The notes under the pieces are model-generated. The model ran no database searches, was not told the origin of the DNA, and saw nothing but the letters and a program-made list of their open reading frames with translations. Of a stretch of DNA of 64,000 nt, positions 1-64,000 are shown in pieces. Every line of letters begins with the position of its first letter. Positions within the stretch are counted from its first letter, which is position 1. This DNA comes from Armatimonadota bacterium. Lineage in GTDB: Bacteria > Sysuimicrobiota > Sysuimicrobiia > Sysuimicrobiales > Kaftiobacteriaceae. The position numbers and the translations under genes were made by a program. The stretch lies in assembly GCA_031081675.1 (NCBI GenBank), contig JAVHLZ010000001.1:36395-100394 (forward strand), in the 5' to 3' direction.

Positions 1-24
1 GGCCGTGGGCGTCGGAGGTCCCGG

Positions 25-522
25 TCAGAACGCGTAGGGGGCGGTGGCGGGGTTGGCCCGCAGGGCCTCCCACTCGGCGTCCGAGACCGGCTGCGGGGGA
101 TCCCGCTGTGCGTCCACCGGGCAGAGAAAGCCAAACGGCTCGTCGGCCTCGTTGATCCACCGATGGGGGACGCCCGGGGGCACCCGCAGCAGGTCGAACG
201 GGCGCAGGTCGACGACGCGGTCCCCCACCAGGGCCCGGCCCCGGCCCCGCAGGACCACGATCAGATGGGGGTGGCGGTGCTTTTCCAGGCTCGAGTAGCC
301 CCCCGAGGCGATCTCGAAGTAGCGCAGCTCGAACACCGACGGCACCGCCGGAGGACCGGCCAAGGTGACGCGTACCACCCCCCGCCAGCCCATGCCCCGG
401 GCGTCACCCGTGGCGAACTTGTAGACCTCCGCCGGTACCTGCGGCCACCGGAACGCCTGCGGGTCGAACGCCAGGCGACCGGCGGCACGGCTGGGGCCGG
501 GCGGAGGAAGCGGACGGTCCAC
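25..522 (-). CDS. small single-domain cupin protein
   Basis: 165 aa. A single cupin barrel holds the histidine cluster KHRHPH near residues 81-86 and a second motif PGVPH ending at H120, the usual mononuclear metal ligands. The glutamate normally following the histidines is replaced by hydrophobic residues, so the site is not textbook. Start taken as the GTG at 522: GGGAGG lies just upstream and the preceding gene stops at 533, so a longer reading would overlap it. Last gene of a minus-strand group rhodanese - unknown - ferritin-like - cupin. The substrate cannot be told; cupins of this size include small dioxygenases, isomerases and binding proteins. Confidence 0.75.
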   Translation of the reverse strand: MDRPLPPPGPSRAAGRLAFDPQAFRWPQVPAEVYKFATGDARGMGWRGVVRVTLAGPPAVPSVFELRYFEIASGGYSSLEKHRHPHLIVVLRGRGRALVGDRVVDLRPFDLLRVPPGVPHRWINEADEPFGFLCPVDAQRDPPQPVSDAEWEALRANPATAPYAF

Positions 523-532
523 GCGGCCTCCC

Positions 533-1504
533 TTACATGGCGTTGCCGGCAGCCCGGGCGTGCAGATCGGCGATGTGCCGGGCCGCGGGCTCGGGAAAAC
601 CGCTGCCGACCAGGCGGCGCACACGGACCTCCTGGAGCTCCTGCACGAACGCCCGCACCTTGTCAACCCCGCGCACGAATGCCGGCCCCTGGGGGGCGCC
701 GCCGGCCAGGACGGCCAGAGCTTCCTGGATCTCGTCCGGGATCCCCGACACCTCCCGGGCGAATGCCACCCGCTCCTCCAGCGCCTGGACGAACCGGTCC
801 ACCGCCTGGGGGTCCTGGCTGAGCTGCACGCGCACCCGCCCGGTCCCGTAGGCCACGTGGCGCGCCTCGTCCTCGTGGGAGCGGGTGAAGATGGCCCGGC
901 TGGCCTCGTCGGGGGCGATCCGGCGCAGGAACGCGAACAGGTCCAGAAACGTCCCTTCGCCCAGAACGTGGAGCAGGAACGACGCCTTGTCGAACTCCTC
1001 CTGGCGGAGCAGGCCCAGCAGCGACGCCTCGGTGGCCGGGTAGGTGCCCACGTAGCCTACGCCGTTGCTGAACAGGCGCCTGACGAACACCTCCACGTGG
1101 CGGGCCTCATCCACCACCTGGGTGGACAGGAACAGCACCGGCTCCAGATACGCCGGGTGAATGCGCGGCACGAACTTGGCCGGGATGTACCAGGCCGCCA
1201 TCTCCTGCTGGACCATCCACGTCAGGACGGTGCACAGGGCGCGCTCCAGGGGCTCGGGGACGCCCCGGGCGGCCGGCCAGGGAATGTCCCGGTCGGCGTC
1301 CCACTGGCGCTGGCGGGCCTGGACGTACAGGGCCTCGACACCGTCGGCCCACACCTGGCCGCGCTCCAGGACCTGGTAATCCACCGGCCAGCCTCCGCCC
1401 GCGGGCGGGTACAGGCCCCGGGGTCCCAGGCCGCGCGGAGCGACCCGGTCGGGCGGCGGACCCAGCAGGGAGGTCAGGCGCGAAGGCGCCGCACGGTCGC
1501 GCAT
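533..1504 (-). CDS. ferritin-like diiron protein (R2-like fold)
   Basis: 323 aa. The carboxylate/histidine pattern of a diiron four-helix bundle is complete: E101 (QQEMAAW), E133xxH136 (DEARH), E183 and E213xxH216 (EDEARH). This is the arrangement of ribonucleotide reductase R2-like oxidases and AurF-like N-oxygenases, so an O2-activating oxidase or oxygenase is the likely role. It is shorter than class I R2 and no large-subunit gene is nearby, which argues against a true ribonucleotide reductase. ATG start at 1504, ten bases after the stop of the upstream gene. Substrate unknown; the rhodanese and cupin partners may hint at sulfur oxidation, but that is inference only. Confidence 0.7.
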   Translation of the reverse strand: MRDRAAPSRLTSLLGPPPDRVAPRGLGPRGLYPPAGGGWPVDYQVLERGQVWADGVEALYVQARQRQWDADRDIPWPAARGVPEPLERALCTVLTWMVQQEMAAWYIPAKFVPRIHPAYLEPVLFLSTQVVDEARHVEVFVRRLFSNGVGYVGTYPATEASLLGLLRQEEFDKASFLLHVLGEGTFLDLFAFLRRIAPDEASRAIFTRSHEDEARHVAYGTGRVRVQLSQDPQAVDRFVQALEERVAFAREVSGIPDEIQEALAVLAGGAPQGPAFVRGVDKVRAFVQELQEVRVRRLVGSGFPEPAARHIADLHARAAGNAM

Positions 1505-1514
1505 GGGCGTCTTA

Positions 1515-2063
1515 TCACCCAGCGGCAGCGGGTGCGGCCAGGAAGCGCAGTCCGGGCGTGACTTCCTCCCACGACTCCAGCAGCCGGCGGGCCGGGTCCG
1601 CCGAGCAGCCGTGCACGCGCAGGGTGTGGCCGACCCTGGCCAGTTCGTAACGGATCACCGCGTTGAGGGGGCAGGACAGGAACGGGTCGGGATAGCGGCG
1701 GGCCAGGGCGGCGTAGGCCCCGGTGCCGAGCAGGTCCCGCCACACGCCGTGGGTCCCCCGGTCAGGGGTGGGCTCGGCCTTCTCCAGCCGGGCGAATTCC
1801 AGGCGCTCGAGGAACATGGTGAGGATGCTCCGCACCGAATCCTCGGGAGAGGGGCCGGTCTGGTAGGTGATGCCCCGCTCGCGCAGGTACTCGGCCAGGT
1901 GGCGACCGAACTCCCGGTGCAGTTCCTCCGCCAGCCGGGCGCCGACTCCGGAGGAGGCCAGGTCGCCCAGGAGGGCGCCCAGCGCGTACAGCACCGCGTC
2001 GTAGGTGATCTGCCGTCCGTCCTGAGCCACCTCCTTCACCTCCTCACCGCTCGATGGGCGCAC
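1515..2063 (-). CDS. hypothetical protein
   Basis: About 182 aa, not recognised with confidence. It is mostly helical in appearance (GALLGDLASSGVGARLAEEL, then a leucine-rich stretch) with a C-terminal segment FLSCPLNAVIRYELARVG followed by VHGCSADP, so two cysteines sit in the last third. The layout faintly resembles small-ligand V4R-type domains, but I would not name it on that. Start uncertain: GTG at 2063 overlaps the end of the rhodanese gene by 20 bases, and GTG codons at 2039 and 2030 are also preceded by purine-rich stretches. Sits between rhodanese and the diiron protein, probably co-transcribed. Confidence 0.55.
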   Translation of the reverse strand: MRPSSGEEVKEVAQDGRQITYDAVLYALGALLGDLASSGVGARLAEELHREFGRHLAEYLRERGITYQTGPSPEDSVRSILTMFLERLEFARLEKAEPTPDRGTHGVWRDLLGTGAYAALARRYPDPFLSCPLNAVIRYELARVGHTLRVHGCSADPARRLLESWEEVTPGLRFLAAPAAAG

Positions 2064-2886
2064 CCACCAGGCTGCCCCACTCGGTCCACGAGCCGTCGTA
2101 GTTGCGGACCCGGGGATAGCCCAGCAGGTACCGCAGGGTGAACCAGGTCAGGGACGACCGCTCGCCGATGCGGCAGTAGGCGATCACCTCCTGGTCGGAC
2201 CGGATACCCTGGCCCTCGTACAGCCGGCGCAGTTCGTCGGCGGGCTTGAAGGTGCCGTCGTCGCGGACATTCTGGGTCCAGGGGATGTTGGCGGCGCCGG
2301 GGATGTGGCCGGGCCGCTGGGCTCCCTCCTGGGGGTACGCCGGCGGGGCCAGCAGCCGGCCGGCGTATTCGTCGGGGGAACGCACGTCCACCAGGGCCAC
2401 CTGGGGCTGGCCCAGCCGCCGGAGGATCTCGTCGCGATAGGCGCGGACGGACCGGTCGGGGACCGGCACCGGATACGCCGCCGGAGGGTGCCGGGGCACC
2501 TCCCGGCTGACCGGGCGGCCCTCCCGCAGCCAGCGGTCGCGCCCGCCGTTGAGGATGCGGCAGTCGCGATGGCCGTAGTACGTGAACAGCCAGAAGGTGT
2601 AGGTGGCGAACCAGTTGCTGCGGTCCCCGTAGAAGACCACGGTGTGGTCGGGGCCGATCCCCCGCTCGCCCACGATGGCGGCAAAGCGGTCCGGGGGCAC
2701 CCAGTCCCGGATGACGGGGTCCTGCAGGTCGTCCTTCCAGTGCAGCCGGATGGCGCCGGGGATGTGGCCGTCGGCGTACAGCTCGGGGTTCTCGTCGGCC
2801 TCCACGATGCGGACCGACGGATCAGACAGGCGCGCCTGCAGCCACTCCGGCTCCACCAGCACCTCGGGATGCGCGTATCCACTCAT
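2044..2886 (-). CDS. thiosulfate/3-mercaptopyruvate sulfurtransferase (tandem rhodanese)
   Basis: 280 aa, the usual size of two-domain rhodaneses. The N-terminal domain (about 10-135) has lost the nucleophile (FYGDRSNW, D88 in the active loop). The C-terminal domain (about 150-275) carries the active loop C238-RIGERS, the CRxGERS type of thiosulfate sulfurtransferases. It would move sulfane sulfur from thiosulfate or mercaptopyruvate to cyanide, thioredoxin or a carrier protein in the cytoplasm. First gene of its group, behind a good promoter at 3136-3164. The neighbouring cysteine-synthesis block makes it a plausible sulfur donor for the CysO-like carrier; that link is inferred from position. 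Confidence 0.9.
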   Translation of the reverse strand: MSGYAHPEVLVEPEWLQARLSDPSVRIVEADENPELYADGHIPGAIRLHWKDDLQDPVIRDWVPPDRFAAIVGERGIGPDHTVVFYGDRSNWFATYTFWLFTYYGHRDCRILNGGRDRWLREGRPVSREVPRHPPAAYPVPVPDRSVRAYRDEILRRLGQPQVALVDVRSPDEYAGRLLAPPAYPQEGAQRPGHIPGAANIPWTQNVRDDGTFKPADELRRLYEGQGIRSDQEVIAYCRIGERSSLTWFTLRYLLGYPRVRNYDGSWTEWGSLVGAPIER

Positions 2887-3135
2887 CGCCGTTCCCTCCT
2901 CTCCGGGTCATCCGGACGCCCAGGTCCGGGTGGCGGAGGCGGTCGCGGCCGTCAGGTTGGTGCCCGAGAGTGGGTCGAAGCTAGCGGACGGGGCGCGCGG
3001 CAGCCTCCGCCGGCTGCGGGAAGACCCCACGGGCCTGCCGCAGCAGACCCGTGGGGCGGGGACAGATGCACCCCCGGGGGAAGTGGCGGGCATGTCCGGG
3101 ACGAAGCGCCGCGCTCACCATGGTGGTTGAGATTA
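2887..3135 (-). promoter_or_regulatory. long rhodanese leader with strong hairpin
   Basis: About 250 bases of untranslated leader between the promoter at 3136-3164 and the rhodanese start. It contains a near-perfect hairpin at 3025-3056 (CCCCACGGG ... CCCGTGGGG, extended inward by CTGC/GCAG) and a smaller GC stem just downstream. There is no clean U-run, so it is not an obvious intrinsic terminator. I do not recognise the core of a SAM, TPP or T-box element. It may be an unrecognised attenuator or simply a stable 5' structure. Confidence 0.35.
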
Positions 3136-3164
3136 CTGCTAGCAGGAGCAGGGGACGCTGTCAA
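3136..3164 (-). promoter_or_regulatory. sigma70-type promoter for the rhodanese group
   Basis: Perfect -35 TTGACA (3159-3164 on the minus strand), 17-base spacer, and -10 TAGCAG (3136-3141) preceded by TGC, which makes it an extended -10. Good geometry; the hexamer itself is weak. Confidence 0.5.
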
Positions 3165-3233
3165 GTGGACTTCGCGATCCGGGAGCAGGGATCCGGGCGG
3201 AGTCCGCCGGCCGACCCAGCGTCCTCCGTTTGG

Positions 3234-3252
3234 CCTTCCCCGTCCGGGGAGG
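3234..3252 (-). terminator. possible terminator hairpin after cysM
   Basis: GC stem CCTCCCCG / CGGGGAAGG with a two-base loop, starting 6 bases past the cysM stop. No U-run follows, so it may act as a barrier rather than a true intrinsic terminator. Confidence 0.3.
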
Positions 3253-3257
3253 CGCGG

Positions 3258-4199
3258 TCAGAACCGCCACAGGGGCGTGGACAGGTAGCGGTCGCCGCCG
3301 TCGGGGGCCACGGCGACGATCACCCCCTCCCGCAGGTCGCGGGCGACCTCCAGGGCGGCCGCCACGGCGGCGCCGGCGGACTGGCCCACCAGCAGCCCTT
3401 CCTCCCGCGCCAGGCGCCGGGCCATCTCGTAGGCCACCTCGGTGCGGACGGAGATCGTGCGGTCGTGTCCGGTGGGGTCGTAGATCCCCGGCACGATGGC
3501 GCTGGCCATGTGCTTGAGGCCCTCGATCCCGTGCAGGGGGCTGTCGGGCTCCACGGCCACCACCTGCACGCCCGGGCGCATCTCCCGCAGGCGGCGGCCG
3601 GCGCCCATCACCGTGCCCGAGGTGCCCAGGCCCGCCACGAAGTGGGTGATCCGGCCGCCGGTCTGCGCGAAGACCTCCGGGCCGGTGGTCTCGTAGTGGG
3701 CGCGGGGATTGCTGGGGTTGTTGTACTGGTCTCCGTAAAAGTAGCGGTCCCGCCCGGCCTCGTACAGCCGGCGGGCGACGACGATGGCGCCGTCGGACCC
3801 CTCCAGGGGGTCGGTATACTCCACCTCCGCCCCGTAGGCGGCCAGGATCCGCCGCCGTTCCTCGCTGACGTTGCCGGGCACCACCAGGTGGACCCGGTAG
3901 CCGCGGGCGGCGCCGATCATGGCGTAGGCGATCCCGGCGTTGCCCGACGTGGAGTCCAGGATGATCCGGTCGGGGGTGAGGCGGCCGTCCCGCTCGGCGT
4001 CCAGGATGATCTGGCGCACGGGGCGGTCCTTGACCGACCCGCCCGGGTTGAACCACTCGGCCTTGACGTAGACCTCCACCGACGGGGGCAGGTCCCGGGC
4101 GAGGCGGATCAGGCGCAGCAGAGGGGTGTGGCCGATGGCGTCCAGCAACGTGGTGGCGGACGCGATGGCCGGGCGGGCCGAGGGCAGCGGACTACTCAT
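3258..4199 (-). CDS. cysM: CysM-like O-phosphoserine sulfhydrylase
   Basis: 313 aa, fold-type II PLP enzyme. Schiff-base lysine K57 in NPGGSVKDRP; substrate loop TSGNAG at 84-89; phosphate loop GTSGT at 192-196 inside THFVAGLGTSGTVMG. That context and the later GIYDP segment match actinobacterial CysM better than OAS-type CysK. CysM makes cysteine from O-phospho-L-serine, using the thiocarboxylate of CysO as sulfur source. The start overlaps the stop of the serine-kinase gene by 8 bases, so the enzyme that would make O-phosphoserine is translated just before the one that would use it. A SbnA-like role (O-phosphoserine + glutamate) is a less likely alternative, since no siderophore genes are present. 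Confidence 0.85.
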   Translation of the reverse strand: MSSPLPSARPAIASATTLLDAIGHTPLLRLIRLARDLPPSVEVYVKAEWFNPGGSVKDRPVRQIILDAERDGRLTPDRIILDSTSGNAGIAYAMIGAARGYRVHLVVPGNVSEERRRILAAYGAEVEYTDPLEGSDGAIVVARRLYEAGRDRYFYGDQYNNPSNPRAHYETTGPEVFAQTGGRITHFVAGLGTSGTVMGAGRRLREMRPGVQVVAVEPDSPLHGIEGLKHMASAIVPGIYDPTGHDRTISVRTEVAYEMARRLAREEGLLVGQSAGAAVAAALEVARDLREGVIVAVAPDGGDRYLSTPLWRF

Positions 4200-5046
4200 C
4201 GAGCAGAAAGACCGGCTCGGGGTAGTAGCGTACGCGGTGCTCCAGCAGGCGCCGGCGCATCTCGTCGGCGAGCCAGCGGTTGGCGGCCTCCAGGTCCCGG
4301 GCGTCGGTGAGCACCGCCAGGGGCAGGTTGAGGCGCAGGGCCCGGCCGGGAATCAGGTGGCGGGTGATGCCGGTGGGCAGCTTGGCCGGGCCGCCGGCGA
4401 TCTGGAGGATGTCCTCCTTGGTGAAGCGGGGGAACACCACCAGCGCGCCCACCGCGCCGTACTCCCGCTCCAGCACGTCCAGGTCCGACTCCGCCACCCG
4501 GTAGATCCGGTTGGCGCCCTTGTAGGTGTCCACCACCTCCAGGAGCAGCGCGGCCAGCAGCCTCTCGGGGGAGAGGGTCACGGCGTAGGCGCCGGCGCGG
4601 GTGATCACGCAGCAGGCCGCGGCGCGCTCCCCCAGCCAGCGAGCGACCGCGTCCGCAGGCACGGGGCGTACCGGCAGGCCGCGGCGGGCCAGCTGGGCGG
4701 GGAGGTCGGCGGCCTCCACCAGCAGGTGGTGCCAGACCTCCAGACGCACCTGGGGGTCCTGGTAGTCCACCACCTGCAGCACCGCCGCCGGGGCGCCCAT
4801 CTCGGCCAGGGCGCGGGTGCGGTTGGCGCCGTCGAGGACCACGAAGCCGCCGTCGGGCAGGGGGGCGGCCACCGGGGGGTTGCGCAGCACGCCATCGGCG
4901 CGCAGCCTCTGCACCAGGCGCGCCACCCGGCCGGGGTCGCACTCCTCGTGCAGATGCACCTGGTCCCGGGCGACGATCCGCAGATCCGGCAGCGCCGCGC
5001 CGGCGGGCAGGCGGACGGCGGAGTGGGCTCGGGTCGGGTCAGCCAT
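4192..5046 (-). CDS. serK: ParB-fold free-serine kinase (SerK/SbnI-like)
   Basis: 284 aa. The ParB/Srx-like N-terminal half has the pair H33-E34, aligned with the HE motif of the archaeal ADP-dependent serine kinase SerK whose glutamate is the catalytic base. It also has a nucleotide loop VVLDGANRTRALAEMG (69-84) and the family signature TGITRHLIPG (225-234), matching the TRHVLP segment of SerK. SerK and staphylococcal SbnI phosphorylate free L-serine to O-phospho-L-serine with ADP or ATP. True ParB partition proteins lack that C-terminal signature and carry a DNA-binding HTH, which I do not see. The overlap with cysM strongly supports the serine-kinase reading. Motif comparison is from memory of the family. 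Confidence 0.8.
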   Translation of the reverse strand: MADPTRAHSAVRLPAGAALPDLRIVARDQVHLHEECDPGRVARLVQRLRADGVLRNPPVAAPLPDGGFVVLDGANRTRALAEMGAPAAVLQVVDYQDPQVRLEVWHHLLVEAADLPAQLARRGLPVRPVPADAVARWLGERAAACCVITRAGAYAVTLSPERLLAALLLEVVDTYKGANRIYRVAESDLDVLEREYGAVGALVVFPRFTKEDILQIAGGPAKLPTGITRHLIPGRALRLNLPLAVLTDARDLEAANRWLADEMRRRLLEHRVRYYPEPVFLLDE

Positions 5047-5095
5047 CGGCGATCACGTCACCCGTCTCGGCGATCACGTCACTAGTCTATACAGT
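5046..5095 (-). promoter_or_regulatory. serK promoter with two 16-bp operator-like direct repeats
   Basis: The 16-mer TCGGCGATCACGTCAC occurs twice exactly (5046-5061 and 5067-5082), centre to centre 21 bp, two helical turns. The copy nearer the gene touches the serK start codon. A -10-like TATAGACT lies at 5084-5091 on the minus strand, so a protein bound to the repeats would cover the transcription start. TAGACTnGTSACG recurs in front of cysO at 6917-6929. Confidence 0.5.
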
Positions 5096-5158
5096 CCGGC
5101 CCGGCAGCACACCTCTTCGGGGAGGGCGGGATCAGGGATCCGCACCGGCCGGCGGGAT

Positions 5159-6583
5159 TCAGGGGCGGCGGGCCAGGTGGTCGATGACGTCGATCTTGGT
5201 GACGATCCCCACCACCGTCCCGTGGTCCACCACCACGACGGCGCCGGCCGCCAGGAAGATGTCGGCCAGGGCGTCAACGGGCGTGTCGGGGGACACCACC
5301 GGCGGCGCCGGGTCGATGAGGGGCTGGATGGGGTCGTCGGGGCGGTGGGACGGGTCCAGCAGGTAGCGCAGCACGTCCACCTCGCTGACCATGCCCACCA
5401 GGCGCCCGTCCTCCAGCACCGGGAGCTGGGAGACGTCGTACTGCTTCATCTTGGCGATCACGTCGCTGATGGGGTCGGTGCGGGCGGCGGTGACCAGGGG
5501 CAGGCGCCGGGTGCGCACCAGGTCCGCCACCGTCCCCCGCTCCACGTCCAGAAAGCCGTGCTCGCGCATCCAGTCGTCGGAGAAGATCTTGGACAGGTAG
5601 CGGGACCCCGAGTCGGGCAGGATGACCACCACCCGCAGGCCGGCCCCGGCGTCGGGCAGGCCCCGCAGGTACTTGAGCGCCCCGGCCACCGCCGCGCCAC
5701 TGCTGCCCCCGCAGAACAGCCCCTCCTCCCGCACCAGGCGGCGGGTCATCAGGAACGCCTCCCGGTCCGAGACCTGGACCACCTCGTCCACGACCCCGAA
5801 GTCCATGGTCTGGGGGAGGAAGTCCTCCCCGATGCCCTCCACCTTGTAGGTGCGGGGCTCGGGCAGGCGGCCCGTACGGACGTAGTCGTAGTAGACCGAG
5901 CCCACCGGGTCCACGCCCACCACCCGCACGCGGGGATTGCGCTCCTTGAGGTACCGGCCCGCCCCCGAGATGGTGCCGCCGGTGCCCATGCCGGCCACCA
6001 GGATGTCCACCCGCCCGCCGGTCTGCCGCCAGATCTCCGGGCCGGTGGTCTCGTAGTGCGCCCGGGGGTTGGCCGGGTTGGCGTACTGGTTGGCGTAGAA
6101 GCTGTTGGGAGTCTCCTCGGCAATCCGACGGCTCACGCTGTAGTACGACCGCGGGTCGTCGGGGGGGACGGCGGTGGGGGTGATCACCACCCGCGCGCCG
6201 AACGCCCGCAGCAGCCGGATCTTCTCCTCGGACATCTTGTCGGGCATCACGAAGACCGTCCGGTACCCGCGCACGGCGGCGGCGATGGCCAGTCCCACGC
6301 CCGTGTTGCCGGAGGTGGCCTCCACGATCGTGCCGCCGGGCCGCAACAGTCCCCGGCGCTCGGCGTCGGCGATCATGGCCGGACCGATCCGGTCCTTCAC
6401 CGACCCTCCGGGGTTGAGAAACTCCAGCTTGGCCACCACCTCGGCCCGGACGTCCCGGGTCACCCGGTGCAGGCGCACCAGGGGCGTGCGGCCGACGACG
6501 TCCAGGACGGTGTCGTAGATCTCCTCGTGGGGCCGGGCGCGGCGGCGCGATCGGCGCGAGGCGGCGGTCACTTTGCGGGGCAC
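5159..6583 (-). CDS. cbs: cystathionine beta-synthase with C-terminal CBS-domain pair
   Basis: 474 aa. PLP domain: lysine K63 in NPGGSVKDR, substrate loop TSGNTG 90-95, phosphate loop GTGGT 200-204, and GGSSGAAVAG further on. From about residue 345 come two CBS motifs (TDPISDVIAKMKQYDVSQLPV and the later PVDALADIF segment), the Bateman module that binds adenosyl ligands. No N-terminal haem domain. It condenses serine and homocysteine to cystathionine, the first step of reverse transsulfuration; the gamma-lyase is two genes upstream. Its start codon lies inside the last codons of the CysO-like gene, with GGGAGG ahead of it. Some CBS-fold enzymes also accept O-acetylserine. Confidence 0.9.
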   Translation of the reverse strand: MPRKVTAASRRSRRRARPHEEIYDTVLDVVGRTPLVRLHRVTRDVRAEVVAKLEFLNPGGSVKDRIGPAMIADAERRGLLRPGGTIVEATSGNTGVGLAIAAAVRGYRTVFVMPDKMSEEKIRLLRAFGARVVITPTAVPPDDPRSYYSVSRRIAEETPNSFYANQYANPANPRAHYETTGPEIWRQTGGRVDILVAGMGTGGTISGAGRYLKERNPRVRVVGVDPVGSVYYDYVRTGRLPEPRTYKVEGIGEDFLPQTMDFGVVDEVVQVSDREAFLMTRRLVREEGLFCGGSSGAAVAGALKYLRGLPDAGAGLRVVVILPDSGSRYLSKIFSDDWMREHGFLDVERGTVADLVRTRRLPLVTAARTDPISDVIAKMKQYDVSQLPVLEDGRLVGMVSEVDVLRYLLDPSHRPDDPIQPLIDPAPPVVSPDTPVDALADIFLAAGAVVVVDHGTVVGIVTKIDVIDHLARRP

Positions 6584-6900
6584 GGCGGTCCTCCCTGAGC
6601 GGCGGGGTCCGGGATCCGGGACCCGCTTTCCCCGCCCGCCATGGCGGGGATGATGGACACCTCGTCGGTGTCCCGCACCGGGGTCGCCAGCCCCTGCAGC
6701 TGGCGGATCTCGGTGCCGTTGACGAAGACGTTGATGAACGACCGCACCTGGCCGCTGTCGTCACACAGCTGGCTGCGGATGCCGGGGTACTGGCGGTCCA
6801 GGGCCTCCAGCACCTCGCCCACGGTGCCCCCCGCCACCCGGATCGTGCTCTGGCCGCCGGTGACCCGGCGCAGCGGCGTGGGAACGTACACGGTCGGCAC
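6568..6900 (-). CDS. cysO: CysO/MoaD-like sulfur-carrier protein with C-terminal tail
   Basis: 110 aa. Beta-grasp protein of the MoaD/ThiS/CysO family; PTPLRRVTGGQ at the N-terminus and FINVFVNGTEIR (65 onward is the core strand) match mycobacterial CysO closely. The functional diglycine is G89-G90 in PAMAGG. In CysO the chain ends there and the last glycine is made a thiocarboxylate; here 20 more residues follow, so the tail must be removed for activity. JAMM-type peptidases do this for some carriers, but none is encoded in this window. GTG start with GAGGAGG about 11 bases upstream. The stop lies 13 bases inside the CBS gene, so the tail is encoded over the CBS ribosome-binding site. Confidence 0.8.
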   Translation of the reverse strand: MPTVYVPTPLRRVTGGQSTIRVAGGTVGEVLEALDRQYPGIRSQLCDDSGQVRSFINVFVNGTEIRQLQGLATPVRDTDEVSIIPAMAGGESGSRIPDPAAQGGPPCPAK

Positions 6901-6916
6901 GGGTCCGTCGCCTCCT

Positions 6917-6929
6917 CGTGACCAGTCTA
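6917..6929 (-). promoter_or_regulatory. cysO promoter element shared with serK
   Basis: Minus strand TAGACTGGTCACG, compared with TAGACTAGTGACG at the serK promoter. TAGACT fits a -10 hexamer, and transcription would begin about 10 bases before the cysO ribosome-binding site. The shared bases after the hexamer suggest a common operator or a common promoter class. Confidence 0.4.
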
Positions 6930-6984
6930 CACTGTCGGCCCGGCGGGAGGGCAGACCGCAGGCGGGGCGGCCCCGGCGGAACGC

Positions 6985-8136
6985 TCAGCCGGCCCGGGCC
7001 AGGGCCTGGCGGAGGTCTTCGATCAGGTCATCCGGGTGCTCCAATCCCACCGACAGGCGGATCAGTCCCTCGTCCACCTCCAGGGGCGACCCGGCCAGGC
7101 TGGCGTGGGTCATGCTGGCCGGGTGGTCCAGCAACGACTCCACCCCTCCCAGGCTCTCGGCCAGGGTGAACACCCGGGTGGCGGAGGCCACGGCGCGCGC
7201 CGCCGCGCCCCCTCCGGCCACGATGAACGACACCATCCCCCCGAACCCTGTCATCTGCCGCCGGGCCAGGTCGTGGCCGGGGTGGTCGGGCAGCCCCGGG
7301 TAGAACACCCGGCGGACCGCGGGGTGGCCCCGGAGGAACTCGGCCACGAGCCGGGCGTTGCGGGCGTGGCGCTCCATGCGCACCGCCAGGGTCTTGATGC
7401 CCCGCAGGACCAGCCAGCAGTCAAACGGCCCGGGCACGGCCCCGGCGGCGTTCTGGTGGAACTTGAGGGTTTCGTAGATGTCCTTGCTGTTGGTCAGGAC
7501 CGCCCCGCCCACCACGTCGCTGTGGCCGCCGAGGTACTTGGTGGTGGAGTGGACCACGATGTCCGCGCCCAGCGTGAGGGGCCGCTGGAAGTAAGGGGAG
7601 GCGAAGGTGTTGTCCACCACCACCAGGGCGTCGCGGGCATGGGCCCGCTCGGCGATGGCGGCGATGTCCAGGATCTTCAGGTACGGGTTGGTGGGGGTCT
7701 CCACCAGCACCAGCCGGGGGTGCGCTCGCAGGGCCGACTCCACCTGCCCGAGGTCGGTCATGTCCACGAAGGCGGACTCGACGCCGTAGCGGCGCAGGAT
7801 CCGCACCAGTAGCCGGTACGTGCCCCCGTAGACGTCGTCGGGGGCCAGAACCCGGTCGCCGGGGTTCAGCAGGTACCCCACCGTGGTCAGGGCGGCCATC
7901 CCCGAGGCAAAGGCCAGGCCGTAGCGGGCCTCCTCCAGGGACGCCAGGCAGGTCTCCAGGGCCGTGCGGGTGGGGTTGGCTGTGCGGCTGTACTCGTATC
8001 CCTTGTGGACGCCGGGAGCCGACTGGGCGAAGGTGGACGTCTGGTAGATGGGCGGGATGACGGCGCCGGTGGCGGGGTCGGGCGGCTGGCCCTCGTGGAT
8101 GGCGCGGGTCTCAAACCGACGGCGGGCCACGGGCAT
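6985..8136 (-). CDS. cystathionine gamma-lyase / gamma-synthase family PLP enzyme
   Basis: 383 aa, the family's normal length. PLP lysine K200 in HSTTKYLGGHSD; YSRTANPTRTALE near 49-61 contributes the phosphate-binding Tyr and Arg from the neighbouring subunit. C-terminal SVGLEHPDDLIEDL is typical of Cys/Met-metabolism enzymes. Beside a cystathionine beta-synthase, the likely role is gamma-lyase (cystathionine to cysteine, ammonia and 2-oxobutyrate). Gamma-synthase (MetB) or methionine gamma-lyase cannot be excluded from sequence. ATG at 8136 overlaps the LipB stop by 3 bases (ATGA), so the pair is translationally coupled. Confidence 0.88.
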   Translation of the reverse strand: MPVARRRFETRAIHEGQPPDPATGAVIPPIYQTSTFAQSAPGVHKGYEYSRTANPTRTALETCLASLEEARYGLAFASGMAALTTVGYLLNPGDRVLAPDDVYGGTYRLLVRILRRYGVESAFVDMTDLGQVESALRAHPRLVLVETPTNPYLKILDIAAIAERAHARDALVVVDNTFASPYFQRPLTLGADIVVHSTTKYLGGHSDVVGGAVLTNSKDIYETLKFHQNAAGAVPGPFDCWLVLRGIKTLAVRMERHARNARLVAEFLRGHPAVRRVFYPGLPDHPGHDLARRQMTGFGGMVSFIVAGGGAAARAVASATRVFTLAESLGGVESLLDHPASMTHASLAGSPLEVDEGLIRLSVGLEHPDDLIEDLRQALARAG

Positions 8137-8846
8137 CAGGCCGGCACCGCCGGTCCGGCGTCGGGAGCCAGGGCGCGGTCCAGGTCGTCGGCGGTCGCCG
8201 GCTCCAGGTCGAGGGCGAAGACCTCGCAGAACGCCCGCCGGTAGGCCGGGCGCACCTCGTCGACGGCGCACGGCCGGCCCAGGAGCCGCGCCATGGATGT
8301 CACCGGCCGGCCCAGGCCGCACGGGTTGATGACGGCAAAGCGGGACAGGTCGGGGTCCACGTTGAGGGCAAAGCCGTGCATGGTGACCTTCCGTTTGACG
8401 GCCACCCCCACCGCCGCGATCTTCGCGTCGCCGACCCACACGCCCGGGTAGCCCGCCAGCCGCGCCGCGTCGATGCCGTAGCCGCGCAGGGTGCGGATGA
8501 GGGTCTCCTCCAGGGCGCGCACGAAGCCCACCACGTCAAAGGTCGTCAGGTGCAGGATCGGGTAGCCGACCAGCTGGCCCGGGCCGTGGTAGGTGACGCT
8601 GCCGCCGCGCTCCACCTCGTAGACCTCAAACCCCTGCCGGAGGAGAATCTCCCGCGGCACCAGCAGGTGCTCGGCGCGGGCCGAGCGGCCCATGGTAATC
8701 ACCGGAGGGTGCTCCAGCAGGATGAGGCCGTCGCCGATCCGGTCCTGCTGGCGCGCGGCCACCAGGCGCTTCTGCAGCGCCCAGGCCTCGGCGTAGGGCG
8801 TGCGTCCGGGCAGGTCCAGCAGCCAGGGTCGGCGGGGTGCCATCAC
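8136..8846 (-). CDS. lipB: octanoyltransferase LipB
   Basis: 235-236 aa. Transfers the octanoyl group from acyl carrier protein to lipoyl-domain lysines, the first step of lipoate synthesis. The LipB substrate loop RGGSVTYHGPGQLVGYP is at 80-96; the catalytic dyad is K142 (GDAKIAAVGV) and C176 (INPCGL). Start GTG at 8846 or the adjacent ATG at 8843. The extended -10 at 8854-8862 puts the transcript start at about 8847, so the message appears leaderless and GTG 8846 is the better choice. LipA is not in the window. Head of a unit continuing into the gamma-lyase; why lipoylation is coupled to transsulfuration is unclear, apart from both depending on sulfur supply. Confidence 0.93.
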   Translation of the reverse strand: MMAPRRPWLLDLPGRTPYAEAWALQKRLVAARQQDRIGDGLILLEHPPVITMGRSARAEHLLVPREILLRQGFEVYEVERGGSVTYHGPGQLVGYPILHLTTFDVVGFVRALEETLIRTLRGYGIDAARLAGYPGVWVGDAKIAAVGVAVKRKVTMHGFALNVDPDLSRFAVINPCGLGRPVTSMARLLGRPCAVDEVRPAYRRAFCEVFALDLEPATADDLDRALAPDAGPAVPA

Positions 8847-8853
8847 ACAGGTG

Positions 8854-8862
8854 ATTGTACCA
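8854..8862 (-). promoter_or_regulatory. extended -10 promoter of lipB (leaderless)
   Basis: TGGTACAAT on the minus strand (TACAAT at 8854-8859 preceded by TGG). The expected start point coincides with the lipB GTG at 8846. No recognisable -35. Confidence 0.55.
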
Positions 8863-8997
8863 GGAAGGGGCGCGGGATGCGGAACCTCGCGCCTACGGAG
8901 GGAGGTTGGAGGTTGAAGGTGAACTGACCCGCCTGGGGTTGACGGTCCCGGGCCGCCACGGGACGACGCCCCCGGCTGGAGACCCGGCTCCCGACAC

Positions 8998-9816
8998 CTA
9001 ATGGGGCTCCACCACCCCGCTGAAGGTCACGACCTCCAGACCGCGGCGGCGCAGCTCGGCCAGGAACGGGGTGAACCCCAGGGAGTCCCCGGCCAAGTGC
9101 CCCAGCAGGATCAGGACGCCGCGGCCGTCGGCCCGCAGACGCTGCAGGTCGGCAAAGTCGATGTGCAGGTAGATGACCGCGTCCACCCCGTGGGCGAAGC
9201 AGGTGCGGGCCACCGGGTAGCCGCCGTTGGTGTAGGCGCCGTGGGCCACCACCACCCGGCGCACCGGCGCGCCGGGGTCGCCCAGGGCCAGGCGGACCGG
9301 CACCGGGGCGGCCCGCACCTCCGGGAGCGCCCCCAGCGCGTCCACGAGATCCCCGGCGGTGGCGGGACTCGCGCGGAGCACGGCGTCCACCACCTCGACC
9401 ACCCGACGGCGCCCGACTTCGTCCAGCGGCGCGTGGATGTTCATGAACGGCATCCGGAGCAGCCGGGCGGCCGAGGGCACGTGGTCGGTGTTGGCCACGT
9501 GGGCCCGCAGCCGCAGCGCTTCCAGGCGTTCGGCCACCGCCTCCTGCGCCGCCTCGGCCGGGACTCCGGCGGCGGTCATGAACTCCACGTGCCGGGAGAA
9601 CACCTGCCAGGCGCCGGCCGGCGGAGCCGGCGGGTGGTGGGCGATGACCAGATCGGCGCCCAGCGCGCGCGCCAGCTGCAGCTCGGCCACGCCGACGTCC
9701 AGCCCGAACAGCGCCCGGCGGATGCGGTCTCCAGGCACAAACACCGCCGAGTCTCCGGGCACCCGATCCCACCCGGCCAGGCGCAGCGCCACGGCCATGA
9801 TCTCGTCGGTGGTCAC
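8998..9816 (-). CDS. Nif3-like dinuclear metal-centre protein
   Basis: 272 aa, NIF3/YbgI family. Metal-ligand motif VIAHHPP in the first quarter, a central NIHAPLDE, and the C-terminal GHLAGDSLG motif where the family usually has a glutamate after the histidine. The family forms a toroidal hexamer with a two-metal site; the biochemical role is unsettled (GTP cyclohydrolase-like annotations are tentative). Lies 33 bases after ftr1 and is probably co-transcribed with it, so iron-regulated expression is possible. Confidence 0.75.
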   Translation of the reverse strand: MTTDEIMAVALRLAGWDRVPGDSAVFVPGDRIRRALFGLDVGVAELQLARALGADLVIAHHPPAPPAGAWQVFSRHVEFMTAAGVPAEAAQEAVAERLEALRLRAHVANTDHVPSAARLLRMPFMNIHAPLDEVGRRRVVEVVDAVLRASPATAGDLVDALGALPEVRAAPVPVRLALGDPGAPVRRVVVAHGAYTNGGYPVARTCFAHGVDAVIYLHIDFADLQRLRADGRGVLILLGHLAGDSLGFTPFLAELRRRGLEVVTFSGVVEPH

Positions 9817-9849
9817 GGCTCGACGGGCGCCCGGCGCCGCTGGAACCCC

Positions 9850-10680
9850 CTAGGCGCGTGCGTGGTGGGCGGCCAGCTCACGGGCGGTGGGTGGCCGGAA
9901 GTACGCCCACCCGACGCCCAGCAGGTACAGCCCGTAGGCCAGCACCTCCAGCAGAGACGGGTTGGCGTTGTAGCCAAAGACCGCTCCCAGCAGACTGCCC
10001 GCCACCGACTTTTCCGACAGGATCCGGCTCGTGTCCCAGACCTGTTCGACCATCACGGGCAGCAGGCCAGCCTCCTGGTATTCGTGGATGCCGTGGGCCA
10101 GCAGGCCGGCGCCGAACAGGAGCAGCAGCACGCTGGTGATGTTGAAGAACGCCCGCAGGTTGAGCCGATAGGTTCCCCGGTACAGCAGGTAGCCCAGCAA
10201 GACCGCCGTTCCCAACCCCAGCACCCCGCCGGCGACGGTCTGCAGCGCCGTGGCGCTCTGGGCCGCCGCAAACATGAACAGCGCCGTCTCGATCCCCTCC
10301 CGCCCCACGGCGACGAACGCCAGCAGGACCAGGGCGGTCGAGGATCCCCGCGCCAGGGCGGTACTCACCTGGGCCTGCAGGTGGGCGCGGATGTTGATGG
10401 CCTGCCGGCGCATCCAGAAGACCATGTAGGTCAGCACGCCGGCAGCCGTGAACATCGCGGTCCCCTCAAAGATCTCTTCGACGCGTCCTTCCAGCTGCCC
10501 GGCGGTCAGGAAGATGGCCGCGCCCGCCAGCAGGCTCACCCCCACGGCCAGTCCCGTCCCCGTCCACACCAGGCCGAACTTGGCCCGATGGCCGGTCCTG
10601 GCCAGGTACGCCAGGATGATGCCCACGATCAGGGCAGCCTCCAGTCCCTCCCGCAGCGTGACGAGCAGGGCAGCTCCCAT
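9850..10680 (-). CDS. high-affinity ferrous iron permease Ftr1/EfeU family
   Basis: 276 aa, seven predicted membrane helices. Carries both REGLE-type iron-binding motifs of the oxidase-dependent iron transporter family: R10-E14 (REGLEAALIVG) and R127-E131 (GREGIETALF). It imports iron across the cytoplasmic membrane with a partner that oxidises ferrous iron; no EfeO/EfeB partner is in the window. ATG at 10680 follows GGGGAGGAGG. A DtxR/IdeR-type palindrome overlaps the promoter, and a dtxR-family gene is transcribed divergently next door, so iron repression is likely. Confidence 0.9.
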   Translation of the reverse strand: MGAALLVTLREGLEAALIVGIILAYLARTGHRAKFGLVWTGTGLAVGVSLLAGAAIFLTAGQLEGRVEEIFEGTAMFTAAGVLTYMVFWMRRQAINIRAHLQAQVSTALARGSSTALVLLAFVAVGREGIETALFMFAAAQSATALQTVAGGVLGLGTAVLLGYLLYRGTYRLNLRAFFNITSVLLLLFGAGLLAHGIHEYQEAGLLPVMVEQVWDTSRILSEKSVAGSLLGAVFGYNANPSLLEVLAYGLYLLGVGWAYFRPPTARELAAHHARA

Positions 10681-10715
10681 ATCCTCCTCCCCGGGTACCG
10701 GCGGTCGAAAAGCGC

Positions 10716-10748
10716 GATCAGGCTAGCCTAATACCTGAGTTCCGTCAA
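10716..10748 (-). promoter_or_regulatory. ftr1 promoter with DtxR/IdeR-type operator
   Basis: -35 TTGACG (10743-10748), 17-base spacer and -10 TAGCCT on the minus strand. The palindrome AGGCTAGCCT (10720-10729; extended TCAGGCTAGCCTAA, 10718-10731) covers the -10 and matches the core of the IdeR/DtxR consensus TTAGGTTAGSCTAACC. Confidence 0.6.
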
Positions 10749-10803
10749 TCCATTTGGGGACTGATTGACAGGCCTAACAGGGGGGTGGTTAACTGGAGGA
10801 GGC

Positions 10804-10878
10804 GTGAAAAACCCGCATCCACCGGGGGTTTTCCTGCCGCAGCGACGGCATCCTAACAAGCGTTGTCAGGAACCCTGA
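10804..10878 (+). CDS. possible 24-residue leader peptide upstream of fur
   Basis: GTG at 10804 preceded by GGAGGAGGC opens a 24-codon frame rich in Pro, His, Arg and Lys, ending with TGA 4 bases before the fur ATG. The frame spans an AAAACCC ... GGGGTTTT inverted repeat (about 10807-10834), so translation could affect folding of the fur leader. The ribosome-binding site is strong but close to the start. It could be chance. Confidence 0.3.
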   Translation: MKNPHPPGVFLPQRRHPNKRCQEP

Positions 10879-10882
10879 CGCG

Positions 10883-11299
10883 ATGATAACCGCCGCGAAG
10901 CTGGCCCAGGCGTTCCGCGCCCGGGGCCGACGGGTCACCCCACAGCGCGCCCTGCTGTTCAGGCTGATCGAGCGCCTGCAGGAAGACCACCCGACCGCCG
11001 AGGCGCTGTACGTGCGGGCGGCCCGGGAGATGCCCACCCTGTCCCTGCGCACCGTCTACAGCACCCTGGAAGAACTGGCGGCGATGCGGGTGATCCGGGC
11101 CCTGCACGTGGGCACCGGCGGGATGCGGGTGTGCGTGGACCCGCGCCGCCACCACCACGTGGTGTGCGTGAAGTGCGGCAAGACCCGCGACGTGTTCGTG
11201 GACCCCGGCCCCCTGGACGTCCCGCCGGACCAGCGCCAGGGGTTCGTGATCACCGACCACGAGATCGTGTTCCGCGGCATCTGCGCCGAGTGCCGATGA
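10883..11299 (+). CDS. fur: Fur-family metal-dependent regulator
   Basis: 138 aa, typical Fur/PerR/Zur length. N-terminal winged helix with RRVTPQR and LRTVYSTLEEL; the HHH metal site at 90-92 leads into C95xxC98 (VKCGK), and a second pair C134xxC137 ends the protein, the structural zinc site. The sensing metal (Fe, Mn, Zn or peroxide) cannot be read from sequence. The adjacent Ftr1 iron permease favours iron. ATG at 10883; its TGA overlaps the ATG of the dtxR-type gene by 3 bases, so two metalloregulators are made from one message. Confidence 0.88.
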   Translation: MITAAKLAQAFRARGRRVTPQRALLFRLIERLQEDHPTAEALYVRAAREMPTLSLRTVYSTLEELAAMRVIRALHVGTGGMRVCVDPRRHHHVVCVKCGKTRDVFVDPGPLDVPPDQRQGFVITDHEIVFRGICAECR

Positions 11300-11988
11300 C
11301 CACCCACGACATCTCCAAAACCGAGCGCGTCGAGATGTACCTGAAGGCGGTGTACACGGTCCAGCAGGCGGCCCCGCCGGTGACGGCCTCCAAAGTCGCC
11401 GAGTTCATGGGCGTGGCCACCCCCTCGGCGTGGGAGATGCTGCGGCGGCTGGAGCACCAGGGGCTGGTCCGCGGGGCCGGAGAGGACGGGTTCCACCTGA
11501 CCCCCGCGGGTCTGGAGCGGGCCACCAAGGTGGTGCGCCGGCTGCGGCTGGCCGAGAGGTTGCTGACCGACGTGCTCCGCCTGGATCTGCCCAGGGTGTA
11601 CGACGAGGCGTGCAAGATGGAGCACGTCATCAGCGAGGAGGTGGAGGCGCGCCTGGCGGACGTCCTCGGCCACCCCTGCACCTGCCCCCACGGCCTGCCC
11701 ATCCCCGGCGAGAGTTCCGAACCACCTCCATCTCACACCCTGCTGGACGCCGGCCCGGGGACGCGGGGCCGGGTGGCGGCGATTCCCGAAGAGGATTCGG
11801 CCATGGTGGCCTACCTGGCAGGGCTGGGGCTGGTGCCCGGAGCCGCGGTGGACGTGGAGGAGATCGCGCCCTTCAACGGGCCGCTGACCATCTCGGTGGG
11901 AGGGCGGCGACAGGCCATCGGGCGGGAGGTGGCGGCCCGGATTCGGGTGGACCTGCGGGAGCGCGGGAACGCCACGCCCTCCACGTAG
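11296..11988 (+). CDS. DtxR/MntR-family metal-dependent repressor
   Basis: 230 aa. DtxR domain order: N-terminal winged helix (TASKVAEFMGVATPSAWEML, about 33-52), dimerisation and metal-binding region with the C-x-x-E-x-x-H-type segment CKMEHVIS and EEVEARL, then a C-terminal SH3-like FeoA domain (from about 155: GRVAAIPEED ... GLVPGAAVDVEEI). CTCPHG contributes further Cys/His. Probably represses iron- or manganese-uptake genes when metal is bound; the palindrome in the neighbouring ftr1 promoter is the obvious target. Translationally coupled to fur. Confidence 0.9.
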   Translation: MTTHDISKTERVEMYLKAVYTVQQAAPPVTASKVAEFMGVATPSAWEMLRRLEHQGLVRGAGEDGFHLTPAGLERATKVVRRLRLAERLLTDVLRLDLPRVYDEACKMEHVISEEVEARLADVLGHPCTCPHGLPIPGESSEPPPSHTLLDAGPGTRGRVAAIPEEDSAMVAYLAGLGLVPGAAVDVEEIAPFNGPLTISVGGRRQAIGREVAARIRVDLRERGNATPST

Positions 11989-11992
11989 AGCC

Positions 11993-12027
11993 CCTCACCC
12001 GTCCCCTCTCCCCACGGGGGAGAGGGG
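11993..12027 (+). repeat. REP-like intergenic hairpin, copy 1
   Basis: CCTCACCC followed by a perfect 11-bp stem (12003-12013 with 12017-12027, CCCCTCTCCCC / GGGGAGAGGGG). A diverged copy is at 13861-13892. Such CCTCACCC...CTCTCCC hairpins are a common dispersed intergenic repeat; this one may also end the fur-dtxR transcript. Confidence 0.55.
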
Positions 12028-12133
12028 AGTCACACGGGGGTCGCATCGCGGATCCCCCACACGTCAGAGATCCCGCCTCCGCCCCGCGGGGGAGATGAAA
12101 GCCCCTGTGAGGTCGCGGCCCCGCGCCTGCGCC

Positions 12134-13492
12134 TCAGGGCTGGATCGCCGCCAGCTCCCGCAACGCCGCCTCCACCTGCTGGCGGGGGTAGGCGTAGTCC
12201 TCCAGGCGCCCGGCCAGGAAGTCCTCATAGGCCTTGAGGTCGAAGTGCCCGTGGCCGCTGAGGTTGAACAGGATGACCCGCGCCCGCCCGTCCCGCCTGG
12301 CCTCCAGGGCCTCGTCGATGGCCTTGCGCACCGCGTGGGCGGACTCGGGCGCCGGGATGATTCCCTCCGCCCGGGCGAACTGCACCGCGGCGTCGAACAC
12401 CGCCCGCTGGGGATAGGCGACGGCCTCGATGTAGCCGTGGTGGTACAGCAGGCAGACCAGGGGCGCGTCCCCGTGGTAGCGCAGCCCGCCGGCGTGGATG
12501 GCGGGCGGAACAAAGGAGTGGCCGAGGGTGTACATCTTCAGCAGCGGGGTGGTGGCGGCGGTGTCCCCGAAGTCGTACAGGTACCTGCCCCGGGTCAGGG
12601 ACGGGCACGCCTCCGGCTCCACGGCCACGACCCGGACGTCCTTTCCCTTGAACTTGTCGGCCAGGAACGGGAATGTCAGCCCCGCCATGTTGCTGCCGCC
12701 GCCGATGCACCCGATGACCACGTCCGGGTAGTCCCCGGCCATCTCCATCTGCCGCTTGGCCTCCAGGCCGATGACCGTCTGGTGCATGAGGACGTGGTTG
12801 AGCACGCTGCCCAGGGAGTACTTGGTGTCGTCGTGGGTGGCGGCATCCTCCACCGCCTCGCTGATGGCGATGCCCAGGCTGCCCGGCGAGTCGGGATCCC
12901 GCTCCAGAATCGCCCGGCCCGCCCGGGTGCGGGGGCTGGGGCTGGGGATGACCTCGGCGCCCCAGGTCTGCATCATCACCTTGCGGTAGGGCTTCTGCTC
13001 GTAGCTGACGCGCACCATGTACACGGTGCACTCCAGGCCGAACAGGCGGCAGGCCAGGGCCAGGGCGCTGCCCCACTGCCCGGCGCCGGTCTCGGTGGTG
13101 AGCCGGCGCACGCCGGCCTGCTTGTTGTAGAAGGCCTGGGCGACTGCGGTGTTGGGCTTGTGGCTGCCGGCAGGGCTGGTGCCCTCGTACTTGTAGTAGA
13201 TCCGCGCAGGCGTGTCCAGGGCCCGCTCCAGCCGCCGGGCCCGGTACAGCGGCGTGGGCCGCCACAGGCGGTACACGTCGCGCACGGGCTCGGGAATGGG
13301 AACCTCGCGTTCGGTGCTCACCTCCTGGGCGATCAGGTCCATGGGAAACAGCGGGGCCAGATCGTCGGGCCCGATGGGCTGCTTGGTCCCGGGGTGGATG
13401 ACGGGCGGCAGGGGCACCGGCAAGTCGGCCTGGATGTTGTACCAGGCCCGGGGAATCTGGGTTTCGTCCAGCAGGTACTTGACGCTGTCCAT
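12134..13492 (-). CDS. trpB2: tryptophan synthase beta chain, TrpB2 type
   Basis: 452 aa, about 50 residues longer than standard TrpB, as in the TrpB2 group. PLP lysine K112 in [21 protein letters not shown] and the phosphate loop IGGGSNMAG are present. Synthesises tryptophan from serine and indole. TrpB2 enzymes often work without tight TrpA binding, and no trpA or other trp gene is near, so indole salvage is possible. ATG at 13492 follows AGGAGG. Expression should be controlled by the T-box leader just upstream, whose specifier reads TGG (Trp). Confidence 0.93.
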
Positions 13493-13502
13493 GGCAGGAC
13501 CT

Positions 13503-13796
13503 CCTCTGCAAAAATCACCGAGCCCTTCGTCGCGGGGACGAAGGGCTCGCTCCGTGGTGCCACCCCAGTTCCGCGCGCCGCCTGCGGGCCACGCGCGGCA
13601 CTCCTGCCCCGGTCACGGCGGGACGCCGTCGGCGCCTACCGCGCGAGGAAGACGCGCCGGCCGGGAACGCCGTCCGGTCTCCTCACGCTCTCGGGCCGCC
13701 CTCCCGGATCCATTCAGCGCCGCGCCGCCGCCGCGGTCCCAGCGTCCCCGCGGCTCTCTGCAGGGGCCGCCGGCGCCTACTCGTTCCGGTCATCGG
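13503..13796 (-). promoter_or_regulatory. tryptophan-specific T-box leader of trpB2
   Basis: Minus-strand leader with the conserved T-box GGGGTGGCACCACGG (13552-13566). A terminator hairpin follows (stem 13520-13531 with 13537-13548) and then five U (13510-13514). In the stem-I region AGAGAG and the specifier context GAA-TGG-A occur; TGG lies at 13710-13712. Uncharged tRNA-Trp should pair with the T-box and stabilise the antiterminator, allowing trpB2 transcription. All key elements sit in the right order; stem I was folded by eye only. Confidence 0.88.
13520..13548 (-). terminator. T-box-controlled intrinsic terminator
   Basis: 12-bp GC-rich stem GAGCCCTTCGTC / GACGAAGGGCTC with a five-base loop; GGTGA then UUUUU follows on the minus strand. 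Alternative pairing of its 5' arm with the T-box region would form the antiterminator. Confidence 0.85.
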
Positions 13797-13860
13797 GTTG
13801 CGAGGTGTATTCGCCCCGCACGGGAGATTCCCTCCTGGCATGGCCCACCCTCGCCCGTGC

Positions 13861-13892
13861 CCTCACCCGGCCCCCTCCCACAGGGAGAGGGA
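13861..13892 (+). repeat. REP-like intergenic hairpin, copy 2
   Basis: CCTCACCCGGCCCCCTCCC ACA GGGAGAGGG: same opening and palindrome as 11993-12027, but with a shorter, imperfect stem. Lies between the T-box leader and the end of the ABC-class ATPase gene. Confidence 0.45.
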
Positions 13893-13923
13893 CCGTCGGG
13901 GGCGGGTCTCCGCGCCTGGGTGG

Positions 13924-15621
13924 TCACTTCACGCGCAGGGTGCGCAGGCGGTTCAGGGCGGCGGCCAGCTCGTGGCGGCGGGGCAGAGCCAGATCGCCGG
14001 CGGGGCCGTCGGGAACCAGCACCTCCAGCCCGGCGCGGGCGATCTCCATCTCGATCAGCCCCAGGATCTCGCGGATGGTGCGGGCGCCGTCGGCCAGGCC
14101 CCGGTCGGCGGCAAAGACCAGCGCGGCCGCAATGGCCCGCGCCTGGGCAGGATCCACCAGCTGCTCGACGGCCGAGAGGTCCACGGTGTGGGGACCGAGG
14201 GGGATCGCCCGCCGGGGCAGCCGCGGGCCGTCGGCGGACTCGACGCGCGGACGGCGCCCGCGCAGAGGGGCCAGGCTGTCCGGGAGCGGGATCCGGTGGT
14301 GAACGCCTCCGAAGCGGGCGCGGGGGGGCCGGGCGGCCGGGGCGGCCTGCTTTGCCTGCGCCGTCACCACCCGGGGACGGAATTCGTCCAGGGCGATGAC
14401 CGTATCCGCCACCGGCACGTACTCGGCGCCGCGGGTGGTCACGACGATGGAAGACACCCCATGCTCCTCGTACAGGGGGCGGAGCACCTCGGCCAGGGAC
14501 ACCACGGGACGCGCAGCCTCGGGGGCGATCTCCGCCCACAGGGCATCCCGGCCCATCAGGGCGGCCGCCGCCGTGTCCTCGTCCACCAGCAGCAGCGAGC
14601 AGCCCGCCTCCAGAGCCTCCATCACCGAGGCGGCCATCGCCAGCGCGTCAGAGGCCGATTCGGTCCGCAGCCGGCGCGGGTCCTGGCCGCCGGGGAGCCG
14701 CTCGACGAAGGCGGAGACGTCCACCCCCTCCACCCGCCGGCCGGGATCGGCCCGCACCAGGACGGCGTCGGGCACGGTCACGCAGTACTCGCGCCCGTCC
14801 CCTGGCAGGTGAGGGTACACCGCCGCCGCCACCGCCCGCAGAAAGGTGGAGCGCCCGGATAGCGGGTGGCCCAGGACCACGGTGACGCCCCGCGGAATGC
14901 CCAGCCCCGTGACGGGCCCCCGGTGGGGCGGGGTGAGGGTCACCCGGAGCTCGCGGGGGGCCTCCAGGGGGACCAGCCGGGACAGCAGGGGCCTGTCGGT
15001 GGCGGGATCCCGGGGCAGGACCGCGCCGTCGGCCAGGAAGGCCACGAGGTTGTGCACGGACAGTTCCGTGCGCATGGCCTCGTAATCCTCGACGGCCTCA
15101 CAGTGTCGCTGGACCGCCGACGGGTTGAGGTTGGGGTACAGGAGCGAGCCCTCGACCACCTGGGGCAGGTCGTCGACGAACAGCGCCTGCAGGGCCTTGC
15201 TGGCGAGCCGCCGGCCCTCGGTGGGAAGAACCACCGTGCCCCGCACCTCGACATAGTCCTCGGCCAGGCGGCAGGCCGTCCGTTCCAGGATTTCCTGCTC
15301 GCCCACGCTGATGGCGAACGCCGGCCGGACCCCTCGGGCGCGGGCCACGCGGCGAGCGGCGTCCAGCCAGCGGCGCGCCAGGAAGTCCTCCAGGGCGATC
15401 CTGCCGGGTCGGGTGGACCACAGGCCCGGGGGGAATCGCGCCTCGGCCATATCCACGCGCACCCGCATCGCCGACGGCGCGCCGGGGGGCTCGGCCGTCA
15501 CCCGGTCCAGGGCGAGGACGAACCGTTCGAACCGGTACTCGCCCTCCAGGGCCCGGGCGGCCTGAAGGGGCTTGCCCTCCAGGGTGAGGATCTTGTCGCG
15601 CAGGCGTTCCCAGGGCAACAC
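13924..15621 (-). CDS. predicted ABC-class ATPase (COG3044 family) with degenerate motifs
   Basis: About 565 aa. Overall layout follows the family named 'predicted ATPase of the ABC class': EGEYRFERFVLALDRV near the N-terminus, VRVRVDMAEARFP, RELRVTLTP, the P-loop region at about 251-259 and LLLVDEDTAA around D347. Two core motifs are altered. The P-loop reads GHPLSGRST, with Arg in place of the invariant Lys, and the usual ASGSTSQAA segment reads ASDALAMAA. ATP hydrolysis is therefore doubtful. The cellular role of the family is unknown. Start set at GTG 15621, which keeps the short N-terminus usual in the family; GTG 15669 would overlap the upstream gene by 28 bases. Confidence 0.65.
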   Translation of the reverse strand: MLPWERLRDKILTLEGKPLQAARALEGEYRFERFVLALDRVTAEPPGAPSAMRVRVDMAEARFPPGLWSTRPGRIALEDFLARRWLDAARRVARARGVRPAFAISVGEQEILERTACRLAEDYVEVRGTVVLPTEGRRLASKALQALFVDDLPQVVEGSLLYPNLNPSAVQRHCEAVEDYEAMRTELSVHNLVAFLADGAVLPRDPATDRPLLSRLVPLEAPRELRVTLTPPHRGPVTGLGIPRGVTVVLGHPLSGRSTFLRAVAAAVYPHLPGDGREYCVTVPDAVLVRADPGRRVEGVDVSAFVERLPGGQDPRRLRTESASDALAMAASVMEALEAGCSLLLVDEDTAAAALMGRDALWAEIAPEAARPVVSLAEVLRPLYEEHGVSSIVVTTRGAEYVPVADTVIALDEFRPRVVTAQAKQAAPAARPPRARFGGVHHRIPLPDSLAPLRGRRPRVESADGPRLPRRAIPLGPHTVDLSAVEQLVDPAQARAIAAALVFAADRGLADGARTIREILGLIEMEIARAGLEVLVPDGPAGDLALPRRHELAAALNRLRTLRVK

Positions 15622-15641
15622 GGCGACAGGTCCCCGCCGGG

Positions 15642-16658
15642 TCAGGCATCCGAGAGGTGAGATGCGGACCGCTCCGGTTCCTGCAGCGCAGCCTCCAGCA
15701 GGCGCACGGCGTCGTCGGCGTCGCGGTAGCGGATCAGGCGCACCCAGTCGTTGCCGGCCACCATGGCCGACAGGGCGACGTCCTGCTGGCACAGGCAGAC
15801 CACGGGCTTGCCCAGGTGCTGGGCCGTGGCGATCTCCACCCCTACCCCCAGCGACGGCACCGAGACCTCGGCCACCACCAGGTCGCACGCGGCCAGCCAC
15901 TCCCTGTCCCGCCGGTAGATGTCGCGGGGACTGGCCCCGGCGGCCTGCTCCTGCTCCAGGACGTCCGGGGCCGCCACGTGGGCGGTGAGCACCCGGTAGC
16001 CGGCCCGCTCCAGGAACGCCACCAGGGCGGCGTAGGTGGGCTGGAGGGCGCGCCCGCCCCGGATCGACCCCGAAAAGTACACCGCCCGGCCCGATCCGCC
16101 GGCCACCTGCGCGGCCAGGGGGTGCGGGCGGAGGCTGGCCGGCGCCACGCCCAGCGCCTCCAGCCTGCGGCGGAGGGCGGCGGCCGCCGCCTGGGGATCC
16201 GCTCCGGCCGCCTCCACCTCACCCATCCACCCCACGCCGTCCACGTGCTCCACGGCCACGCCCCCCAGCCCGGGCAGCTCGTACAGCGTCCCGGCGGTCT
16301 TGCGCACCACAACCCACGGCACGCCGCCCAGGGCTGCGGCCACGGCGTGGCAGGCGGCCGGATCGGCCCGGTGCAGGCAGAGCTTGCCCTCCGGAAAGCG
16401 CGAGCGCTTGAACGTCAGCTCCCCGCTGGCCTGCAGGTCCACCCACGACAGCAACAGCTCCGCCGGCTGCGGGGGCGCGTGGTGCTCGCGCACCCGCAGC
16501 GACCGGGCGGCGGGGTCCGATGCTCCCGGCAGCCGGTAGTAGTGGTCGGTGAAGGCGTACTCCCCGACCGCCCGCCCCCCCAGGGACGCCACCCGGCGGC
16601 GGAAGGCGGCGAGGTCGCCGATGGGAAAGCGCACCTCGCACTCGAACGGCGCGGTCAT
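15642..16658 (-). CDS. fusion of a CYTH phosphatase domain and a DNPH1-like nucleotide N-hydrolase
   Basis: 338 aa with two unrelated domains. Residues 1-180: CYTH domain (class IV adenylate cyclase / thiamine triphosphatase / triphosphate tunnel fold), opening with E6-C-E8-V-R10, an ExExK motif with Arg for Lys; later basic strands LTFKRSRF and WVVVRKTAG. Residues 190-338: nucleoside 2-deoxyribosyltransferase-like domain closest to DNPH1/Rcl, with YFSGSIRGG (194-202), RRDREWL (D251) and VVAEVSVPSLGVG (E264), the residues that hydrolyse deoxynucleoside 5'-monophosphates. Such a protein could clean up tri- and mono-phosphorylated nucleotides. ATG overlaps the acyl-CoA dehydrogenase stop (ATGA). 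I know of no standard family with this fusion. Confidence 0.82.
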   Translation of the reverse strand: MTAPFECEVRFPIGDLAAFRRRVASLGGRAVGEYAFTDHYYRLPGASDPAARSLRVREHHAPPQPAELLLSWVDLQASGELTFKRSRFPEGKLCLHRADPAACHAVAAALGGVPWVVVRKTAGTLYELPGLGGVAVEHVDGVGWMGEVEAAGADPQAAAAALRRRLEALGVAPASLRPHPLAAQVAGGSGRAVYFSGSIRGGRALQPTYAALVAFLERAGYRVLTAHVAAPDVLEQEQAAGASPRDIYRRDREWLAACDLVVAEVSVPSLGVGVEIATAQHLGKPVVCLCQQDVALSAMVAGNDWVRLIRYRDADDAVRLLEAALQEPERSASHLSDA

Positions 16659-17863
16659 CGGTCGGGAAACGGCCAGGGAGGCAGCGACACCCGCAGGGGG
16701 CGGTCCTCGCGGTAGCCCAGGGCGTAGTCGGCCTGCAGCAGGGTGTGGATCTCCCGGGTCCCCTCGTAGATGACCGCGCCCTTGGCGTTGCGGTAAAAAC
16801 GCTCCACCGGGTACTCGTCCGCGTAGCCGTAGGCCCCGTGGATCTCCACGGCGTCGCTGGCCGCCTGCTCGCTGGCCACCGTGGCGTACCACTTGGCCAG
16901 GGACGTCTCGCGGGTGTTGCGCAGGCCCTGGTTTTTCATCCACCCCGCCCGCAGGTACAGCAGGCGGCTGACCTCGTAGTCCCGGGCCATCCGCGCAATC
17001 ATCTCCTTGACCAGCTGGTGCTCCCCGATGGGCCGGCCGAAGGCCTGCCGCTGCCGGGCGTAGCGGACGCTGGCGTCCAGGCAGGCGCGGATCAGGCCCG
17101 TGGCCCCGGCGGCCACCGTGTACCGCCCCTGGTCCAGGGCGAACATGGCGATGCGGAACCCCTCCCCCTCCTCGCCGATCCGGTGGTCCTCGGGCACCCG
17201 CACCTCCTCCAGGACCAGGCTGCCGGTGTTGCCCGCGCGGATGCCCAGCTTGCCGTGGATGGTCGACGTGCTCACCCCGCGCATCTCCCGGGTCACCAGG
17301 AAGGCGGAGATGCCCGTGTGGTCCCGCTGGCGCTGCCTGGCCGGGTCCGTCCAGGCGAAGACCAGGAAGTGGTCGGCCACGTCGGCCAGGGACATCCACG
17401 TCTTCTCCCCGGTGAGCACGTAGTGGCGGCCGTCCCGCACCGCGGTGGCCTGGATCCCCACGGCGTCGCTGCCGGCGGCAGGCTCGGTGAGCCCGTAGGC
17501 GGCGATCTTCTCTCCCCGGGCCTGGGGCACCAGGAAGCGGCGCCGCTGCTCCTCGGTCCCCCAGGTGAGCAGGGTCAGGCTGTTGAGGGCCAGGTGCACC
17601 GAGAGGATGACCCGCAGGGAGGTGTCCACGTACTCCAGCTCCTCGCAGGCCAGCCCCAGGCTGATGTAGTCCATCCCGGCGCCGCCGTAGCGCTCGGGGA
17701 TACACAGGCCCAGGATGCCCAGCCGGGCCATGGCGTCCAGGACGGACCGGTCAAAGCGCTGGGCGCGGTCCAGGTCCCGGATGCGGGGCGCCACCTCCGT
17801 CTGGGCAAACTCCCGCACCAGGCGCTGGGCGGCCAGCTGGTGGTCGGCCAGGGTGAAGTCCAT
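16655..17863 (-). CDS. acyl-CoA dehydrogenase
   Basis: 402 aa, standard length. FAD motifs YGLTEPAAGSDA and WMSLADVADHFLVF; catalytic base E367 in IYEGTREIHTL, the position used by short-chain and glutaryl-CoA dehydrogenases. The RAGNTGSLVLEEVRVPEDH segment and C-terminal YEGTREIHTLLQADYALG are closest to glutaryl-CoA dehydrogenase-type enzymes, but I would not assign the substrate. Oxidises an acyl-CoA and passes electrons to ETF; the fixC-fixX pair at 26588-28223 could take those electrons to quinone. Lies 4 bases after the M20 peptidase gene, with which it is probably co-transcribed. Confidence 0.9.
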   Translation of the reverse strand: MDFTLADHQLAAQRLVREFAQTEVAPRIRDLDRAQRFDRSVLDAMARLGILGLCIPERYGGAGMDYISLGLACEELEYVDTSLRVILSVHLALNSLTLLTWGTEEQRRRFLVPQARGEKIAAYGLTEPAAGSDAVGIQATAVRDGRHYVLTGEKTWMSLADVADHFLVFAWTDPARQRQRDHTGISAFLVTREMRGVSTSTIHGKLGIRAGNTGSLVLEEVRVPEDHRIGEEGEGFRIAMFALDQGRYTVAAGATGLIRACLDASVRYARQRQAFGRPIGEHQLVKEMIARMARDYEVSRLLYLRAGWMKNQGLRNTRETSLAKWYATVASEQAASDAVEIHGAYGYADEYPVERFYRNAKGAVIYEGTREIHTLLQADYALGYREDRPLRVSLPPWPFPDR

Positions 17864-17867
17864 CCCC

Positions 17868-19106
17868 TCACCTCGCCTCCTCCGCCGCCCGCACGGTCGG
17901 GGCCAGCAGCATCTGGCCCAGCAGCGCGAGAAACTGGGCGGCGGTGATCATGCTGTTCAGGTCCACGAACTCGTCGGGCGTGTGGGACACATCGGGATCC
18001 CCGGGCCCGAACAGGATGGTCGGGATTCCCCGCTCGGCGAAGAACCGGCCGTCGCTGGCCTGGGGATAGCCCACCGGCTCGTCGGGCAGGTGCAGGCGCC
18101 GCGCCGCCTCCCGGGCGGTGCGGACCAGGGGGCTGTCCACCGGCGTCTCGATGGGCGCTCCCGACTGCAGGACCTCCACGTCCACCTGCAGGGAGGGATC
18201 CGCCGCGCGCAGGTCGGCCACCACCCGCTCGATCTCGGCCAGCGCCGCGGCCACCGACTCGCCGGGCAGGGTGCGGCGGTCCAGGGTGGCCTCGCACCAG
18301 TCGGGGACGATGTTGACGGCCACACCCCCGCGGATGGTCCCGATGCTCAGCGACGGCGGGGGCACCAGCGGGTGGGACAGGTCCCGCAGGCGCGCGCCCA
18401 CCCGCTCCTCCACCGCCAGCAGCACGCGGATCATCTGGCTGATGGCGTTGCTGCCCTCCCAGGGGGTGCTGGCGTGCGCCGCGCGTCCGTGGGTCACCAG
18501 CCGCACCCACAGCAGCCCCTTCTCGGCGATGGCCACCCGGTTGCCGGTGAGCTCGCCCACCACCACCTGGTCCGCCCTTAGCAGGCCGCGGTCCACCAGG
18601 AACTCCGTCCCCTTGACCCCGCCCACCTCCTCGTCGCTGACCGCCGCGAACACCAGCGTCCCCCGCAGCGGCGCGGCCGCCGCCAGGACCTCCACCGCGC
18701 CCAGCATGGCGGCCAGGCTGGCCTTGGCGTCGGCGGCGCCGCGGCCAAATAGCCGGGTGCCCACCACCTCGGCGGCGAAGGGGTCGTGGCGCCAGGCGCG
18801 CAGGTCTCCGGGGGGCACCGTGTCCATGTGGGACAGGTACAGCACCTGGGGGCGGCCGGCCCCGATGCGGGCCAGGATGTTGGGCTTGCGGGGCTCGTCG
18901 GCCAGCACCTGGAAGTCCACGGCCGCATCCCGCAGCCGCCGGGCCACCACCTCGGCCACCGCGCGGGTGTCCCCCGGAGGGTTCACGCTGGGCGCGCGCA
19001 CCAGGGTGGCCAGCAGGCCCACCAGGCTGGCGCGGCGGCGTTCGACGGCAGAGAGGACATCGGTCATGGACGGGGCCTGAGTGCTTGTTTCGCCCACGCC
19101 CGCCAC
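17868..19106 (-). CDS. M20-family zinc peptidase (ArgE/DapE/CPG2-like)
   Basis: 412 aa. Di-zinc ligands of the M20 family: H93 and D95 (LSHMDTVP), bridging D126 (GRGAADAKAS), catalytic/ligand E159-E160 (SDEEVGG), and a C-terminal H in VSHTPDEF. The middle lid/dimerisation domain starts near THGRAAHAS. Family members remove acyl or amino-acid groups (acetylornithine, succinyl-diaminopimelate, dipeptides, N-acyl amino acids). None of those pathways is nearby, so the substrate is open. Start GTG 19106 (GGGGGAAA ahead) or ATG 19067, which would give a 399-residue protein. Confidence 0.87.
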   Translation of the reverse strand: MAGVGETSTQAPSMTDVLSAVERRRASLVGLLATLVRAPSVNPPGDTRAVAEVVARRLRDAAVDFQVLADEPRKPNILARIGAGRPQVLYLSHMDTVPPGDLRAWRHDPFAAEVVGTRLFGRGAADAKASLAAMLGAVEVLAAAAPLRGTLVFAAVSDEEVGGVKGTEFLVDRGLLRADQVVVGELTGNRVAIAEKGLLWVRLVTHGRAAHASTPWEGSNAISQMIRVLLAVEERVGARLRDLSHPLVPPPSLSIGTIRGGVAVNIVPDWCEATLDRRTLPGESVAAALAEIERVVADLRAADPSLQVDVEVLQSGAPIETPVDSPLVRTAREAARRLHLPDEPVGYPQASDGRFFAERGIPTILFGPGDPDVSHTPDEFVDLNSMITAAQFLALLGQMLLAPTVRAAEEAR

Positions 19107-19156
19107 TTTCCCCCGTGGGGGGCGGGGCGCATCGGGGAGGGACGGAACGGAGAGCC

Positions 19157-20584
19157 CTAGAAGGGTGTGCGGCCGACGCCGGGGCGCCCCAGAGCCTGCA
19201 GGGCGGTCCGCACCCCCGCCAGGAACTGGGGGTCCACGCCCGCCTCCAGGTCGTCTGCGGTCAGCTCCACCACCACGTCCGGGGTCACCCCCGCTCCCTC
19301 CAGCCGGACGCCCCGACCGGTCGCCAGCCGGATGGTGGTGACGCTGAGGGCCGACCCGTCGGAGAGGTCGATCAGCACGCTGGCCTCCACCGCGCCCGCG
19401 GTCCGGGAGCCCACCACGACGCCGCGGCGGCTCTCCTGGACGGCGGCGGCCAGCAGCTCGGCGGCCGACGCGCTGGCGTCGTCCACCAGCACCACCACCG
19501 GCAGCGACGGTGGCAGGAGGGGAATCTGGGTGGTCCGGACCGTCCGCACGGCCCCGCCCTGGCGGCGCTCGGTGTACACCGGGGTCCCGGGAGGCAGGAG
19601 GGCGTTGAAGACGGAGGTGAGCTCATCCAGGTAGCCGCCGCCGTTGCCGCGCAGGTCCAGGACCAGCGAGCGCATGCCCTCCTCCAGGAGGCGGGCGAGG
19701 GCGGCGCGGACCTCGCGGCCGGTGCGCTCGACGAACTGGTACAGGCGCAGGTAGCCGATCCCCCCGGGCAGCACCTCGGCCCGGAAGATGGAGGGGATGA
19801 CGATGGGGGCCCGGGTGACGGTCACCACCACCGGGTCGGAGATCCCCGGCCGCTTGAGGGTCAGCGTCACCGGGGTGCCGGCCGGCCCGCGGATCAGCGC
19901 GGACACCTGGTCCACCGTCAGGCCGCCGGTGGGGATGTCGTTGACCTGCACGATCCGGTCGAAGGCGCGCACGCCCGCGGCGTCCGCCGGCCCCCCGGGA
20001 ATGACGCTCCCCACGTAGAACCGGCCATCTTTGGACATCAGCACGATGCCCACCCCGCTGAACCCGGGCTGGCCCTGCTGGCGGCGGCGGCGCTCGGCGT
20101 TCTGCTCCGGGCTCAGAAAGCCGGTGTGGGAGTCGTTGAAGGAGTCGGCCATCCCCCGGATGGCGGCGTGCGCCAGCTGGATGGCCGGGATCCGGCCGGC
20201 GGCGGCGTCGGCCGCCGCGGCGAACCGCTCGGCGAACGCCCGCTGCGCCTCGGCGTCGGACAGACCCGGCGGCAGGTCGGGCAGGTCCGCGGCGATACCC
20301 GCGTCCGCCAGCTGGCGCCGCAGGGCCGCCACCGCGGCGGCGAGGGTGCGGGGAACGTCCACCGGGTCCACGTAGTGGGCCTGCAGCACCTGGAGGGCCT
20401 CAAAGACCAGGGCCGGCGACGCCGCCTGGGCGTCGGCCCGCGCCGGCGCGACGACCAGCACAACCAGCAGGAGCGCGGCGGCCAGGACGCGGGCCCCGGA
20501 GGCGGCGCGGAGACCTGGCGGGGTTGTGGCCGGCCAGGCAGCGGCAGGAGGTCTCATCGGGATGGTCATGGGCGCACCGGTCAC
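19157..20584 (-). CDS. S41 carboxyl-terminal-processing-type protease, secreted or membrane-anchored
   Basis: 475 aa. N-terminal hydrophobic segment (about 30-50, ARVLAAALLLVVLVVAPARA) is a signal peptide or anchor; then a helical region, a PDZ domain (about 140-220: GIVLMSKDG ... IPGGPADAAGV ... DRIVQVNDI) and the S41 catalytic domain with the nucleophile S373 in DDASASAAEL. The lysine that completes the dyad in CtpA/Tsp (RTFGKG) is absent; the same place reads RTAGAV, A398. Either this belongs to an S41 branch using another base, or it is not proteolytic. GTG start overlaps the CcdA stop (GTGA). Acts outside the cytoplasm. Confidence 0.85.
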   Translation of the reverse strand: MTGAPMTIPMRPPAAAWPATTPPGLRAASGARVLAAALLLVVLVVAPARADAQAASPALVFEALQVLQAHYVDPVDVPRTLAAAVAALRRQLADAGIAADLPDLPPGLSDAEAQRAFAERFAAAADAAAGRIPAIQLAHAAIRGMADSFNDSHTGFLSPEQNAERRRRQQGQPGFSGVGIVLMSKDGRFYVGSVIPGGPADAAGVRAFDRIVQVNDIPTGGLTVDQVSALIRGPAGTPVTLTLKRPGISDPVVVTVTRAPIVIPSIFRAEVLPGGIGYLRLYQFVERTGREVRAALARLLEEGMRSLVLDLRGNGGGYLDELTSVFNALLPPGTPVYTERRQGGAVRTVRTTQIPLLPPSLPVVVLVDDASASAAELLAAAVQESRRGVVVGSRTAGAVEASVLIDLSDGSALSVTTIRLATGRGVRLEGAGVTPDVVVELTADDLEAGVDPQFLAGVRTALQALGRPGVGRTPF

Positions 20585-21306
20585 AGGGGCGGCCGGAACG
20601 GCGCCAGCCGCAGGATCCAGGCGTTGAGGCGGAAGATCAGGTCGAACATCAGGGCCACACCCATCAGCACCAGAAACCCTCCACTGACCACTTCAATGGC
20701 GCGGCTGTGGCGGCGGATCCATCCCAGGGCGTCCACGGCGGAGGTGAGCAGGGCCGCGGTGGCCAGAAACGGCAGCCCCAGTCCCAGCGAGTAGGCCAGC
20801 AGCAGGAGGGCCCCGTCGCTGACGCGGGGAGATGTGGCCGCCAGGGTCAGGATGGCGGCCAGGACGGGACCGACGCACGGGGTCCACGCGAATCCGAACG
20901 CCATGCCGACCGCACACGCCCCCAGCAGGCCCGCGGGCGGACGCACGGACAGCCGGCGTTCCCGCCACAGCCAGGGGATCCGGATCACGCCCAGCACGGC
21001 CAGGCCCAGCAGGACGATGACGGCGCCCCCGATGCGGCCCAGCCACAGCCGGTACGCCAGGACCAGCCCTCCCACCCAGCTGGCCGACGCGCCCAGGGCC
21101 GTGAAGACGGCGGCGAAACCCACGACGAACAGCGCCGTGGCCGCCAGGACCCGTCCGCGGGCGGCGCGGCGATCGGCGGCCGCCAGCTGGTGCAGCGAGA
21201 TCCCGGAGACAAACGAGAGATACCCGGGAATCAGGGGCACGATGCACGGGGAGGCAAAGCCCAGAACGCCGGCGGCGAAGGCGATGACCACGCTCACCTC
21301 AGACAT
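20581..21306 (-). CDS. ccdA: CcdA-type thiol-disulfide transmembrane transporter
   Basis: 241 aa, six predicted membrane helices. Redox cysteines are placed as in CcdA: C21 in GFASPCIVPLIPGY and C144 in FAWTPCVGPVLA. Carries reducing equivalents from cytoplasmic thioredoxin across the membrane for cytochrome c maturation or extracytoplasmic disulfide reduction. No other cytochrome c biogenesis gene is in the window. The start of the downstream S41 protease overlaps its stop, so both are made together and act at the same membrane face. Confidence 0.92.
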   Translation of the reverse strand: MSEVSVVIAFAAGVLGFASPCIVPLIPGYLSFVSGISLHQLAAADRRAARGRVLAATALFVVGFAAVFTALGASASWVGGLVLAYRLWLGRIGGAVIVLLGLAVLGVIRIPWLWRERRLSVRPPAGLLGACAVGMAFGFAWTPCVGPVLAAILTLAATSPRVSDGALLLLAYSLGLGLPFLATAALLTSAVDALGWIRRHSRAIEVVSGGFLVLMGVALMFDLIFRLNAWILRLAPFRPPL

Positions 21307-21384
21307 GGGTTCCCCCCGGCGTAACGCCTCCCCGCGCCGGCGATGTTCCCGCCTCCGGCGCGTCCGGCCCCACGGCGGCCGCCA

Positions 21385-22173
21385 TCACCGATGCCGCCCC
21401 GATCCCACGGTGATGGTGACCCGGGCGCCCGCTGCGGCCTGCAGGCGCGACGCCGCGTCGCCCTCGCGCACCGCGACCTCCAGCAGGCCGTCGCTGCCCG
21501 GCACCACCACCAGGGCGCCGTGCCCGGCGGCCCCATAGGCGGGCGCCGCCAAGGCCCGGCCGCGGCGGCGCCCGACCACCACCTCCAGCGGGGCGCCCAT
21601 CTCGGGCAGCAGGGAGGAGGGAATGTTGGTGATCAGGTTGCCGAACGCGTCCACGTAGATCACGGCGCCGGACAGGCGCCGCCCCCGCCGGCTCCCCGCC
21701 CCCAGGTCCAGGTCCACCCACCGGTCCGTGGGAGTTCCCAGGGCGTGGGGAGGCGCGCCCCGGGCCAGACGGGCGGCGGCGGGGGCGAAGACGTCCCGCC
21801 CGTGGAAGGTCGCCGACACGGGACGGTCCTGAGGCAGTGACAGCGCGTAGACCCGCATGACCCCCAGGCGTCGGGCGGCGGGAATCAGCAATCCGTTGTC
21901 GGGGCCCACAAACAGCTGGCCCCCCGCGGCGACCACCAGCCCCTGGCGGGCGGTGCCCACGCCCGGATCGACCACGGCCAGGTGGACCGTGCCGGCGGGG
22001 GTGGCAGCCGCCACCGCCGCCAGCAGGTACGCGCCCGTGCGCACGTCGTGGCGCGGGACGTCGTGGGTGATGTCGACGAGCGCGGCGTCGCAGGAGGATG
22101 CCAGCACGGCCTTCATCTGGGCGGGATAGGGGCTGGCGCTGCCGAAGTCGCTGAGGAGGGTGACGATGCCCAT
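21385..22173 (-). CDS. SAM hydroxide adenosyltransferase (DUF62 family)
   Basis: 262 aa. Family motifs are all visible: ITLLSDFG-like start (VTLLSDFGSASPY), VVDPGVGT, FVGPDNGLL, FHGRDVFAPAAA and YVDAFGNLITNI. The family hydrolyses S-adenosylmethionine to adenosine and methionine with hydroxide, and is related to the fluorinase and chlorinase. Halogenases carry a halide-binding insertion around the substrate loop, which I do not see. ATG at 22173 with an AAGG-containing leader. Possibly limits SAM or recycles methionine; it stands alone, not in the transsulfuration block. Confidence 0.88.
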   Translation of the reverse strand: MGIVTLLSDFGSASPYPAQMKAVLASSCDAALVDITHDVPRHDVRTGAYLLAAVAAATPAGTVHLAVVDPGVGTARQGLVVAAGGQLFVGPDNGLLIPAARRLGVMRVYALSLPQDRPVSATFHGRDVFAPAAARLARGAPPHALGTPTDRWVDLDLGAGSRRGRRLSGAVIYVDAFGNLITNIPSSLLPEMGAPLEVVVGRRRGRALAAPAYGAAGHGALVVVPGSDGLLEVAVREGDAASRLQAAAGARVTITVGSGRHR

Positions 22174-22246
22174 GAAACCTTACTCCCCCCTGGAGAGTGG
22201 ACCGGTGGTCGGAGGTGTGGAGGCGGTCCGCTGACGGTGGAGCGTC

Positions 22247-22278
22247 GAAGCGTCGGACCGTTGAAGCGTGGGACCGTC
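22247..22278 (+). repeat. 16-bp tandem repeat, two copies
   Basis: GAAGCGTCGGACCGTT followed directly by GAAGCGTGGGACCGTC, preceded by the partial unit GGAGCGTC, in the 157-bp gap between the SAM hydrolase and mutM. Related GTTGAAGGTT-type sequence occurs at about 8902-8922 and 63483-63503. Confidence 0.5.
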
Positions 22279-22330
22279 GACCTCCGGGGTGTCCGGACGC
22301 CGGCTGTGGCGGACTCCGGCCGGCCGCCGG

Positions 22331-23134
22331 TCATCGCTGGCACCGCGGGCAGTAGAACGACGGCCGGCCGCCGATGCGGGCGGCCACGATGGTGCCGTCG
22401 GAGCGGGGGCAGCGCTGGCCCGCGCGGTCGTACACCGCCAGGCGGGCCCGGCCGCGCCGGCCCCGGGCGTCGGCGAACTCCGGCTCGCCGCCGGCCGCCA
22501 CGGCGCGCCGCAGCACGGTCCGGACGGCCCGGTACAGGGCGTCCACCTCCCTGGAGGTGAGGGTGGTCAGCCGGCGGTCGGGCCGGATGCGGGCGGCGTG
22601 GCAGATCTCGTGCGCCCACAGGTTGCCGATACCGGCCAGGCGCTCCTGGTCGGTCAGCGCGCCGTGGACCGTCCCGCGGCCGGTCATCAGCGCCCGGAAC
22701 CGGTCGCGGGTGAGCGCCGCCGACAGCGGCTCGATCCCCAGGGTCGCCAGGTACTCCACCCGGTCCAGGGCATCGGTGCGGTACAGGCCGAGTTCGGACA
22801 GCTGCAGCTCCCGGAACTGCAGGGCGGTGCCGCCGGTGAAGGTCAGCGTGACGTTGGCCTGGGGGTCCGCCTCCGGCGACGGGGTCCACCGGACCATCCC
22901 CCACAGCTTGAAGTGGAAGGCCAGCGTCCACCCTCCGCTGAGGGTGAACAGCAGAATCTTGCCGCGCCGGGACACAGCGGTGATGGTCTGCCCCCGCAGC
23001 AGCCGCGCGAACGCGGCGGGGCTGTGGGTGCGGACGCTGGCCGGTGTCCGCACCTCCACCGCCGCGATGGTCCGCCCCCGGACCAGCGGGCCCAGGCTGC
23101 GCCTGGCCGACTCTACCTCTGGCAGTTCGGGCAT
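22331..23134 (-). CDS. mutM: formamidopyrimidine-DNA glycosylase MutM/Fpg with altered zinc finger
   Basis: 267 aa, normal length. N-terminal PELPEVE gives the catalytic Pro and Glu; SRRGKILLF supplies the conserved Lys; ERLAGIGNLWAHEI is the H2TH region (usually GIGNIYADEI). Excises 8-oxoguanine and ring-opened purines and cuts the abasic site. Oddity: the C-terminal zinc finger reads C242-P-R-S245 ... C262-P-R-C265, so the second cysteine is serine (TCC for TGC). Fingers lacking a zinc ligand exist in the superfamily (zincless fingers), but the other three cysteines remain here. A decayed second family member with an intact CPRC lies immediately upstream. Confidence 0.9.
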   Translation of the reverse strand: MPELPEVESARRSLGPLVRGRTIAAVEVRTPASVRTHSPAAFARLLRGQTITAVSRRGKILLFTLSGGWTLAFHFKLWGMVRWTPSPEADPQANVTLTFTGGTALQFRELQLSELGLYRTDALDRVEYLATLGIEPLSAALTRDRFRALMTGRGTVHGALTDQERLAGIGNLWAHEICHAARIRPDRRLTTLTSREVDALYRAVRTVLRRAVAAGGEPEFADARGRRGRARLAVYDRAGQRCPRSDGTIVAARIGGRPSFYCPRCQR

Positions 23135-23146
23135 GGTGGCCTCCGC

Positions 23147-23631
23147 CTACCGCAACAGGCGGGACAGGCGCCGGTCGGCGTACACACGGCCCGCCGTCTG
23201 GCAGGCCGGACAGTAGTACGTCTCCCGCTCCGCATAGTACACCACCCGGATCGGGGTGTCGCACCGCGGACAGGGCTGGCCGCCGCGGCGGTGCACCCGC
23301 AGCAGGTCCGCCGGCTCGCCAGCGGGCAGCCGGCCGCCGGCGCGTTCCCGCCAGGCGGCCACCGCGGCCTCCAGCACGCCGCGCACCGCGCCGTGCAGCC
23401 GGACGATGTCCGCGTCAGCCAGGCGCGCCGCCGGCGCGAACGGCGACAGGCGCGCCTCCCACAGGATCTCGTCGGCGTAGCGGTGACGCGCCGGCCGACG
23501 GCGGCGGTGATCGGCGGGTCGGCGGTCTCCACCGCCGACGGGCTCGCCACCACCACCCGGGCGATGGCCCGCCCGCAGACCTGCGGAGACAGGTTCTCCA
23601 CCAGGACCTGCACGAAGGGCAGTTCAGGCAC
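23147..23631 (-). pseudogene. Fpg/Nei-family glycosylase pseudogene with central deletion
   Basis: Two pieces of a second glycosylase gene are joined out of frame. From GTG 23631: PELPFVQVLVENLSPQ ... ADPPITAAVGRRV, about 50 residues of N-terminal domain. From about 23482, in another frame: RYADEILWEARLSPFAP (the H2TH region), then a full zinc finger (CPRC ... YYCPAC) to a stop at 23147. The roughly 120 codons between these points in a normal family member are missing, and the join shifts frame. The N-terminus overlaps the end of the DUF84 gene by 8 bases, so it was once part of that operon. The C-terminal 79 codons remain open from an internal ATG and could in principle be expressed. Confidence 0.85.
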
Positions 23632-24145
23632 CTGGAGGCGGCTCCAGAAACGGGATCAGGGCGGCGGCCACCGCCTGCTCGAGGGCCGCCTGGCGGTCCA
23701 CCAACCCGCGGGTCAGCAGGCCGATGGCTCCCAGGTCCTCGTGGGCTCCCGGTCCCGCCAGGGCGTCCACGATGGCGCCCAGCTCCTCGCCGGCCAGCGC
23801 CCGGGCGGCCATCCCGTCGGGCAGCAGGAACCGCACCCCGCAGCTGAGCCCTTCCCGGCCGGACCGATCCACCGCGGCGACCCAGGCGCACATCCACACG
23901 CCGTAGCGGTCGCGGTGCACGCCCCCTTCGATGCCGATCCCCAGGTCGGCGCCGGCGCGCTCCAGGGCTTCCCGGGCCCGGCGCCGGGCGCCCCGGATGG
24001 CTTCCTCGTCGCTGGTCGGCTGCGGCGACACCCCCGACTCCACCGGCACGGCCACCACCTCGGCGTGCGGGAACAGCCGGGCGCACACCGCCCGGGTGGC
24101 GCGCACCTTGGACGCGCTCGACGAGGACCCGACGGCGACCTTCAT
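23624..24145 (-). CDS. DUF84-family inosine/xanthosine triphosphatase
   Basis: 173 aa. NTPase of the YjjX/DUF84 group, structurally related to Ham1/ITPA: VAVGSSSSASKVRATRAV at the N-terminus (usually VAVGS.NP.K..A), TSDEEAIRGARRRA, LGIGIEGGV and WMCAWVAAVDRSG. Hydrolyses non-canonical purine triphosphates (ITP, XTP) to keep them out of nucleic acids, in keeping with the neighbouring glycosylases. An ATG at 24205 lies inside the likely -10 element (24196-24204), so ATG 24145, about 45 bases after the start point and matching the family's N-terminus, is preferred. Confidence 0.82.
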   Translation of the reverse strand: MKVAVGSSSSASKVRATRAVCARLFPHAEVVAVPVESGVSPQPTSDEEAIRGARRRAREALERAGADLGIGIEGGVHRDRYGVWMCAWVAAVDRSGREGLSCGVRFLLPDGMAARALAGEELGAIVDALAGPGAHEDLGAIGLLTRGLVDRQAALEQAVAAALIPFLEPPPGA

Positions 24146-24195
24146 GACCACCACGGTGGGATCAGCAATCCGGGTCCTGGACCGGACCCCCGAAC

Positions 24196-24204
24196 AGGAT
24201 AGCA
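24196..24204 (-). promoter_or_regulatory. extended -10 promoter of the DUF84 gene
   Basis: TGCTATCCT on the minus strand. Almost the same nonamer as at lgt and the merR-type gene (TGCTATACT). It excludes the upstream ATG at 24205 as a start codon. Confidence 0.5.
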
Positions 24205-24427
24205 TCCTGGGCGTCCTCCGGGGACGTCACCACCATCTCCCGCATCACCCGGGCTCTGGATCGGGCCGTCCCGGCTTCACCAACCTGGCCAGCTGGGACC
24301 GCATCGCCTCTGGGGTGATCAGCGGCCTGCATACCCGGCGGGGGATGCGTTCCCGCTCAACGGCTTCTACGCAAAACCGTCAACACTGCCATCCCCGGCC
24401 GCGCGGTTTCCTCCGTCGGGGCCGACC

Positions 24428-24436
24428 TGCTATACT
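24428..24436 (+). promoter_or_regulatory. extended -10 promoter of lgt (near-leaderless)
   Basis: TGCTATACT, with TATACT at 24431-24436. Expected start point about 24443, only a few bases before the lgt ATG at 24447. Confidence 0.6.
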
Positions 24437-24446
24437 GGCCTGCGCC

Positions 24447-25205
24447 ATGGATCCGGTGCTGGTGCAGTGGGGTCCGGTGGTCATCCGCTGGTACGGCGTG
24501 ATGATGGCGGTCACCATCGTCCTGGCGGTGGGGGCCGCCCTGCGCGCGGGCCCGCGGGTGGGGATCCCCGCCGAGGAGATCGACCGCCTGGCGGTCCCGG
24601 CGATCGTGCTGGCGTTTCTCGGCGCCCGGCTGGGCTACGTCCTGTCCCATCCGTCCCAGTTCGGGTCTCTGGTGGAGGTCCTGCGGGTCGACCGGGGCGG
24701 GCTGACTTCCCACGGCGCGCTGGCCGGCGGCGCGCTGGGGCTGTGGTGGGCGGCGCGGCGGCGGGGGCTGGACTTCTGGAGCCTGGCCGACGCGGTGGTG
24801 TGGGCGGTGCCGCTGGGCAACATCTTCGTGCGCCTGGGGAACTTCATCAACGGCGAGCTGTACGGCGACCCGACCACGCTGCCGTGGGGAGTCACCTTCC
24901 CGGGAGTTCCCCAGCCCCGCCACCCGCTGCAGATCTACGAGATGATCTGGGCGGCGGCGATCCTGACCCTCACCTGGCCGCGGCTGGGCCGACGGCGCTT
25001 CCCCGGCGAACTGTTCTGGACGGTGATCGTCCTGACCTCGGCCGGGCGGATCGTCTGGGACCTGCTGCGCAGCCACGACCGGGTGGTGTGGGTGATCACC
25101 CTCGGCCACATCCCGGCGGCAGCGCTGCTGGGGGCGGGGGTGTGGTATCTGACCTCGCGGGGGAAGGGGGGCCGGGGTTCGGATGGAAAAATTTTGAAAG
25201 TGTGA
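24447..25205 (+). CDS. lgt: prolipoprotein diacylglyceryl transferase
   Basis: 252 aa, multi-spanning membrane protein. Contains the Lgt signature RLGNFINGELYG (129-140), SHG at 88-90 with the essential histidine, and RHPLQIYE. Transfers diacylglycerol from phosphatidylglycerol to the lipobox cysteine of prelipoproteins, the first step of lipoprotein maturation. ATG 24447 chosen because the promoter at 24428-24436 leaves only a few untranslated bases. No lspA is nearby. The C-terminus runs into AT-rich DNA at 25185-25253, which marks the edge of a lower-GC segment. Confidence 0.94.
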   Translation: MDPVLVQWGPVVIRWYGVMMAVTIVLAVGAALRAGPRVGIPAEEIDRLAVPAIVLAFLGARLGYVLSHPSQFGSLVEVLRVDRGGLTSHGALAGGALGLWWAARRRGLDFWSLADAVVWAVPLGNIFVRLGNFINGELYGDPTTLPWGVTFPGVPQPRHPLQIYEMIWAAAILTLTWPRLGRRRFPGELFWTVIVLTSAGRIVWDLLRSHDRVVWVITLGHIPAAALLGAGVWYLTSRGKGGRGSDGKILKV

Positions 25206-25218
25206 ATGCAACTATTCA

Positions 25219-25247
25219 TTGAATTTCTGCAATACCACTGCTAATAT
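25219..25247 (+). promoter_or_regulatory. promoter of the DUF4143 ATPase (leaderless)
   Basis: TTGAAT (25219-25224), 17-base spacer, TAATAT (25242-25247) preceded by TGC. Start point predicted at the ATG itself (25254). The surrounding 60 bases are strikingly AT-rich for this genome. Confidence 0.7.
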
Positions 25248-25253
25248 TTAAGC

Positions 25254-26603
25254 ATGAGGCTGTATCCCCGGGCCATTCTTCCACTTCTTCGCTCACGTGT
25301 AACAACCAGGAGGATCGTGGTCCTGACAGGGGCCCGCCAGACTGGGAAGACCACCCTCGCGCGTGATCTCCTCCCCAGCCCGGAGATCCCGCCCATACTG
25401 TACATCACCTTGGACGACCCGGACGAACGCCGCCGGCTCCTGGACGACCCGGTCAGGCGCCTGGATCACCCCGATCGCCTGGTCGTGTTGGACGAGGTCC
25501 AGAAGGCCCCCGCGCTCCTGGACGCGGTCAAACTTCTGGCCGACCGCAACGGCGCACACCGCTTCCTCCTCCTCGGCTCCTCGCAGATTCTTCTCCTGCA
25601 GAAAGTCCGGGAGACTCTGGCGGGACGGGTCACAGTGTTGGAGCTCTGGCCGCTCGCTCTCGCGGAAAAGGTAGAGGCCGCCGAAGCACCTGCGCCTGCC
25701 CTCAGCCTGATCTGGGACCAAGGCGAGGAGGCGCTCAGGCAGCTGAGGGACTCCTCCCCCTCCGCCGACATCGCGCGCGTGTGGCGAGGCATTGCTGAAG
25801 ACCACCTGCAGTGGGGAGGGTATCCCGCTTTGGCCGCCATCCCGCCGTCCGAGCGCGCCGTGTGGCTTCGCGATTTCAGGCGAACCTATCTCGAGCGAGA
25901 CCTTGCCGACCTGGGCCGGGTTGCGGACCTGGACCAGTTCGCCTCCGCCCAAGACCTCCTCGCCGCCCGTACGGGTCAGATCCTCTCCTACAGCGAGGTC
26001 GCGCGGGAGCTCGGGGTGGCGCAAAACACCGTCAAGAGATACATTCGATTCCTGGAGATTTCCTACCAAGTCTACCTATTGCGCCCTCTCCTGCCCACAG
26101 CTGCTCGGCTGGTGAAAAGTCCAAAGCTCTACTGGACAGACCCCGGCTTAGTGCGTGTCCTGTCCGACCGCCTGGGAGAAACCAACGGGGCACTCTTCGA
26201 GACAGCCGTCGTGGACGAACTCCTGCGGTGGGCGTCCTGGCAGGGTGCACCGCCCCGGCTGCACTTCTTTCGCACGTACACCGGTCGGGAAGTTGATGTC
26301 ATGCTCTCGGATGCAACGCGTCTGCTGGCCATCGAAGTACGCGCTGGACGATATGTCGATCGCCGCACTGTCCGGACATTGCGAGACGCCCTCGAGGCAG
26401 TGCGGTGGCCGAGAGACGCCCGGGTCCTGTGGCGCCTGGGTATTGTGGTCACGCGCGGGCGCGACGTGGACGAGGTGGAGCCGGGAATCTGGGAAGTACC
26501 GTTTGAACGCCTGTTCGGCCCGGGGACATACCGGACACATCCAGGCACAGGCAGCGACGGATCGACAGGCGCGACCGGGACGGCTCCCTACCCGGTGCGG
26601 TAG
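25254..26603 (+). CDS. AAA-type ATPase with C-terminal DUF4143 nuclease-like domain
   Basis: 449 aa. Walker A GARQTGKTT (26-34), Walker B LVVLDEVQ (76-83), then GSSQILLLQKVRETLAGRV, a winged-helix-like section ILSYSEVARELGVAQNTVKRYI, and the DUF4143 domain with FETAVVDELLRW ... FFRTYTGREVDVML ... LAIEVRAG, the E/D-E-K-like core of the PD-(D/E)XK superfamily (final Lys replaced by Arg). This family is widespread, often horizontally acquired and of unknown function. Codon use and GC are lower than in the neighbours. Its end overlaps the convergent fixX by 16 bases. Confidence 0.85.
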   Translation: MRLYPRAILPLLRSRVTTRRIVVLTGARQTGKTTLARDLLPSPEIPPILYITLDDPDERRRLLDDPVRRLDHPDRLVVLDEVQKAPALLDAVKLLADRNGAHRFLLLGSSQILLLQKVRETLAGRVTVLELWPLALAEKVEAAEAPAPALSLIWDQGEEALRQLRDSSPSADIARVWRGIAEDHLQWGGYPALAAIPPSERAVWLRDFRRTYLERDLADLGRVADLDQFASAQDLLAARTGQILSYSEVARELGVAQNTVKRYIRFLEISYQVYLLRPLLPTAARLVKSPKLYWTDPGLVRVLSDRLGETNGALFETAVVDELLRWASWQGAPPRLHFFRTYTGREVDVMLSDATRLLAIEVRAGRYVDRRTVRTLRDALEAVRWPRDARVLWRLGIVVTRGRDVDEVEPGIWEVPFERLFGPGTYRTHPGTGSDGSTGATGTAPYPVR

Positions 26604-26899
26604 AGTACCCCGAACCCGCCGCGGGGCAGGCGCCAGTCGATGTTGTGGTAGGGGCAGCCGGTGAGGCAGGAGGTGCACTCCACGCAGTTCTCGTAGGAGG
26701 CCGTGATCTTCTCCCCGTCCCACGCATAGACCCCCGCCGGGCAGAAGGTGGTGCACGGGCGTCCCCAGGCCTGGCCGCACGCGGTCCGGCAGACGTCCGG
26801 GGAGCGGATGCTGATGTGGCTCTGCCGGTCGTGGCGGTAGGTCAGCAGGTACAGCTTCTGCTCCAGGGTCAGGGTGGGCACCGCCGGCTCCCGCGCCAC
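26588..26899 (-). CDS. fixX: ferredoxin-like FixX
   Basis: 103 aa. Cysteines follow the FixX pattern: early CRTACGQAWGRPC and FCPAGVYAW, then the cluster motif CVECTSCLTGCP. Works with FixC to carry electrons from ETF (FixAB) to quinone. GTG start at 26899 behind AAGGAGG, 22 bases after fixC. Last gene of the nuo-fix unit. Confidence 0.9.
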   Translation of the reverse strand: MAREPAVPTLTLEQKLYLLTYRHDRQSHISIRSPDVCRTACGQAWGRPCTTFCPAGVYAWDGEKITASYENCVECTSCLTGCPYHNIDWRLPRGGFGVLYRTG

Positions 26900-26921
26900 A
26901 GCCCTCGCCTCCTTCCCGGCG

Positions 26922-28223
26922 CTAGCGCAGCACCCGCCAGGCCCGGTAGGCGTCCAGAAGCAGCTGCCGGAGCGGGCGGCGGGCGGTGATGGCCTTCCAG
27001 ATGCGGCGCTGCTTTTCCCTCTTGGGCACTCCGTCCACCGTCAGCATCTCGTGGATGGCGTGCGCGGCGATGCCGGAGTAGATCTGCAGCAGCTCGGGGT
27101 GGCGGTCCACAAACTCGGGCAGGTGCTGGTACTTCATGAGGTCCTGCAGGACGAAGCTGTCCAGCAGCCGCCGGCGGTACGATGCCAGGGAGGCGGCGGA
27201 GAAGTCCCCGCGGGCGCGGGCTTCGATCACCGTCTCTCCGGCCAGCCGGCCCGCGGTCATGGCCAGGTTGCTGCCCTCCCGGTGCAGCCCGTTGACCATC
27301 ATGGCCGCGTCCCCGGCCACCAGCACCCCGTCGCCGTACAGCCGCGGCATCGCCCGGTAGCCGCCCTCGGGGATGGCGTGGGCCAGGTACTCCACCACCT
27401 GTCCGCCGGCCAGCAGGGGGCGCACCAGCGGGTGCTGCTTGAGCTGCTCCAGCAGGTCGTAGGGGGTGATGCGGGTGCGCATGAAGTGGCTGAGCAGCGC
27501 CCCCACCCCCACGCTGAGGCTGTCCCGGTTGGTGTAGATGAACCCGTAGCCGCCCATCCCCCGGGTGACCGACCCGTACAGCTCGATGGTCACCCCCTCT
27601 TGGGGGCCCACCGTGAACCGCTCCTGGATCACCTCGGGGGGCAGCGCGATGACCTCCTTGACCGCCAGGGCCACCTCGTGGGGCGCGATCTCGCGGGTCT
27701 GCAGGCCTGCCTTCTTCGCCAGGAACGAGTGCACCCCGTCGCAGATGACCACCACGTCGGCGTAGAGGTCACCGGCCTCGCGGCCGGTGCGCACCCCCAC
27801 CACGCGGCCGTCGCGCCACAGCAGATCCTCCACGACGGTCGAGGTGATCAGCAGGGCGCCGGCTTCCTCGGCCTTGGAGGCGAACCACCGGTCGAACCTG
27901 GCCCGCAGGACGGTGAAGGCGTTGGGCACCTCCCCCGGCGGCGACGCGGTCTTGAAGCCCACGGTGACCGCGCTGTCCTCGGTGGTCAGCCACACCCGCT
28001 CCTCGACGATCACCCGCTCGATGGGGGCCTCGCGGGCGAAGGCGGGGACCAGGTCGGCCAGCATGCGGCCGTACATCACCCCGCCCATGACGTTCTTGGC
28101 GCCCGGGTAGTCGCCGCGCTCGATCAGGACCACGTTCAGCCCCGCCCGGGCCATGGTCAGGGCGGCGGCGCTGCCCGCGGGCCCCGCGCCGACCACGATC
28201 GCGTCGAACTTCTCGGTGGCCAT
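26922..28223 (-). CDS. fixC: FixC-type electron-transfer flavoprotein:quinone oxidoreductase
   Basis: 433 aa. N-terminal FAD-binding fold AIVVGAGPAGSAAALTMARAG (about 7-27) and a late GDAAMMVNGLHREGSNLAM segment typical of FixC and ETF-QO. Accepts electrons from reduced ETF and delivers them toward the quinone pool. Starts 26 bases after nuoN, so it is probably on the complex I transcript; FixX follows. FixA and FixB are not in the window. The acyl-CoA dehydrogenase at 16655-17863 is one candidate electron source. ATG at 28223 directly follows GGGTGGGAGG. Confidence 0.9.
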   Translation of the reverse strand: MATEKFDAIVVGAGPAGSAAALTMARAGLNVVLIERGDYPGAKNVMGGVMYGRMLADLVPAFAREAPIERVIVEERVWLTTEDSAVTVGFKTASPPGEVPNAFTVLRARFDRWFASKAEEAGALLITSTVVEDLLWRDGRVVGVRTGREAGDLYADVVVICDGVHSFLAKKAGLQTREIAPHEVALAVKEVIALPPEVIQERFTVGPQEGVTIELYGSVTRGMGGYGFIYTNRDSLSVGVGALLSHFMRTRITPYDLLEQLKQHPLVRPLLAGGQVVEYLAHAIPEGGYRAMPRLYGDGVLVAGDAAMMVNGLHREGSNLAMTAGRLAGETVIEARARGDFSAASLASYRRRLLDSFVLQDLMKYQHLPEFVDRHPELLQIYSGIAAHAIHEMLTVDGVPKREKQRRIWKAITARRPLRQLLLDAYRAWRVLR

Positions 28224-28249
28224 CCTCCCACCCCCGCAGGCGGCCGTCC

Positions 28250-29677
28250 CTACCGGAGGACGGCCGCCACCTGCCGGACCGCCTCCAGCACGGGCGCGGG
28301 GAAGACTCCCAGCAGCACCGTGCCCGCCGACAGCAGCAGCAGCGCGGCCGGCACCCACCGGTCGGCCACCAGCGCCACGTCCGCCGCCGGCGGACCGCTG
28401 AACAGCGTGGAGGCGACCCGCAGGTAGTAGTACGCCGACACCACGCTGCTGAGCACCGCCACCACCACCACGCCGGTGTACCCGGCGTCCAGGGCCGCGG
28501 TGAACACGAAGAACTTGGCCGCAAAGCCGGCGGTGGGGGGCAGGCCGGTGAGGGACGCCATGAACACGGCCATGGCCGCGCCCAGGGCCGGGGAGCGCGA
28601 GGCCAGCCCGGCCAGATCGGCGATCCGGTCGGCTTCCCCGTCAGCCCGGCGCACCATCAGGACCACCGCGAAGGCGCCCAGGGTCATGACGGTGTAGGCC
28701 AGCAGGTAGAAGACCACGGCTGCCGTCCCCGCAGGGCTGGCCGCCAGGACGCCGGTCAGCAGAAAGCCGGCGTGGGCGATGCTGCTGTAGGCCAGGAGCC
28801 GCTTGATCGACGTCTGGTGCAGCGCGGCGACGTTGCCGACCACCATGGTCAGGACGGCCCCCGCGGCGAGGACCGCTCCCCATTCGCCCGCCCGCGGTCC
28901 CAGGGTGGCGACGAACACCCGCAGGAAGGCCGCAAACGCCCCGACCTTGGCCACCACCGCCATGTAGGCGGTCACCGGAAGGGGCGCGCCCTCGTAGACG
29001 TCGGGGGCCCAGACGTGAAAAGGCACCACCGCCGCCTTGAACGCCAGACCGGTGGTCAGCAGGGCGACCGCCGCCCGCAGGGTCGCCGTGGGACGCGCCC
29101 CCGCCAGGGCGGCGAGCGCGGTGGACCCGGTGGCCCCAAACGCCAGGGCGACGCCGTACAGGAAGAACGCGGTGGCGAACGCGCCCAGCAGGAAGTACTT
29201 CAGACCGGCTTCCTGGGAGCGGACGTCGGCGCGGGCGAGGGCCGCCAGCACGTACAGGGGCACCGACAGCGTCTCCAGGCCCACGAACAGCAGCAGCAGG
29301 TCGGCGCTGGCCGCCATCAGCATGGCCCCCAGGGCCGCCATCAGGACCAGGGCGTAGAACTCGGCGGCGTCCAGGCGGGTGCGGGACACGTACTCTCCGG
29401 ACAGGACCAGGGCCAGGACGGTGCCCACCAGGACCACGCCCTGCAGCGCCGCCGCCAGAGGGTCCCGGGCATACGCTCCCCAGAACGCGACCGCGCCCGA
29501 CGGCGGGACCGCGGCGACGGCTCCCAGGCCACCGGCGGCCACCCCCACCGCCAGCCACCGCAGCAGGGCCTGGCGGGGCGCGGGCAGGGCCGTCCCCGCC
29601 AGCAGGACCGCCACCGCGCCCGCGGCGATGAGGAGCTCGGGCAGCAGCAGGCGCAGGTCTGCCGCGGTCGCCGTCAC
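28250..29677 (-). CDS. nuoN: NADH-quinone oxidoreductase subunit N
   Basis: 475 aa antiporter-like membrane subunit. About 14 helices; the core holds the charged residues of the proton path, including a lysine in TGLAFKAAVVPFHVWAPDVYEGAP and one in HQTSIKRLLAYSSIAHAGF. GTG start overlaps the nuoM stop (GTGA). Terminal nuo gene, followed by fixC. Confidence 0.95.
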   Translation of the reverse strand: MTATAADLRLLLPELLIAAGAVAVLLAGTALPAPRQALLRWLAVGVAAGGLGAVAAVPPSGAVAFWGAYARDPLAAALQGVVLVGTVLALVLSGEYVSRTRLDAAEFYALVLMAALGAMLMAASADLLLLFVGLETLSVPLYVLAALARADVRSQEAGLKYFLLGAFATAFFLYGVALAFGATGSTALAALAGARPTATLRAAVALLTTGLAFKAAVVPFHVWAPDVYEGAPLPVTAYMAVVAKVGAFAAFLRVFVATLGPRAGEWGAVLAAGAVLTMVVGNVAALHQTSIKRLLAYSSIAHAGFLLTGVLAASPAGTAAVVFYLLAYTVMTLGAFAVVLMVRRADGEADRIADLAGLASRSPALGAAMAVFMASLTGLPPTAGFAAKFFVFTAALDAGYTGVVVVAVLSSVVSAYYYLRVASTLFSGPPAADVALVADRWVPAALLLLSAGTVLLGVFPAPVLEAVRQVAAVLR

Positions 29678-31287
29678 GGCGCCACCTCACCTCCGCCGAA
29701 CGCCCCGCTCCGCCCCGCCGCAGCCGGGGAGGCCGCGCCGCGGGGCGGGGCCACTCGCAGCCACGGCGGCCCCCCGCCGGCCCCCGGCACCTCGACGGCC
29801 GCCCGCTCGCGCACCAGGGCCACCAGGGCGCGGACGGAGGCCTCGCTGCGCCGCAGCAGGGGCGCCGGGTACAGCCCGATCCAGAAGATCAGGACCACCA
29901 GGGGCCAGAACAGGAGCTGCTCTCGGCGGGTGAGCTCCCGCATCGCCCGGGGCTCCCGGACGGCCACCGGGCCGTGCATCACTTTCTGGTACATCCACAG
30001 CAGGTACGCCGCCGAGAGAATCACCCCGCCCACCGCGGGCACCGCATAGCCGGGCGCGACCCGATAGGTGCCCAGGAGCACCAGAAACTCGCCCACAAAC
30101 CCGTTGGTCCCCGGCAGCGCCAGCGACGAGAGGACCACGATCAGGGCCAGGGGGGCCAGGCGCGGCATCAGCGAGGCCACCCCGCCGTAGTCCTCCATCC
30201 GCCGCGAGTGAGTGCGGTCGTACAGGACCCCGACCAGCAGGAACAGCCCCCCGGTACTGAGGCCGTGGTTGACCATCTGCAGGAGGCTGCCCTGGAGGGC
30301 CTCCACCGACAGCGCGAACAGGCCCAGGGTGATCAGCCCCAGGTGGCTGACGCTGCTCATGGCCACCAGCCTCTTGACATCGCCCTGGGCCCACGACACG
30401 GCCCCGCCGTACAGAATCCCCACCACCGCCAGGGCCATCAGGACGGGCGCGTAGCGCACGGCGCTGGCGCTGAACAGCGGCATCACGAACCGCAGGAACC
30501 CGTAGGTGCCCATCTTCAGCAGCACGGCGGCCAGGATGACGCTGCCGGCGGTGGGCGCTTCGGTGTGGGCGTCGGGCAGCCAGGTGTGCAGGGGCCAGAC
30601 CGGCACCTTGATGGCCAGGGCGAGGGTGAAGGCCGCGAACAGCCAGACCTCCAGGCCCGGATCCAGCCGCAGCCCCCGCAGGGCCACCAGGTCGAAGGTC
30701 CGGGCGCCCAGCTGGACGCCGGACTGCAGGTACAGGACGATGATGGCCACCAGCATCAGGGCGCTGCCGGCCATGGTGTACAGCAGGAACTTGATGGCGG
30801 CCAGGGCCCGCCCCGGCCCGCCCCACAGGCCGATGAGGAAGTACATGGGGATGAGGACGGCCTCCCAGAACACGTAGAAGAGGACCAGGTCCTGGGCGAG
30901 GAACGTCCCCAGCAGCGCGCTCTCCAGCAGCAGGAGGACCACCACCAGCTCCTTCACCCGCTCGGCGATCGACCCCCACGCCGACAGCAGGGCCAGGGGC
31001 ATCATGACCGCCGTGAGCACCACCAGGGGCAGGGAGATGCCGTCCACGCCCAGGTGGTAGCCCATCCCCGCCGACGGAATCCAGGGCGCGCGCTCGACGA
31101 ACTGCAGGGCGGGGCTGGAGGTGTCAAAGCGCGCGAACACCCACCCGACCACCGCCGCCACCAGCAGCATCCCCGCCAGCCCCACGCCGTACAGCGCGTG
31201 GGAACGCCGCCGGTCGATGACGGCCACCACGGCGGCGGTCGCCAGGGGCAGGGACACAGCCACCGACAGCAGGGGGAGCGACGTCAT
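29674..31287 (-). CDS. nuoM: NADH-quinone oxidoreductase subunit M
   Basis: 537 aa antiporter-like proton-pumping subunit. Diagnostic stretches: FYVFWEAVLIPMYFLIG, AIKVPVWPLHTWLPDAHTEAP (conserved Lys) and DVKRLVAMSSVSHLGL. ATG overlaps the nuoL stop by 4 bases. The C-terminal tail after about residue 505 is Pro/Ala/Gly-rich and poorly conserved. Confidence 0.96.
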   Translation of the reverse strand: MTSLPLLSVAVSLPLATAAVVAVIDRRRSHALYGVGLAGMLLVAAVVGWVFARFDTSSPALQFVERAPWIPSAGMGYHLGVDGISLPLVVLTAVMMPLALLSAWGSIAERVKELVVVLLLLESALLGTFLAQDLVLFYVFWEAVLIPMYFLIGLWGGPGRALAAIKFLLYTMAGSALMLVAIIVLYLQSGVQLGARTFDLVALRGLRLDPGLEVWLFAAFTLALAIKVPVWPLHTWLPDAHTEAPTAGSVILAAVLLKMGTYGFLRFVMPLFSASAVRYAPVLMALAVVGILYGGAVSWAQGDVKRLVAMSSVSHLGLITLGLFALSVEALQGSLLQMVNHGLSTGGLFLLVGVLYDRTHSRRMEDYGGVASLMPRLAPLALIVVLSSLALPGTNGFVGEFLVLLGTYRVAPGYAVPAVGGVILSAAYLLWMYQKVMHGPVAVREPRAMRELTRREQLLFWPLVVLIFWIGLYPAPLLRRSEASVRALVALVRERAAVEVPGAGGGPPWLRVAPPRGAASPAAAGRSGAFGGGEVAP

Positions 31288-33125
31288 CGCAGCACCCAGT
31301 ATCCCAGCGCCAGGACGGCTCCGACCAGCAGCACGGCGGCGTAGCTGCGCACGAAGCCGGTCTGCAGCCTCCGCAGCCCGGTCCCGGCCCGCCCCACCGC
31401 TCCCGCCAGGGCCATGACGGCGCCGTCAATGCCGCGCACGTCCACGACGGCCAGCGCCCGGGCGGCGGCCCGGGCCGGTCGCACCACCGCCGCCTCGTAG
31501 GCCGCCTCCACGTACCACTGGCGGGCGCACAGCCGGCCCAGCAGGCCCAGGGAGACCTCCCGCCGCCCGCGGTACGCCAGCAGGGCCACGGCGATGCCGG
31601 CCAGGCTGACGGCCACCGGCGCGGCCGCCACCCACCCGCCAGCGGGGGCTTCCGGATGCGGCAGGCCGAAGGAGTCCTCCAGGGCGCGCACCAGCGGCGC
31701 CCCTGCGATCCGGGCCCCCAGCAGCCCCCCGACCGCCGACAGCACCGCCAGGATCCCCATGGGCCAGGTCATGGACGCCGGAGGCTCGTGGGGGTGGCCG
31801 TGGTGGGAGGCCGGAGGTGCGAACGTGTACACCGCGGCGCGGGTGATGTACACCGCGGTGACGAACGCCGTCAGCACTCCCAGGACCCAGGGAACCACAG
31901 AGCCGCCGGCCCGGGCGTGGGCGTAGGCGTGCTCGAGGATCAGGTCCTTGCTGACAAAGCCGGCAAAGGGCGGCACCCCGGCCAGCGCCAGGGCGCCGGA
32001 GGCAAACGCCAGAAACGTCGCGCGCATGGGCGCAGCCAGTCCCCCCAGGCGCCGCATGTCCACCACCCCGCCCAGGGCGTGCATCACGCTGCCGGCGGCC
32101 AGGAACAGCGCGGCCTTGAAGAAGGCGTGGGTGGTGAGGTGCAGCAGGCCCGCCGGCATGGCCAGCGTGCCCATGGCCAGGAACATGTAGCCCAGCTGGC
32201 TGATGGTGGAGTAGGCCAGGACCCGCTTGAGGTCCCACTCGGCCAGCGCCGCCGTCGCGGCGAACAGGGCCGTGACCACCCCCACGGCGGCGACCACGTC
32301 CAGGGTCAGGGGTGCCGCCTCGAACAGCGGGTGCAGCCGGGCGATCATGTAGACGCCGGCGGTCACCATGGTGGCGGCGTGGATGAGGGCCGACACCGGC
32401 GTGGGGCCTTCCATGGCGTCGGGCAGCCAGACGTACAGGGGCAGCTGGGCCGACTTGCCGGTGGCCCCCCAGAACAGCAGCAGGGTGATGACCGCCAGCA
32501 GGCCCGGCTCCAGGCGCGCGGCCACCGCGCCCATCTGGGCGATCTCCAGGGTGCCGCCGGCGGTCGCCAGGACCAGGACCCCCAGCAGGAAGCCCGCATC
32601 GCCGATGCGGTTGACCAGGAACGCCTTGCGGCCGGCGCTGGCCGCCCTCTCGCGGTCGAACCAGAAGCCGATGAGCAGGTACGAGCACAGGCCGACCAGC
32701 TCCCACCCCACGAACAGCACCAGCAGGCTGCTGCCCAGGACCAGGATCAGCATGGACGCCACGAACAGGTTGAGGGCGGCGAAGTAGCGCGCGTAGCCGG
32801 CCTCATCGGCCATGTAGCCGGCGGAGTAGACGTGGATGAGGAATCCCACCCCGGTGACCACCTGGGCCATCAGGGCCGACAGCCGATCGTAGACCGCCCC
32901 GGCCTGCACGGCGACTCCTCCGGCGACGATCCAGTCGAACCAGACCTCCCGCAGCCCCGCACCGGCGACCGCCGGATGCCGGGCGAGGGCGGCGGCGACC
33001 AGGAAGGCGCCGCCCACCGTGGCGCATCCCACCGTGGCCACAACCGGCCGGGGCAGGCGCCATCCCGCCAGGGCCAGGATCACCCAGCCGGCCAGCGGCA
33101 GACCGACCAGCAGCGCCAGGATCAC
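31284..33125 (-). CDS. nuoL: NADH-quinone oxidoreductase subunit L
   Basis: 613 aa. Antiporter-like domain with VGWELVGLCSYLLIGFW, GATGKSAQLPLYVWLPDAMEGP (conserved Lys) and DLKRVLAYSTISQLGYMF. The C-terminal part carries the long amphipathic lateral helix and a last membrane anchor (LLVGAVLALGYWVLR). GTG start 6 bases after nuoK. Largest proton-pumping subunit of the membrane arm. Confidence 0.96.
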   Translation of the reverse strand: MILALLVGLPLAGWVILALAGWRLPRPVVATVGCATVGGAFLVAAALARHPAVAGAGLREVWFDWIVAGGVAVQAGAVYDRLSALMAQVVTGVGFLIHVYSAGYMADEAGYARYFAALNLFVASMLILVLGSSLLVLFVGWELVGLCSYLLIGFWFDRERAASAGRKAFLVNRIGDAGFLLGVLVLATAGGTLEIAQMGAVAARLEPGLLAVITLLLFWGATGKSAQLPLYVWLPDAMEGPTPVSALIHAATMVTAGVYMIARLHPLFEAAPLTLDVVAAVGVVTALFAATAALAEWDLKRVLAYSTISQLGYMFLAMGTLAMPAGLLHLTTHAFFKAALFLAAGSVMHALGGVVDMRRLGGLAAPMRATFLAFASGALALAGVPPFAGFVSKDLILEHAYAHARAGGSVVPWVLGVLTAFVTAVYITRAAVYTFAPPASHHGHPHEPPASMTWPMGILAVLSAVGGLLGARIAGAPLVRALEDSFGLPHPEAPAGGWVAAAPVAVSLAGIAVALLAYRGRREVSLGLLGRLCARQWYVEAAYEAAVVRPARAAARALAVVDVRGIDGAVMALAGAVGRAGTGLRRLQTGFVRSYAAVLLVGAVLALGYWVLR

Positions 33126-33131
33126 GTCCGG

Positions 33132-33437
33132 CTACCCCCGCAGCAGGTCCACGCTGTCCAGGTCCACCGTGTCGCGGACGCGGAAGATGGAGATGATGAT
33201 GGCCAGCCCCACCACCACCTCCACGGCGGCCACCGCCACCACGAAGAACACCGCCACCTGGCCCGCCACGGCGGCGTGCTGGCGGGCGAAGGCCACGAAG
33301 CTCAGGTTGACGGCGTTGAGCATGAGCTCGATGGACATGAACACCACCAGCGCGTTGCGGCGCAGCAGCACCCCCGCCACCCCCAAAGTGAACAGCAGGG
33401 CGCCCAGCGCCTGGTAGGCGGCCAGCGGCACACTCAC
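33132..33437 (-). CDS. nuoK: NADH-quinone oxidoreductase subunit K
   Basis: 101 aa, three membrane helices. Conserved glutamates in [13 protein letters not shown] and [11 protein letters not shown] take part in the proton channel. Overlaps nuoJ by 4 bases. Confidence 0.95.
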
Positions 33438-33958
33438 CGCCGCTCCTCCCCCCGCCCGGTCGCGGGCCGGGCGGGCCGGCCGAGGACCACGGCGGCGACG
33501 ATGCCCGCCAGCAGGATCACCGAGGCCACCTCAAAGGCCAGCAGGTATGTGGTGAACAGCACGCGGCCGACCGCCTGGGCGGTGCCGAAGTCCTCCGGCG
33601 CGGGCGCGGGGGCGGCCGGACCGGCCCGGACCACCGCCGCCAGGGCGGCCAGCAGGGACGCCACCAGCAGGACGGACAGGGGGCGCTGGCCCCGCAGGCG
33701 GTCCGGGGGCGGCTCCCCGGAGCGCACGTGCAGGAGCATCACGACGAACAGGAACAGGACCACGATGGCGCCGGCGTAGACGATCACCTGCAGGACCGCG
33801 ATGAACGGGGCGGCCAGCAGCAGGTACAGGACCGCCACGCAGACCAGCACCAGCAGCAGCGACAGGACGTTGCGCACCGGCAGCCGGCTGGCCACCACGC
33901 CCACTCCCCCGGCCAGCGCGCCGGCGGCGGCCAGGGAGAACAGGGCGACCTCCACCAC
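33434..33958 (-). CDS. nuoJ: NADH-quinone oxidoreductase subunit J
   Basis: 174 aa, five helices; [21 protein letters not shown] is the conserved third helix with its pi-bulge, and [22 protein letters not shown] closes the protein. Membrane-arm subunit between NuoH/A and NuoK. Confidence 0.94.
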
Positions 33959-33971
33959 CCGCTCCGTGGCC

Positions 33972-34457
33972 TCACACCTCCCGCCGCGGGTCCCGCCCCG
34001 ACGCTCCCGGATAGGGCTCGGTGAGCATCTCCTTGGTGTAGATCAGCTCCTCCCGGCTGGACCCGGCCAGCTCGTAGTCCCGCCCCAGGACGATCGCCCC
34101 GGTGGGACACGCCTCTTCGCAGAACCCGCAGAAGATGCACCGCAGCTCGTTGATCTGGAAGTCGGCGGCGTAGCGCTCTCCCCGGCTCACCTGGTGTTCG
34201 GGGGTGTTCTCGGCGGCGCGCACGTAGATGGCCTGGGACGGACACACGATGACGCACAGCTCGCACCCCACGCACCGCTCGAGGCCGTCCTCGTACAGGG
34301 TCAGCCAGTGCCGCCCCTTGAACCGCGGCTGGACGGCCGCGCGCTTGACATCGGGATAGGGCACCGTCACCGGGGGCCGCACCAGATAGCGCAGGGTCAC
34401 CCCCAACCCGCGGACCATGGCCCAGGCCTGCCGCACCGTCGTGCCCACCGTCGCCAT
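33972..34457 (-). CDS. nuoI: NADH-quinone oxidoreductase subunit I
   Basis: 161 aa. Two [4Fe-4S] motifs, CVGCELCVIVCP and CIFCGFCEEACP, binding clusters N6a and N6b that pass electrons from NuoG to NuoB. ATG at 34457 is preceded by AGGAG about 8 bases upstream. Confidence 0.95.
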   Translation of the reverse strand: MATVGTTVRQAWAMVRGLGVTLRYLVRPPVTVPYPDVKRAAVQPRFKGRHWLTLYEDGLERCVGCELCVIVCPSQAIYVRAAENTPEHQVSRGERYAADFQINELRCIFCGFCEEACPTGAIVLGRDYELAGSSREELIYTKEMLTEPYPGASGRDPRREV

Positions 34458-34465
34458 CGCTCCTC

Positions 34466-35449
34466 CTATCCCCGCAGCGCCACCCACACGCCGGTGACGG
34501 CGATGTTCGCCAGCCCGACCGGCACCAGCACCTTCCACCCCAGGGCCATGAGCTGGTCGTGGCGGACCCGCGGCAGGGTCGCCCGCAGCCAGATGAACAC
34601 GAAGATGAAAACACCGGTCTTCAGCAGGAACCACACCACCCCGGGCAGGAGCGGTCCCCACCATCCTCCCCAGAACAGCAGGGTGGCCAGGGCGCTCTGG
34701 GTGACGATGCCGATGTACTCGCCGGCATAGAACAGGGCAAAGCGGAACCCCCCGTACTCGGTCTGGTAGCCGGCCACCAGCTCCTGCTCCGCCTCGGGCA
34801 GGTCAAAGGGCGCCCGGTGGGTCTCGGCCACCGCCGCCACGAAGTACAGCAGAAAGGCCACGGGCTGCACCGCCACAAACCACAGGTCCCGCTGGGCGCG
34901 CACGATCTCCACCAGGCTGAGCGACCCGGCCTGCAGGACCACGCTGATGACCGCCAGCCCCAGGGCCAGCTCGTAGCTGATCAGCTGCGCGCTGCTGCGC
35001 AGGCTGCCCAGCAGGGCGTACTTGTTGTCGGTGGACCACCCGCCCAGGATGATCCCGTACACCCCCAGAGAGGAGATGGCCAGGACCACCAGAATCCCCA
35101 CGTTCACGTCGGCCAGGTACGGGGCGATCCGCCGCCCGGCCACGGTGACCTCGGGCCCCAGGGGGATCACCGCGTAGACCGCCAGCGCCGACACCATGGA
35201 GAGAGCCGGCGCCACCAGGTAGACGACGCGGTCCACCCGCGCGGGAATGAAGCTCTCCTTGAACAGCAGCTTGAGGCCGTCGGCCAAAGGCTGCAGCAGC
35301 CCCGCCGGCCCCACCCGGTTGGGACCGATGCGGACCTGGAAGCGGGCCAGCAGGCGGCGCTCCAGCCAGGTCATGTAGGCAAAGACGGTCAGCAGGAGGA
35401 CGATCAGGACCAGGCTCTTGACAGCCGACGCCACCAGGACGGCGGTCAC
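34466..35449 (-). CDS. nuoH: NADH-quinone oxidoreductase subunit H
   Basis: 327 aa, eight helices. Signatures RIGPNRVGPAGLLQPLADGLKLLFKE near the start and AETHRAPFDLPEAEQELVAGYQTEY in the middle, which lines the quinone cavity. Overlaps nuoG by 4 bases. Confidence 0.96.
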   Translation of the reverse strand: MTAVLVASAVKSLVLIVLLLTVFAYMTWLERRLLARFQVRIGPNRVGPAGLLQPLADGLKLLFKESFIPARVDRVVYLVAPALSMVSALAVYAVIPLGPEVTVAGRRIAPYLADVNVGILVVLAISSLGVYGIILGGWSTDNKYALLGSLRSSAQLISYELALGLAVISVVLQAGSLSLVEIVRAQRDLWFVAVQPVAFLLYFVAAVAETHRAPFDLPEAEQELVAGYQTEYGGFRFALFYAGEYIGIVTQSALATLLFWGGWWGPLLPGVVWFLLKTGVFIFVFIWLRATLPRVRHDQLMALGWKVLVPVGLANIAVTGVWVALRG

Positions 35450-37884
35450 GGGCGTCCTCCCGACCCGCCGGCCGCCAGCGGGATGATCCGGACGCGCGCC
35501 GGCCGGATTCCGTCGGCCAGGGCGTTGGCCGGCGCCTCGTCAAACCCCCGGGGCAGGAACACCTGGCCCGGCAGGATGTCGGGCGCCACGCGGGCGCGCA
35601 CCGCCGCCTCGCCCCGCTCCCCCCGCAGGACCACCGGGTCGCCGTCGGCCACTCCCAGCCGGGAGGCGTCCGCGGGGTGCAGCAGGGCCCACGGCTCGCC
35701 CGCCAGCTCGGCGATGGCCGGGCTGCGGGACGTCACGGCGCCCCGATCGAACAGGACGTCGCCGGGGATGAGCACAAACCCGTCGCCCGCGGGCGCCTCC
35801 TGGGGTGCCGGCTCCGGCAGGGGCCGGTCGGGAGGAGGCGGGATCCGCTCGCCTACGGCCAGGGACGGCGCGAAGGCCCGCATCTCGTCAAAGATCTCCT
35901 CCCACCCGCTGTAGACCAGCACCCGCCCCAGGCGGTCGGCCAGGGCCGAGAAGATGGTCGCTTCCGCCCACGCCGCCCCCGGACCGGGCACGGCGGCGTG
36001 GAGGCGGTGCACCCGCCCGTCCAGCCCGCAGACCGTCCCGTCCTTCTCGGGGGCCATCAGGGCCGGCAGGACCACGTCGGCCGCGCGGGCGGTGGGGGAC
36101 AGGAAGGCGTCCACCGCCACCAGCAGGGACACGCGCCGGCGGGCGTCGCTCCAGCGCGACCGGTCGGGGACTTCCGAGGCGGGGTCGGCGCCCAGCGCGA
36201 ACAGCACCTCCACCTCCCCCCGGGCGGCCCGCTCCACGATCTCCGGAGCCGTCCACCCGACCTCCGCCGACGCGGCGCTGCCCCACGCAGACCGCAGCAC
36301 TTCCCTGACCTCGTCCAGCGGGCGGCCGCCGGGTCCGGCGTCGGGCAGCAGCCCCGCCAGGGCGGCTCCGCGGGCGTTGCCTTTGCCCCGCAGGACGTCC
36401 ACCGGCACGCCCCAGCGCGCGGCCAGATCCCGGACGCGCCGGAGGATCTCGACGCCGTCGGGAGCCTCCAGGGCCAGCCGCCCCACCATCACCACCGGAG
36501 AGCGAGCCCCCCGGATGGCCTCGACCGCGGCGGCCAGGGCCGCCGGGTCCACGCCGGCCGGAGGGCTGTCCGTTCCCGCCAGCAGCGCGTCCAGGACCCG
36601 GGCGCCGTCCCCGAAGCGGTGCACCAGGTGCGCCCGCACGAACCGGCCGATCTCCAGCCGCCGGGGCGTGACGGCGATCACCGCCGCGCCGCGGTCGACG
36701 GCGCGCTTGCAGCGCAGCCACAGCACCGGGTACTCCTCGGTCAGGTCACAGCCCACCAGGACCACCACGTCGGCCCGGTCCAGGTCCGCGATGGGGCGCC
36801 GCATGCCCCACCCCACCAGGAGGCTGGCGCCGCCGGGGGCGGCGTCCACCCGGTGGTCCAGGTGCGGCGTGCCGACCACCCCGCGGAAGAACCGGACGGC
36901 CACGTAGGCGTCCTCGGTGGTCAGGCGCGCCCCGCCCAGGACCGCCACGCGCCCGGGGGCGGCGGCCCGCAGCCGGGAGGCCACAACGTCCAGGGCCTCG
37001 TCCCAGGACGCCTCCACCAGCAGGCCGTCGCGGCGCACCAGGGGCGTCCGCAGCCGGTCCGGGTGGGAGACGGCGGCGTGGCCGAAAAAGCCCAGGTCGC
37101 ACAGCCAGATGTCGTTGACCGCCGGCTCCTCCCGCGCCCGCACCCGCACCACCCGCCCGTCGCGCACGTCGAACTCCACGGCGCAGCCCACCCCGCACAG
37201 GGTGCAGGCGCCGGGCACCGGGCGGTTGTCCCACGGGCGGGCCACAAAGCGGTAGGGGCGGGCCGTCAGCGCCCCCACCGGGCAGATGGCGATGGTGTTG
37301 CCGATGAACTTGGACTGCGCCGGCACGGTGAAGGGCGTGTTGATCTCGCTGCGGAAGCCGCGCTCGAAGCCCTTGAGGGCGTCGTCGCCGGCCACGATCT
37401 CCCCGAAGCGCACGCACCGCCAGCACAGGATGCAGCGCTCCCGGTCCAGGACCAGGACCGGCCCCAGGGACACGGGTTTGGCGAAATCCCGCTTGGCTTC
37501 CACGAAGCGGCTGCGGCCGGGGCCGAAGCGCACCGTCTGGTCCTGGAGGGGGCATTCGCCCCCCTTGTCGCAGATGGGGCAGTCCAGCGGGTGGTTGATG
37601 AGGAGGAACTCCAGGATGGCCCGCTGGCCGGCCACCACCTCGGGAGCGGTGGTGGAGACCACCATGCCGTCGGCGGCCTCCAGGGTGCAGGAGGTCTGCA
37701 ACCGCGGCATCTTCTCCACCTTCACCAGGCACATGCGGCAGGCCCCCAGGGGCGGCATGCGGTCGTGATAGCAGAAGATGGGGATCTCCACGCCGGCGGC
37801 CCGGGCGGCCTGGTAGACGGTGGTGCCCCGGGGCACGGTCACCGTCCGGCCGTCGATGGTGAGGGTGACGGTGGGCTGGCTCAT
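35446..37884 (-). CDS. nuoG: NADH-quinone oxidoreductase subunit G
   Basis: 812 aa. [2Fe-2S] ligands C38, C49, C52, C66; His-ligated [4Fe-4S] H98, C102, C105, C111; second [4Fe-4S] C151, C154, C157, C201. In addition C227-x2-C230-x3-C234-x27-C262, the extra site for cluster N7 found in NuoG of only some lineages. The rest is a molybdopterin-oxidoreductase-like domain without cofactor role in complex I. Stop lies 3 bases... upstream spacing to the nuoEF stop is 3 bases, so reading is near-continuous. Confidence 0.95.
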   Translation of the reverse strand: MSQPTVTLTIDGRTVTVPRGTTVYQAARAAGVEIPIFCYHDRMPPLGACRMCLVKVEKMPRLQTSCTLEAADGMVVSTTAPEVVAGQRAILEFLLINHPLDCPICDKGGECPLQDQTVRFGPGRSRFVEAKRDFAKPVSLGPVLVLDRERCILCWRCVRFGEIVAGDDALKGFERGFRSEINTPFTVPAQSKFIGNTIAICPVGALTARPYRFVARPWDNRPVPGACTLCGVGCAVEFDVRDGRVVRVRAREEPAVNDIWLCDLGFFGHAAVSHPDRLRTPLVRRDGLLVEASWDEALDVVASRLRAAAPGRVAVLGGARLTTEDAYVAVRFFRGVVGTPHLDHRVDAAPGGASLLVGWGMRRPIADLDRADVVVLVGCDLTEEYPVLWLRCKRAVDRGAAVIAVTPRRLEIGRFVRAHLVHRFGDGARVLDALLAGTDSPPAGVDPAALAAAVEAIRGARSPVVMVGRLALEAPDGVEILRRVRDLAARWGVPVDVLRGKGNARGAALAGLLPDAGPGGRPLDEVREVLRSAWGSAASAEVGWTAPEIVERAARGEVEVLFALGADPASEVPDRSRWSDARRRVSLLVAVDAFLSPTARAADVVLPALMAPEKDGTVCGLDGRVHRLHAAVPGPGAAWAEATIFSALADRLGRVLVYSGWEEIFDEMRAFAPSLAVGERIPPPPDRPLPEPAPQEAPAGDGFVLIPGDVLFDRGAVTSRSPAIAELAGEPWALLHPADASRLGVADGDPVVLRGERGEAAVRARVAPDILPGQVFLPRGFDEAPANALADGIRPARVRIIPLAAGGSGGRP

Positions 37885-37887
37885 GGC

Positions 37888-39771
37888 TCAGGAGGCGGGC
37901 ACCGGCGCCCGGACATCGCAGCGTCCCCGGGCGATGTGGTGCTCGAACTCGTGGCGGAAGAAGCGCAGCGCCGCGTAGATGGCGGGGGGCACGCTCTCCC
38001 CCAGCGGGCAGAAGCACGTGCCCGTCATGCCCCGGGCGATGCCCTCCAGCAGGTCCAGGTCCGCCGGCCGGCCGCCGCCGGCCAGGATCCGCCCCAGGAC
38101 CTGGCTCAGCCACACGGTGCCCTCCCGGCAGGGCGTGCACTTGCCGCAGGACTCGTCGCGGTAGAACTCCACGGTGCGGGCCACCACCTCCACCATGCAG
38201 GTGGTCTCGTCCATGACGATCAGCGCCCCCGAGCCGAGCATGGCCCCGTACACGTCCAGCCGGGCCAGCGCGTCGTAGTCCATCGGGGTGTCCAGGTAGG
38301 CGGCGGGCAGGATGGCCGACGACGACCCCCCCGGAAAGCACGCCTTGAACGCGCGCCCCTCCCGCATGCCCCCGGCCCGCTCGATCACCTGGCGGATGGT
38401 CGTGCCCAGGGGGATCTCGTACACTCCGGGCCGGGCCACGTGCCCGCTCACCGAGACCAGGATCGGCGGCCCCTGCTGGCGGTACCAGTCGGCCCCGCGG
38501 GCGAGGATCCAGGCCACGTGGCAGAGGGTCTCCACGTTGTTGAGCGCCGTGGGCTGTCCGTACAGACCCTTGACGGCGGGGTAGTAGGGAGGCTTCAGCC
38601 GGGGCAGGGCGCGCCGGCCCTCCAGGGACTCCAGCAGGGCCGTCTCTTCCCCCGCGATGTACGCACCGGCGCCGGTGGCCAGGACCACCTCCACGTCCAC
38701 CCCGCTGCCCAGGATGTTCCGGCCCACCAGCCCCGCATCGGCCGCCTGCGCCAGGGCGCGCTCCAGGCGGGCGCGGGCGCGCGCGAACTCCCGCCGCAGG
38801 TAGATGAAGGCCTGCCGGGCCCCCACCGCGTAGGCGGCGATGAGCGCCCCCTCCACCAGGCGGTGGGGGTCCCCTTCCAGGAGGGTGCGATCCTTGAAGG
38901 TGCCGGGCTCACCCTCGTCGGCGTTGACCACCACGTACTTGGTGACCGCCGGGTCGCGGGGCAGGAACTTCCACTTGCGGCCGGTGGGGAAGCCGGCCCC
39001 GCCCCGGCCGCGCAGGCCGGAGCGCTCCACCTCCTCGATCACCGCCTCCGGCGGCATCGCCAGGGCCCGGCGCAGCCCCTCGTACCCCCCCCGGGAGCGG
39101 TACACCTCCAGGTCGGCCTGGTCGGGATCGTGCACGTACCGCAGCAGCACGGGACCGCCCTCAGGCTGTCCGAGTCCGGGGTCCGCGGTTGGGGCTGCGG
39201 GACCGCCGGAGACCGCGGGCTGAAGCCCGGCCGCGGACGGGTCCGCCGCGGCGGCAGCCGGAGGGGTGCCGGAGGCGTACGCGGCCAGGATCCGGTCAAC
39301 CGTGGAGGGGGCCACCGGGCCATGCAGGTCGTCGTCGACCATCAGCGCCGGGGCGCGGTCGCAGGCCGCCAGGCACTCGGCGGCCCGCAGGGTGAACATC
39401 CCGTCGGCGGTCGTCTGGCCCACCTCCACCCCCAGCCGCCGGCGCAGGCGATCCACCACCCGATCGCAGCCGGACAGCAGGCAGGAGATGTTGGTGCACA
39501 CCTGGATCAGGTGCCGGCCCACCGGCCGCAGGTGGTACAGGTGGTAGAAGGACGCCACCGACGCCACCTCGGTGTAGGGCAGGTCCAGCACCTCGGCCAC
39601 GTCCGCCAGGGCCTGCGGGCTGAGGTATCCGACCTCCTCCTGGGCGACGAACAGGGCGCCCAGGAGGGCCGACTGCCGGTGGGGGAAGCGCTCCGCCAGC
39701 CGCCGGATCTGCGCCCGGGCCCGGTCGGAGAGAACAGAGAGGGTCGGAGGCTGCTCGGAAGGCGCGTTCAC
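37888..39771 (-). CDS. nuoEF: fused NADH-quinone oxidoreductase subunits E and F
   Basis: 627 aa. Residues 1-165 are NuoE: thioredoxin-like [2Fe-2S] domain with C92-x4-C97 and C133-x3-C137. A Pro/Ala/Gly-rich linker (about 166-205) leads to a complete NuoF: FMN/NADH loop GLRGRGGAGFPTGRKW, NADEGEPGTFKDR, and the N3 cluster ligands ESCGKCTPCREG ... CFCPLG. Oxidises NADH and feeds electrons to NuoG. No separate nuoE exists in the cluster, so the fusion replaces it. Overlaps nuoD by 4 bases. Confidence 0.95.
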   Translation of the reverse strand: MNAPSEQPPTLSVLSDRARAQIRRLAERFPHRQSALLGALFVAQEEVGYLSPQALADVAEVLDLPYTEVASVASFYHLYHLRPVGRHLIQVCTNISCLLSGCDRVVDRLRRRLGVEVGQTTADGMFTLRAAECLAACDRAPALMVDDDLHGPVAPSTVDRILAAYASGTPPAAAAADPSAAGLQPAVSGGPAAPTADPGLGQPEGGPVLLRYVHDPDQADLEVYRSRGGYEGLRRALAMPPEAVIEEVERSGLRGRGGAGFPTGRKWKFLPRDPAVTKYVVVNADEGEPGTFKDRTLLEGDPHRLVEGALIAAYAVGARQAFIYLRREFARARARLERALAQAADAGLVGRNILGSGVDVEVVLATGAGAYIAGEETALLESLEGRRALPRLKPPYYPAVKGLYGQPTALNNVETLCHVAWILARGADWYRQQGPPILVSVSGHVARPGVYEIPLGTTIRQVIERAGGMREGRAFKACFPGGSSSAILPAAYLDTPMDYDALARLDVYGAMLGSGALIVMDETTCMVEVVARTVEFYRDESCGKCTPCREGTVWLSQVLGRILAGGGRPADLDLLEGIARGMTGTCFCPLGESVPPAIYAALRFFRHEFEHHIARGRCDVRAPVPAS

Positions 39772-40946
39772 CGGTCCACGTCTCCCAACACGATGTCGAT
39801 GCTGGCGATGGCCACCACCACGTCGGCGACGGTGCCCCGGTACAGCATCACGGGCAGGGCCTGCAGGTTGTTGAAGGACGCCGAGCGCACCCGCACGCGC
39901 ACCGGCCGGTTGCTCCCGTCGCTGACGATGTAGTAGCCCTTCTCGCCCCGGGGGGACTCCACTGCGGCGTACACCTCCCCCGGCGGGGGGTGGATCCCCT
40001 CGCTGACCAGCTTGAAGTGGTGGATCACCGCCTCCATGCTGCGGACCAGCTCGGAGCGGGGCGGCAGCGCCACCTTCGGGTCGTCCACCATCACCGGCCC
40101 CGGGGCCAGGCGGTCGAGGGCCTGCAGCACGATCCGGCGGCTCTGGCGCATCTCCTCCATCCGCACCCGGTAGCGGTCGAATGCGTCGCCGCGGCGCCCC
40201 ACCGGGATGTCAAAGGCGTACTGGTCGTAGCCCCCGTAGGGGAAGGCCTTGCGCACGTCATAGGGCACGCCCGACCCCCGCAGCACCGGACCGGTGCAGC
40301 CGTAGCGGAGGGCGTCGTCGGCGCTGAGCACCGCCACCCCCTCGGTGCGCCGCCGCCAGATCAGGTTGTCGGTGAGCAGCGCCTCGTACTCGTCCAGGTG
40401 GCGGGGCAGCTCCTCCAGAAACGCCCGCACCCGGGGGACGAACCCCTCGGGCAGGTCCCACTGCAGGCCGCCGATGCGGAAGTAGCCGTGCATCATCCGC
40501 TGGCCGCTCACCATCTCGAAGATGTCCAGGATCTGCTCCCGGTCCCGGAAGCAGTACATGAACACGCTGCTGACGTTGAGGTCGATGGCGGCGGTTCCCA
40601 GGTAGACCAGGTGGCTGGCAATCCGGGACAACTCGGCGAGGATCAGCCGGATGGTCTGGGCCCGGGGCGGGGCGGTGATCCCCAGCAGTTTTTCCACGGC
40701 CAGGACGTACGCCTGCTCCTCGATGAAGGTGGCCAGGTACTCGATGCGCGGCGGGAAGACGATGTTCTGGTGGTAGGTGCGGGTTTCCATCTCTTTCTCG
40801 AAACCCGTGTGGAGGTAGCCGATCACCGGGTGGGCGCCCACGATCACCTCGCCCTCCAGCTCGAGCAGCAGGCGCAGGACCCCGTGGGTGCTGGGGTGCT
40901 GGGGGCCCATGTTCAGGACGAGGGTTTCCCGCGTCAGCTCAGCCAT
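39768..40946 (-). CDS. nuoD: NADH-quinone oxidoreductase subunit D
   Basis: 392 aa, the 49-kDa quinone-site subunit. N-terminal NMGPQHPSTHGVLRL holds the quinone-contacting histidine; HPVIGYLHTGFEK and the C-terminal IASIDIVLGDVDR are diagnostic. Derived from hydrogenase large subunits but lacking the Ni ligands. ATG 40946, 62 bases after nuoC. Confidence 0.96.
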   Translation of the reverse strand: MAELTRETLVLNMGPQHPSTHGVLRLLLELEGEVIVGAHPVIGYLHTGFEKEMETRTYHQNIVFPPRIEYLATFIEEQAYVLAVEKLLGITAPPRAQTIRLILAELSRIASHLVYLGTAAIDLNVSSVFMYCFRDREQILDIFEMVSGQRMMHGYFRIGGLQWDLPEGFVPRVRAFLEELPRHLDEYEALLTDNLIWRRRTEGVAVLSADDALRYGCTGPVLRGSGVPYDVRKAFPYGGYDQYAFDIPVGRRGDAFDRYRVRMEEMRQSRRIVLQALDRLAPGPVMVDDPKVALPPRSELVRSMEAVIHHFKLVSEGIHPPPGEVYAAVESPRGEKGYYIVSDGSNRPVRVRVRSASFNNLQALPVMLYRGTVADVVVAIASIDIVLGDVDR

Positions 40947-41008
40947 GCCCGCACTCGCACACGCGCCCGCCGCCGGCCGACCCTCTTCCGCCGCCCGGCG
41001 CCATCCGC

Positions 41009-41521
41009 CTACTGGCCCGGCGGAACCCGGGGGATGATCTGGCTGGGGACTTTGGGCGTGTGGCCCCGGAACTGCACCGGCTCCTCGACCAGCGGGTAAT
41101 CCTTGCGCAGGGGGTGACCCTCCCAGTCGTCCGGCAGCAGGATCCGCCGCAGGTCGGGATGCCCGATGAACACGATGCCGAACAGGTCGTACACTTCCCG
41201 CTCCAGCCAGGACGCGCCGGGCCACAGGCCGGTGGCCGAGGGCACGGTGGCATCGTCCGCTTCCACCCGCACCTTCAGCCGCACCCGGGCCGGCGGGTCC
41301 AGGGCCGTCAGCAGGTAGACGACCTCAAACCGCGGCCGGGCCGGATGGCGGTCCACCGCGGTGAGGTCGGTCAGCATCACAAAGCCCTCCGCCCGCGCGG
41401 CCTGCAGGGCTTCCAGGAGGTCCTCCCGGGAGACGACCAGCGTCAGCTCGTCCCGAAACTCCGCCCGCTCCCGGACGGCGGCGGCCAGGCGGGCGGCCAG
41501 GCGCGCGGGGGCCCCGGTCAC
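41009..41521 (-). CDS. nuoC: NADH-quinone oxidoreductase subunit C
   Basis: 170 aa. Signature [40 protein letters not shown] (read in segments), the 30-kDa subunit of the connecting module. Separate from NuoD, unlike the enterobacterial CD fusion. GTG start overlaps the nuoB stop (GTGA). Confidence 0.95.
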
Positions 41522-42054
41522 GGCCGCCTCCTCCGGCGCTCCGGGTGGGCGATGAGCTCCTGGAGCGCGAGCAGCCCGTACAGCAGGGCCTCGGGCCGGG
41601 GCGGGCATCCCGCCACGTAGACGTCCACCGGGATCAGCTTGTCCACACCCTGCACCAGGGCGTAGTTGTTGAACACGCCGCCGCAGGAGGCGCAGTCGCC
41701 CATGGCGATGACCCACTTGGGTTCCAGCATCTGCTCGTAGATGTGCTTGACCACCGGCGCCATCTTCTGGCTGACCCGACCCGAGACAATCATGAGGTCC
41801 GCCTGGCGGGGCGAGGCCCGGAACAGCTCGCTGCCGAAGCGGGCGATGTCAAACCGCGATGCGGCGGCGGACATCATCTCGATGGCGCAGCACGCCAGCC
41901 CGAACTGGGCCGGCCAGATGGAGTTGCGCCGGGCCCAGGCCAGCAGCCGCTCCACGGTGGTGGTCAGGAGGTTGCCCTCCAGGGCGCGCACGTCGGCCTC
42001 GGTCGCCTCGTCCGGCGAGCGGGCCCGGGAAACCACCGTGGCCGACCCGATCAC
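41518..42054 (-). CDS. nuoB: NADH-quinone oxidoreductase subunit B
   Basis: 178 aa. Ligands for cluster N2: [11 protein letters not shown] (tandem Cys), GDCASCGG and AGCPPRPE. N2 is the last cluster before quinone. GTG at 42054 overlaps the nuoA stop by 4 bases, the habit of this operon; GTG 42060 is an alternative two codons longer. Confidence 0.95.
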
Positions 42055-42404
42055 TGCCACTGCAGCGCCCCCCGCCGCCAGGCGTACGCGAACCCGGCGC
42101 CCAGCACGCCCACGAAGGCCAGCATCTCCACCAGTCCCAGGACCCGCAGCTCCCGGGCGACCACCGCCCACGGGTACAGGAAGACCGCCTCCACGTCAAG
42201 GAGCAGGAAGAGCATGGCGATGAGGTAGTAGCGGATCGGCACCCTCTCCCGGGCGGTGCCGACGGGCCACACGCCGGATTCGTAGGGCTCCAGCTTGCCC
42301 GGCACAGGTCGGCGGCGGCCCACCAGGTGGTGGAAGGCCACCAGACCCGCCACCACCAGCACCACCAGGGCGATGTGGACGACGATGGGAACGAAGTCCG
42401 CCAC
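42051..42404 (-). CDS. nuoA: NADH-quinone oxidoreductase subunit A
   Basis: 117 aa, three helices. [13 protein letters not shown] (the loop with the quinone-site glycine/cysteine region) and [16 protein letters not shown] are family hallmarks. First nuo gene, 33 bases after the cysteine desulfurase. Confidence 0.94.
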
Positions 42405-42437
42405 TACTCCCGATGATCGCAGAGGCCGCGGGCGGTG

Positions 42438-43613
42438 TCAACGCGCGCCGGCGCGCGCGCCCCGCCCGGCGCGGCGCACGGCGGCGACGATCTCGGGCAT
42501 CAGGGCCAGGACGTCATCCACGTCCTGCTCGGTGGTGCCCCGGCCCAGAGACAGGCGCAGCGTCCCCGCGGCCACCTCGGGCGGCAGGCCGATGGCCGAC
42601 AGCACGTGAGAGGGTTCCAGGCTGCCCGCGGTGCAGGCGGACCCGCTGCTGGCCGCCACCCCGCGCAGATCCAGCGCCAGCAGCAGCGACTCGCTGTCGG
42701 TGCCGGCGAAGGAGACGTTGACGTTCCCCGGCAGGCGCTCGGCGGGGTGGCCGTTGAGGCGCGCCCCCTCGATCTCCAGCAGTCCGGCGATCAGCCGGTC
42801 CCGCAGGCGGCGCAGCCGGGCGGCCTCGTCCTCCCGGAGCTCCATCGCCAGCTCCAGGGCCGCCCCCAGGCCCACAATGCCGGGAACGTTCTCGGTGCCG
42901 GCCCGCCGGTTGCGCTCGTGGGCGCCCCCGTGCTGGATCCGGGCCACCCGGGCGCCGCGCCGGATGAACAGGGCGCCCACCCCTTTGGGGCCGTACCGCT
43001 TGTGGGCCGACAGGGACAGCAGGTCCACGCCCAGGTCGTCCACATCCACCGGCAGGATGCCCACCGACTGGGTGGCGTCGGTATGCACCAGGATGCCGCG
43101 CTCCCGTCCCAGGCGCGCGATCTCGGCCACCGGCTGCAGCGTCCCGATCTCGTTGTTGGCGTGCATCACCGAAATCAGGATGGTGTCGGGGCGGATCGCC
43201 CGGCGCACGTCGTCGGGGTCGACCCGGCCGTACCGGTCCACGGGCAGGTAGGTGACCTCAAATCCGCGGGACTCCAAAAACCGGCAGGGCTCCAGGACCG
43301 CATGGTGCTCCACCGCCGACGTGATGATGTGGCGCCCCCGGTCCTCGTTCGCCCACGCCGTCCCGAGGATGGCGAAGTTATCGCTTTCGGTGGCTCCGCT
43401 GGTGAAGACGATCTCCGCGGGGCGCGCGCCGATGGCCCGGGCGACCGCCTCCCGCGCCCGCTCCACCGCCTCCCGGGCCTCCTGGCCGAACTGGTGGACG
43501 CTGCTGGCGTTGCCGAACCGCTCGGTGAAGTACGGCAGCATCGCCTCCACCACCCGCGGGTCCACCGGGGTGGTGGCGGCGTAGTCCATGTAGATGCGCC
43601 GCGGCGCGCTCAT
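42438..43613 (-). CDS. cysteine desulfurase (NifS/IscS family)
   Basis: 391 aa. PLP lysine K205 in LSLSAHKRYGPKG; the persulfide cysteine C327 lies in SSGSACTAGS, the long mobile loop of group I enzymes (IscS/NifS). Converts cysteine to alanine and hands sulfur to a scaffold or to tRNA-modifying enzymes. Position 33 bases before nuoA and 68 bases after the MerR-type gene suggests it supplies sulfur for the eight or nine Fe-S clusters of complex I. No IscU or SufBCD is in the window. ATG 43613. Confidence 0.94.
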   Translation of the reverse strand: MSAPRRIYMDYAATTPVDPRVVEAMLPYFTERFGNASSVHQFGQEAREAVERAREAVARAIGARPAEIVFTSGATESDNFAILGTAWANEDRGRHIITSAVEHHAVLEPCRFLESRGFEVTYLPVDRYGRVDPDDVRRAIRPDTILISVMHANNEIGTLQPVAEIARLGRERGILVHTDATQSVGILPVDVDDLGVDLLSLSAHKRYGPKGVGALFIRRGARVARIQHGGAHERNRRAGTENVPGIVGLGAALELAMELREDEAARLRRLRDRLIAGLLEIEGARLNGHPAERLPGNVNVSFAGTDSESLLLALDLRGVAASSGSACTAGSLEPSHVLSAIGLPPEVAAGTLRLSLGRGTTEQDVDDVLALMPEIVAAVRRAGRGARAGAR

Positions 43614-43681
43614 GGGCCCCTCCCCACCGGCCGGGGCTCGCGGCCGGGGACTTCACTCTCCAGCCTACCACGGACGGACCG

Positions 43682-44011
43682 TCAGCGCGGGATGGCCAGG
43701 GCGATGGGGGGCACCAGCGGCGTGCCGGTCCGGGATCCGATCCGCGGCAGCACCGCCACGAGCCGCCTGGCGGCCGCCAGGCGCAGGTGGGCCCGCACGG
43801 CCTTCAGCGGCAGCCGCCTGCGTACCACGAGGTAGCGGATCTCCTGGGCCCGCTCGATGTCGCGCCAGGAGTACAGCCTCCGCCTGCGGGGCCCCTCCCG
43901 GAGGGGCGAGAGCAACCCGGCCCTCTCCCACCGGCGCAGCGTCTGCGGAGAGACCCCGACCAGGTTGGCGGCGACGGTAATTGTGAACACGGGACGAGTG
44001 TAGTGCGTCAT
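43682..44011 (-). CDS. MerR-family (HspR-like) transcriptional regulator
   Basis: 109 aa. The N-terminal winged helix FTITVAANLVGVSPQTLRRWERAGLLSP (about 8-35) followed by RRRRLYSWRDIERAQEIRYLV is the MerR DNA-binding head, closest to HspR-type heat-shock repressors. The usual long coiled-coil dimerisation helix is short, and no ligand-binding Cys is seen. ATG 44011 has GGGAGG six bases upstream. First gene before the cysteine desulfurase and nuo genes, so it may control that unit or itself. No dnaK operon is nearby. Confidence 0.82.
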   Translation of the reverse strand: MTHYTRPVFTITVAANLVGVSPQTLRRWERAGLLSPLREGPRRRRLYSWRDIERAQEIRYLVVRRRLPLKAVRAHLRLAAARRLVAVLPRIGSRTGTPLVPPIALAIPR

Positions 44012-44043
44012 GGGGAGCCTCCCGAGGGATCCTGCCGGCGACC

Positions 44044-44052
44044 AGTATAGCA
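44044..44052 (-). promoter_or_regulatory. extended -10 promoter of the MerR gene / nuo unit
   Basis: TGCTATACT on the minus strand, identical to the lgt element. Leader of about 25 bases with a clear ribosome-binding site. Confidence 0.55.
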
Positions 44053-44099
44053 ACGGGGGCCTCCCCCCGGAACCACCGAACAGGCGTCGAAGATGGCCA

Positions 44100-44226
44100 G
44101 ATCTGCGACGAAAAATCGGGAAAAATCGAGATATTGACCTGAAACTCCTCAAATTCAACCAATTCTTTCCTTGTAAAGTTCTTTGACCGCTATTTTCATA
44201 ACCCGGACGATATGGGGTCTGACCCC
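44100..44226. other. AT-rich segment with GGGGTCTGACCCC palindrome
   Basis: About 125 bases markedly richer in A/T than anything around, ending in the perfect palindrome GGGGTCTGACCCC (44214-44226), which abuts the NUDIX stop codon. On the minus strand it holds a 14-codon frame starting ATGAAAATAGCG. Similar GGGGTCAGACCCC palindromes are often seen at ends of mobile or REP-like elements; here nothing that could move is left. No function assigned. Confidence 0.35.
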
Positions 44227-44834
44227 TAAATCCTCGCGGGGGGCGGGGGGTCGGTGCCGAACACGGCGTCCACGAAACCCTTGAGGACCCGCGCCGTGGC
44301 ACCCCAGACCTCGTGGGGTCCGTACCGGTAGGACAGGACCTCCACCCACCGACCGTCCCTCAGACGCCGCTCGATCCGCAGGGCCTGGGGGTCGGTGAAG
44401 GTCCGCAGAGGCACGGTCAGGACCTCGGCGATCTCCGCGGCGTTGACCCGGAGGGCCACGGGTTCCCGGAGGATCCCGACGACCGGGGTGATGACGAAGC
44501 CGCTCACCACGGTCACCACGTCGTCCAGAAGACCCAGGACCTGCACGGCGCCGCGGGGAATCCCCAGCTCCTCCTCCGCCTCCCGCAGGGCGGTATCCAC
44601 AGGGCCTCGATCGGCGGGGTCGGCCGTCCCGCCGGGCAGGGAGATCTGTCCCTTGTGGTGCTCCACCACCTCCGTCCGCCGGGTGAGGAGCACGGCCACC
44701 TCCCCCCCACGGGAGAGCAGGGCGAGGAGCACGGCCGCCCGGCGCAGGCCCGGCTCGGTAACCTCCTTGCGGGGGCGGCCCGCCAGTCGCCTGCGAATCG
44801 TCCACTCAATCTCGTCCAGATCCGCCTTGCCCAT
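44226..44834 (-). CDS. NUDIX hydrolase, coenzyme A diphosphatase-like
   Basis: 202 aa. The NUDIX box is intact: GGTADPADRGPVDTALREAEEELGI (in segments, GX5EX7REUXEEXGU with the first Glu position occupied by Asp/Arg). The upstream LLTRRTEVVEHHKGQISLPGG matches the UPF0035 motif of CoA pyrophosphatases (NudL/PCD1), which split CoA into phosphopantetheine and 3',5'-ADP. ATG 44834; divergent from thyX. TAG stop is part of the palindrome at 44214-44226. Confidence 0.85.
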   Translation of the reverse strand: MGKADLDEIEWTIRRRLAGRPRKEVTEPGLRRAAVLLALLSRGGEVAVLLTRRTEVVEHHKGQISLPGGTADPADRGPVDTALREAEEELGIPRGAVQVLGLLDDVVTVVSGFVITPVVGILREPVALRVNAAEIAEVLTVPLRTFTDPQALRIERRLRDGRWVEVLSYRYGPHEVWGATARVLKGFVDAVFGTDPPPPARI

Positions 44835-45103
44835 GGCCTCGCCGTCCTCCACCCACGACCTCAAACACCTGATCGCCCCAGAATCTGGGTCCAGATCCCC
44901 GGGTTGTCCACAAGATGTTGATGTTCCCGGCAGGAATCCGGGGGAGTAGTGGGGAAATACCTCCCTCGGACCCACAGGGGGGAGGAGCCTTCGAGTCTGA
45001 TTCCGGACGCCTTCCACGCCAGGCTCCCCACACGGCAGTACCCTGACCACTCCTCCTTCGCCCGCACCTCCTCCCTGGGGTCGCTGCTGGCAGGAGGACA
45101 CCG

Positions 45104-45919
45104 ATGCGGACCGCGCACCTGCGAGTGGTGAAGGTTGCAGAGACCCGGTTCGTCCTGGACGACCGGGAGGGAACGCCCTGGGCGGTATGGTCCACCGACG
45201 CTGCCGACGACGCCGCCGCCCTGGTGGAGTTTGCCGGGCGGGCGTGCTACCAGTCCTGGCACAAGCCCAATCCCGCCACCCGCACCAACGCCGGGTACCT
45301 GGCGCACCTGCTGTCCCAGAAGCACTACTCGGTCCTCGAGCATGCCGGGTTCACGGTGATGCTGACCGGCGTGTCCCGCTCGTTCACCCACGAGATGGTG
45401 CGGCACCGGCACTTCAGCTTCTCCCAGCTCAGCCAGCGCTTTGTCAGCGAGGACGACGCCCCGTGGGTCATCCCCCCGCTGTTCCGCGACGACCCCGACG
45501 CCCTGGCGGTCCTGCTGGACCTGTACGACCGGGTCCAGCACGCCTACCAGGCCCTCACCGAGATCGGCGCCCGCAAGCTGCGGGGCCTGGAGGACAGGAC
45601 CCTGCGCCGGAAGCGGGCGCGGGAGGCGGCGCGGTGCGTCCTGCCCAACATGACCGAAACCCACATCGTCATCACGGGCAACCACCGGGCCTGGCGGGAG
45701 TTCTTCGAAAAGCGGGGGGAGCTGCACGTGGACCAGGAGATGCGGGAGGTGGCGGTGACCATCTTCCGGGAGGTGGCCCGGCCGCTGGCGCCCGCCCTGT
45801 ACCGCGACTTCCGGATCCGGGTGGTCGCCCTCCCCACCGGCCCCGTGGAGGTCCTCGAGCGCGATCCCTCCCTGCTGGAGGACGCCCCCGCCTCCGACCT
45901 CGCACCGGGAGGCGCCTGA
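45104..45919 (+). CDS. thyX: flavin-dependent thymidylate synthase
   Basis: 271 aa. ThyX motif RHRHFSFSQLSQR (100-112; RHRxxSxxxxSxR) binds dUMP and FAD; CYQSWHKP and ETHIVITGNHRAWREFF are also family hallmarks. Makes dTMP from dUMP with methylenetetrahydrofolate and NADPH-reduced FAD, replacing ThyA. ATG 45104 behind GGAGG. It is monocistronic; the neighbouring genes lie on the other strand. Confidence 0.96.
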   Translation: MRTAHLRVVKVAETRFVLDDREGTPWAVWSTDAADDAAALVEFAGRACYQSWHKPNPATRTNAGYLAHLLSQKHYSVLEHAGFTVMLTGVSRSFTHEMVRHRHFSFSQLSQRFVSEDDAPWVIPPLFRDDPDALAVLLDLYDRVQHAYQALTEIGARKLRGLEDRTLRRKRAREAARCVLPNMTETHIVITGNHRAWREFFEKRGELHVDQEMREVAVTIFREVARPLAPALYRDFRIRVVALPTGPVEVLERDPSLLEDAPASDLAPGGA

Positions 45920-45993
45920 GTCTGTCCTGCGCGCCGCAGCGGCCCCTCTGACGTTCCGTGGACGCGGCCCGGCCCGCGAGTGCGGGACCGCTT

Positions 45994-47118
45994 TTACCCC
46001 ACCACCGCCGTGATCCCCTGCACCCGGGGCAGCCCCCGCCCCAATATCACCCACCGGTCGCCCTCATCGGGGCTGCCGTAGACCTCGCCGCTGGTGGTCC
46101 CCAGGTAGATGCCGACCGGACGCAGGGTGTCGGCGTCCAGGGCGTGGCGGAGGACCACGCAGTGCACCCGGCGGGGCAGGCCGTCGGACAGGCGCTCCCA
46201 GGTCCGTCCCCCCGTCCGGGTCCGGTAGACGTCCAGGGGTCCCCGGATGCAGGAGTTGTGGCGGGCGCACCCCGTGCCCTGGTAGGCCGGAACCGTGAAG
46301 GCAGTCCCGGGGTCGGCCGGGTGGGCGGCCACGGGAAAGCCGTGCCGGTCGGGCAGCCCGGTGGAGATGTCCTGCCAGGTGGCGCCGAAGTCCTCGCTGC
46401 GGTAGACCCCGCAGTGCTGCTGCCGGTACAGCACCCGGGGGTTGGCGGCGCAGACGTCAATGCGGTGGGTGCAGGCGTGCACCTCGGCCAGGTGCTGCTC
46501 GACGGCCCGGGCCCGCTCGTCCGCACTCATCGGCCGCCGCAGGTCGGCGGTGCCGGCCACCGGGCAGGACTCGTACACTCCGGTCCGGGCGTACTCCCAG
46601 CTCTGCCCGCCGTCCAGGGAGCGCACCGCGCCGTGGTTGGTGCTGCTGACCACAAGCATCCGCCGGGGGTCGCGCGGGTCCAGGTGGATCCCGTGCAGGG
46701 AGTTGCCGATGGTCCCGTATCCCCAGTCGCCGTACCGTCCCTCCTTGCCGGGCGCCTCCAGGTAGCCCGGGTGGACCCGCCAGGTGCGGCCGCGGTCGGC
46801 GCTCCAGAACAGATAGCTGAAGTGCGTCCCCGCCCACAGCTGGTCGGGATCCCGCGGATTCACCGCCACCGTCCACACCCGGCGGATGGACAGGCCGTCG
46901 TTGAGCGCCGTCCAGGTCCGCCCCCCGGTCCGGGATGCATACACGCCATCGGTGAGGGTGGCGGCGTACAGGGTCCGCGTACGGGCGTCCCAGGCGCAGT
47001 GGCTGACAGACAGACCCCGCAGGTAGGGTCCCTGGCGGCGCCACCTCAGGCGCCGGGCGTCGGACGTGAATGCGTACAGCCCGTCGGTCGTCCCCACCCA
47101 GACCCGGACGGATGCCAT
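45994..47118 (-). CDS. Asp-box (BNR / Vps10-like) beta-propeller protein
   Basis: 374 aa. At least six Asp-box repeats (SxDxGxTW) are visible: SRTGGRTW, SADRGRTW, SLDGGQSW, SEDFGATW, RTRTGGRTW and SPDEGDRW, spaced as in a sialidase-type propeller. No signal peptide and no sialidase arginine triad identified, so it is not called a glycosidase. Repeated phrases such as LWAGTHFSYLFWS and MLVVSSTNHGAVR match bacterial 'exo-alpha-sialidase-like' proteins of unknown function. ATG 47118 follows GGAGGGTGGAG. Divergent from the FAH-family gene. Confidence 0.75.
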   Translation of the reverse strand: MASVRVWVGTTDGLYAFTSDARRLRWRRQGPYLRGLSVSHCAWDARTRTLYAATLTDGVYASRTGGRTWTALNDGLSIRRVWTVAVNPRDPDQLWAGTHFSYLFWSADRGRTWRVHPGYLEAPGKEGRYGDWGYGTIGNSLHGIHLDPRDPRRMLVVSSTNHGAVRSLDGGQSWEYARTGVYESCPVAGTADLRRPMSADERARAVEQHLAEVHACTHRIDVCAANPRVLYRQQHCGVYRSEDFGATWQDISTGLPDRHGFPVAAHPADPGTAFTVPAYQGTGCARHNSCIRGPLDVYRTRTGGRTWERLSDGLPRRVHCVVLRHALDADTLRPVGIYLGTTSGEVYGSPDEGDRWVILGRGLPRVQGITAVVG

Positions 47119-47242
47119 CTCCACCCTCCTCCGCGCGTCGGAGGGTAGCCTTCGCTGCGCGTGGAAACTCCCCTGCCGGCGGAGCGGCGCGTCGCGGGTG
47201 CGGCCGGCCGCGGGCCGCACTCTCATGTGAGGAGGGTCGGGC

Positions 47243-48130
47243 GTGAGGCTGGCGACGTATCAGGCAGGGCGCGAGGCGCGGGTGGGATTCGTGGTGGGCG
47301 ACAGGATCGTGGACCTGGAGGCGGTGGCCCGCCAGCGGCGGGTGCGGGTGCCCCGGGAGATGGTGGACGTCATCGCCGAGGTGCCCCTCACGGTCCTGCG
47401 GACGCTGGCCCGCGAGGCCCAGGCGTGGGTGGCCGCCGGACGTCCCGCCCCGCCCGTGCACCGGACCCGCCTGCTGGCCCCCGTCCCGCGGCCCCGCAAG
47501 AACATCGTGTGCATGGGCCGCAACTACGCCGAGCACGCCCGGGAAGGCGGAGTGGCGCCGCCGGAGGTGCCGGTGTTCTTCACCAAGCCCCCCACGGCGG
47601 TGGTGGGACCCGACGCACCGGTGGTCTGCCACCCGGTGACCCAGCAGCTGGACTACGAGGTGGAACTGGCCGTGGTCTTCGGGAGGCGCGGCCGCAACAT
47701 CCCCGCCGCCCGGGCCCTGGACTACGTCTTCGGCTACACCATCCTCAACGACGTGACCGCCCGGGACCTGCAGCGCCGCCACCAGCAGTGGTTCAAGGGC
47801 AAGTCCCTGGACACGTTCGCCCCCCTGGGGCCGTGGATCGTCCACCGCTCGGCCCTGCCCGACCCCCAGGCCCTGTCGCTGCGGATGCGGATCAACGGGG
47901 AGATCCGCCAGGATTCCACCACCGCCAAGATGATCTTCTCGGTGGCGCAGCTGATCGAAACCCTGTCGGCGGGGATGACCGTGGAGCCCGGCGACATCCT
48001 GGCCACCGGCACCCCCGAAGGGGTGGGGATGGGGTTCTCCCCGCCCCGGTGGCTGCAGCCCGGCGACGTGATGGAGGCGGAGGTGGAGGGCATCGGGGTC
48101 CTGCGCAACCAGGTGGTCGCGCCGCGCTGA
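47243..48130 (+). CDS. fumarylacetoacetate hydrolase family protein, complete copy
   Basis: 295 aa. C-terminal FAH domain with metal ligands in DYEVELAVVFG (E139, E141) and FGYTILNDVTARDLQ (D170), KSLDTFAPLGPWIV and PGDILATGTPEGVG. Members hydrate, hydrolyse or decarboxylate beta-diketo acids in aromatic or sugar catabolism; the substrate is not evident. The first 54 residues (MRLATYQAGREARVGFVVGD...) form the small N-terminal domain. GTG start with GGAGGG six bases upstream. Bases 47405-48110 recur unchanged at 56095-56800; the last few codons differ (NQVVAPR here, NRVVAPRG there). Confidence 0.9.
   Translation: MRLATYQAGREARVGFVVGDRIVDLEAVARQRRVRVPREMVDVIAEVPLTVLRTLAREAQAWVAAGRPAPPVHRTRLLAPVPRPRKNIVCMGRNYAEHAREGGVAPPEVPVFFTKPPTAVVGPDAPVVCHPVTQQLDYEVELAVVFGRRGRNIPAARALDYVFGYTILNDVTARDLQRRHQQWFKGKSLDTFAPLGPWIVHRSALPDPQALSLRMRINGEIRQDSTTAKMIFSVAQLIETLSAGMTVEPGDILATGTPEGVGMGFSPPRWLQPGDVMEAEVEGIGVLRNQVVAPR
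47405..48110 (+). repeat. 706-bp exact direct repeat, left copy
   Basis: Compared line by line with 56095-56800 (offset 8,690) without finding any difference. Upstream the sequences are unrelated; downstream they differ at several of the next 20 bases and then diverge. Confidence 0.95.
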
Positions 48131-48169
48131 CCGCCGCCCACTACCCTCCCTTGACCCGCTCGCTCCCGG

Positions 48170-49018
48170 GTGAAGGAGTTGCCGGGCGCGAAGAGAATGT
48201 TCCTGTTAATGGATGCTGTTCCGGATTCCGGAAAACTTAAGACCCTCCAAAAGGCTATCGAACTGCTCCGCTGTTTCGATGCTGCCCACCCGGTTCTCGG
48301 CATCTCCGACCTCAGCCGCCGCCTGGACCTGCCGCGCAGCGTGGTGTACCGCATCGCCACCACGCTGAAATCGGAAGGCCTCCTGGAACAGGAAGTCGGG
48401 TCGCGACGGTATCGCATCGGCATCGGGCTGTTCGATCTGGGGGCGCGCTACACGCACCGCCACCGATGGCTGCCGCTGGCCCTGGAGGCGCTGAAGGATC
48501 TTGTGGCCTCCACCGGCCACACCGGGTACGTCGGCGTCCTGGCTGGCCCCGACGTCGTGGTGCTGGCATCGGAGGCCGGCGCTTACCGGGTGCGTCTCGT
48601 GGTCAAACCGGGCGAGCGGTTCCCGGCGTACGCTACGGCGATCGGCAAAGCGCTCCTGGCCCGCCTGCCGGATGAAGAGGTGGCGCGCCTCTATGGCAAC
48701 ATGCCGCTGATCCCTCTCACCCGAGCCACCTTGCGCGAGATTCCCGCGCTCCTGGCCGAGCTCGGGCGGACCCGGACCCGGCGCTACGCCGTCGCCGACC
48801 AGGAGACCTTCGACGGGATCAAGGCCGCGGGCATCGGGTTCACCAGTACCGCGGACGACGAATCCTTCGCCCTCAGCGTCTCCTATCCGATCGCCGGTGT
48901 CTCCCCACAGGACGAGCAGCGCATCGTCGAGGCCCTGCTCCTGCGGGGCGAGCGCCTGGGCCGGGCCCTCGGAGATCGCTGGTGGGATACGGCAGCAGGG
49001 AGGCCGCGACGCCGATGA
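48170..49018 (+). CDS. IclR-family transcriptional regulator
   Basis: About 282 aa. N-terminal winged helix LKTLQKAIELLRCF ... GISDLSRRLDLPRSVVYRIATTLKSEGLL; C-terminal IclR effector domain with AYATAIGKALLARL and ADQETFDGIKAAGIGF. IclR proteins sense small carbon compounds and control nearby catabolic operons. The stop overlaps the ATG of the first permease gene (ATGA), so it is probably part of the operon it regulates. Start uncertain: GTG 48170, ATG 48197 or ATG 48209; none has a clear ribosome-binding site. Confidence 0.88.
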   Translation: MKELPGAKRMFLLMDAVPDSGKLKTLQKAIELLRCFDAAHPVLGISDLSRRLDLPRSVVYRIATTLKSEGLLEQEVGSRRYRIGIGLFDLGARYTHRHRWLPLALEALKDLVASTGHTGYVGVLAGPDVVVLASEAGAYRVRLVVKPGERFPAYATAIGKALLARLPDEEVARLYGNMPLIPLTRATLREIPALLAELGRTRTRRYAVADQETFDGIKAAGIGFTSTADDESFALSVSYPIAGVSPQDEQRIVEALLLRGERLGRALGDRWWDTAAGRPRRR

Positions 49019-49923
49019 ACGACGTCGCGCTCCCCGGAATTCGGGGCGAAATCCGCTCGTTGGGAGCGGCGGTGCAGGGCCGGCCCTACCTCGCGCTGGC
49101 GGCGCTTCCCCTGGTTTTCTTCGGGGTTTTTCTCGTCTATCCGCTGGCGCTGATGTTCCTCGTCAGCATTCGCAACTACGCGCCGGCCCAGATCGTCGGG
49201 GACCGCCTCACGTTGGAGAACTACCTGCGGTTTCTCCTCGACCCGTTCTATCGCCGGATCCTGCTCTCCACCCTCCGCCTGGCGGCGGTCGTAAGCGCCG
49301 CCGCTCTGCTCCTCGCCTATCCCTTGGCCTATTATCTTTCCCGAACGACCAGCCGGGTCAAAGGGTGGCTCATCTTCCTGCTGCTGACGCCGCTCATGGT
49401 CGGGATCGTCGTCCGTACCTACGGCTGGATCGTCCTGCTGGGGCGCAACGGCACCGTCAACCAGTTGCTGCTGGCCCTGGGTCTCGTCCAGGAGCCGGTG
49501 CGCATCCTGTTTACGGAGACTGCCGTCGTCCTGGGCCTGATCGAGATCCTCCTGCCCTACATGATCTTTCCCCTGATCTCCGCCTTGCAGAAGGTGGACC
49601 CCACGCTGGAAGCGGCGGCCGCCTCCCTGGGCGCCGGCCCGCTGGAGGTGCTGCGGCGCGTGGTGTTGCCCCTCAGTCTGCCGGGCATCGTCTCGGGCAC
49701 GGTGATCGTCTTCACCCTGTCCGCGGGCGCGATCGTGACCCCGGCCGTCCTGGGCGGCCCGCGCACACAGACCATGGGGACGCTGATCTACCAGCTCATG
49801 ACCGCCACGTTAAACTGGCCTTTCGGCTCCGCCGTCGCCTTCATCCTCCTGGCCTTTGAAGCCTTCCCCGTCTTCCTCTTCTTCGCCGCGACGGCCCGAG
49901 GGCGGGCCGGGAGGGGACCATGA
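49015..49923 (+). CDS. ABC transporter permease, PotB type
   Basis: 302 aa, six predicted helices. The EAA loop EAAAASLGAGPLEVLRRVVLPLSLPGI is present, and PLVFFGVFLVYPLALMFLVSIRNY resembles PotB/putrescine-spermidine permeases. Pairs with the PotC-type protein that follows (4-base overlap). ATG 49015 overlaps the IclR stop; GGGAGG lies 11 bases upstream. Confidence 0.9.
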   Translation: MNDVALPGIRGEIRSLGAAVQGRPYLALAALPLVFFGVFLVYPLALMFLVSIRNYAPAQIVGDRLTLENYLRFLLDPFYRRILLSTLRLAAVVSAAALLLAYPLAYYLSRTTSRVKGWLIFLLLTPLMVGIVVRTYGWIVLLGRNGTVNQLLLALGLVQEPVRILFTETAVVLGLIEILLPYMIFPLISALQKVDPTLEAAAASLGAGPLEVLRRVVLPLSLPGIVSGTVIVFTLSAGAIVTPAVLGGPRTQTMGTLIYQLMTATLNWPFGSAVAFILLAFEAFPVFLFFAATARGRAGRGP

Positions 49924-50708
49924 CGTTGCTCCGGGCGCTGGGACGTCTGTACCTCGTGTCGGTCTTTGTCTTTCTCCTCGCCCCCGTCGTGGTCGCCGTG
50001 CTCACATCTTTCAACCCGACCCGGCTGAACCTGTTCCCCCCGCAGGGAGTCTCGCTCATCTGGTATCGGGAGTTCCTCCAGGCCGACAACTTCACCCACG
50101 CCTTCGTTGCCGTGAGCTTGAAGCTGGCCCTGATCGTCGCTGTCGTCACGGGGCTCCTGGCCCTGCCCGCGGCGTATGCGCTCAGCCGCTATCGGTTCCG
50201 AGGACGCACCCTGCTTCAGACGCTGTTCCTGTCGCCGATGATGGTCCCCCAGATGGTGGTGGGGATCGCCCTGCTGCTGTTCTTTGCCCGTTACACCTTC
50301 GCCGATGAGCTCCGCATCGTGGTTGGCCACACGCTCATCGCCCTACCCATCGCCATCCGGGCCATCACGGCCAGCCTGGAGGGCAGTGATCCCCAACTGG
50401 AGGAGGCAGCTCTGAGCCTGGGTGCCAATCCCCTGCAGACCTTCGCCCGTGTCACGGCGCCGCTGATCGGATCGGGGCTGCTGGCCGCGATGCTGTTCGC
50501 CTTCACCCTCTCTTTCACCGACGTAAACGTGGCCCTGTTTCTCACCGGGCCGCGGACCACGACGCTGCCGGTGGAGGTGTTCGCCTACCTGCGCTGGGAG
50601 AGCACGCCCGTGATCGCCGCGATTGCCGCGGTGCAGGTGGCGATGATCCTGGTCATCGCGCTGGTGATTCACCGGCTGGCCGGGTTGGATGCTGTCGTGA
50701 GGTACTGA
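49920..50708 (+). CDS. ABC transporter permease, PotC type
   Basis: 262 aa, six helices, EAA loop EEAALSLGANPLQTFARVTAPLI. The N-terminal region VLTSFNPTRLNLFPPQGVSLIWYREFL is typical of PotC-like partners in polyamine, ferric or opine-type importers. Translationally coupled to the preceding permease. Confidence 0.9.
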   Translation: MTLLRALGRLYLVSVFVFLLAPVVVAVLTSFNPTRLNLFPPQGVSLIWYREFLQADNFTHAFVAVSLKLALIVAVVTGLLALPAAYALSRYRFRGRTLLQTLFLSPMMVPQMVVGIALLLFFARYTFADELRIVVGHTLIALPIAIRAITASLEGSDPQLEEAALSLGANPLQTFARVTAPLIGSGLLAAMLFAFTLSFTDVNVALFLTGPRTTTLPVEVFAYLRWESTPVIAAIAAVQVAMILVIALVIHRLAGLDAVVRY

Positions 50709-50750
50709 CGAGGTCTGCAGCACAACGCACGCCATCGAGGAGGTGGGAGG

Positions 50751-51863
50751 ATGCTGATCCGGGCAGAAGGCGATCGGATCGAGCTGGTCCTCAGCCGGAG
50801 GAGTTTGCTGCGGCTAGGCGCGGCCACGGTCGGCGCGGCGGTCCTCGGCCGACTCGCCGCGCTATCGGGCGGGAGCCCGGCCACGGCCGCCGCCCCGGTT
50901 TCGGACCTCAACCTGCTGTTCGCGGGGGGGACGTGGAAGGAGTACTTCGAGCGGATCTACGCCCGGCCCTTCGAGAAGGCGAAGGGGGTGCGGGTGGTCT
51001 TCAGCGTCGGCGACTCGGCCCAGCAGATCTCCCGGGTCATCGCCGAACGCGACAACCCGCGGTTCGACATGATCCACATGCACCAGTATGCTGCAGCCCA
51101 GCTGAATGAATTGGGGCTGCTCGTGCCGCCTGATCCGCGGATCGTTACGAACCTCAAGGACGTGGATGAGGCGTTTCGCTTCCCGTACTTTGTCGGCAAG
51201 GTGCTGGCGCCCTTCGGCCTAGCCGTGAATACCCGTCGGGCACCGAAGAAGGTGACGTCCTGGAAGGACCTCTGGGATCCCGTCTTCGCGGGCCGGGTGG
51301 CCATCCCGAAGTGGGAGTGGGTGGGCAATACCTGGTTCTACGCCGTCAACCGGGTCTGGGGCGGCACCGAGACGAACATCGATCCCGGCATCGCCAAGTG
51401 CCGCGAGCTGGTGCGCGCCAACCGCGCCGTGATCATGAACAACGTCGAACACGGCATCGCCCTGCTGACGAGCGAAGAGACCTGGATTCAGCCCTTCTAC
51501 ACCGCCCGCACCGAGCAGGCCCGCGACGCCGGGGCGCCGGTGGAGTTCGTTTTCCCCTCCGAGGGAGCTCTGAACTGGACTTTCAACCTGGGGATCATCC
51601 GGGGACGCGGCGCCGCCAGTACCGCGCTGGCCCAGGAGTTCCTCAACTTCACGTTGGACCCGGTGCAGCAAGCGCAGTTCGGCATCCTCACCGGCTATCC
51701 GCCGACGAACCGGCGAGCCCAGGCCCTGCTCCCGAGCAACTCCAACGTCCTGCTCACCCCGGAGCAGATGGCGAACCTGGGCCGGATGCGCTTCGACATC
51801 AAGGCCATGCTGGCCAATCGGGACCGGCACGCGGAGCGCTGGAACAAGGAGGTCCTCGGCTAA
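50751..51863 (+). CDS. periplasmic-type substrate-binding protein, PotD family, Tat-exported
   Basis: 370 aa. Twin-arginine signal LSRRSLLRLGAATVGAAV (14-31), a hydrophobic stretch and an Ala-rich cleavage region near 45-49. The mature part resembles PotD/iron(III)-type binding proteins (TWKEYFERIYARPFEKAKGVRV, DMIHMHQYAAAQLNELGLL, TSWKDLWDPVFAGRVAIP). No lipobox cysteine. Captures the substrate for the two upstream permeases; ligand unknown, perhaps a polyamine-like amide given the downstream enzymes. Strong ribosome-binding site GAGGAGGTGGGAGG. Confidence 0.87.
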   Translation: MLIRAEGDRIELVLSRRSLLRLGAATVGAAVLGRLAALSGGSPATAAAPVSDLNLLFAGGTWKEYFERIYARPFEKAKGVRVVFSVGDSAQQISRVIAERDNPRFDMIHMHQYAAAQLNELGLLVPPDPRIVTNLKDVDEAFRFPYFVGKVLAPFGLAVNTRRAPKKVTSWKDLWDPVFAGRVAIPKWEWVGNTWFYAVNRVWGGTETNIDPGIAKCRELVRANRAVIMNNVEHGIALLTSEETWIQPFYTARTEQARDAGAPVEFVFPSEGALNWTFNLGIIRGRGAASTALAQEFLNFTLDPVQQAQFGILTGYPPTNRRAQALLPSNSNVLLTPEQMANLGRMRFDIKAMLANRDRHAERWNKEVLG

Positions 51864-51870
51864 CACGGTC

Positions 51871-52983
51871 ATGGCCGTTCCCCTGGCGCTGGTGGGGGTC
51901 GTGAAGTACTACGGACACGTGCTGGGGGTGGGACCGGTCAGCCTCGAGGTGGCCCCTGGGGAATTCGTCTCCCTCCTCGGCCCCTCCGGGTGCGGCAAGA
52001 CGACGACACTGCGCCTTATCGCCGGGCTGGAGCGGCCCACGGCCGGGGCGATCCGCATCGGTGAGGAGGACGTCACCGGCGTGCCCAGCTATCGCCGCAA
52101 CATCGGGTTGGTATTCCAGAACTACGCGCTCTTCCCCCATCTCTCCGTGTTCGACAACGTCGCCTTCGGGCTCCGCTACCGCGGGGTGACCGGCGCGGAG
52201 GCCCGGCGGCGCGTGGCCGAGGCGCTGGAGCTGGTGGGGCTGGTGGGCTACGAACAGCGGCTGCCGCGGCAGCTCTCTGGCGGCCAGCAGCAACGGGTGG
52301 CCCTGGCCCGTGCCGTTGTGATCAACCCGCGCATCCTGTTGCTGGACGAGCCGCTGAGCAACCTCGACCTGGCCCTGCGTCAGCGGATGCAGGCCGAGAT
52401 CAAGCGCATTCAACGCGAGTTGGGCATCACCACCGTCTACGTGACCCACGATCAGACCGAAGCCTTCGGACTCTCGGACCGGATCGCCGTGCTCTTCCAC
52501 GGCCGTGTCCACCAGTACGCACGGCCGGACGAGCTGTACGAGCGCCCGGCAACGCCCGAGGTCGCGGATTTCATCGGCGAAACGAATACCCTAAACGGCC
52601 GGCTGCGCCGCGACCATGGCCGGGTCGTCTTCACCACGAGCCGGGGCACGGAGCTCGTGGTCTCCCCCGAGCACGTACCCGCTGGTGAGGAAAGCGTGCG
52701 CCTGTTCATCCGACCGCATCGCGTTCGCTTCTTTCCGCCGGGGGCCGATGTGGAGGGCCCCAACCTCTTCGAAGCAACCGTGGAGCGCCTGATCTTCGGC
52801 GGCGACGTGCTGCGGGCCACCGTGCGCCTCCGGCAGGGGGATGTCGTCCAGATCAGTGCCCACAACCGCCAGGAGACCCGCACCGCCCTGCAACAGGGCT
52901 CGCTGCGAATCCAGCTGTTGCCCGAAGACCTGCAGGTGTTTCCCTCCAAAGGGAAGGAGGCCGATCGTGTTTCAGTTCGGTGA
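51871..52983 (+). CDS. ABC transporter ATPase, PotA type
   Basis: 370 aa. Walker [11 protein letters not shown]-loop [10 protein letters not shown], signature [14 protein letters not shown], Walker [14 protein letters not shown]-loop [10 protein letters not shown], then a C-terminal TOBE-type regulatory domain (from about 240). Energises the importer formed by the preceding genes. Starts 7 bases after the binding-protein gene and overlaps the next gene by 17 bases. Confidence 0.93.
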
Positions 52984-53953
52984 GACGACGGTGGCCCCCG
53001 GACAGGTGGCACGAACGAGCTTCCGGCTATTGACCTGCCCGGACGGCGACACCGTCGATGCGCCCGTCGTCATCATGTGCGGGGCGCGTCCGGGGCCGGT
53101 ACTGTGGATCCAGGCCTGCATCCACGGCAACGAGGTGGGAGGAACGCTGGCCCTCCACCGGCTGCTGGCCTCGCTATCGCCGTCCCGCCTCCGGGGAACC
53201 ATTGTTGCCGTCCCCATCCTCAACGTACCGGCCTTTCGCGCCCGCAGCCGCGAGAGCCCCGTAGACCACGCCAACCTCAACCGGGTATTCCCCGGCAACG
53301 CCGCGGGCCGCTTCAGCGACCAGATGGCCGACCGGATCTGGGGGCTCGTGCGCGCCACGGCGACCGCGGCACTCGACCTCCACAGCGGCGGCGACCTAGG
53401 CCGGGTGCCGTTCTACGCCATCTACCACGCGGACGGCTCGGAAGCCAGCCGCACCGCCCGCCGGATGGCGGAGGCGGCAGGCACGCCGTATCTGTGGGCC
53501 TCGCGGGCGGACTGGCTCGCCGGGGCAATGTTCACCCGCCTCACCCAGGAAGGGATTCCGGCGGTGATCGTAGAGGTGGGCGGCGGCGACGTCACCGACG
53601 ATGACCTCCGTCACTTCGAGCAGGCCCTCCATGGGGTGCTGGCGGCGCTGGAAATGGTGGAGAAACCGGTGGTTCGCCAGCCCCGCTACACGATCCTGGG
53701 GGCATCCCAGATGATGCAGGTGCGGCGGGGCGGGATCCTCCTCCCAAAGGCCCGACCCGGGGAGATCGTACCCCGGGAGGCGGTGGTCGCCGAACTCGTC
53801 GACGCCTACGGCGACGTCGTGGAAACGGTACGTGCCCCCTTCGAGCGGAGTTTCGTGGCCTCGATGCGGCGCCGGGGCCTCGCCGTCCATCCGGGCGAGC
53901 GGGTCAGCATCATACTGGAGGTCGCAGGCGAGGAGACCGGCGGTGGGCCCTGA
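52967..53953 (+). CDS. succinylglutamate desuccinylase / aspartoacylase-like (M14) deacylase
   Basis: 328 aa. Zinc ligands of the AstE/AspA branch: H53xxE56 in IHGNEVGGT and H139 in ALDLHSGGD; NRVFPG (105-110) gives the substrate-binding Arg, and the late VIVEVGGG supplies the catalytic Glu. Family members hydrolyse N-acyl amino acids or related amides. GTG 52967 is chosen for AAGGAGG six bases upstream, which lies within the end of the transporter gene. Together with the importer, creatininase remnant and amidohydrolase it suggests breakdown of an imported amide; the compound is unknown. Confidence 0.85.
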   Translation: MFQFGETTVAPGQVARTSFRLLTCPDGDTVDAPVVIMCGARPGPVLWIQACIHGNEVGGTLALHRLLASLSPSRLRGTIVAVPILNVPAFRARSRESPVDHANLNRVFPGNAAGRFSDQMADRIWGLVRATATAALDLHSGGDLGRVPFYAIYHADGSEASRTARRMAEAAGTPYLWASRADWLAGAMFTRLTQEGIPAVIVEVGGGDVTDDDLRHFEQALHGVLAALEMVEKPVVRQPRYTILGASQMMQVRRGGILLPKARPGEIVPREAVVAELVDAYGDVVETVRAPFERSFVASMRRRGLAVHPGERVSIILEVAGEETGGGP

Positions 53954-54724
53954 AGGCGAGCTCTGCTACCTGCCGGAAATGATCTGTTCTGAGGTTGCGG
54001 CGGGGGCCAGGCTCGTCCCGGTCGGTGCGCAAGAGCAGCACGGACCGAATCTGATCACGGTCTGTGATGCCGTCCCACGCCCTAGAGTTCACCTCCCGCT
54101 TGGATCAGCAATCTTGCCTCTTGGCCTCGTCGCGCCAGCGATCATGCTGGGCGTCTCGCCGCGCTATCTAAACTTCCCCGAGACCGCTTGCCTACACCGG
54201 AAGACCATAGCCGGCTTCCTGCTCGACGTGGTGGAAAGTTCGTCCCGTTACAGGGTACGGAAATTCCTCGCCCTGGACGGCCGTGTCGGCAACGACCAGT
54301 CCCTCGGGACGGTGGCTCACACCCCTGGTGCGACGAGAGAAGGTGGAGTTCGCCTATCTGAGCTTCGGCTCAAGGGCCCCGAGCGGTCAGGCGGCAGCGG
54401 GCGATCACGCGCGGGAGTCTGGGAAGTCTTGATGGCCTCACGCTGGCTCGCCGCCGGTCCGCCCCAAGCCGCTGGTCCCGGGGGGACTTGTGCGGATATC
54501 CCTACTTTCACACAGCCCACGGGAGCATCCGCTGGATACATCTGGCCCATGCCCGAGCATCTCGACGGGGAGCGGCGCGATCGGGGACCCGCGGGGCGCG
54601 AACGCGGCACTCGGGCGGGCTGTGTGTAGAAGGGACGCTGGTCGATCTCGCCGAGTTTGTCCGTGACTTTGTCAAAGACCGGCCGCGGTCGCGGCTAGCG
54701 CGCAGAGAGGAGGTCTCGAGATGA
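53943..54724 (+). pseudogene. creatininase-family amidohydrolase, frameshifted
   Basis: The frame begins at GTG 53943 (GAGGAG upstream, overlapping the deacylase stop) and reads YLPEM ... RLVPVGAQEQHGPN ... CDAV, the first metal-binding motifs of creatininase (E, H, D). GVSPRYLNFPET and the region matching NGHGGN follow, but that motif reads DGRVGND and has lost its histidine. The ending GAIGDPRGANAALGRAV is found in a second frame near 54570-54620, and VEGTLVDLAEFVRDF in a third (to 54724). At least two frameshifts and lost ligands mark it as decayed. The full-length family is 240-260 aa. Confidence 0.75.
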
Positions 54725-55962
54725 CGGAACAGACGGCCATCGTAGGAGCACGGCTGATCGACGGCACGGGGGCGGATCCGGTGGACCGCGCGGCGCTGGT
54801 GTTCGAAGGCGAGCGGATCGTTGCCGTGGGCCCGGCCTCCCGGGTTGCCATTCCCGGCGGAGCCCGCGTCATTGATGGGGAGGGCCTGACGGTGATGCCC
54901 GGTCTGATTGACGCCCATGTGCACATCACGATGACCGGCGGGGCCGACCTCCTGGCGATGTCCCTCCAGCGGTCGCTGCCTCAGGTCGCGTTTGACACCG
55001 TCGGCCACCTCGCCTCCACCCTGGAGGCCGGAGTCACGGCCATCCGGACTGTGGGGGATATCGGATACATCGATATTGCGGCGCGAGACGCGATCGCCAG
55101 GGGGCGGATTCGCGGCCCCAGGATCGTGGCGGCCGGGAAGGGACTGACCTCCACCGGCGGCCACGGCACTATCGTCCCGCCCTGGATCCATGTGGCCCAC
55201 GGCGATATCTCCGAAGTCGTGGACGGCCCAGAGCAGGGGCGCGCCGCCGTGCGCCGGCAGGTCGAGGCCGGATGCGACCACATCAAGATCTTCCAGACCG
55301 GCGGCGTTATCGATCCTGACGGTCGGATCGAGGCAGAGGAGTTCGACGAGGAGGAGCTGCGGGCCATCGTCGGCACGGCCCGACTCGCTGGTCGGCCGGT
55401 GGCCTGCCACGCCCACAACAAGCCCGGCATCCTGCGCGCTATCGCCGCAGGCGTACGCTCCATCGAGCACGGGATGTCCTTCGACGAGGAGTGCGCGGCG
55501 CGAGCCGTGGAAGCGGGTGTCTTCCTGGTGCCGACCCTCATCGTCATGGAGCGGATCCTGCGCCAGGGGCGCGACGCGGGACTCCCGCAATTCATGATCG
55601 ACAACGTCGGCCACCGGACGAAGAAGCACCACGCCAACGTCCAGCTCGCCTACCAGATGGGCGTGAAGATCGCCGCGGGAACCGATGCGGGATCGGTGCT
55701 CACCCCACACGGGGCGGCGGGGATGGAGGTGGCGATGCTGGTGCGGGCGGGACTCCGGCCGCTGGACGCGATCCGTGCCGCGACGATGACGGCAGCGGAG
55801 CTTCTGGGCCTGGGCTCGCGCCTGGGGACCCTGGAACCCGGCAAGCTGGCCGATGTCATCTTGGTCGCCGGGGACCCCCTGGACCGTCCCGAACTGCTCG
55901 GTCAACCCGAGGCGGTGATGGCGGTGTTCGTCGGGGGCGTTCAGGTAAAGGCGTCGCGCTGA
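54721..55962 (+). CDS. metal-dependent amidohydrolase (imidazolonepropionase/prolidase-like)
   Basis: 413 aa. Amidohydrolase barrel with H66xH68 (IDAHVH), carboxylated-lysine candidate K189 (DHIKIFQTGG), H230/H232 (CHAHN), H in SIEHGM and D in AAGTDAGS, so both metal sites are complete. The flanking beta-sandwich is seen in the first 60 residues and in LEPGKLADVILVAGDPL at the end. Closest by pattern to Xaa-Pro/Xaa-Arg dipeptidases and imidazolonepropionase-like enzymes. ATG 54721 after GAGAGGAGG. Last intact gene before the truncated FAH copy. Confidence 0.9.
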   Translation: MTEQTAIVGARLIDGTGADPVDRAALVFEGERIVAVGPASRVAIPGGARVIDGEGLTVMPGLIDAHVHITMTGGADLLAMSLQRSLPQVAFDTVGHLASTLEAGVTAIRTVGDIGYIDIAARDAIARGRIRGPRIVAAGKGLTSTGGHGTIVPPWIHVAHGDISEVVDGPEQGRAAVRRQVEAGCDHIKIFQTGGVIDPDGRIEAEEFDEEELRAIVGTARLAGRPVACHAHNKPGILRAIAAGVRSIEHGMSFDEECAARAVEAGVFLVPTLIVMERILRQGRDAGLPQFMIDNVGHRTKKHHANVQLAYQMGVKIAAGTDAGSVLTPHGAAGMEVAMLVRAGLRPLDAIRAATMTAAELLGLGSRLGTLEPGKLADVILVAGDPLDRPELLGQPEAVMAVFVGGVQVKASR

Positions 55963-56094
55963 CGTTGTGATGCGCCCCTGGGACGGGTGGTGATCGGTCG
56001 GATCTGAGAAATGATGAGGCTGACATCGTGGGGGTCAAGAAGGCGTGGTGTCGCCAGCGCTTGGTGCGCGCCCACGAACACCTTGAAGGCCTTT
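55963..56094 (+). other. junction segment before the right-hand repeat
   Basis: 132 bases unrelated to the sequence upstream of the left repeat. It supplies the first 28 codons of the truncated FAH frame (56011-56094), which resemble no FAH N-terminus. No inverted repeats or integrase remnant recognised. Confidence 0.5.
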
Positions 56095-56823
56095 CTGGCC
56101 CGCGAGGCCCAGGCGTGGGTGGCCGCCGGACGTCCCGCCCCGCCCGTGCACCGGACCCGCCTGCTGGCCCCCGTCCCGCGGCCCCGCAAGAACATCGTGT
56201 GCATGGGCCGCAACTACGCCGAGCACGCCCGGGAAGGCGGAGTGGCGCCGCCGGAGGTGCCGGTGTTCTTCACCAAGCCCCCCACGGCGGTGGTGGGACC
56301 CGACGCACCGGTGGTCTGCCACCCGGTGACCCAGCAGCTGGACTACGAGGTGGAACTGGCCGTGGTCTTCGGGAGGCGCGGCCGCAACATCCCCGCCGCC
56401 CGGGCCCTGGACTACGTCTTCGGCTACACCATCCTCAACGACGTGACCGCCCGGGACCTGCAGCGCCGCCACCAGCAGTGGTTCAAGGGCAAGTCCCTGG
56501 ACACGTTCGCCCCCCTGGGGCCGTGGATCGTCCACCGCTCGGCCCTGCCCGACCCCCAGGCCCTGTCGCTGCGGATGCGGATCAACGGGGAGATCCGCCA
56601 GGATTCCACCACCGCCAAGATGATCTTCTCGGTGGCGCAGCTGATCGAAACCCTGTCGGCGGGGATGACCGTGGAGCCCGGCGACATCCTGGCCACCGGC
56701 ACCCCCGAAGGGGTGGGGATGGGGTTCTCCCCGCCCCGGTGGCTGCAGCCCGGCGACGTGATGGAGGCGGAGGTGGAGGGCATCGGGGTCCTGCGCAACC
56801 GGGTGGTGGCCCCCCGCGGGTGA
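56011..56823 (+). pseudogene. 5'-truncated FAH-family copy
   Basis: From 56095 the frame is identical to residues 55-289 of the complete gene at 47243, then ends NRVVAPRG. The 54-residue N-terminal domain is gone, replaced by 28 codons of unrelated sequence (MMRLTSWGSRRRG...) that happen to stay in frame. The FAH catalytic domain is complete, so an active protein is not excluded, but no ribosome-binding site precedes 56011. Convergent with the NMT1-type transporter genes. Confidence 0.8.
56095..56800 (+). repeat. 706-bp exact direct repeat, right copy
   Basis: Identical to 47405-48110. Together the two copies bracket 48111-56094. Confidence 0.95.
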
Positions 56824-56870
56824 TGTATGCGCCGTCCCCGGCGGGGGTGGCCCGCCGGGGACGGAGGACG

Positions 56871-57893
56871 CTACGGCCCCAGGAACCGGTTGGTCCAGAG
56901 GATGCCTTCCTTGGCCGAGGGCTTGAAGGGAATCTGCCCGGTTTCCAGCATGAAGGCCAGGTGCTTCTCCATCATCTCCTCGGTCATCCGGCCGTCGGGA
57001 GACAGCGCGGGCGTAATGTCCCGCAGGGCAAGGGCCAGCACGTCGGGGTCGGTGCGCGGGAAGTACTTGCGCAGGTGGGTGATGGCCGCGGCCGGATCCT
57101 GACGCATCAGGGCGTTGGCCCGGTTCACCGCCCGGACCCAGCGGCGCAGCACGTCGCCGTTCTGGTTGGCGTAGACGTTGTGGACGGAGATGCCGGTGTA
57201 CAGAAAGTTATCCAGTTCGGGCACGTCTCCCGCCGAGGACTTGATGATCATGACCCCGAACCCGTCGCGCTCGGCCAGCTGGGGGGTGGGCGCCGACAGG
57301 TGGAAGGCGTCGATCTGCCGGGTCCGCAGGGCCGCCAGCAGGCTGGCCCCTCCTCCCACCGCGATCAGCTGAGCGTCCCGGTCGGGGTCCGCTCCCGCCC
57401 GGCGCAGGTAATACCGCATGTATACGTCGGTGGCCGCCCCGGGCCGGGTGATGCCCAGCCGCAGGCCCCGGAGGGCGGCAAAGCGCTGGGCCAGAGGGCT
57501 GCTGCGACTGACCCCCCGCTGCCGGGCGACCTCCGGGTGCATCACCAGATCCAGCGTGACCCGCCTGGTCAGGTTGTAGATGAACAGGATCTGCCGCCCC
57601 TGGCGGCGCAGCTGCACCGCCTGGAACGGGTCGGCGTCAAAGAACTGCACCTGCCCGGAGACCAGGGCGGCGATGCCCAGCGCGCCGCTCTCGACCTCGA
57701 TCAGCTCCAGGTCGATGCCCTCCTGGGCCATGTAGCCGGCGGCCTCGGCGATGTACACGGGAGCCATGAACAGCGTCCCGGTGTGCGCCTCTCGGATCCG
57801 AACCCGCGGGACCTGGGCCGCGGCGCCGGCCGACCACACCACCAGCGCCAGGACCAGGGCACCCGCCCAGACCACCCACCGATGCACCCGCAT
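56871..57893 (-). CDS. NMT1/SsuA-type ABC substrate-binding protein
   Basis: 340 aa. Signal peptide at 1-26 (RWVVWAGALVLALVVWSAGAAA). Mature part APVYIAEAAGYMAQEGIDLELIEV is the opening of ThiY/SsuA/TauA-like binding proteins; later GLRLGITRPGAATDVYMRYYLRRAG. Such proteins bind nitrate, sulfonates, taurine, pyrimidine precursors or riboflavin; the ligand is not evident. ATG 57893 after GGGAGGGGAG. Downstream partner of the permease and ATPase genes on the same strand. Confidence 0.87.
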   Translation of the reverse strand: MRVHRWVVWAGALVLALVVWSAGAAAQVPRVRIREAHTGTLFMAPVYIAEAAGYMAQEGIDLELIEVESGALGIAALVSGQVQFFDADPFQAVQLRRQGRQILFIYNLTRRVTLDLVMHPEVARQRGVSRSSPLAQRFAALRGLRLGITRPGAATDVYMRYYLRRAGADPDRDAQLIAVGGGASLLAALRTRQIDAFHLSAPTPQLAERDGFGVMIIKSSAGDVPELDNFLYTGISVHNVYANQNGDVLRRWVRAVNRANALMRQDPAAAITHLRKYFPRTDPDVLALALRDITPALSPDGRMTEEMMEKHLAFMLETGQIPFKPSAKEGILWTNRFLGP

Positions 57894-57910
57894 CGTTCTC
57901 CCCTCCCGCT

Positions 57911-58789
57911 TCAGGGTATGTCCCGCAGGCTTCCGTGCCGCGGACTCCAACGCATCAGGTGATTCCCCAGGGCCGTGATCCCCAGGTTCATCAGCAGGAC
58001 GACGGCCAGCAGCGCCACGATGCCGGCGAACAGGCCGGGCGTGTCCAGCCAGCCGGCGGCGCGGCTGATCAGGTGGCCCACGCCCCGGTTGCTGGAGATG
58101 AACTCGCCCACGATGGCGCCGATCATGGCCTGGGGAACGGTGATCTGCAGGGCGGCCACCACGAACGGCGTCGCCGCCGGAAAGACCACCTTACGCGTCA
58201 GGTCCCACTGGGACGCGCCCATCACCCGGGCCACCTGCAGCAGCTGCGGCGGGGCCGCCCGGATGCCGGCGATGGTGTTGATGAACACGATGAAGAACAC
58301 CATCACGGCCGCGACGGCGATCTTGCTGGCGATGCCGATGCCAAACCACAGGATGAACAGGGGCGCCAGGGCGATGCGGGGGATCCCGTAAAACGCCACC
58401 AGGAAGGGCTCCACGATCCGGTACACCAGGTCCGACCGTGCCAGGACAAACCCCAGGACCAGGCCGGCAGCCGCACCCAGGACGTACCCCGCCAGCGCCT
58501 CGACCACCGTGAACTGCAGGTGGTACAGCAGCTGTTCGCGGACCAGCATCGCCCACAGGGAGGCGGCGATGTGGGTGGGCTTGCTCACAAAGAACTGGTC
58601 TACGATCCGCCCCGAACTCAGCTCCCACCCCAGGAGGGCCGCCGCCGCGAACGCCAGCCGCCCCGCGGTGATGGCCCGCCCTGCCGCCCGCAGGCGCGAC
58701 CGCTCCGCCTGCTCCGCCTCCCTCACCAGCCGCGCCCCGCGGTCGTCGACACCCCCCACGGGTCGCACCGCCAGATCCCGCACGCTCAC
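57911..58789 (-). CDS. ABC transporter permease, SsuC/TauC/ThiX type
   Basis: 292 aa with six helices. PTHIAASLWAML near the start and the cytoplasmic EAA-type loop LLQVARVMGASQWDLTRKVVFPAATPFVVAAL are typical of this permease class, followed by AMIGAIVGEFISSNRGVGHLI. GTG 58789 overlaps the ATPase stop (GTGA). Forms the membrane channel for the NMT1-type importer. Confidence 0.9.
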   Translation of the reverse strand: MSVRDLAVRPVGGVDDRGARLVREAEQAERSRLRAAGRAITAGRLAFAAAALLGWELSSGRIVDQFFVSKPTHIAASLWAMLVREQLLYHLQFTVVEALAGYVLGAAAGLVLGFVLARSDLVYRIVEPFLVAFYGIPRIALAPLFILWFGIGIASKIAVAAVMVFFIVFINTIAGIRAAPPQLLQVARVMGASQWDLTRKVVFPAATPFVVAALQITVPQAMIGAIVGEFISSNRGVGHLISRAAGWLDTPGLFAGIVALLAVVLLMNLGITALGNHLMRWSPRHGSLRDIP

Positions 58790-59598
58790 GGTGTCCCCAC
58801 CTCCAGCTCCGTCGCGGCGATCTCCTCCCGCAGGTCCCGCCACAGCCGGTCGTAAAATGCGGCAAACCCGGGAGCCGCGTGGATGTGAAAGACGTCCCGC
58901 GGCCGGGGCAGGGGGACTTGGTACACCCGCTTGATGGTCCCGGGGCCGCGGCTGAACAGCGCGATGTCGTCGGACAGCGCGATGGCCTCCACCAGATCAT
59001 GGGTGACGAAAACCACCGTCTTGCCGCTGCCCTCCCACAATTTCAGGAGCTCATCCTGCAGGATCACCCGGGTCTGAGCGTCCAGGGGGCCGAAGGGCTC
59101 GTCCATCAGCAGCACGTCGGGGTCGTAGATCAGGGTGCGGATCAGCGCCGTGCGCTTGCGCATGCCCCCGGACAGCTCGTGGGGATAGTGGTGCTCAAAC
59201 CCCGCCAGGCCCACCTGCGCGATGTACCGCGCGGCCAGCTCCCGCCGCCGCCCGGCGGGCACGCCCCGGAACTCCAGGGCCAGCTCCACATTCTCCTGAA
59301 GGCTCCGCCAGGGCAGCAGGTTGTCGTCCTGGGTGATGTAACCCACCCGGGTGTTGACGCCCGTGACCGGGCGGCCGTCGAACAGAATCTCGCCCTCGGT
59401 GGGCCGGACCAGTCCGGCGATCATGTTGAGGAAGGTGGATTTGCCGCATCCCGACGGACCCACCAGGCTGACGAACCGGCCGCGGCCCACGTCCAGCGAG
59501 ACATCCCGCAGGGCCAGCGCCGCCCGGGGCTGGCGACCGCCGCGAGAGACAAAGACCTTGTACACGTGCCGGGCGACGATGACTGAACCGTCGGGCAT
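58786..59598 (-). CDS. ABC transporter ATPase, SsuB/TauB type
   Basis: 270 aa. Walker A GPSGCGKST, Q-loop GYITQDDNLLPW, signature LSGGMRKRTALIRTL, Walker B VLLMDEPFGPLD, H-loop VFVTHDLVEA. Energises the import system made by the next two genes. ATG 59598 is chosen for GGAGGAG five bases upstream; this is the head of the three-gene unit. Confidence 0.93.
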   Translation of the reverse strand: MPDGSVIVARHVYKVFVSRGGRQPRAALALRDVSLDVGRGRFVSLVGPSGCGKSTFLNMIAGLVRPTEGEILFDGRPVTGVNTRVGYITQDDNLLPWRSLQENVELALEFRGVPAGRRRELAARYIAQVGLAGFEHHYPHELSGGMRKRTALIRTLIYDPDVLLMDEPFGPLDAQTRVILQDELLKLWEGSGKTVVFVTHDLVEAIALSDDIALFSRGPGTIKRVYQVPLPRPRDVFHIHAAPGFAAFYDRLWRDLREEIAATELEVGTP

Positions 59599-59709
59599 CG
59601 AATCTCCTCCGGCAGAGAGTTCCGGCAAGCCGTGAATTTCCTGTGTAGTTGGCGTCCCTGGGAGGGGTTTCCTCCAGGCGCCCCGGGATCGTGAGTGCGC
59701 AACCGGCCC

Positions 59710-60435
59710 TCAGGCGCGGCCGTACACGGGGATGACCGCGCCCGCCAGCGGCGCGGCTGCGGGGGACGCGAGAAACGCCAGGACCCGCGCCAGCTCCGCC
59801 GGCTTCACCCACCGGCTCGGGTCGGCCCGGGGAAACGCCCGGCGGTTGGCCTCGGTGTCCAAGATGGAAGGCAGGACGCAGGTGACGACGATCCCCTGGT
59901 CCTTGACCTCCTCGGCCAGGGTCCGGCTGAAGGCGACCACGGCCGCCTTGGCGGCGTTGTAGGCCGCCTGCCGGGGGGCGGGCTGGACCGCGGTCCGGGA
60001 TCCCACGGTCACAATCCTTCCGGTGCGGCGCGCCAGCATGTGGGGCAGGACGGTCCGGCAGCACAGGACCGCCGTGGTGAGGTTGAGGGTGAGCATGCGG
60101 GCCCACTCGTCCAGGGGTGCCTCGTGCACGCCGCGGCCTCCCTCCCACCCGCCGACCAGGCACAGGAGGGCGTCGATCCGGCCGAAGCGGGCCAGGGCGG
60201 CCTCCGCCATCGCCGCCGCCCCCGCCTCGGTGGAGACGTCGGCGCGCACCGCCGCGCACCGGTCCCGCAGGTCCGCGGGCAGATCCAGCGCCGCCGCGAC
60301 GTCGGCCACGTCGGCGGCCACCACCTGCGCCCCCTCCGCCAGACACGCCCGCACCGTCTCGCGGCCCAGGCTGCCGGCGGCGCCGGTGACGACGGCGACG
60401 GTATCCCCCAGCATCGCGGAAGGCGTGCCGGGCAC
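59710..60435 (-). CDS. short-chain dehydrogenase/reductase
   Basis: 241 aa. Classical SDR: NAD(P) loop VTGAAGSLGRE (16-26), VADVAAAL after the second strand (acid residue favours NAD), NLTTAV, active-site S in VTVGSRTAV and the catalytic pair YNAAK. Substrate unknown. Start GTG 60435 or ATG 60414; neither has a good ribosome-binding site. Six bases after the GAF protein gene, so probably co-transcribed with it. Confidence 0.88.
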   Translation of the reverse strand: MPGTPSAMLGDTVAVVTGAAGSLGRETVRACLAEGAQVVAADVADVAAALDLPADLRDRCAAVRADVSTEAGAAAMAEAALARFGRIDALLCLVGGWEGGRGVHEAPLDEWARMLTLNLTTAVLCCRTVLPHMLARRTGRIVTVGSRTAVQPAPRQAAYNAAKAAVVAFSRTLAEEVKDQGIVVTCVLPSILDTEANRRAFPRADPSRWVKPAELARVLAFLASPAAAPLAGAVIPVYGRA

Positions 60436-60441
60436 CAGACG

Positions 60442-60951
60442 TCAGGAACCCGGCGGGGCGGTGCCGGACCGCGCACCCTGCCGCCGGCGGACCTCGGCCA
60501 GGACGGCGGCCACCCGCTCCAGGAAGCGCTGGTCTTCGGCCCCGAACGCGTTGGGCACGGTGCTGTCGATGTCGATCTCCCCCACCACCCGCCCGCCGTC
60601 GACGATGGGGACCACGATCTCCGAGCGGGTGGAGGGAAAGCACGCCAGGTAGCGGGGGTCGCGGCTGACGTCGGGAACCACCTCGGTCCGGCCCGAGGCG
60701 GCGGCGGCTCCGCAGATGCCGGTGCCGATGGGGATGCGCGTGTGCCGGGTGGCCTGCGGCCCCCGCCACTCGCCCAGGACCAGGTCGCCGCCCTCCACCC
60801 AGTACAGCCCCACCCAGGAGTACGCGGGGAAGCGGTCGTGCAGGTAGTCCACGATGGCCTGGGCGGCGTCGGGACGGCGGGCGAGATCCAGGATGTCGCG
60901 GTAGGCGTCGTCGAACCCGGGCACGACCCCCTCCCGCCGGTCAGCGCTCAT
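60442..60951 (-). CDS. GAF-domain protein, free methionine-R-sulfoxide reductase-like
   Basis: 169 aa, a single GAF domain. GICGAAAASG, DVSRDPRYLAC and TRSEIVVPIVDGGRVVGEIDIDS match the fRMsr (YebR/MsrC) pattern, with cysteines in GICG and LAC positions of the catalytic and resolving residues; the third Cys of the E. coli enzyme is not seen. Reduces free methionine-R-sulfoxide if active; otherwise a small-ligand GAF sensor. Overlaps the preceding gene by 11 bases. Confidence 0.8.
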   Translation of the reverse strand: MSADRREGVVPGFDDAYRDILDLARRPDAAQAIVDYLHDRFPAYSWVGLYWVEGGDLVLGEWRGPQATRHTRIPIGTGICGAAAASGRTEVVPDVSRDPRYLACFPSTRSEIVVPIVDGGRVVGEIDIDSTVPNAFGAEDQRFLERVAAVLAEVRRRQGARSGTAPPGS

Positions 60952-61366
60952 GCCACAGCGTGCTGGGGCGCAGGTGTCGCGCCAACCCCAGCTGGGAAGC
61001 CATCAGGCCGGTCCACCCCAGGACCCCCTCCACGATCCCCAGCAACCGCTCTTCCGCCTGTTCCGGAGGCGCCGAGGCGCTGGCGGCGGCCACCATGGCC
61101 AGGACCTGCCGGCTGACCGACTCCACGTCGTCCAGCAGGTCCCGCCCCGCCCGCAGGGCCGCAGGACTCAGAGCCGGCGCGCGGGATGCCAGTTCCCGCC
61201 GTCGGGCCGCGGCCCACCGGGCCAGTTCCTCCAGGGCCGGGCGGGCCGACGCGGGCCCCCGCTCGACGGCCACGGTCACGTAGACCTGGAAGGCCCGCCA
61301 GACCTGGCGCACGATGCCGGCCAGGACCCTGCGCTCCTCGGAGGTGAACGGCACCTGTGGCGTCAC
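60941..61366 (-). CDS. hypothetical helical protein
   Basis: 141 aa, not recognised. Almost entirely alpha-helical by composition (FTSEERRVLAGIVRQVWRAF, LRAGRDLLDDVESVSRQVLAM), with no cysteines, no signal peptide and no membrane segment. GTG 61366 overlaps the stop of the secreted protein gene upstream (GTGA), so the two are coupled. Confidence 0.65.
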   Translation of the reverse strand: MTPQVPFTSEERRVLAGIVRQVWRAFQVYVTVAVERGPASARPALEELARWAAARRRELASRAPALSPAALRAGRDLLDDVESVSRQVLAMVAAASASAPPEQAEERLLGIVEGVLGWTGLMASQLGLARHLRPSTLWHER

Positions 61367-61749
61367 GGGGACCCTCCCAGTTCGGCGGCGTAGGTGATGC
61401 CGAACTCTCCCTCCCGGGTCCGCCACCCCCGGGCCAGGGTGCGGCCGCCCCGCAGCATGGCGTAGTGGATGACCTGCGGCCACAGCACGCCCATGATGGC
61501 GCCGGTGGCCAGCTCCGCCTCGCCCCGCATCTGCTCCCGGTTGCGCTGCACGGTGTGGCCCGGGTGGTAGAGCACGGTGTCCCACGCAATGTCGATGCGC
61601 TGGCCGTCGGGTGAGACGACCACCCACCGCACGGTCCCCGGCCCCAGGACGTTCTCGGCGAGGTTGCGCGCCACCTGGGCCGCCGGAGCGGCCGCCGCCC
61701 CCACCAGGGCCGCCGCCGCGATCGCCACCATCGCCCGCCCGCGCGTCAT
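61363..61749 (-). CDS. hypothetical secreted protein
   Basis: 128 aa. N-terminal signal-like segment (MVAIAAAALVGAAAAPAA, about 7-24), then a short domain with VRWVVVSPDGQRIDIAWDTVLYHPGHTV and a C-terminal FGITYAAELGG. Not recognised. ATG/GTG start region near 61749; ATG 61731 would keep the whole signal segment. Confidence 0.6.
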   Translation of the reverse strand: MTRGRAMVAIAAAALVGAAAAPAAQVARNLAENVLGPGTVRWVVVSPDGQRIDIAWDTVLYHPGHTVQRNREQMRGEAELATGAIMGVLWPQVIHYAMLRGGRTLARGWRTREGEFGITYAAELGGSP

Positions 61750-61850
61750 CGTCCGCCCGCCCCAGGTGAGGACGAGTTCCCTCCGCCCGGGCGCGGTTCC
61801 TGCCCGACAGGGAGGACGCCGGCGCCGGTGGAACTCTGCTGGCGAGCGCC

Positions 61851-62498
61851 GTGAGTCAGATGACCTCCCCGCTGCCGCCCGAGTCCGCCCCGCTGTCCAC
61901 TGTGCTGGCCGAGGCGCTGGGCGACCGTGACCTGACCGTGGGCGAGCTGGCCGACCGGGTGGCCGAGCGTGGGTTCGGTCTGATCATGGTTGTCCTGGCC
62001 CTGCCCACCCTGATCCCCGTACTGCCGCCGGGGTCGGCGGCCACCGTCGGCCTGCTGTACATCATCCTGGCCGCCCAGATGCTGGCCGGGCTGCCCCGCC
62101 CCTGGCTGCCGGCTCGGGTCCGCCGCTACCGGCTCAGCGCGGCTGCGGTGCGGGCGCTGCGGGAACGCGGCCTGCCCCTGCTCCGGCGGGTGGAGCGCTA
62201 CTCGCGGCCGCGGCTGGCCGGCCTGGACCAGCGGGTCGTGATGCGGGTGGTGGCGCTGGCCGTCCTCCTGCTGGGGGTGATCCTCCTGTCGCCACTCCCG
62301 TTTCTCAACACCCTCCCCGCCCTCACGGTCCTGGTCCTGGGCGTGGGCCTGCTGAACCGCGACGCGGTGGTGCTCGGCGCCGGCCTGGCCCTCACGGCGT
62401 CGGTGGTGGCCGCGGCGGCCGCGGGCGCGGGGGCCCTGGTGGCGCTGGTTCAGGCGCTGGCCGAGTGGCTGGCTCGGGTCCGGGAGAGGGTGCGATGA
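61851..62498 (+). CDS. ExoD-family membrane protein
   Basis: 215 aa. LTVGELADRVAERGFGLIMVVLALPTLIPVLPPGSA near the N-terminus and the GLPRPWLP motif are the ExoD signature, followed by several hydrophobic helices. In rhizobia ExoD affects exopolysaccharide production and alkaline tolerance; the molecular role is unknown. GTG start at 61851. Coupled to the next gene by an ATGA overlap. Confidence 0.85.
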   Translation: MSQMTSPLPPESAPLSTVLAEALGDRDLTVGELADRVAERGFGLIMVVLALPTLIPVLPPGSAATVGLLYIILAAQMLAGLPRPWLPARVRRYRLSAAAVRALRERGLPLLRRVERYSRPRLAGLDQRVVMRVVALAVLLLGVILLSPLPFLNTLPALTVLVLGVGLLNRDAVVLGAGLALTASVVAAAAAGAGALVALVQALAEWLARVRERVR

Positions 62499-63484
62499 GC
62501 GGGCGGCGGATCCGCTGGGGCATCCTCAGCACGGCCCGCATCGCCGTGCGGCGGGTCCTGCCTGCCCTCCTGCGCAGCGAGACCGGCGTGGCCGTCGCGG
62601 TGGCCAGCCGCGATCCGGCGCGGGCGCGGGAGGTGGCGGATCGGTTCGGGATCCCCCGGGCCTACGGCAGCTACGAGGAGCTCCTGGCCGATCCGGACGT
62701 GGACGCCGTCTACACTCCCCTGCCCAACAGCCTCCACCGGGAGTGGACGATCCGGGCGGCCCAGGCCGGCAAGCACGTCCTGTGCGAGAAGCCCCTGGCG
62801 GTGTCCAGCCGGGAGGCGGCGGAGATGGTGGACGCCTGCCGGCGTGCCGGGGTCCTGCTGCAGGAAGCCTTCATGTACCGGTTCCACCCCCAGATCGAGA
62901 CCCTGCAGCATCTGGTGCGCGACGGCGCGGTGGGCACGCCCTGGCTGGTGCGGGCCGCGTTCACGTTCACCGTGGCCCGGCCCGAGGACATCCGGCTCGA
63001 CCCCACCCTGGGCGGCGGCGGGCTGCTGGACGTGGGCTGCTACGGGGTCAACCTGAGCCGCCTGCTGCTGGGCGAGCCCCACACGGCGTGGGCAGCGGCC
63101 GTCTTCGAGGGGGGCGTGGACGTGAGGCTGGCAGCGGGGCTGGCGTGCGCCGGCGCCGCCGCCCTGGTGGACTGCGGCCTGCGGGCGCCGTACCGGCAGA
63201 TGGCGGAGGTGGTGGGCACCGCGGGCACCATCACCCTGCCCCGGCCGTTTCAGCCGGAGGAAGAGCCGGCGGTCCTCGTGGTGCGCCGCGGGGACCGGGA
63301 GGAGCAGCTGGTGGTGGAGGGGACCAACCAGTACACCCGGATGCTCGACCATATGGGGCGGTGCCTGCTGGAGGACCGCCCTCCGCGCTACCCGCCCGAG
63401 GACGCCGTGGCCAACATGCGGGTGCTGGACGCCCTGGCCGCCTCCGCGCGCACGGGAGAGACGGTGAGGATCGGGAAGCGGTGA
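62495..63484 (+). CDS. Gfo/Idh/MocA-family oxidoreductase
   Basis: 329 aa. N-terminal Rossmann fold (IRWGILSTARIA), VYTPLPNSLHREW and the active-site motif HVLCEKPLA with its lysine; the C-terminal domain has EAFMYRFHPQI and LGGGGLLDVGCYG. Oxidises or reduces sugars or inositol-type compounds, or trans-dihydrodiols, with NAD(P). The EAFMYRFHPQ pattern is seen in dihydrodiol-dehydrogenase and glucose-fructose oxidoreductase-like members. ATG 62495 overlaps the exoD stop. Confidence 0.9.
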   Translation: MSGRRIRWGILSTARIAVRRVLPALLRSETGVAVAVASRDPARAREVADRFGIPRAYGSYEELLADPDVDAVYTPLPNSLHREWTIRAAQAGKHVLCEKPLAVSSREAAEMVDACRRAGVLLQEAFMYRFHPQIETLQHLVRDGAVGTPWLVRAAFTFTVARPEDIRLDPTLGGGGLLDVGCYGVNLSRLLLGEPHTAWAAAVFEGGVDVRLAAGLACAGAAALVDCGLRAPYRQMAEVVGTAGTITLPRPFQPEEEPAVLVVRRGDREEQLVVEGTNQYTRMLDHMGRCLLEDRPPRYPPEDAVANMRVLDALAASARTGETVRIGKR

Positions 63485-63507
63485 AGGTCGGGACGTTGAA
63501 GGTTTTA

Positions 63508-63548
63508 CCCTTTTCCCTTTTCCTTTTTCCCTCTTCCCTCTTCCCTCC
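63508..63548 (+). repeat. pure-pyrimidine low-complexity tract
   Basis: 41 bases of only C and T, built from CCCTTTT and CCCTCTT units, in the gap between two convergent genes. Just before it lies GGACGTTGAAGGTT, related to sequences at about 8902-8922 and 22230-22280. Confidence 0.6.
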
Positions 63549-63559
63549 GGTGTCAACTC

Positions 63560-64000
63560 TCATAGACCCCGCACGATCAGGTTGACCCCGCTCAGCAGGA
63601 CCAGGAACAGGACCAGCCGCCGGAACAGGGGGCCGGGCAGCCGGTCCTGGATCCAGAATCCCGCCCGGGTCCCCACCACCACCGGCAGAAAGGTCACCAC
63701 GGCGTAGGCCAGCAGGCGGGGCGTGTACAGGCCCAGCCGCCAGTAGCTGACCACCTGGGTGAGTCCGCCCACAAAGAACGACAGGGTGAGCCAGAACACG
63801 AAGCCGCGCTTGTCCACGGGCAGCGACTGGACGTAGGCGGCGATCAGGGGGGCGAAGATGCCGGTGATCCCGCCCATCACTCCGGCCGCCAGGCCCACCG
63901 CGGGACCCACCAGCCGCTCGGCGCGGGCGGGAACGGCGGGGGACCGATCGACCAGCCCCGCCCCGCCCAGCGCCACGGCCGTGACGCCCACCAGGACCGA
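63560..64000 (-). CDS. TauE/SafE-family exporter, partial (5' end beyond window)
   Basis: At least 146 residues visible, the C-terminal half. Glycine-rich helix AAGVMGGITGIFAPLIAAYVQSL and FWLTLSFFVGGLTQVVSYWRLG are typical of the TSUP/DUF81 family, which moves sulfite, sulfoacetate or other organosulfur anions. The N-terminal half and start lie past position 64000. Confidence 0.75.
   Translation of the reverse strand, partial: SVLVGVTAVALGGAGLVDRSPAVPARAERLVGPAVGLAAGVMGGITGIFAPLIAAYVQSLPVDKRGFVFWLTLSFFVGGLTQVVSYWRLGLYTPRLLAYAVVTFLPVVVGTRAGFWIQDRLPGPLFRRLVLFLVLLSGVNLIVRGL

Follow-up and report, generated by a model that had tools for sequence, protein, structure and literature searches.

Fusions that involve a DNPH1-like or a CYTH domain have been described before. 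In Arthrobacter phage Wayne, the DNPH1-like dAMP hydrolase/transferase DmtZ is fused to DutZ, a dUTPase-like dATP pyrophosphohydrolase, and since the product of DutZ is a monophosphate this is a true two-step fusion (PMC12884076). YgiF has an N-terminal CYTH domain joined to CHAD, and plant TTM1/2 join CYTH to a phosphoribulokinase-type domain (PMC8233210). CHAD and phosphoribulokinase are the partners named in that CYTH network paper, whose list of multidomain clusters has no entry for DNPH1/NDT. Hydrolytic tunnel triphosphatases take the gamma phosphate off, converting NTP to NDP (PMC8233210); ATP is not used at all by E. coli YgiF (PMC3440374). DNPH1 is described as acting on monophosphates (PMC10483697). 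In the human enzyme, Y24, D80 and E104 are the catalytic residues, S98 and S128' bind the phosphate, and E55 is the general base of the second step, the E55Q change trapping the glycosyl-enzyme (PMC10603095).

The window, which is the whole 64,000 nucleotide stretch of DNA analysed, carries at 15642..16658 (-) a gene that joins a CYTH-like domain to a DNPH1-type domain, apparently a new and phylum-restricted combination of two known enzyme families. DmtZ-DutZ is alike in pairing a DNPH1-like domain with a triphosphate-acting nucleotide hydrolase, the counterpart of which is predicted here, and in having split forms among its relatives. It differs in that its partner has the dUTPase fold, the DNPH1-like domain comes first, the system is that of phage 2-aminoadenine-DNA, and an Asn is found where the catalytic Asp stands in the fusion protein. 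YgiF and plant TTM1/2 share the union of CYTH with a second domain, but in neither case is that domain related to DNPH1. The sequence-only reading had called the domain pair unfamiliar, and no description of it was found in the open PMC literature. CYTH and 'deoxyribosyltransferase' have no joint occurrence in open-access PMC papers (subscription papers and InterPro architectures being outside this scope), and the two papers there that contain both DNPH1 and CYTH are unrelated ones mentioning the two strings. The gene brings a domain pair that seems undescribed to two families with debated cellular roles, the CYTH-fold inorganic triphosphatases and bacterial DNPH1.

The fused gene and its distribution

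ORF analysis gives an uninterrupted single frame of 338 residues (ATG start, TGA stop), and the gene occupies one frame in 8 genomes. Profile, fold and motifs place the CYTH, or triphosphate-tunnel, domain at approximately residues 1–178 (16125..16658 (-)). The DNPH1-type nucleotide N-hydrolase domain covers approximately residues 191–325 (15684..16088 (-)), based on Pfam, PDB sequence matches and fold. Between them is a flexible linker of residues 179–190 (16089..16124 (-)), recognised from AlphaFold2 pLDDT and alignment. The AlphaFold2 model of the monomer has a mean pLDDT of 76, falling below 50 at residues 177–190, and the linker aligned from P180 to Y194 ranges from 13 to 28 aa among relatives. 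There is no conserved start codon or Shine-Dalgarno sequence at the junction in the 8 genomes, and separate translation of the DNPH1 half was rejected on this ground. With a single frame and no conserved internal start, there is no sign that the two domains are made as separate proteins, and the fusion proposed from the sequence is borne out by profile, fold and active-site evidence. Both halves of the fused copies are under purifying selection, with Nei-Gojobori dN/dS of about 0.11–0.41 for CYTH and 0.20–0.35 for DNPH1, and 0.44–0.48 for CYTH-only pairs, all with partly saturated synonymous sites.

Relatives were sought in whole genomes, 43 of those in the collection belonging to Ca. Sysuimicrobiota. 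The fusion is present at one chromosomal site in 8–10 genomes of this phylum. An unbroken frame with both halves is found in the genome of the window, G001, G003, G004, G006, G009 (family f1), G012 (f4) and G031 (f3). The copy in G008 is fused and interrupted by a contig end, and that in G010 is probably fused, because its two parts are on contig ends sharing at least 40 bases. In G007 the cut falls within the CYTH part. An assembly chimera is ruled out, because independent MAGs of several families carry the fusion at the identical site.

The fusion was not found in other phyla by a fusion-profile search of about 340 sampled genomes, nor in 290 genomes around G119 that partly overlap with these. 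Standalone DNPH1 loci sampled from other phyla have no recognisable CYTH neighbour within ~1.5 kb. A contig pattern scan, using patterns that reach close relatives only, returned just three relatives, each of them a MAG labelled ANGP1 or Armatimonadetes; in NCBI taxonomy ANGP1 is Ca. Sysuimicrobiota, family Segetimicrobiaceae. A phage or plasmid origin was rejected: the fusion has no phage matches, plasmids match through standalone DNPH1 only and without the fusion, and no relatives are found on viral contigs.

A divergent CYTH half

As a single sequence, residues 1–188 match no Pfam or NCBIfam model. A profile built from 12 relatives of the N-terminal half does reach solved CYTH proteins (2een 3e-8, 3n0y 2e-6, 3tvl 1e-3, and SaTTM 7ns8 at 0.05), the matches by name being PH1819 (3e-8), Pfu-838710 (2e-6), the Yersinia class IV cyclase (2e-6) and human thiamine triphosphatase (1e-3). 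PF01928 is matched by 5 of the 12 family members (best 1e-6) and its cut-off is passed by the relatives in G024, G006 and G003. It has no match in the whole genome of the window, where the fused protein is below the curated cut-off, and in most genomes of Ca. Sysuimicrobiota the CYTH half is too divergent for it. The N-terminal half of the AlphaFold2 model has the eight-stranded tunnel fold, matching 2dc4 (E 5.8e-10, TMt 0.81), 1yem (TMt 0.83), 7nsa and 3tvl.

The motifs of the domain are ExExR at 6–10, DxY at 38–40, RxR at 55–57, K84, K92, K120, E137, ExE at 147–149 and a C-terminal helix. The metal-binding glutamates E6, E8, E147 and E149, the latter two forming the ExE of strand 8, are invariant in 8/8 fusions, as are R55 and R57 of RxR. 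Positions K84 and K92 are basic, K120 is basic except in G031, and D38xY40 is present except in the f3 lineage, including its fused copy in G031. The hallmark ExExK is not found. As the sequence-only reading had noted, it is altered to ExExR, residues 6–10 being ECEVR, and this conservative change is invariant in 12/12 relatives. Because the hallmark lysine has changed, the half is filed as a divergent CYTH-like subfamily (ExExR) and not as a canonical TTM. A subfamily mostly missed by Pfam is thereby named.

Archaeal-type CYTH/TTM proteins (PH1012 2dc4, Pfu-838710 1yem, SaTTM 7ns9) are alike in fold (TMt 0.70–0.83), ExEx(basic), RxR, ExE and DxY. They stand alone, however, whereas the domain here is fused to DNPH1, has arginine for the hallmark lysine and is usually below the Pfam cut-off. 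Profile alignment to the archaeal proteins also shows no counterpart of the strand-4 lysine, with V/T/I/A at residue 73, or of the arginine of KxR, with A122 giving KxA. The CYTH half may therefore have another substrate, or may merely bind one.

According to the motif key of PMC8233210, RxR and ExE without an HF motif mark the hydrolytic type. Class IV cyclases are marked by HFxxxxExExK, a small residue in place of the first Arg in RxR, and ExA, and thiamine triphosphatases by W/Y two positions ahead of the first R in RxR. By this key the motifs of the CYTH half are like those of a hydrolytic triphosphatase. A class IV adenylyl cyclase (CyaB) is ruled out by the lack of HF, the intact RxR and the presence of ExE rather than ExA, and a thiamine triphosphatase by residue 53, which is S/A/T/I with no aromatic W/Y before RxR. 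The N-terminal half would thus be a two-metal tunnel phosphohydrolase, in which E6/E8/E147/E149 would bind Mg/Mn and R55/R57, together with R10, K84, K92 and K120, would hold a triphosphate in the tunnel. The enzyme would take off the terminal phosphate, most likely that of inorganic triphosphate or a (deoxy)nucleoside triphosphate.

The same residues can be read otherwise. The CYTH half could regulate or bind a substrate without turning it over, as a sensor of (poly)phosphate or a nucleotide triphosphate that tunes the DNPH1 half. The divergence of the tunnel (ExExR, KxA for KxR, DxY lost in f3 with its fused member, and a sequence out of reach of PF01928 in most of the phylum) agrees with such a role, but a pure binder would need no metal-2 glutamate, and here all four metal glutamates and both arginines of RxR are invariant in the fused copies. 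Three lineages also keep CYTH without DNPH1, which a role as DNPH1 regulator leaves unexplained. This is considered unlikely, and a tunnel phosphohydrolase is the reading preferred for the N-terminal half.

The CYTH-only proteins of G022 and G028 (L076:7998-8699 and L077:8590-9264) have ExA for ExE, yet lack HF and keep RxR. This is probably decay or altered function.

The DNPH1-type half

Residues 191–325 match PF05014 at 5.7e-12 (46.3 bits against a cut-off of 28.8) and DNPH1/Rcl chains in the PDB at 1e-20 to 1e-23, the best at 3.8e-23. The C-terminal half of the AlphaFold2 model matches the DNPH1 structure 4kxm (E 1.1e-8, TMt 0.85), and identity to DNPH1/Rcl is about 38–40% over the aligned fold. 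In the alignment, Y194, H227, I247, D251, S269, E275 and S297 correspond to human Y24, H56, I76, D80, S98, E104 and S128, and all seven are invariant in 8/8 fusions. The catalytic Tyr/Asp/Glu (Y194, D251, E275) and the 5'-phosphate serines (S269, S297) are therefore retained, along with the equivalent of H56. Together with the metal glutamates and RxR of the CYTH half, this upholds the earlier statement that both domains keep most catalytic residues. A V-L-x-x-E segment distinguishes the domain from DNPH1/Rcl and is found likewise in other bacterial homologues.

The other differences from DNPH1/Rcl are the added N-terminal CYTH domain and the replacement of E55. The E55 position is A226 here; across the fusions it is A/S/K/T/P, and DNPH1-only relatives have A or R there. 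Several standalone DNPH1 homologues of other phyla retain the glutamate. As E55 is outside the family-defining triad, its replacement is noted as a caveat and the classification as DNPH1-type is kept. It would be a dimeric glycosidase in which Y194/D251/E275 cut the base from a 2'-deoxynucleoside 5'-monophosphate, the products being the free base and deoxyribose 5-phosphate. S269 and, from the partner subunit, S297 would hold the 5'-phosphate; the dimer is proposed because S128 of human DNPH1 comes from the partner subunit.

The replaced glutamate, which human DNPH1 needs for the hydrolytic second step, could instead indicate a deoxyribose-5-phosphate transferase that exchanges bases as DmtZ does, in a protein that makes or salvages a modified nucleotide. 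Its loss in every fusion and DNPH1-only relative when several standalone bacterial homologues keep it, and the existence of a natural transferase in the DNPH1 family (DmtZ, PMC12884076), agree with this. D251, however, is Asp as in the hydrolases, where DmtZ has Asn; E237 is invariant in the fusions and could take over from E55; and there are no modified-nucleotide genes among the immediate neighbours. A transferase is considered very unlikely, and the glycosidase described above is preferred for the C-terminal half.

Palindromic elements were observed in several of these genes. In the DNPH1-only gene of G014, a ~71-bp palindromic element with 19-bp inverted arms TGAACCCCCTGAAACATCC occurs twice, both times in frame, at L079:7248-7318 (= G014:C142:10247-10317) and G014:C142:10592-10662. 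The arm TGAACCCCCTGAAACATCC has 46 matches in the G014 genome and none for the reversed control. This element resembles intragenic palindromic repeats such as the Rickettsia palindromic elements. Another palindrome, with arms CCCCGTACC..., is in frame in the DNPH1 half after 'DVL' in G006 (L081), and a shorter remnant of it follows 'DVL' in the DNPH1 half in G008 (L087). Paired arms of the CCCCGTACC type, ~51 bp apart, recur elsewhere in G003 and G006. Two unrelated palindromic elements have entered one and the same DNPH1 loop.

Relation between the two halves

At the syntenic site the CYTH half is found alone in G016, G019, G022, G028 and G024, and the DNPH1 half alone in G011 and G014. No recognisable copy of the missing half is present elsewhere in these genomes, the absence of CYTH having been assessed also by profile. 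The history that parsimony infers on a proxy species tree, made from three neighbouring and therefore linked proteins, starts with a fused ancestor and includes five independent losses of one half. In it, DNPH1 was lost three times (G024; G016/G019; G022/G025/G028, with a fragment in G025) and CYTH twice (G011; G014). Since five lineages keep one half with no second copy of the other, the halves are not mutually dependent. A linker of variable length and low model confidence indicates no rigid channel. The halves are probably not an obligatory two-step pathway.

Two loosely coupled enzymes on one chain, serving nucleotide or polyphosphate housekeeping, are the reading preferred here and are given an even chance. 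The two sites on a flexible tether would provide co-expression, co-localisation or a shared pool, with no obligate relay; pool sanitation is a plausible role. Both activities are predicted from family membership, and the substrates and the reason for the joining are the weakest parts of the proposal. The syntenic site offers a natural series of loci (fused, CYTH-only and DNPH1-only) for testing the link, in which a comparison of full-length and single-domain forms would address the question of a nucleotide-pool role for a CYTH enzyme.

The sequence-only reading had taken the joining to mean successive steps on one nucleotide, in either pool sanitation or the turnover of a signal nucleotide. 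In such a relay the CYTH half would take a damaged or non-canonical dNTP towards the monophosphate and the DNPH1 half would remove the base, clearing the pool. DmtZ-DutZ is a precedent of similar logic (PMC12884076), and the fusion, itself ancestral, persists in at least three or four families. DutZ leaves a dNMP, but tunnel triphosphatases take off a single phosphate, so that a diphosphate remains; as DNPH1 needs a monophosphate, the chemistry is not directly chained. With this mismatch, the failure of E. coli YgiF to use ATP, the five half losses and the flexible linker of variable length, the earlier claim gains little from the analysis and a relay is distinctly unlikely. There is a slim chance that the ExExR tunnel and DNPH1 share one non-canonical deoxynucleotide as substrate, which would be cleared or have its base exchanged by way of CYTH chemistry not yet seen, for instance with a monophosphate as product.

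The neighbours speak against the preferred reading, in that no nucleotide theme is seen among the acyl-CoA dehydrogenase, M20/S41 peptidases, TrpB-like enzyme and ABC-class ATPase. The conserved gene order is SAM hydrolase, S41 peptidase, (CcdA-like protein, M20 deacylase), acyl-CoA dehydrogenase, fused gene, ABC-class ATPase and TrpB-like enzyme. In the window, the acyl-CoA dehydrogenase is directly upstream with a 4-base overlap (16655..17863 (-)) and the ABC-class ATPase (PF09818/PF20446/PF21117) directly downstream (13924..15621 (-)), both being conserved neighbours. The TrpB-like PLP enzyme (12134..13492 (-)) is the most constant downstream neighbour. The ABC-class ATPase, in which PF21117 is the MRB1590-like C-terminal domain, adjoins the gene in f1, f4 and f6 and is absent from that place in f3. 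Elsewhere in the window, 50751-53953 (+) contains three successive 370-aa ORFs (50751-51863, 51871-52983 and 52841-53953), the last two overlapping by ~140 bases, and this trio resembles the gene set of an ABC transporter.
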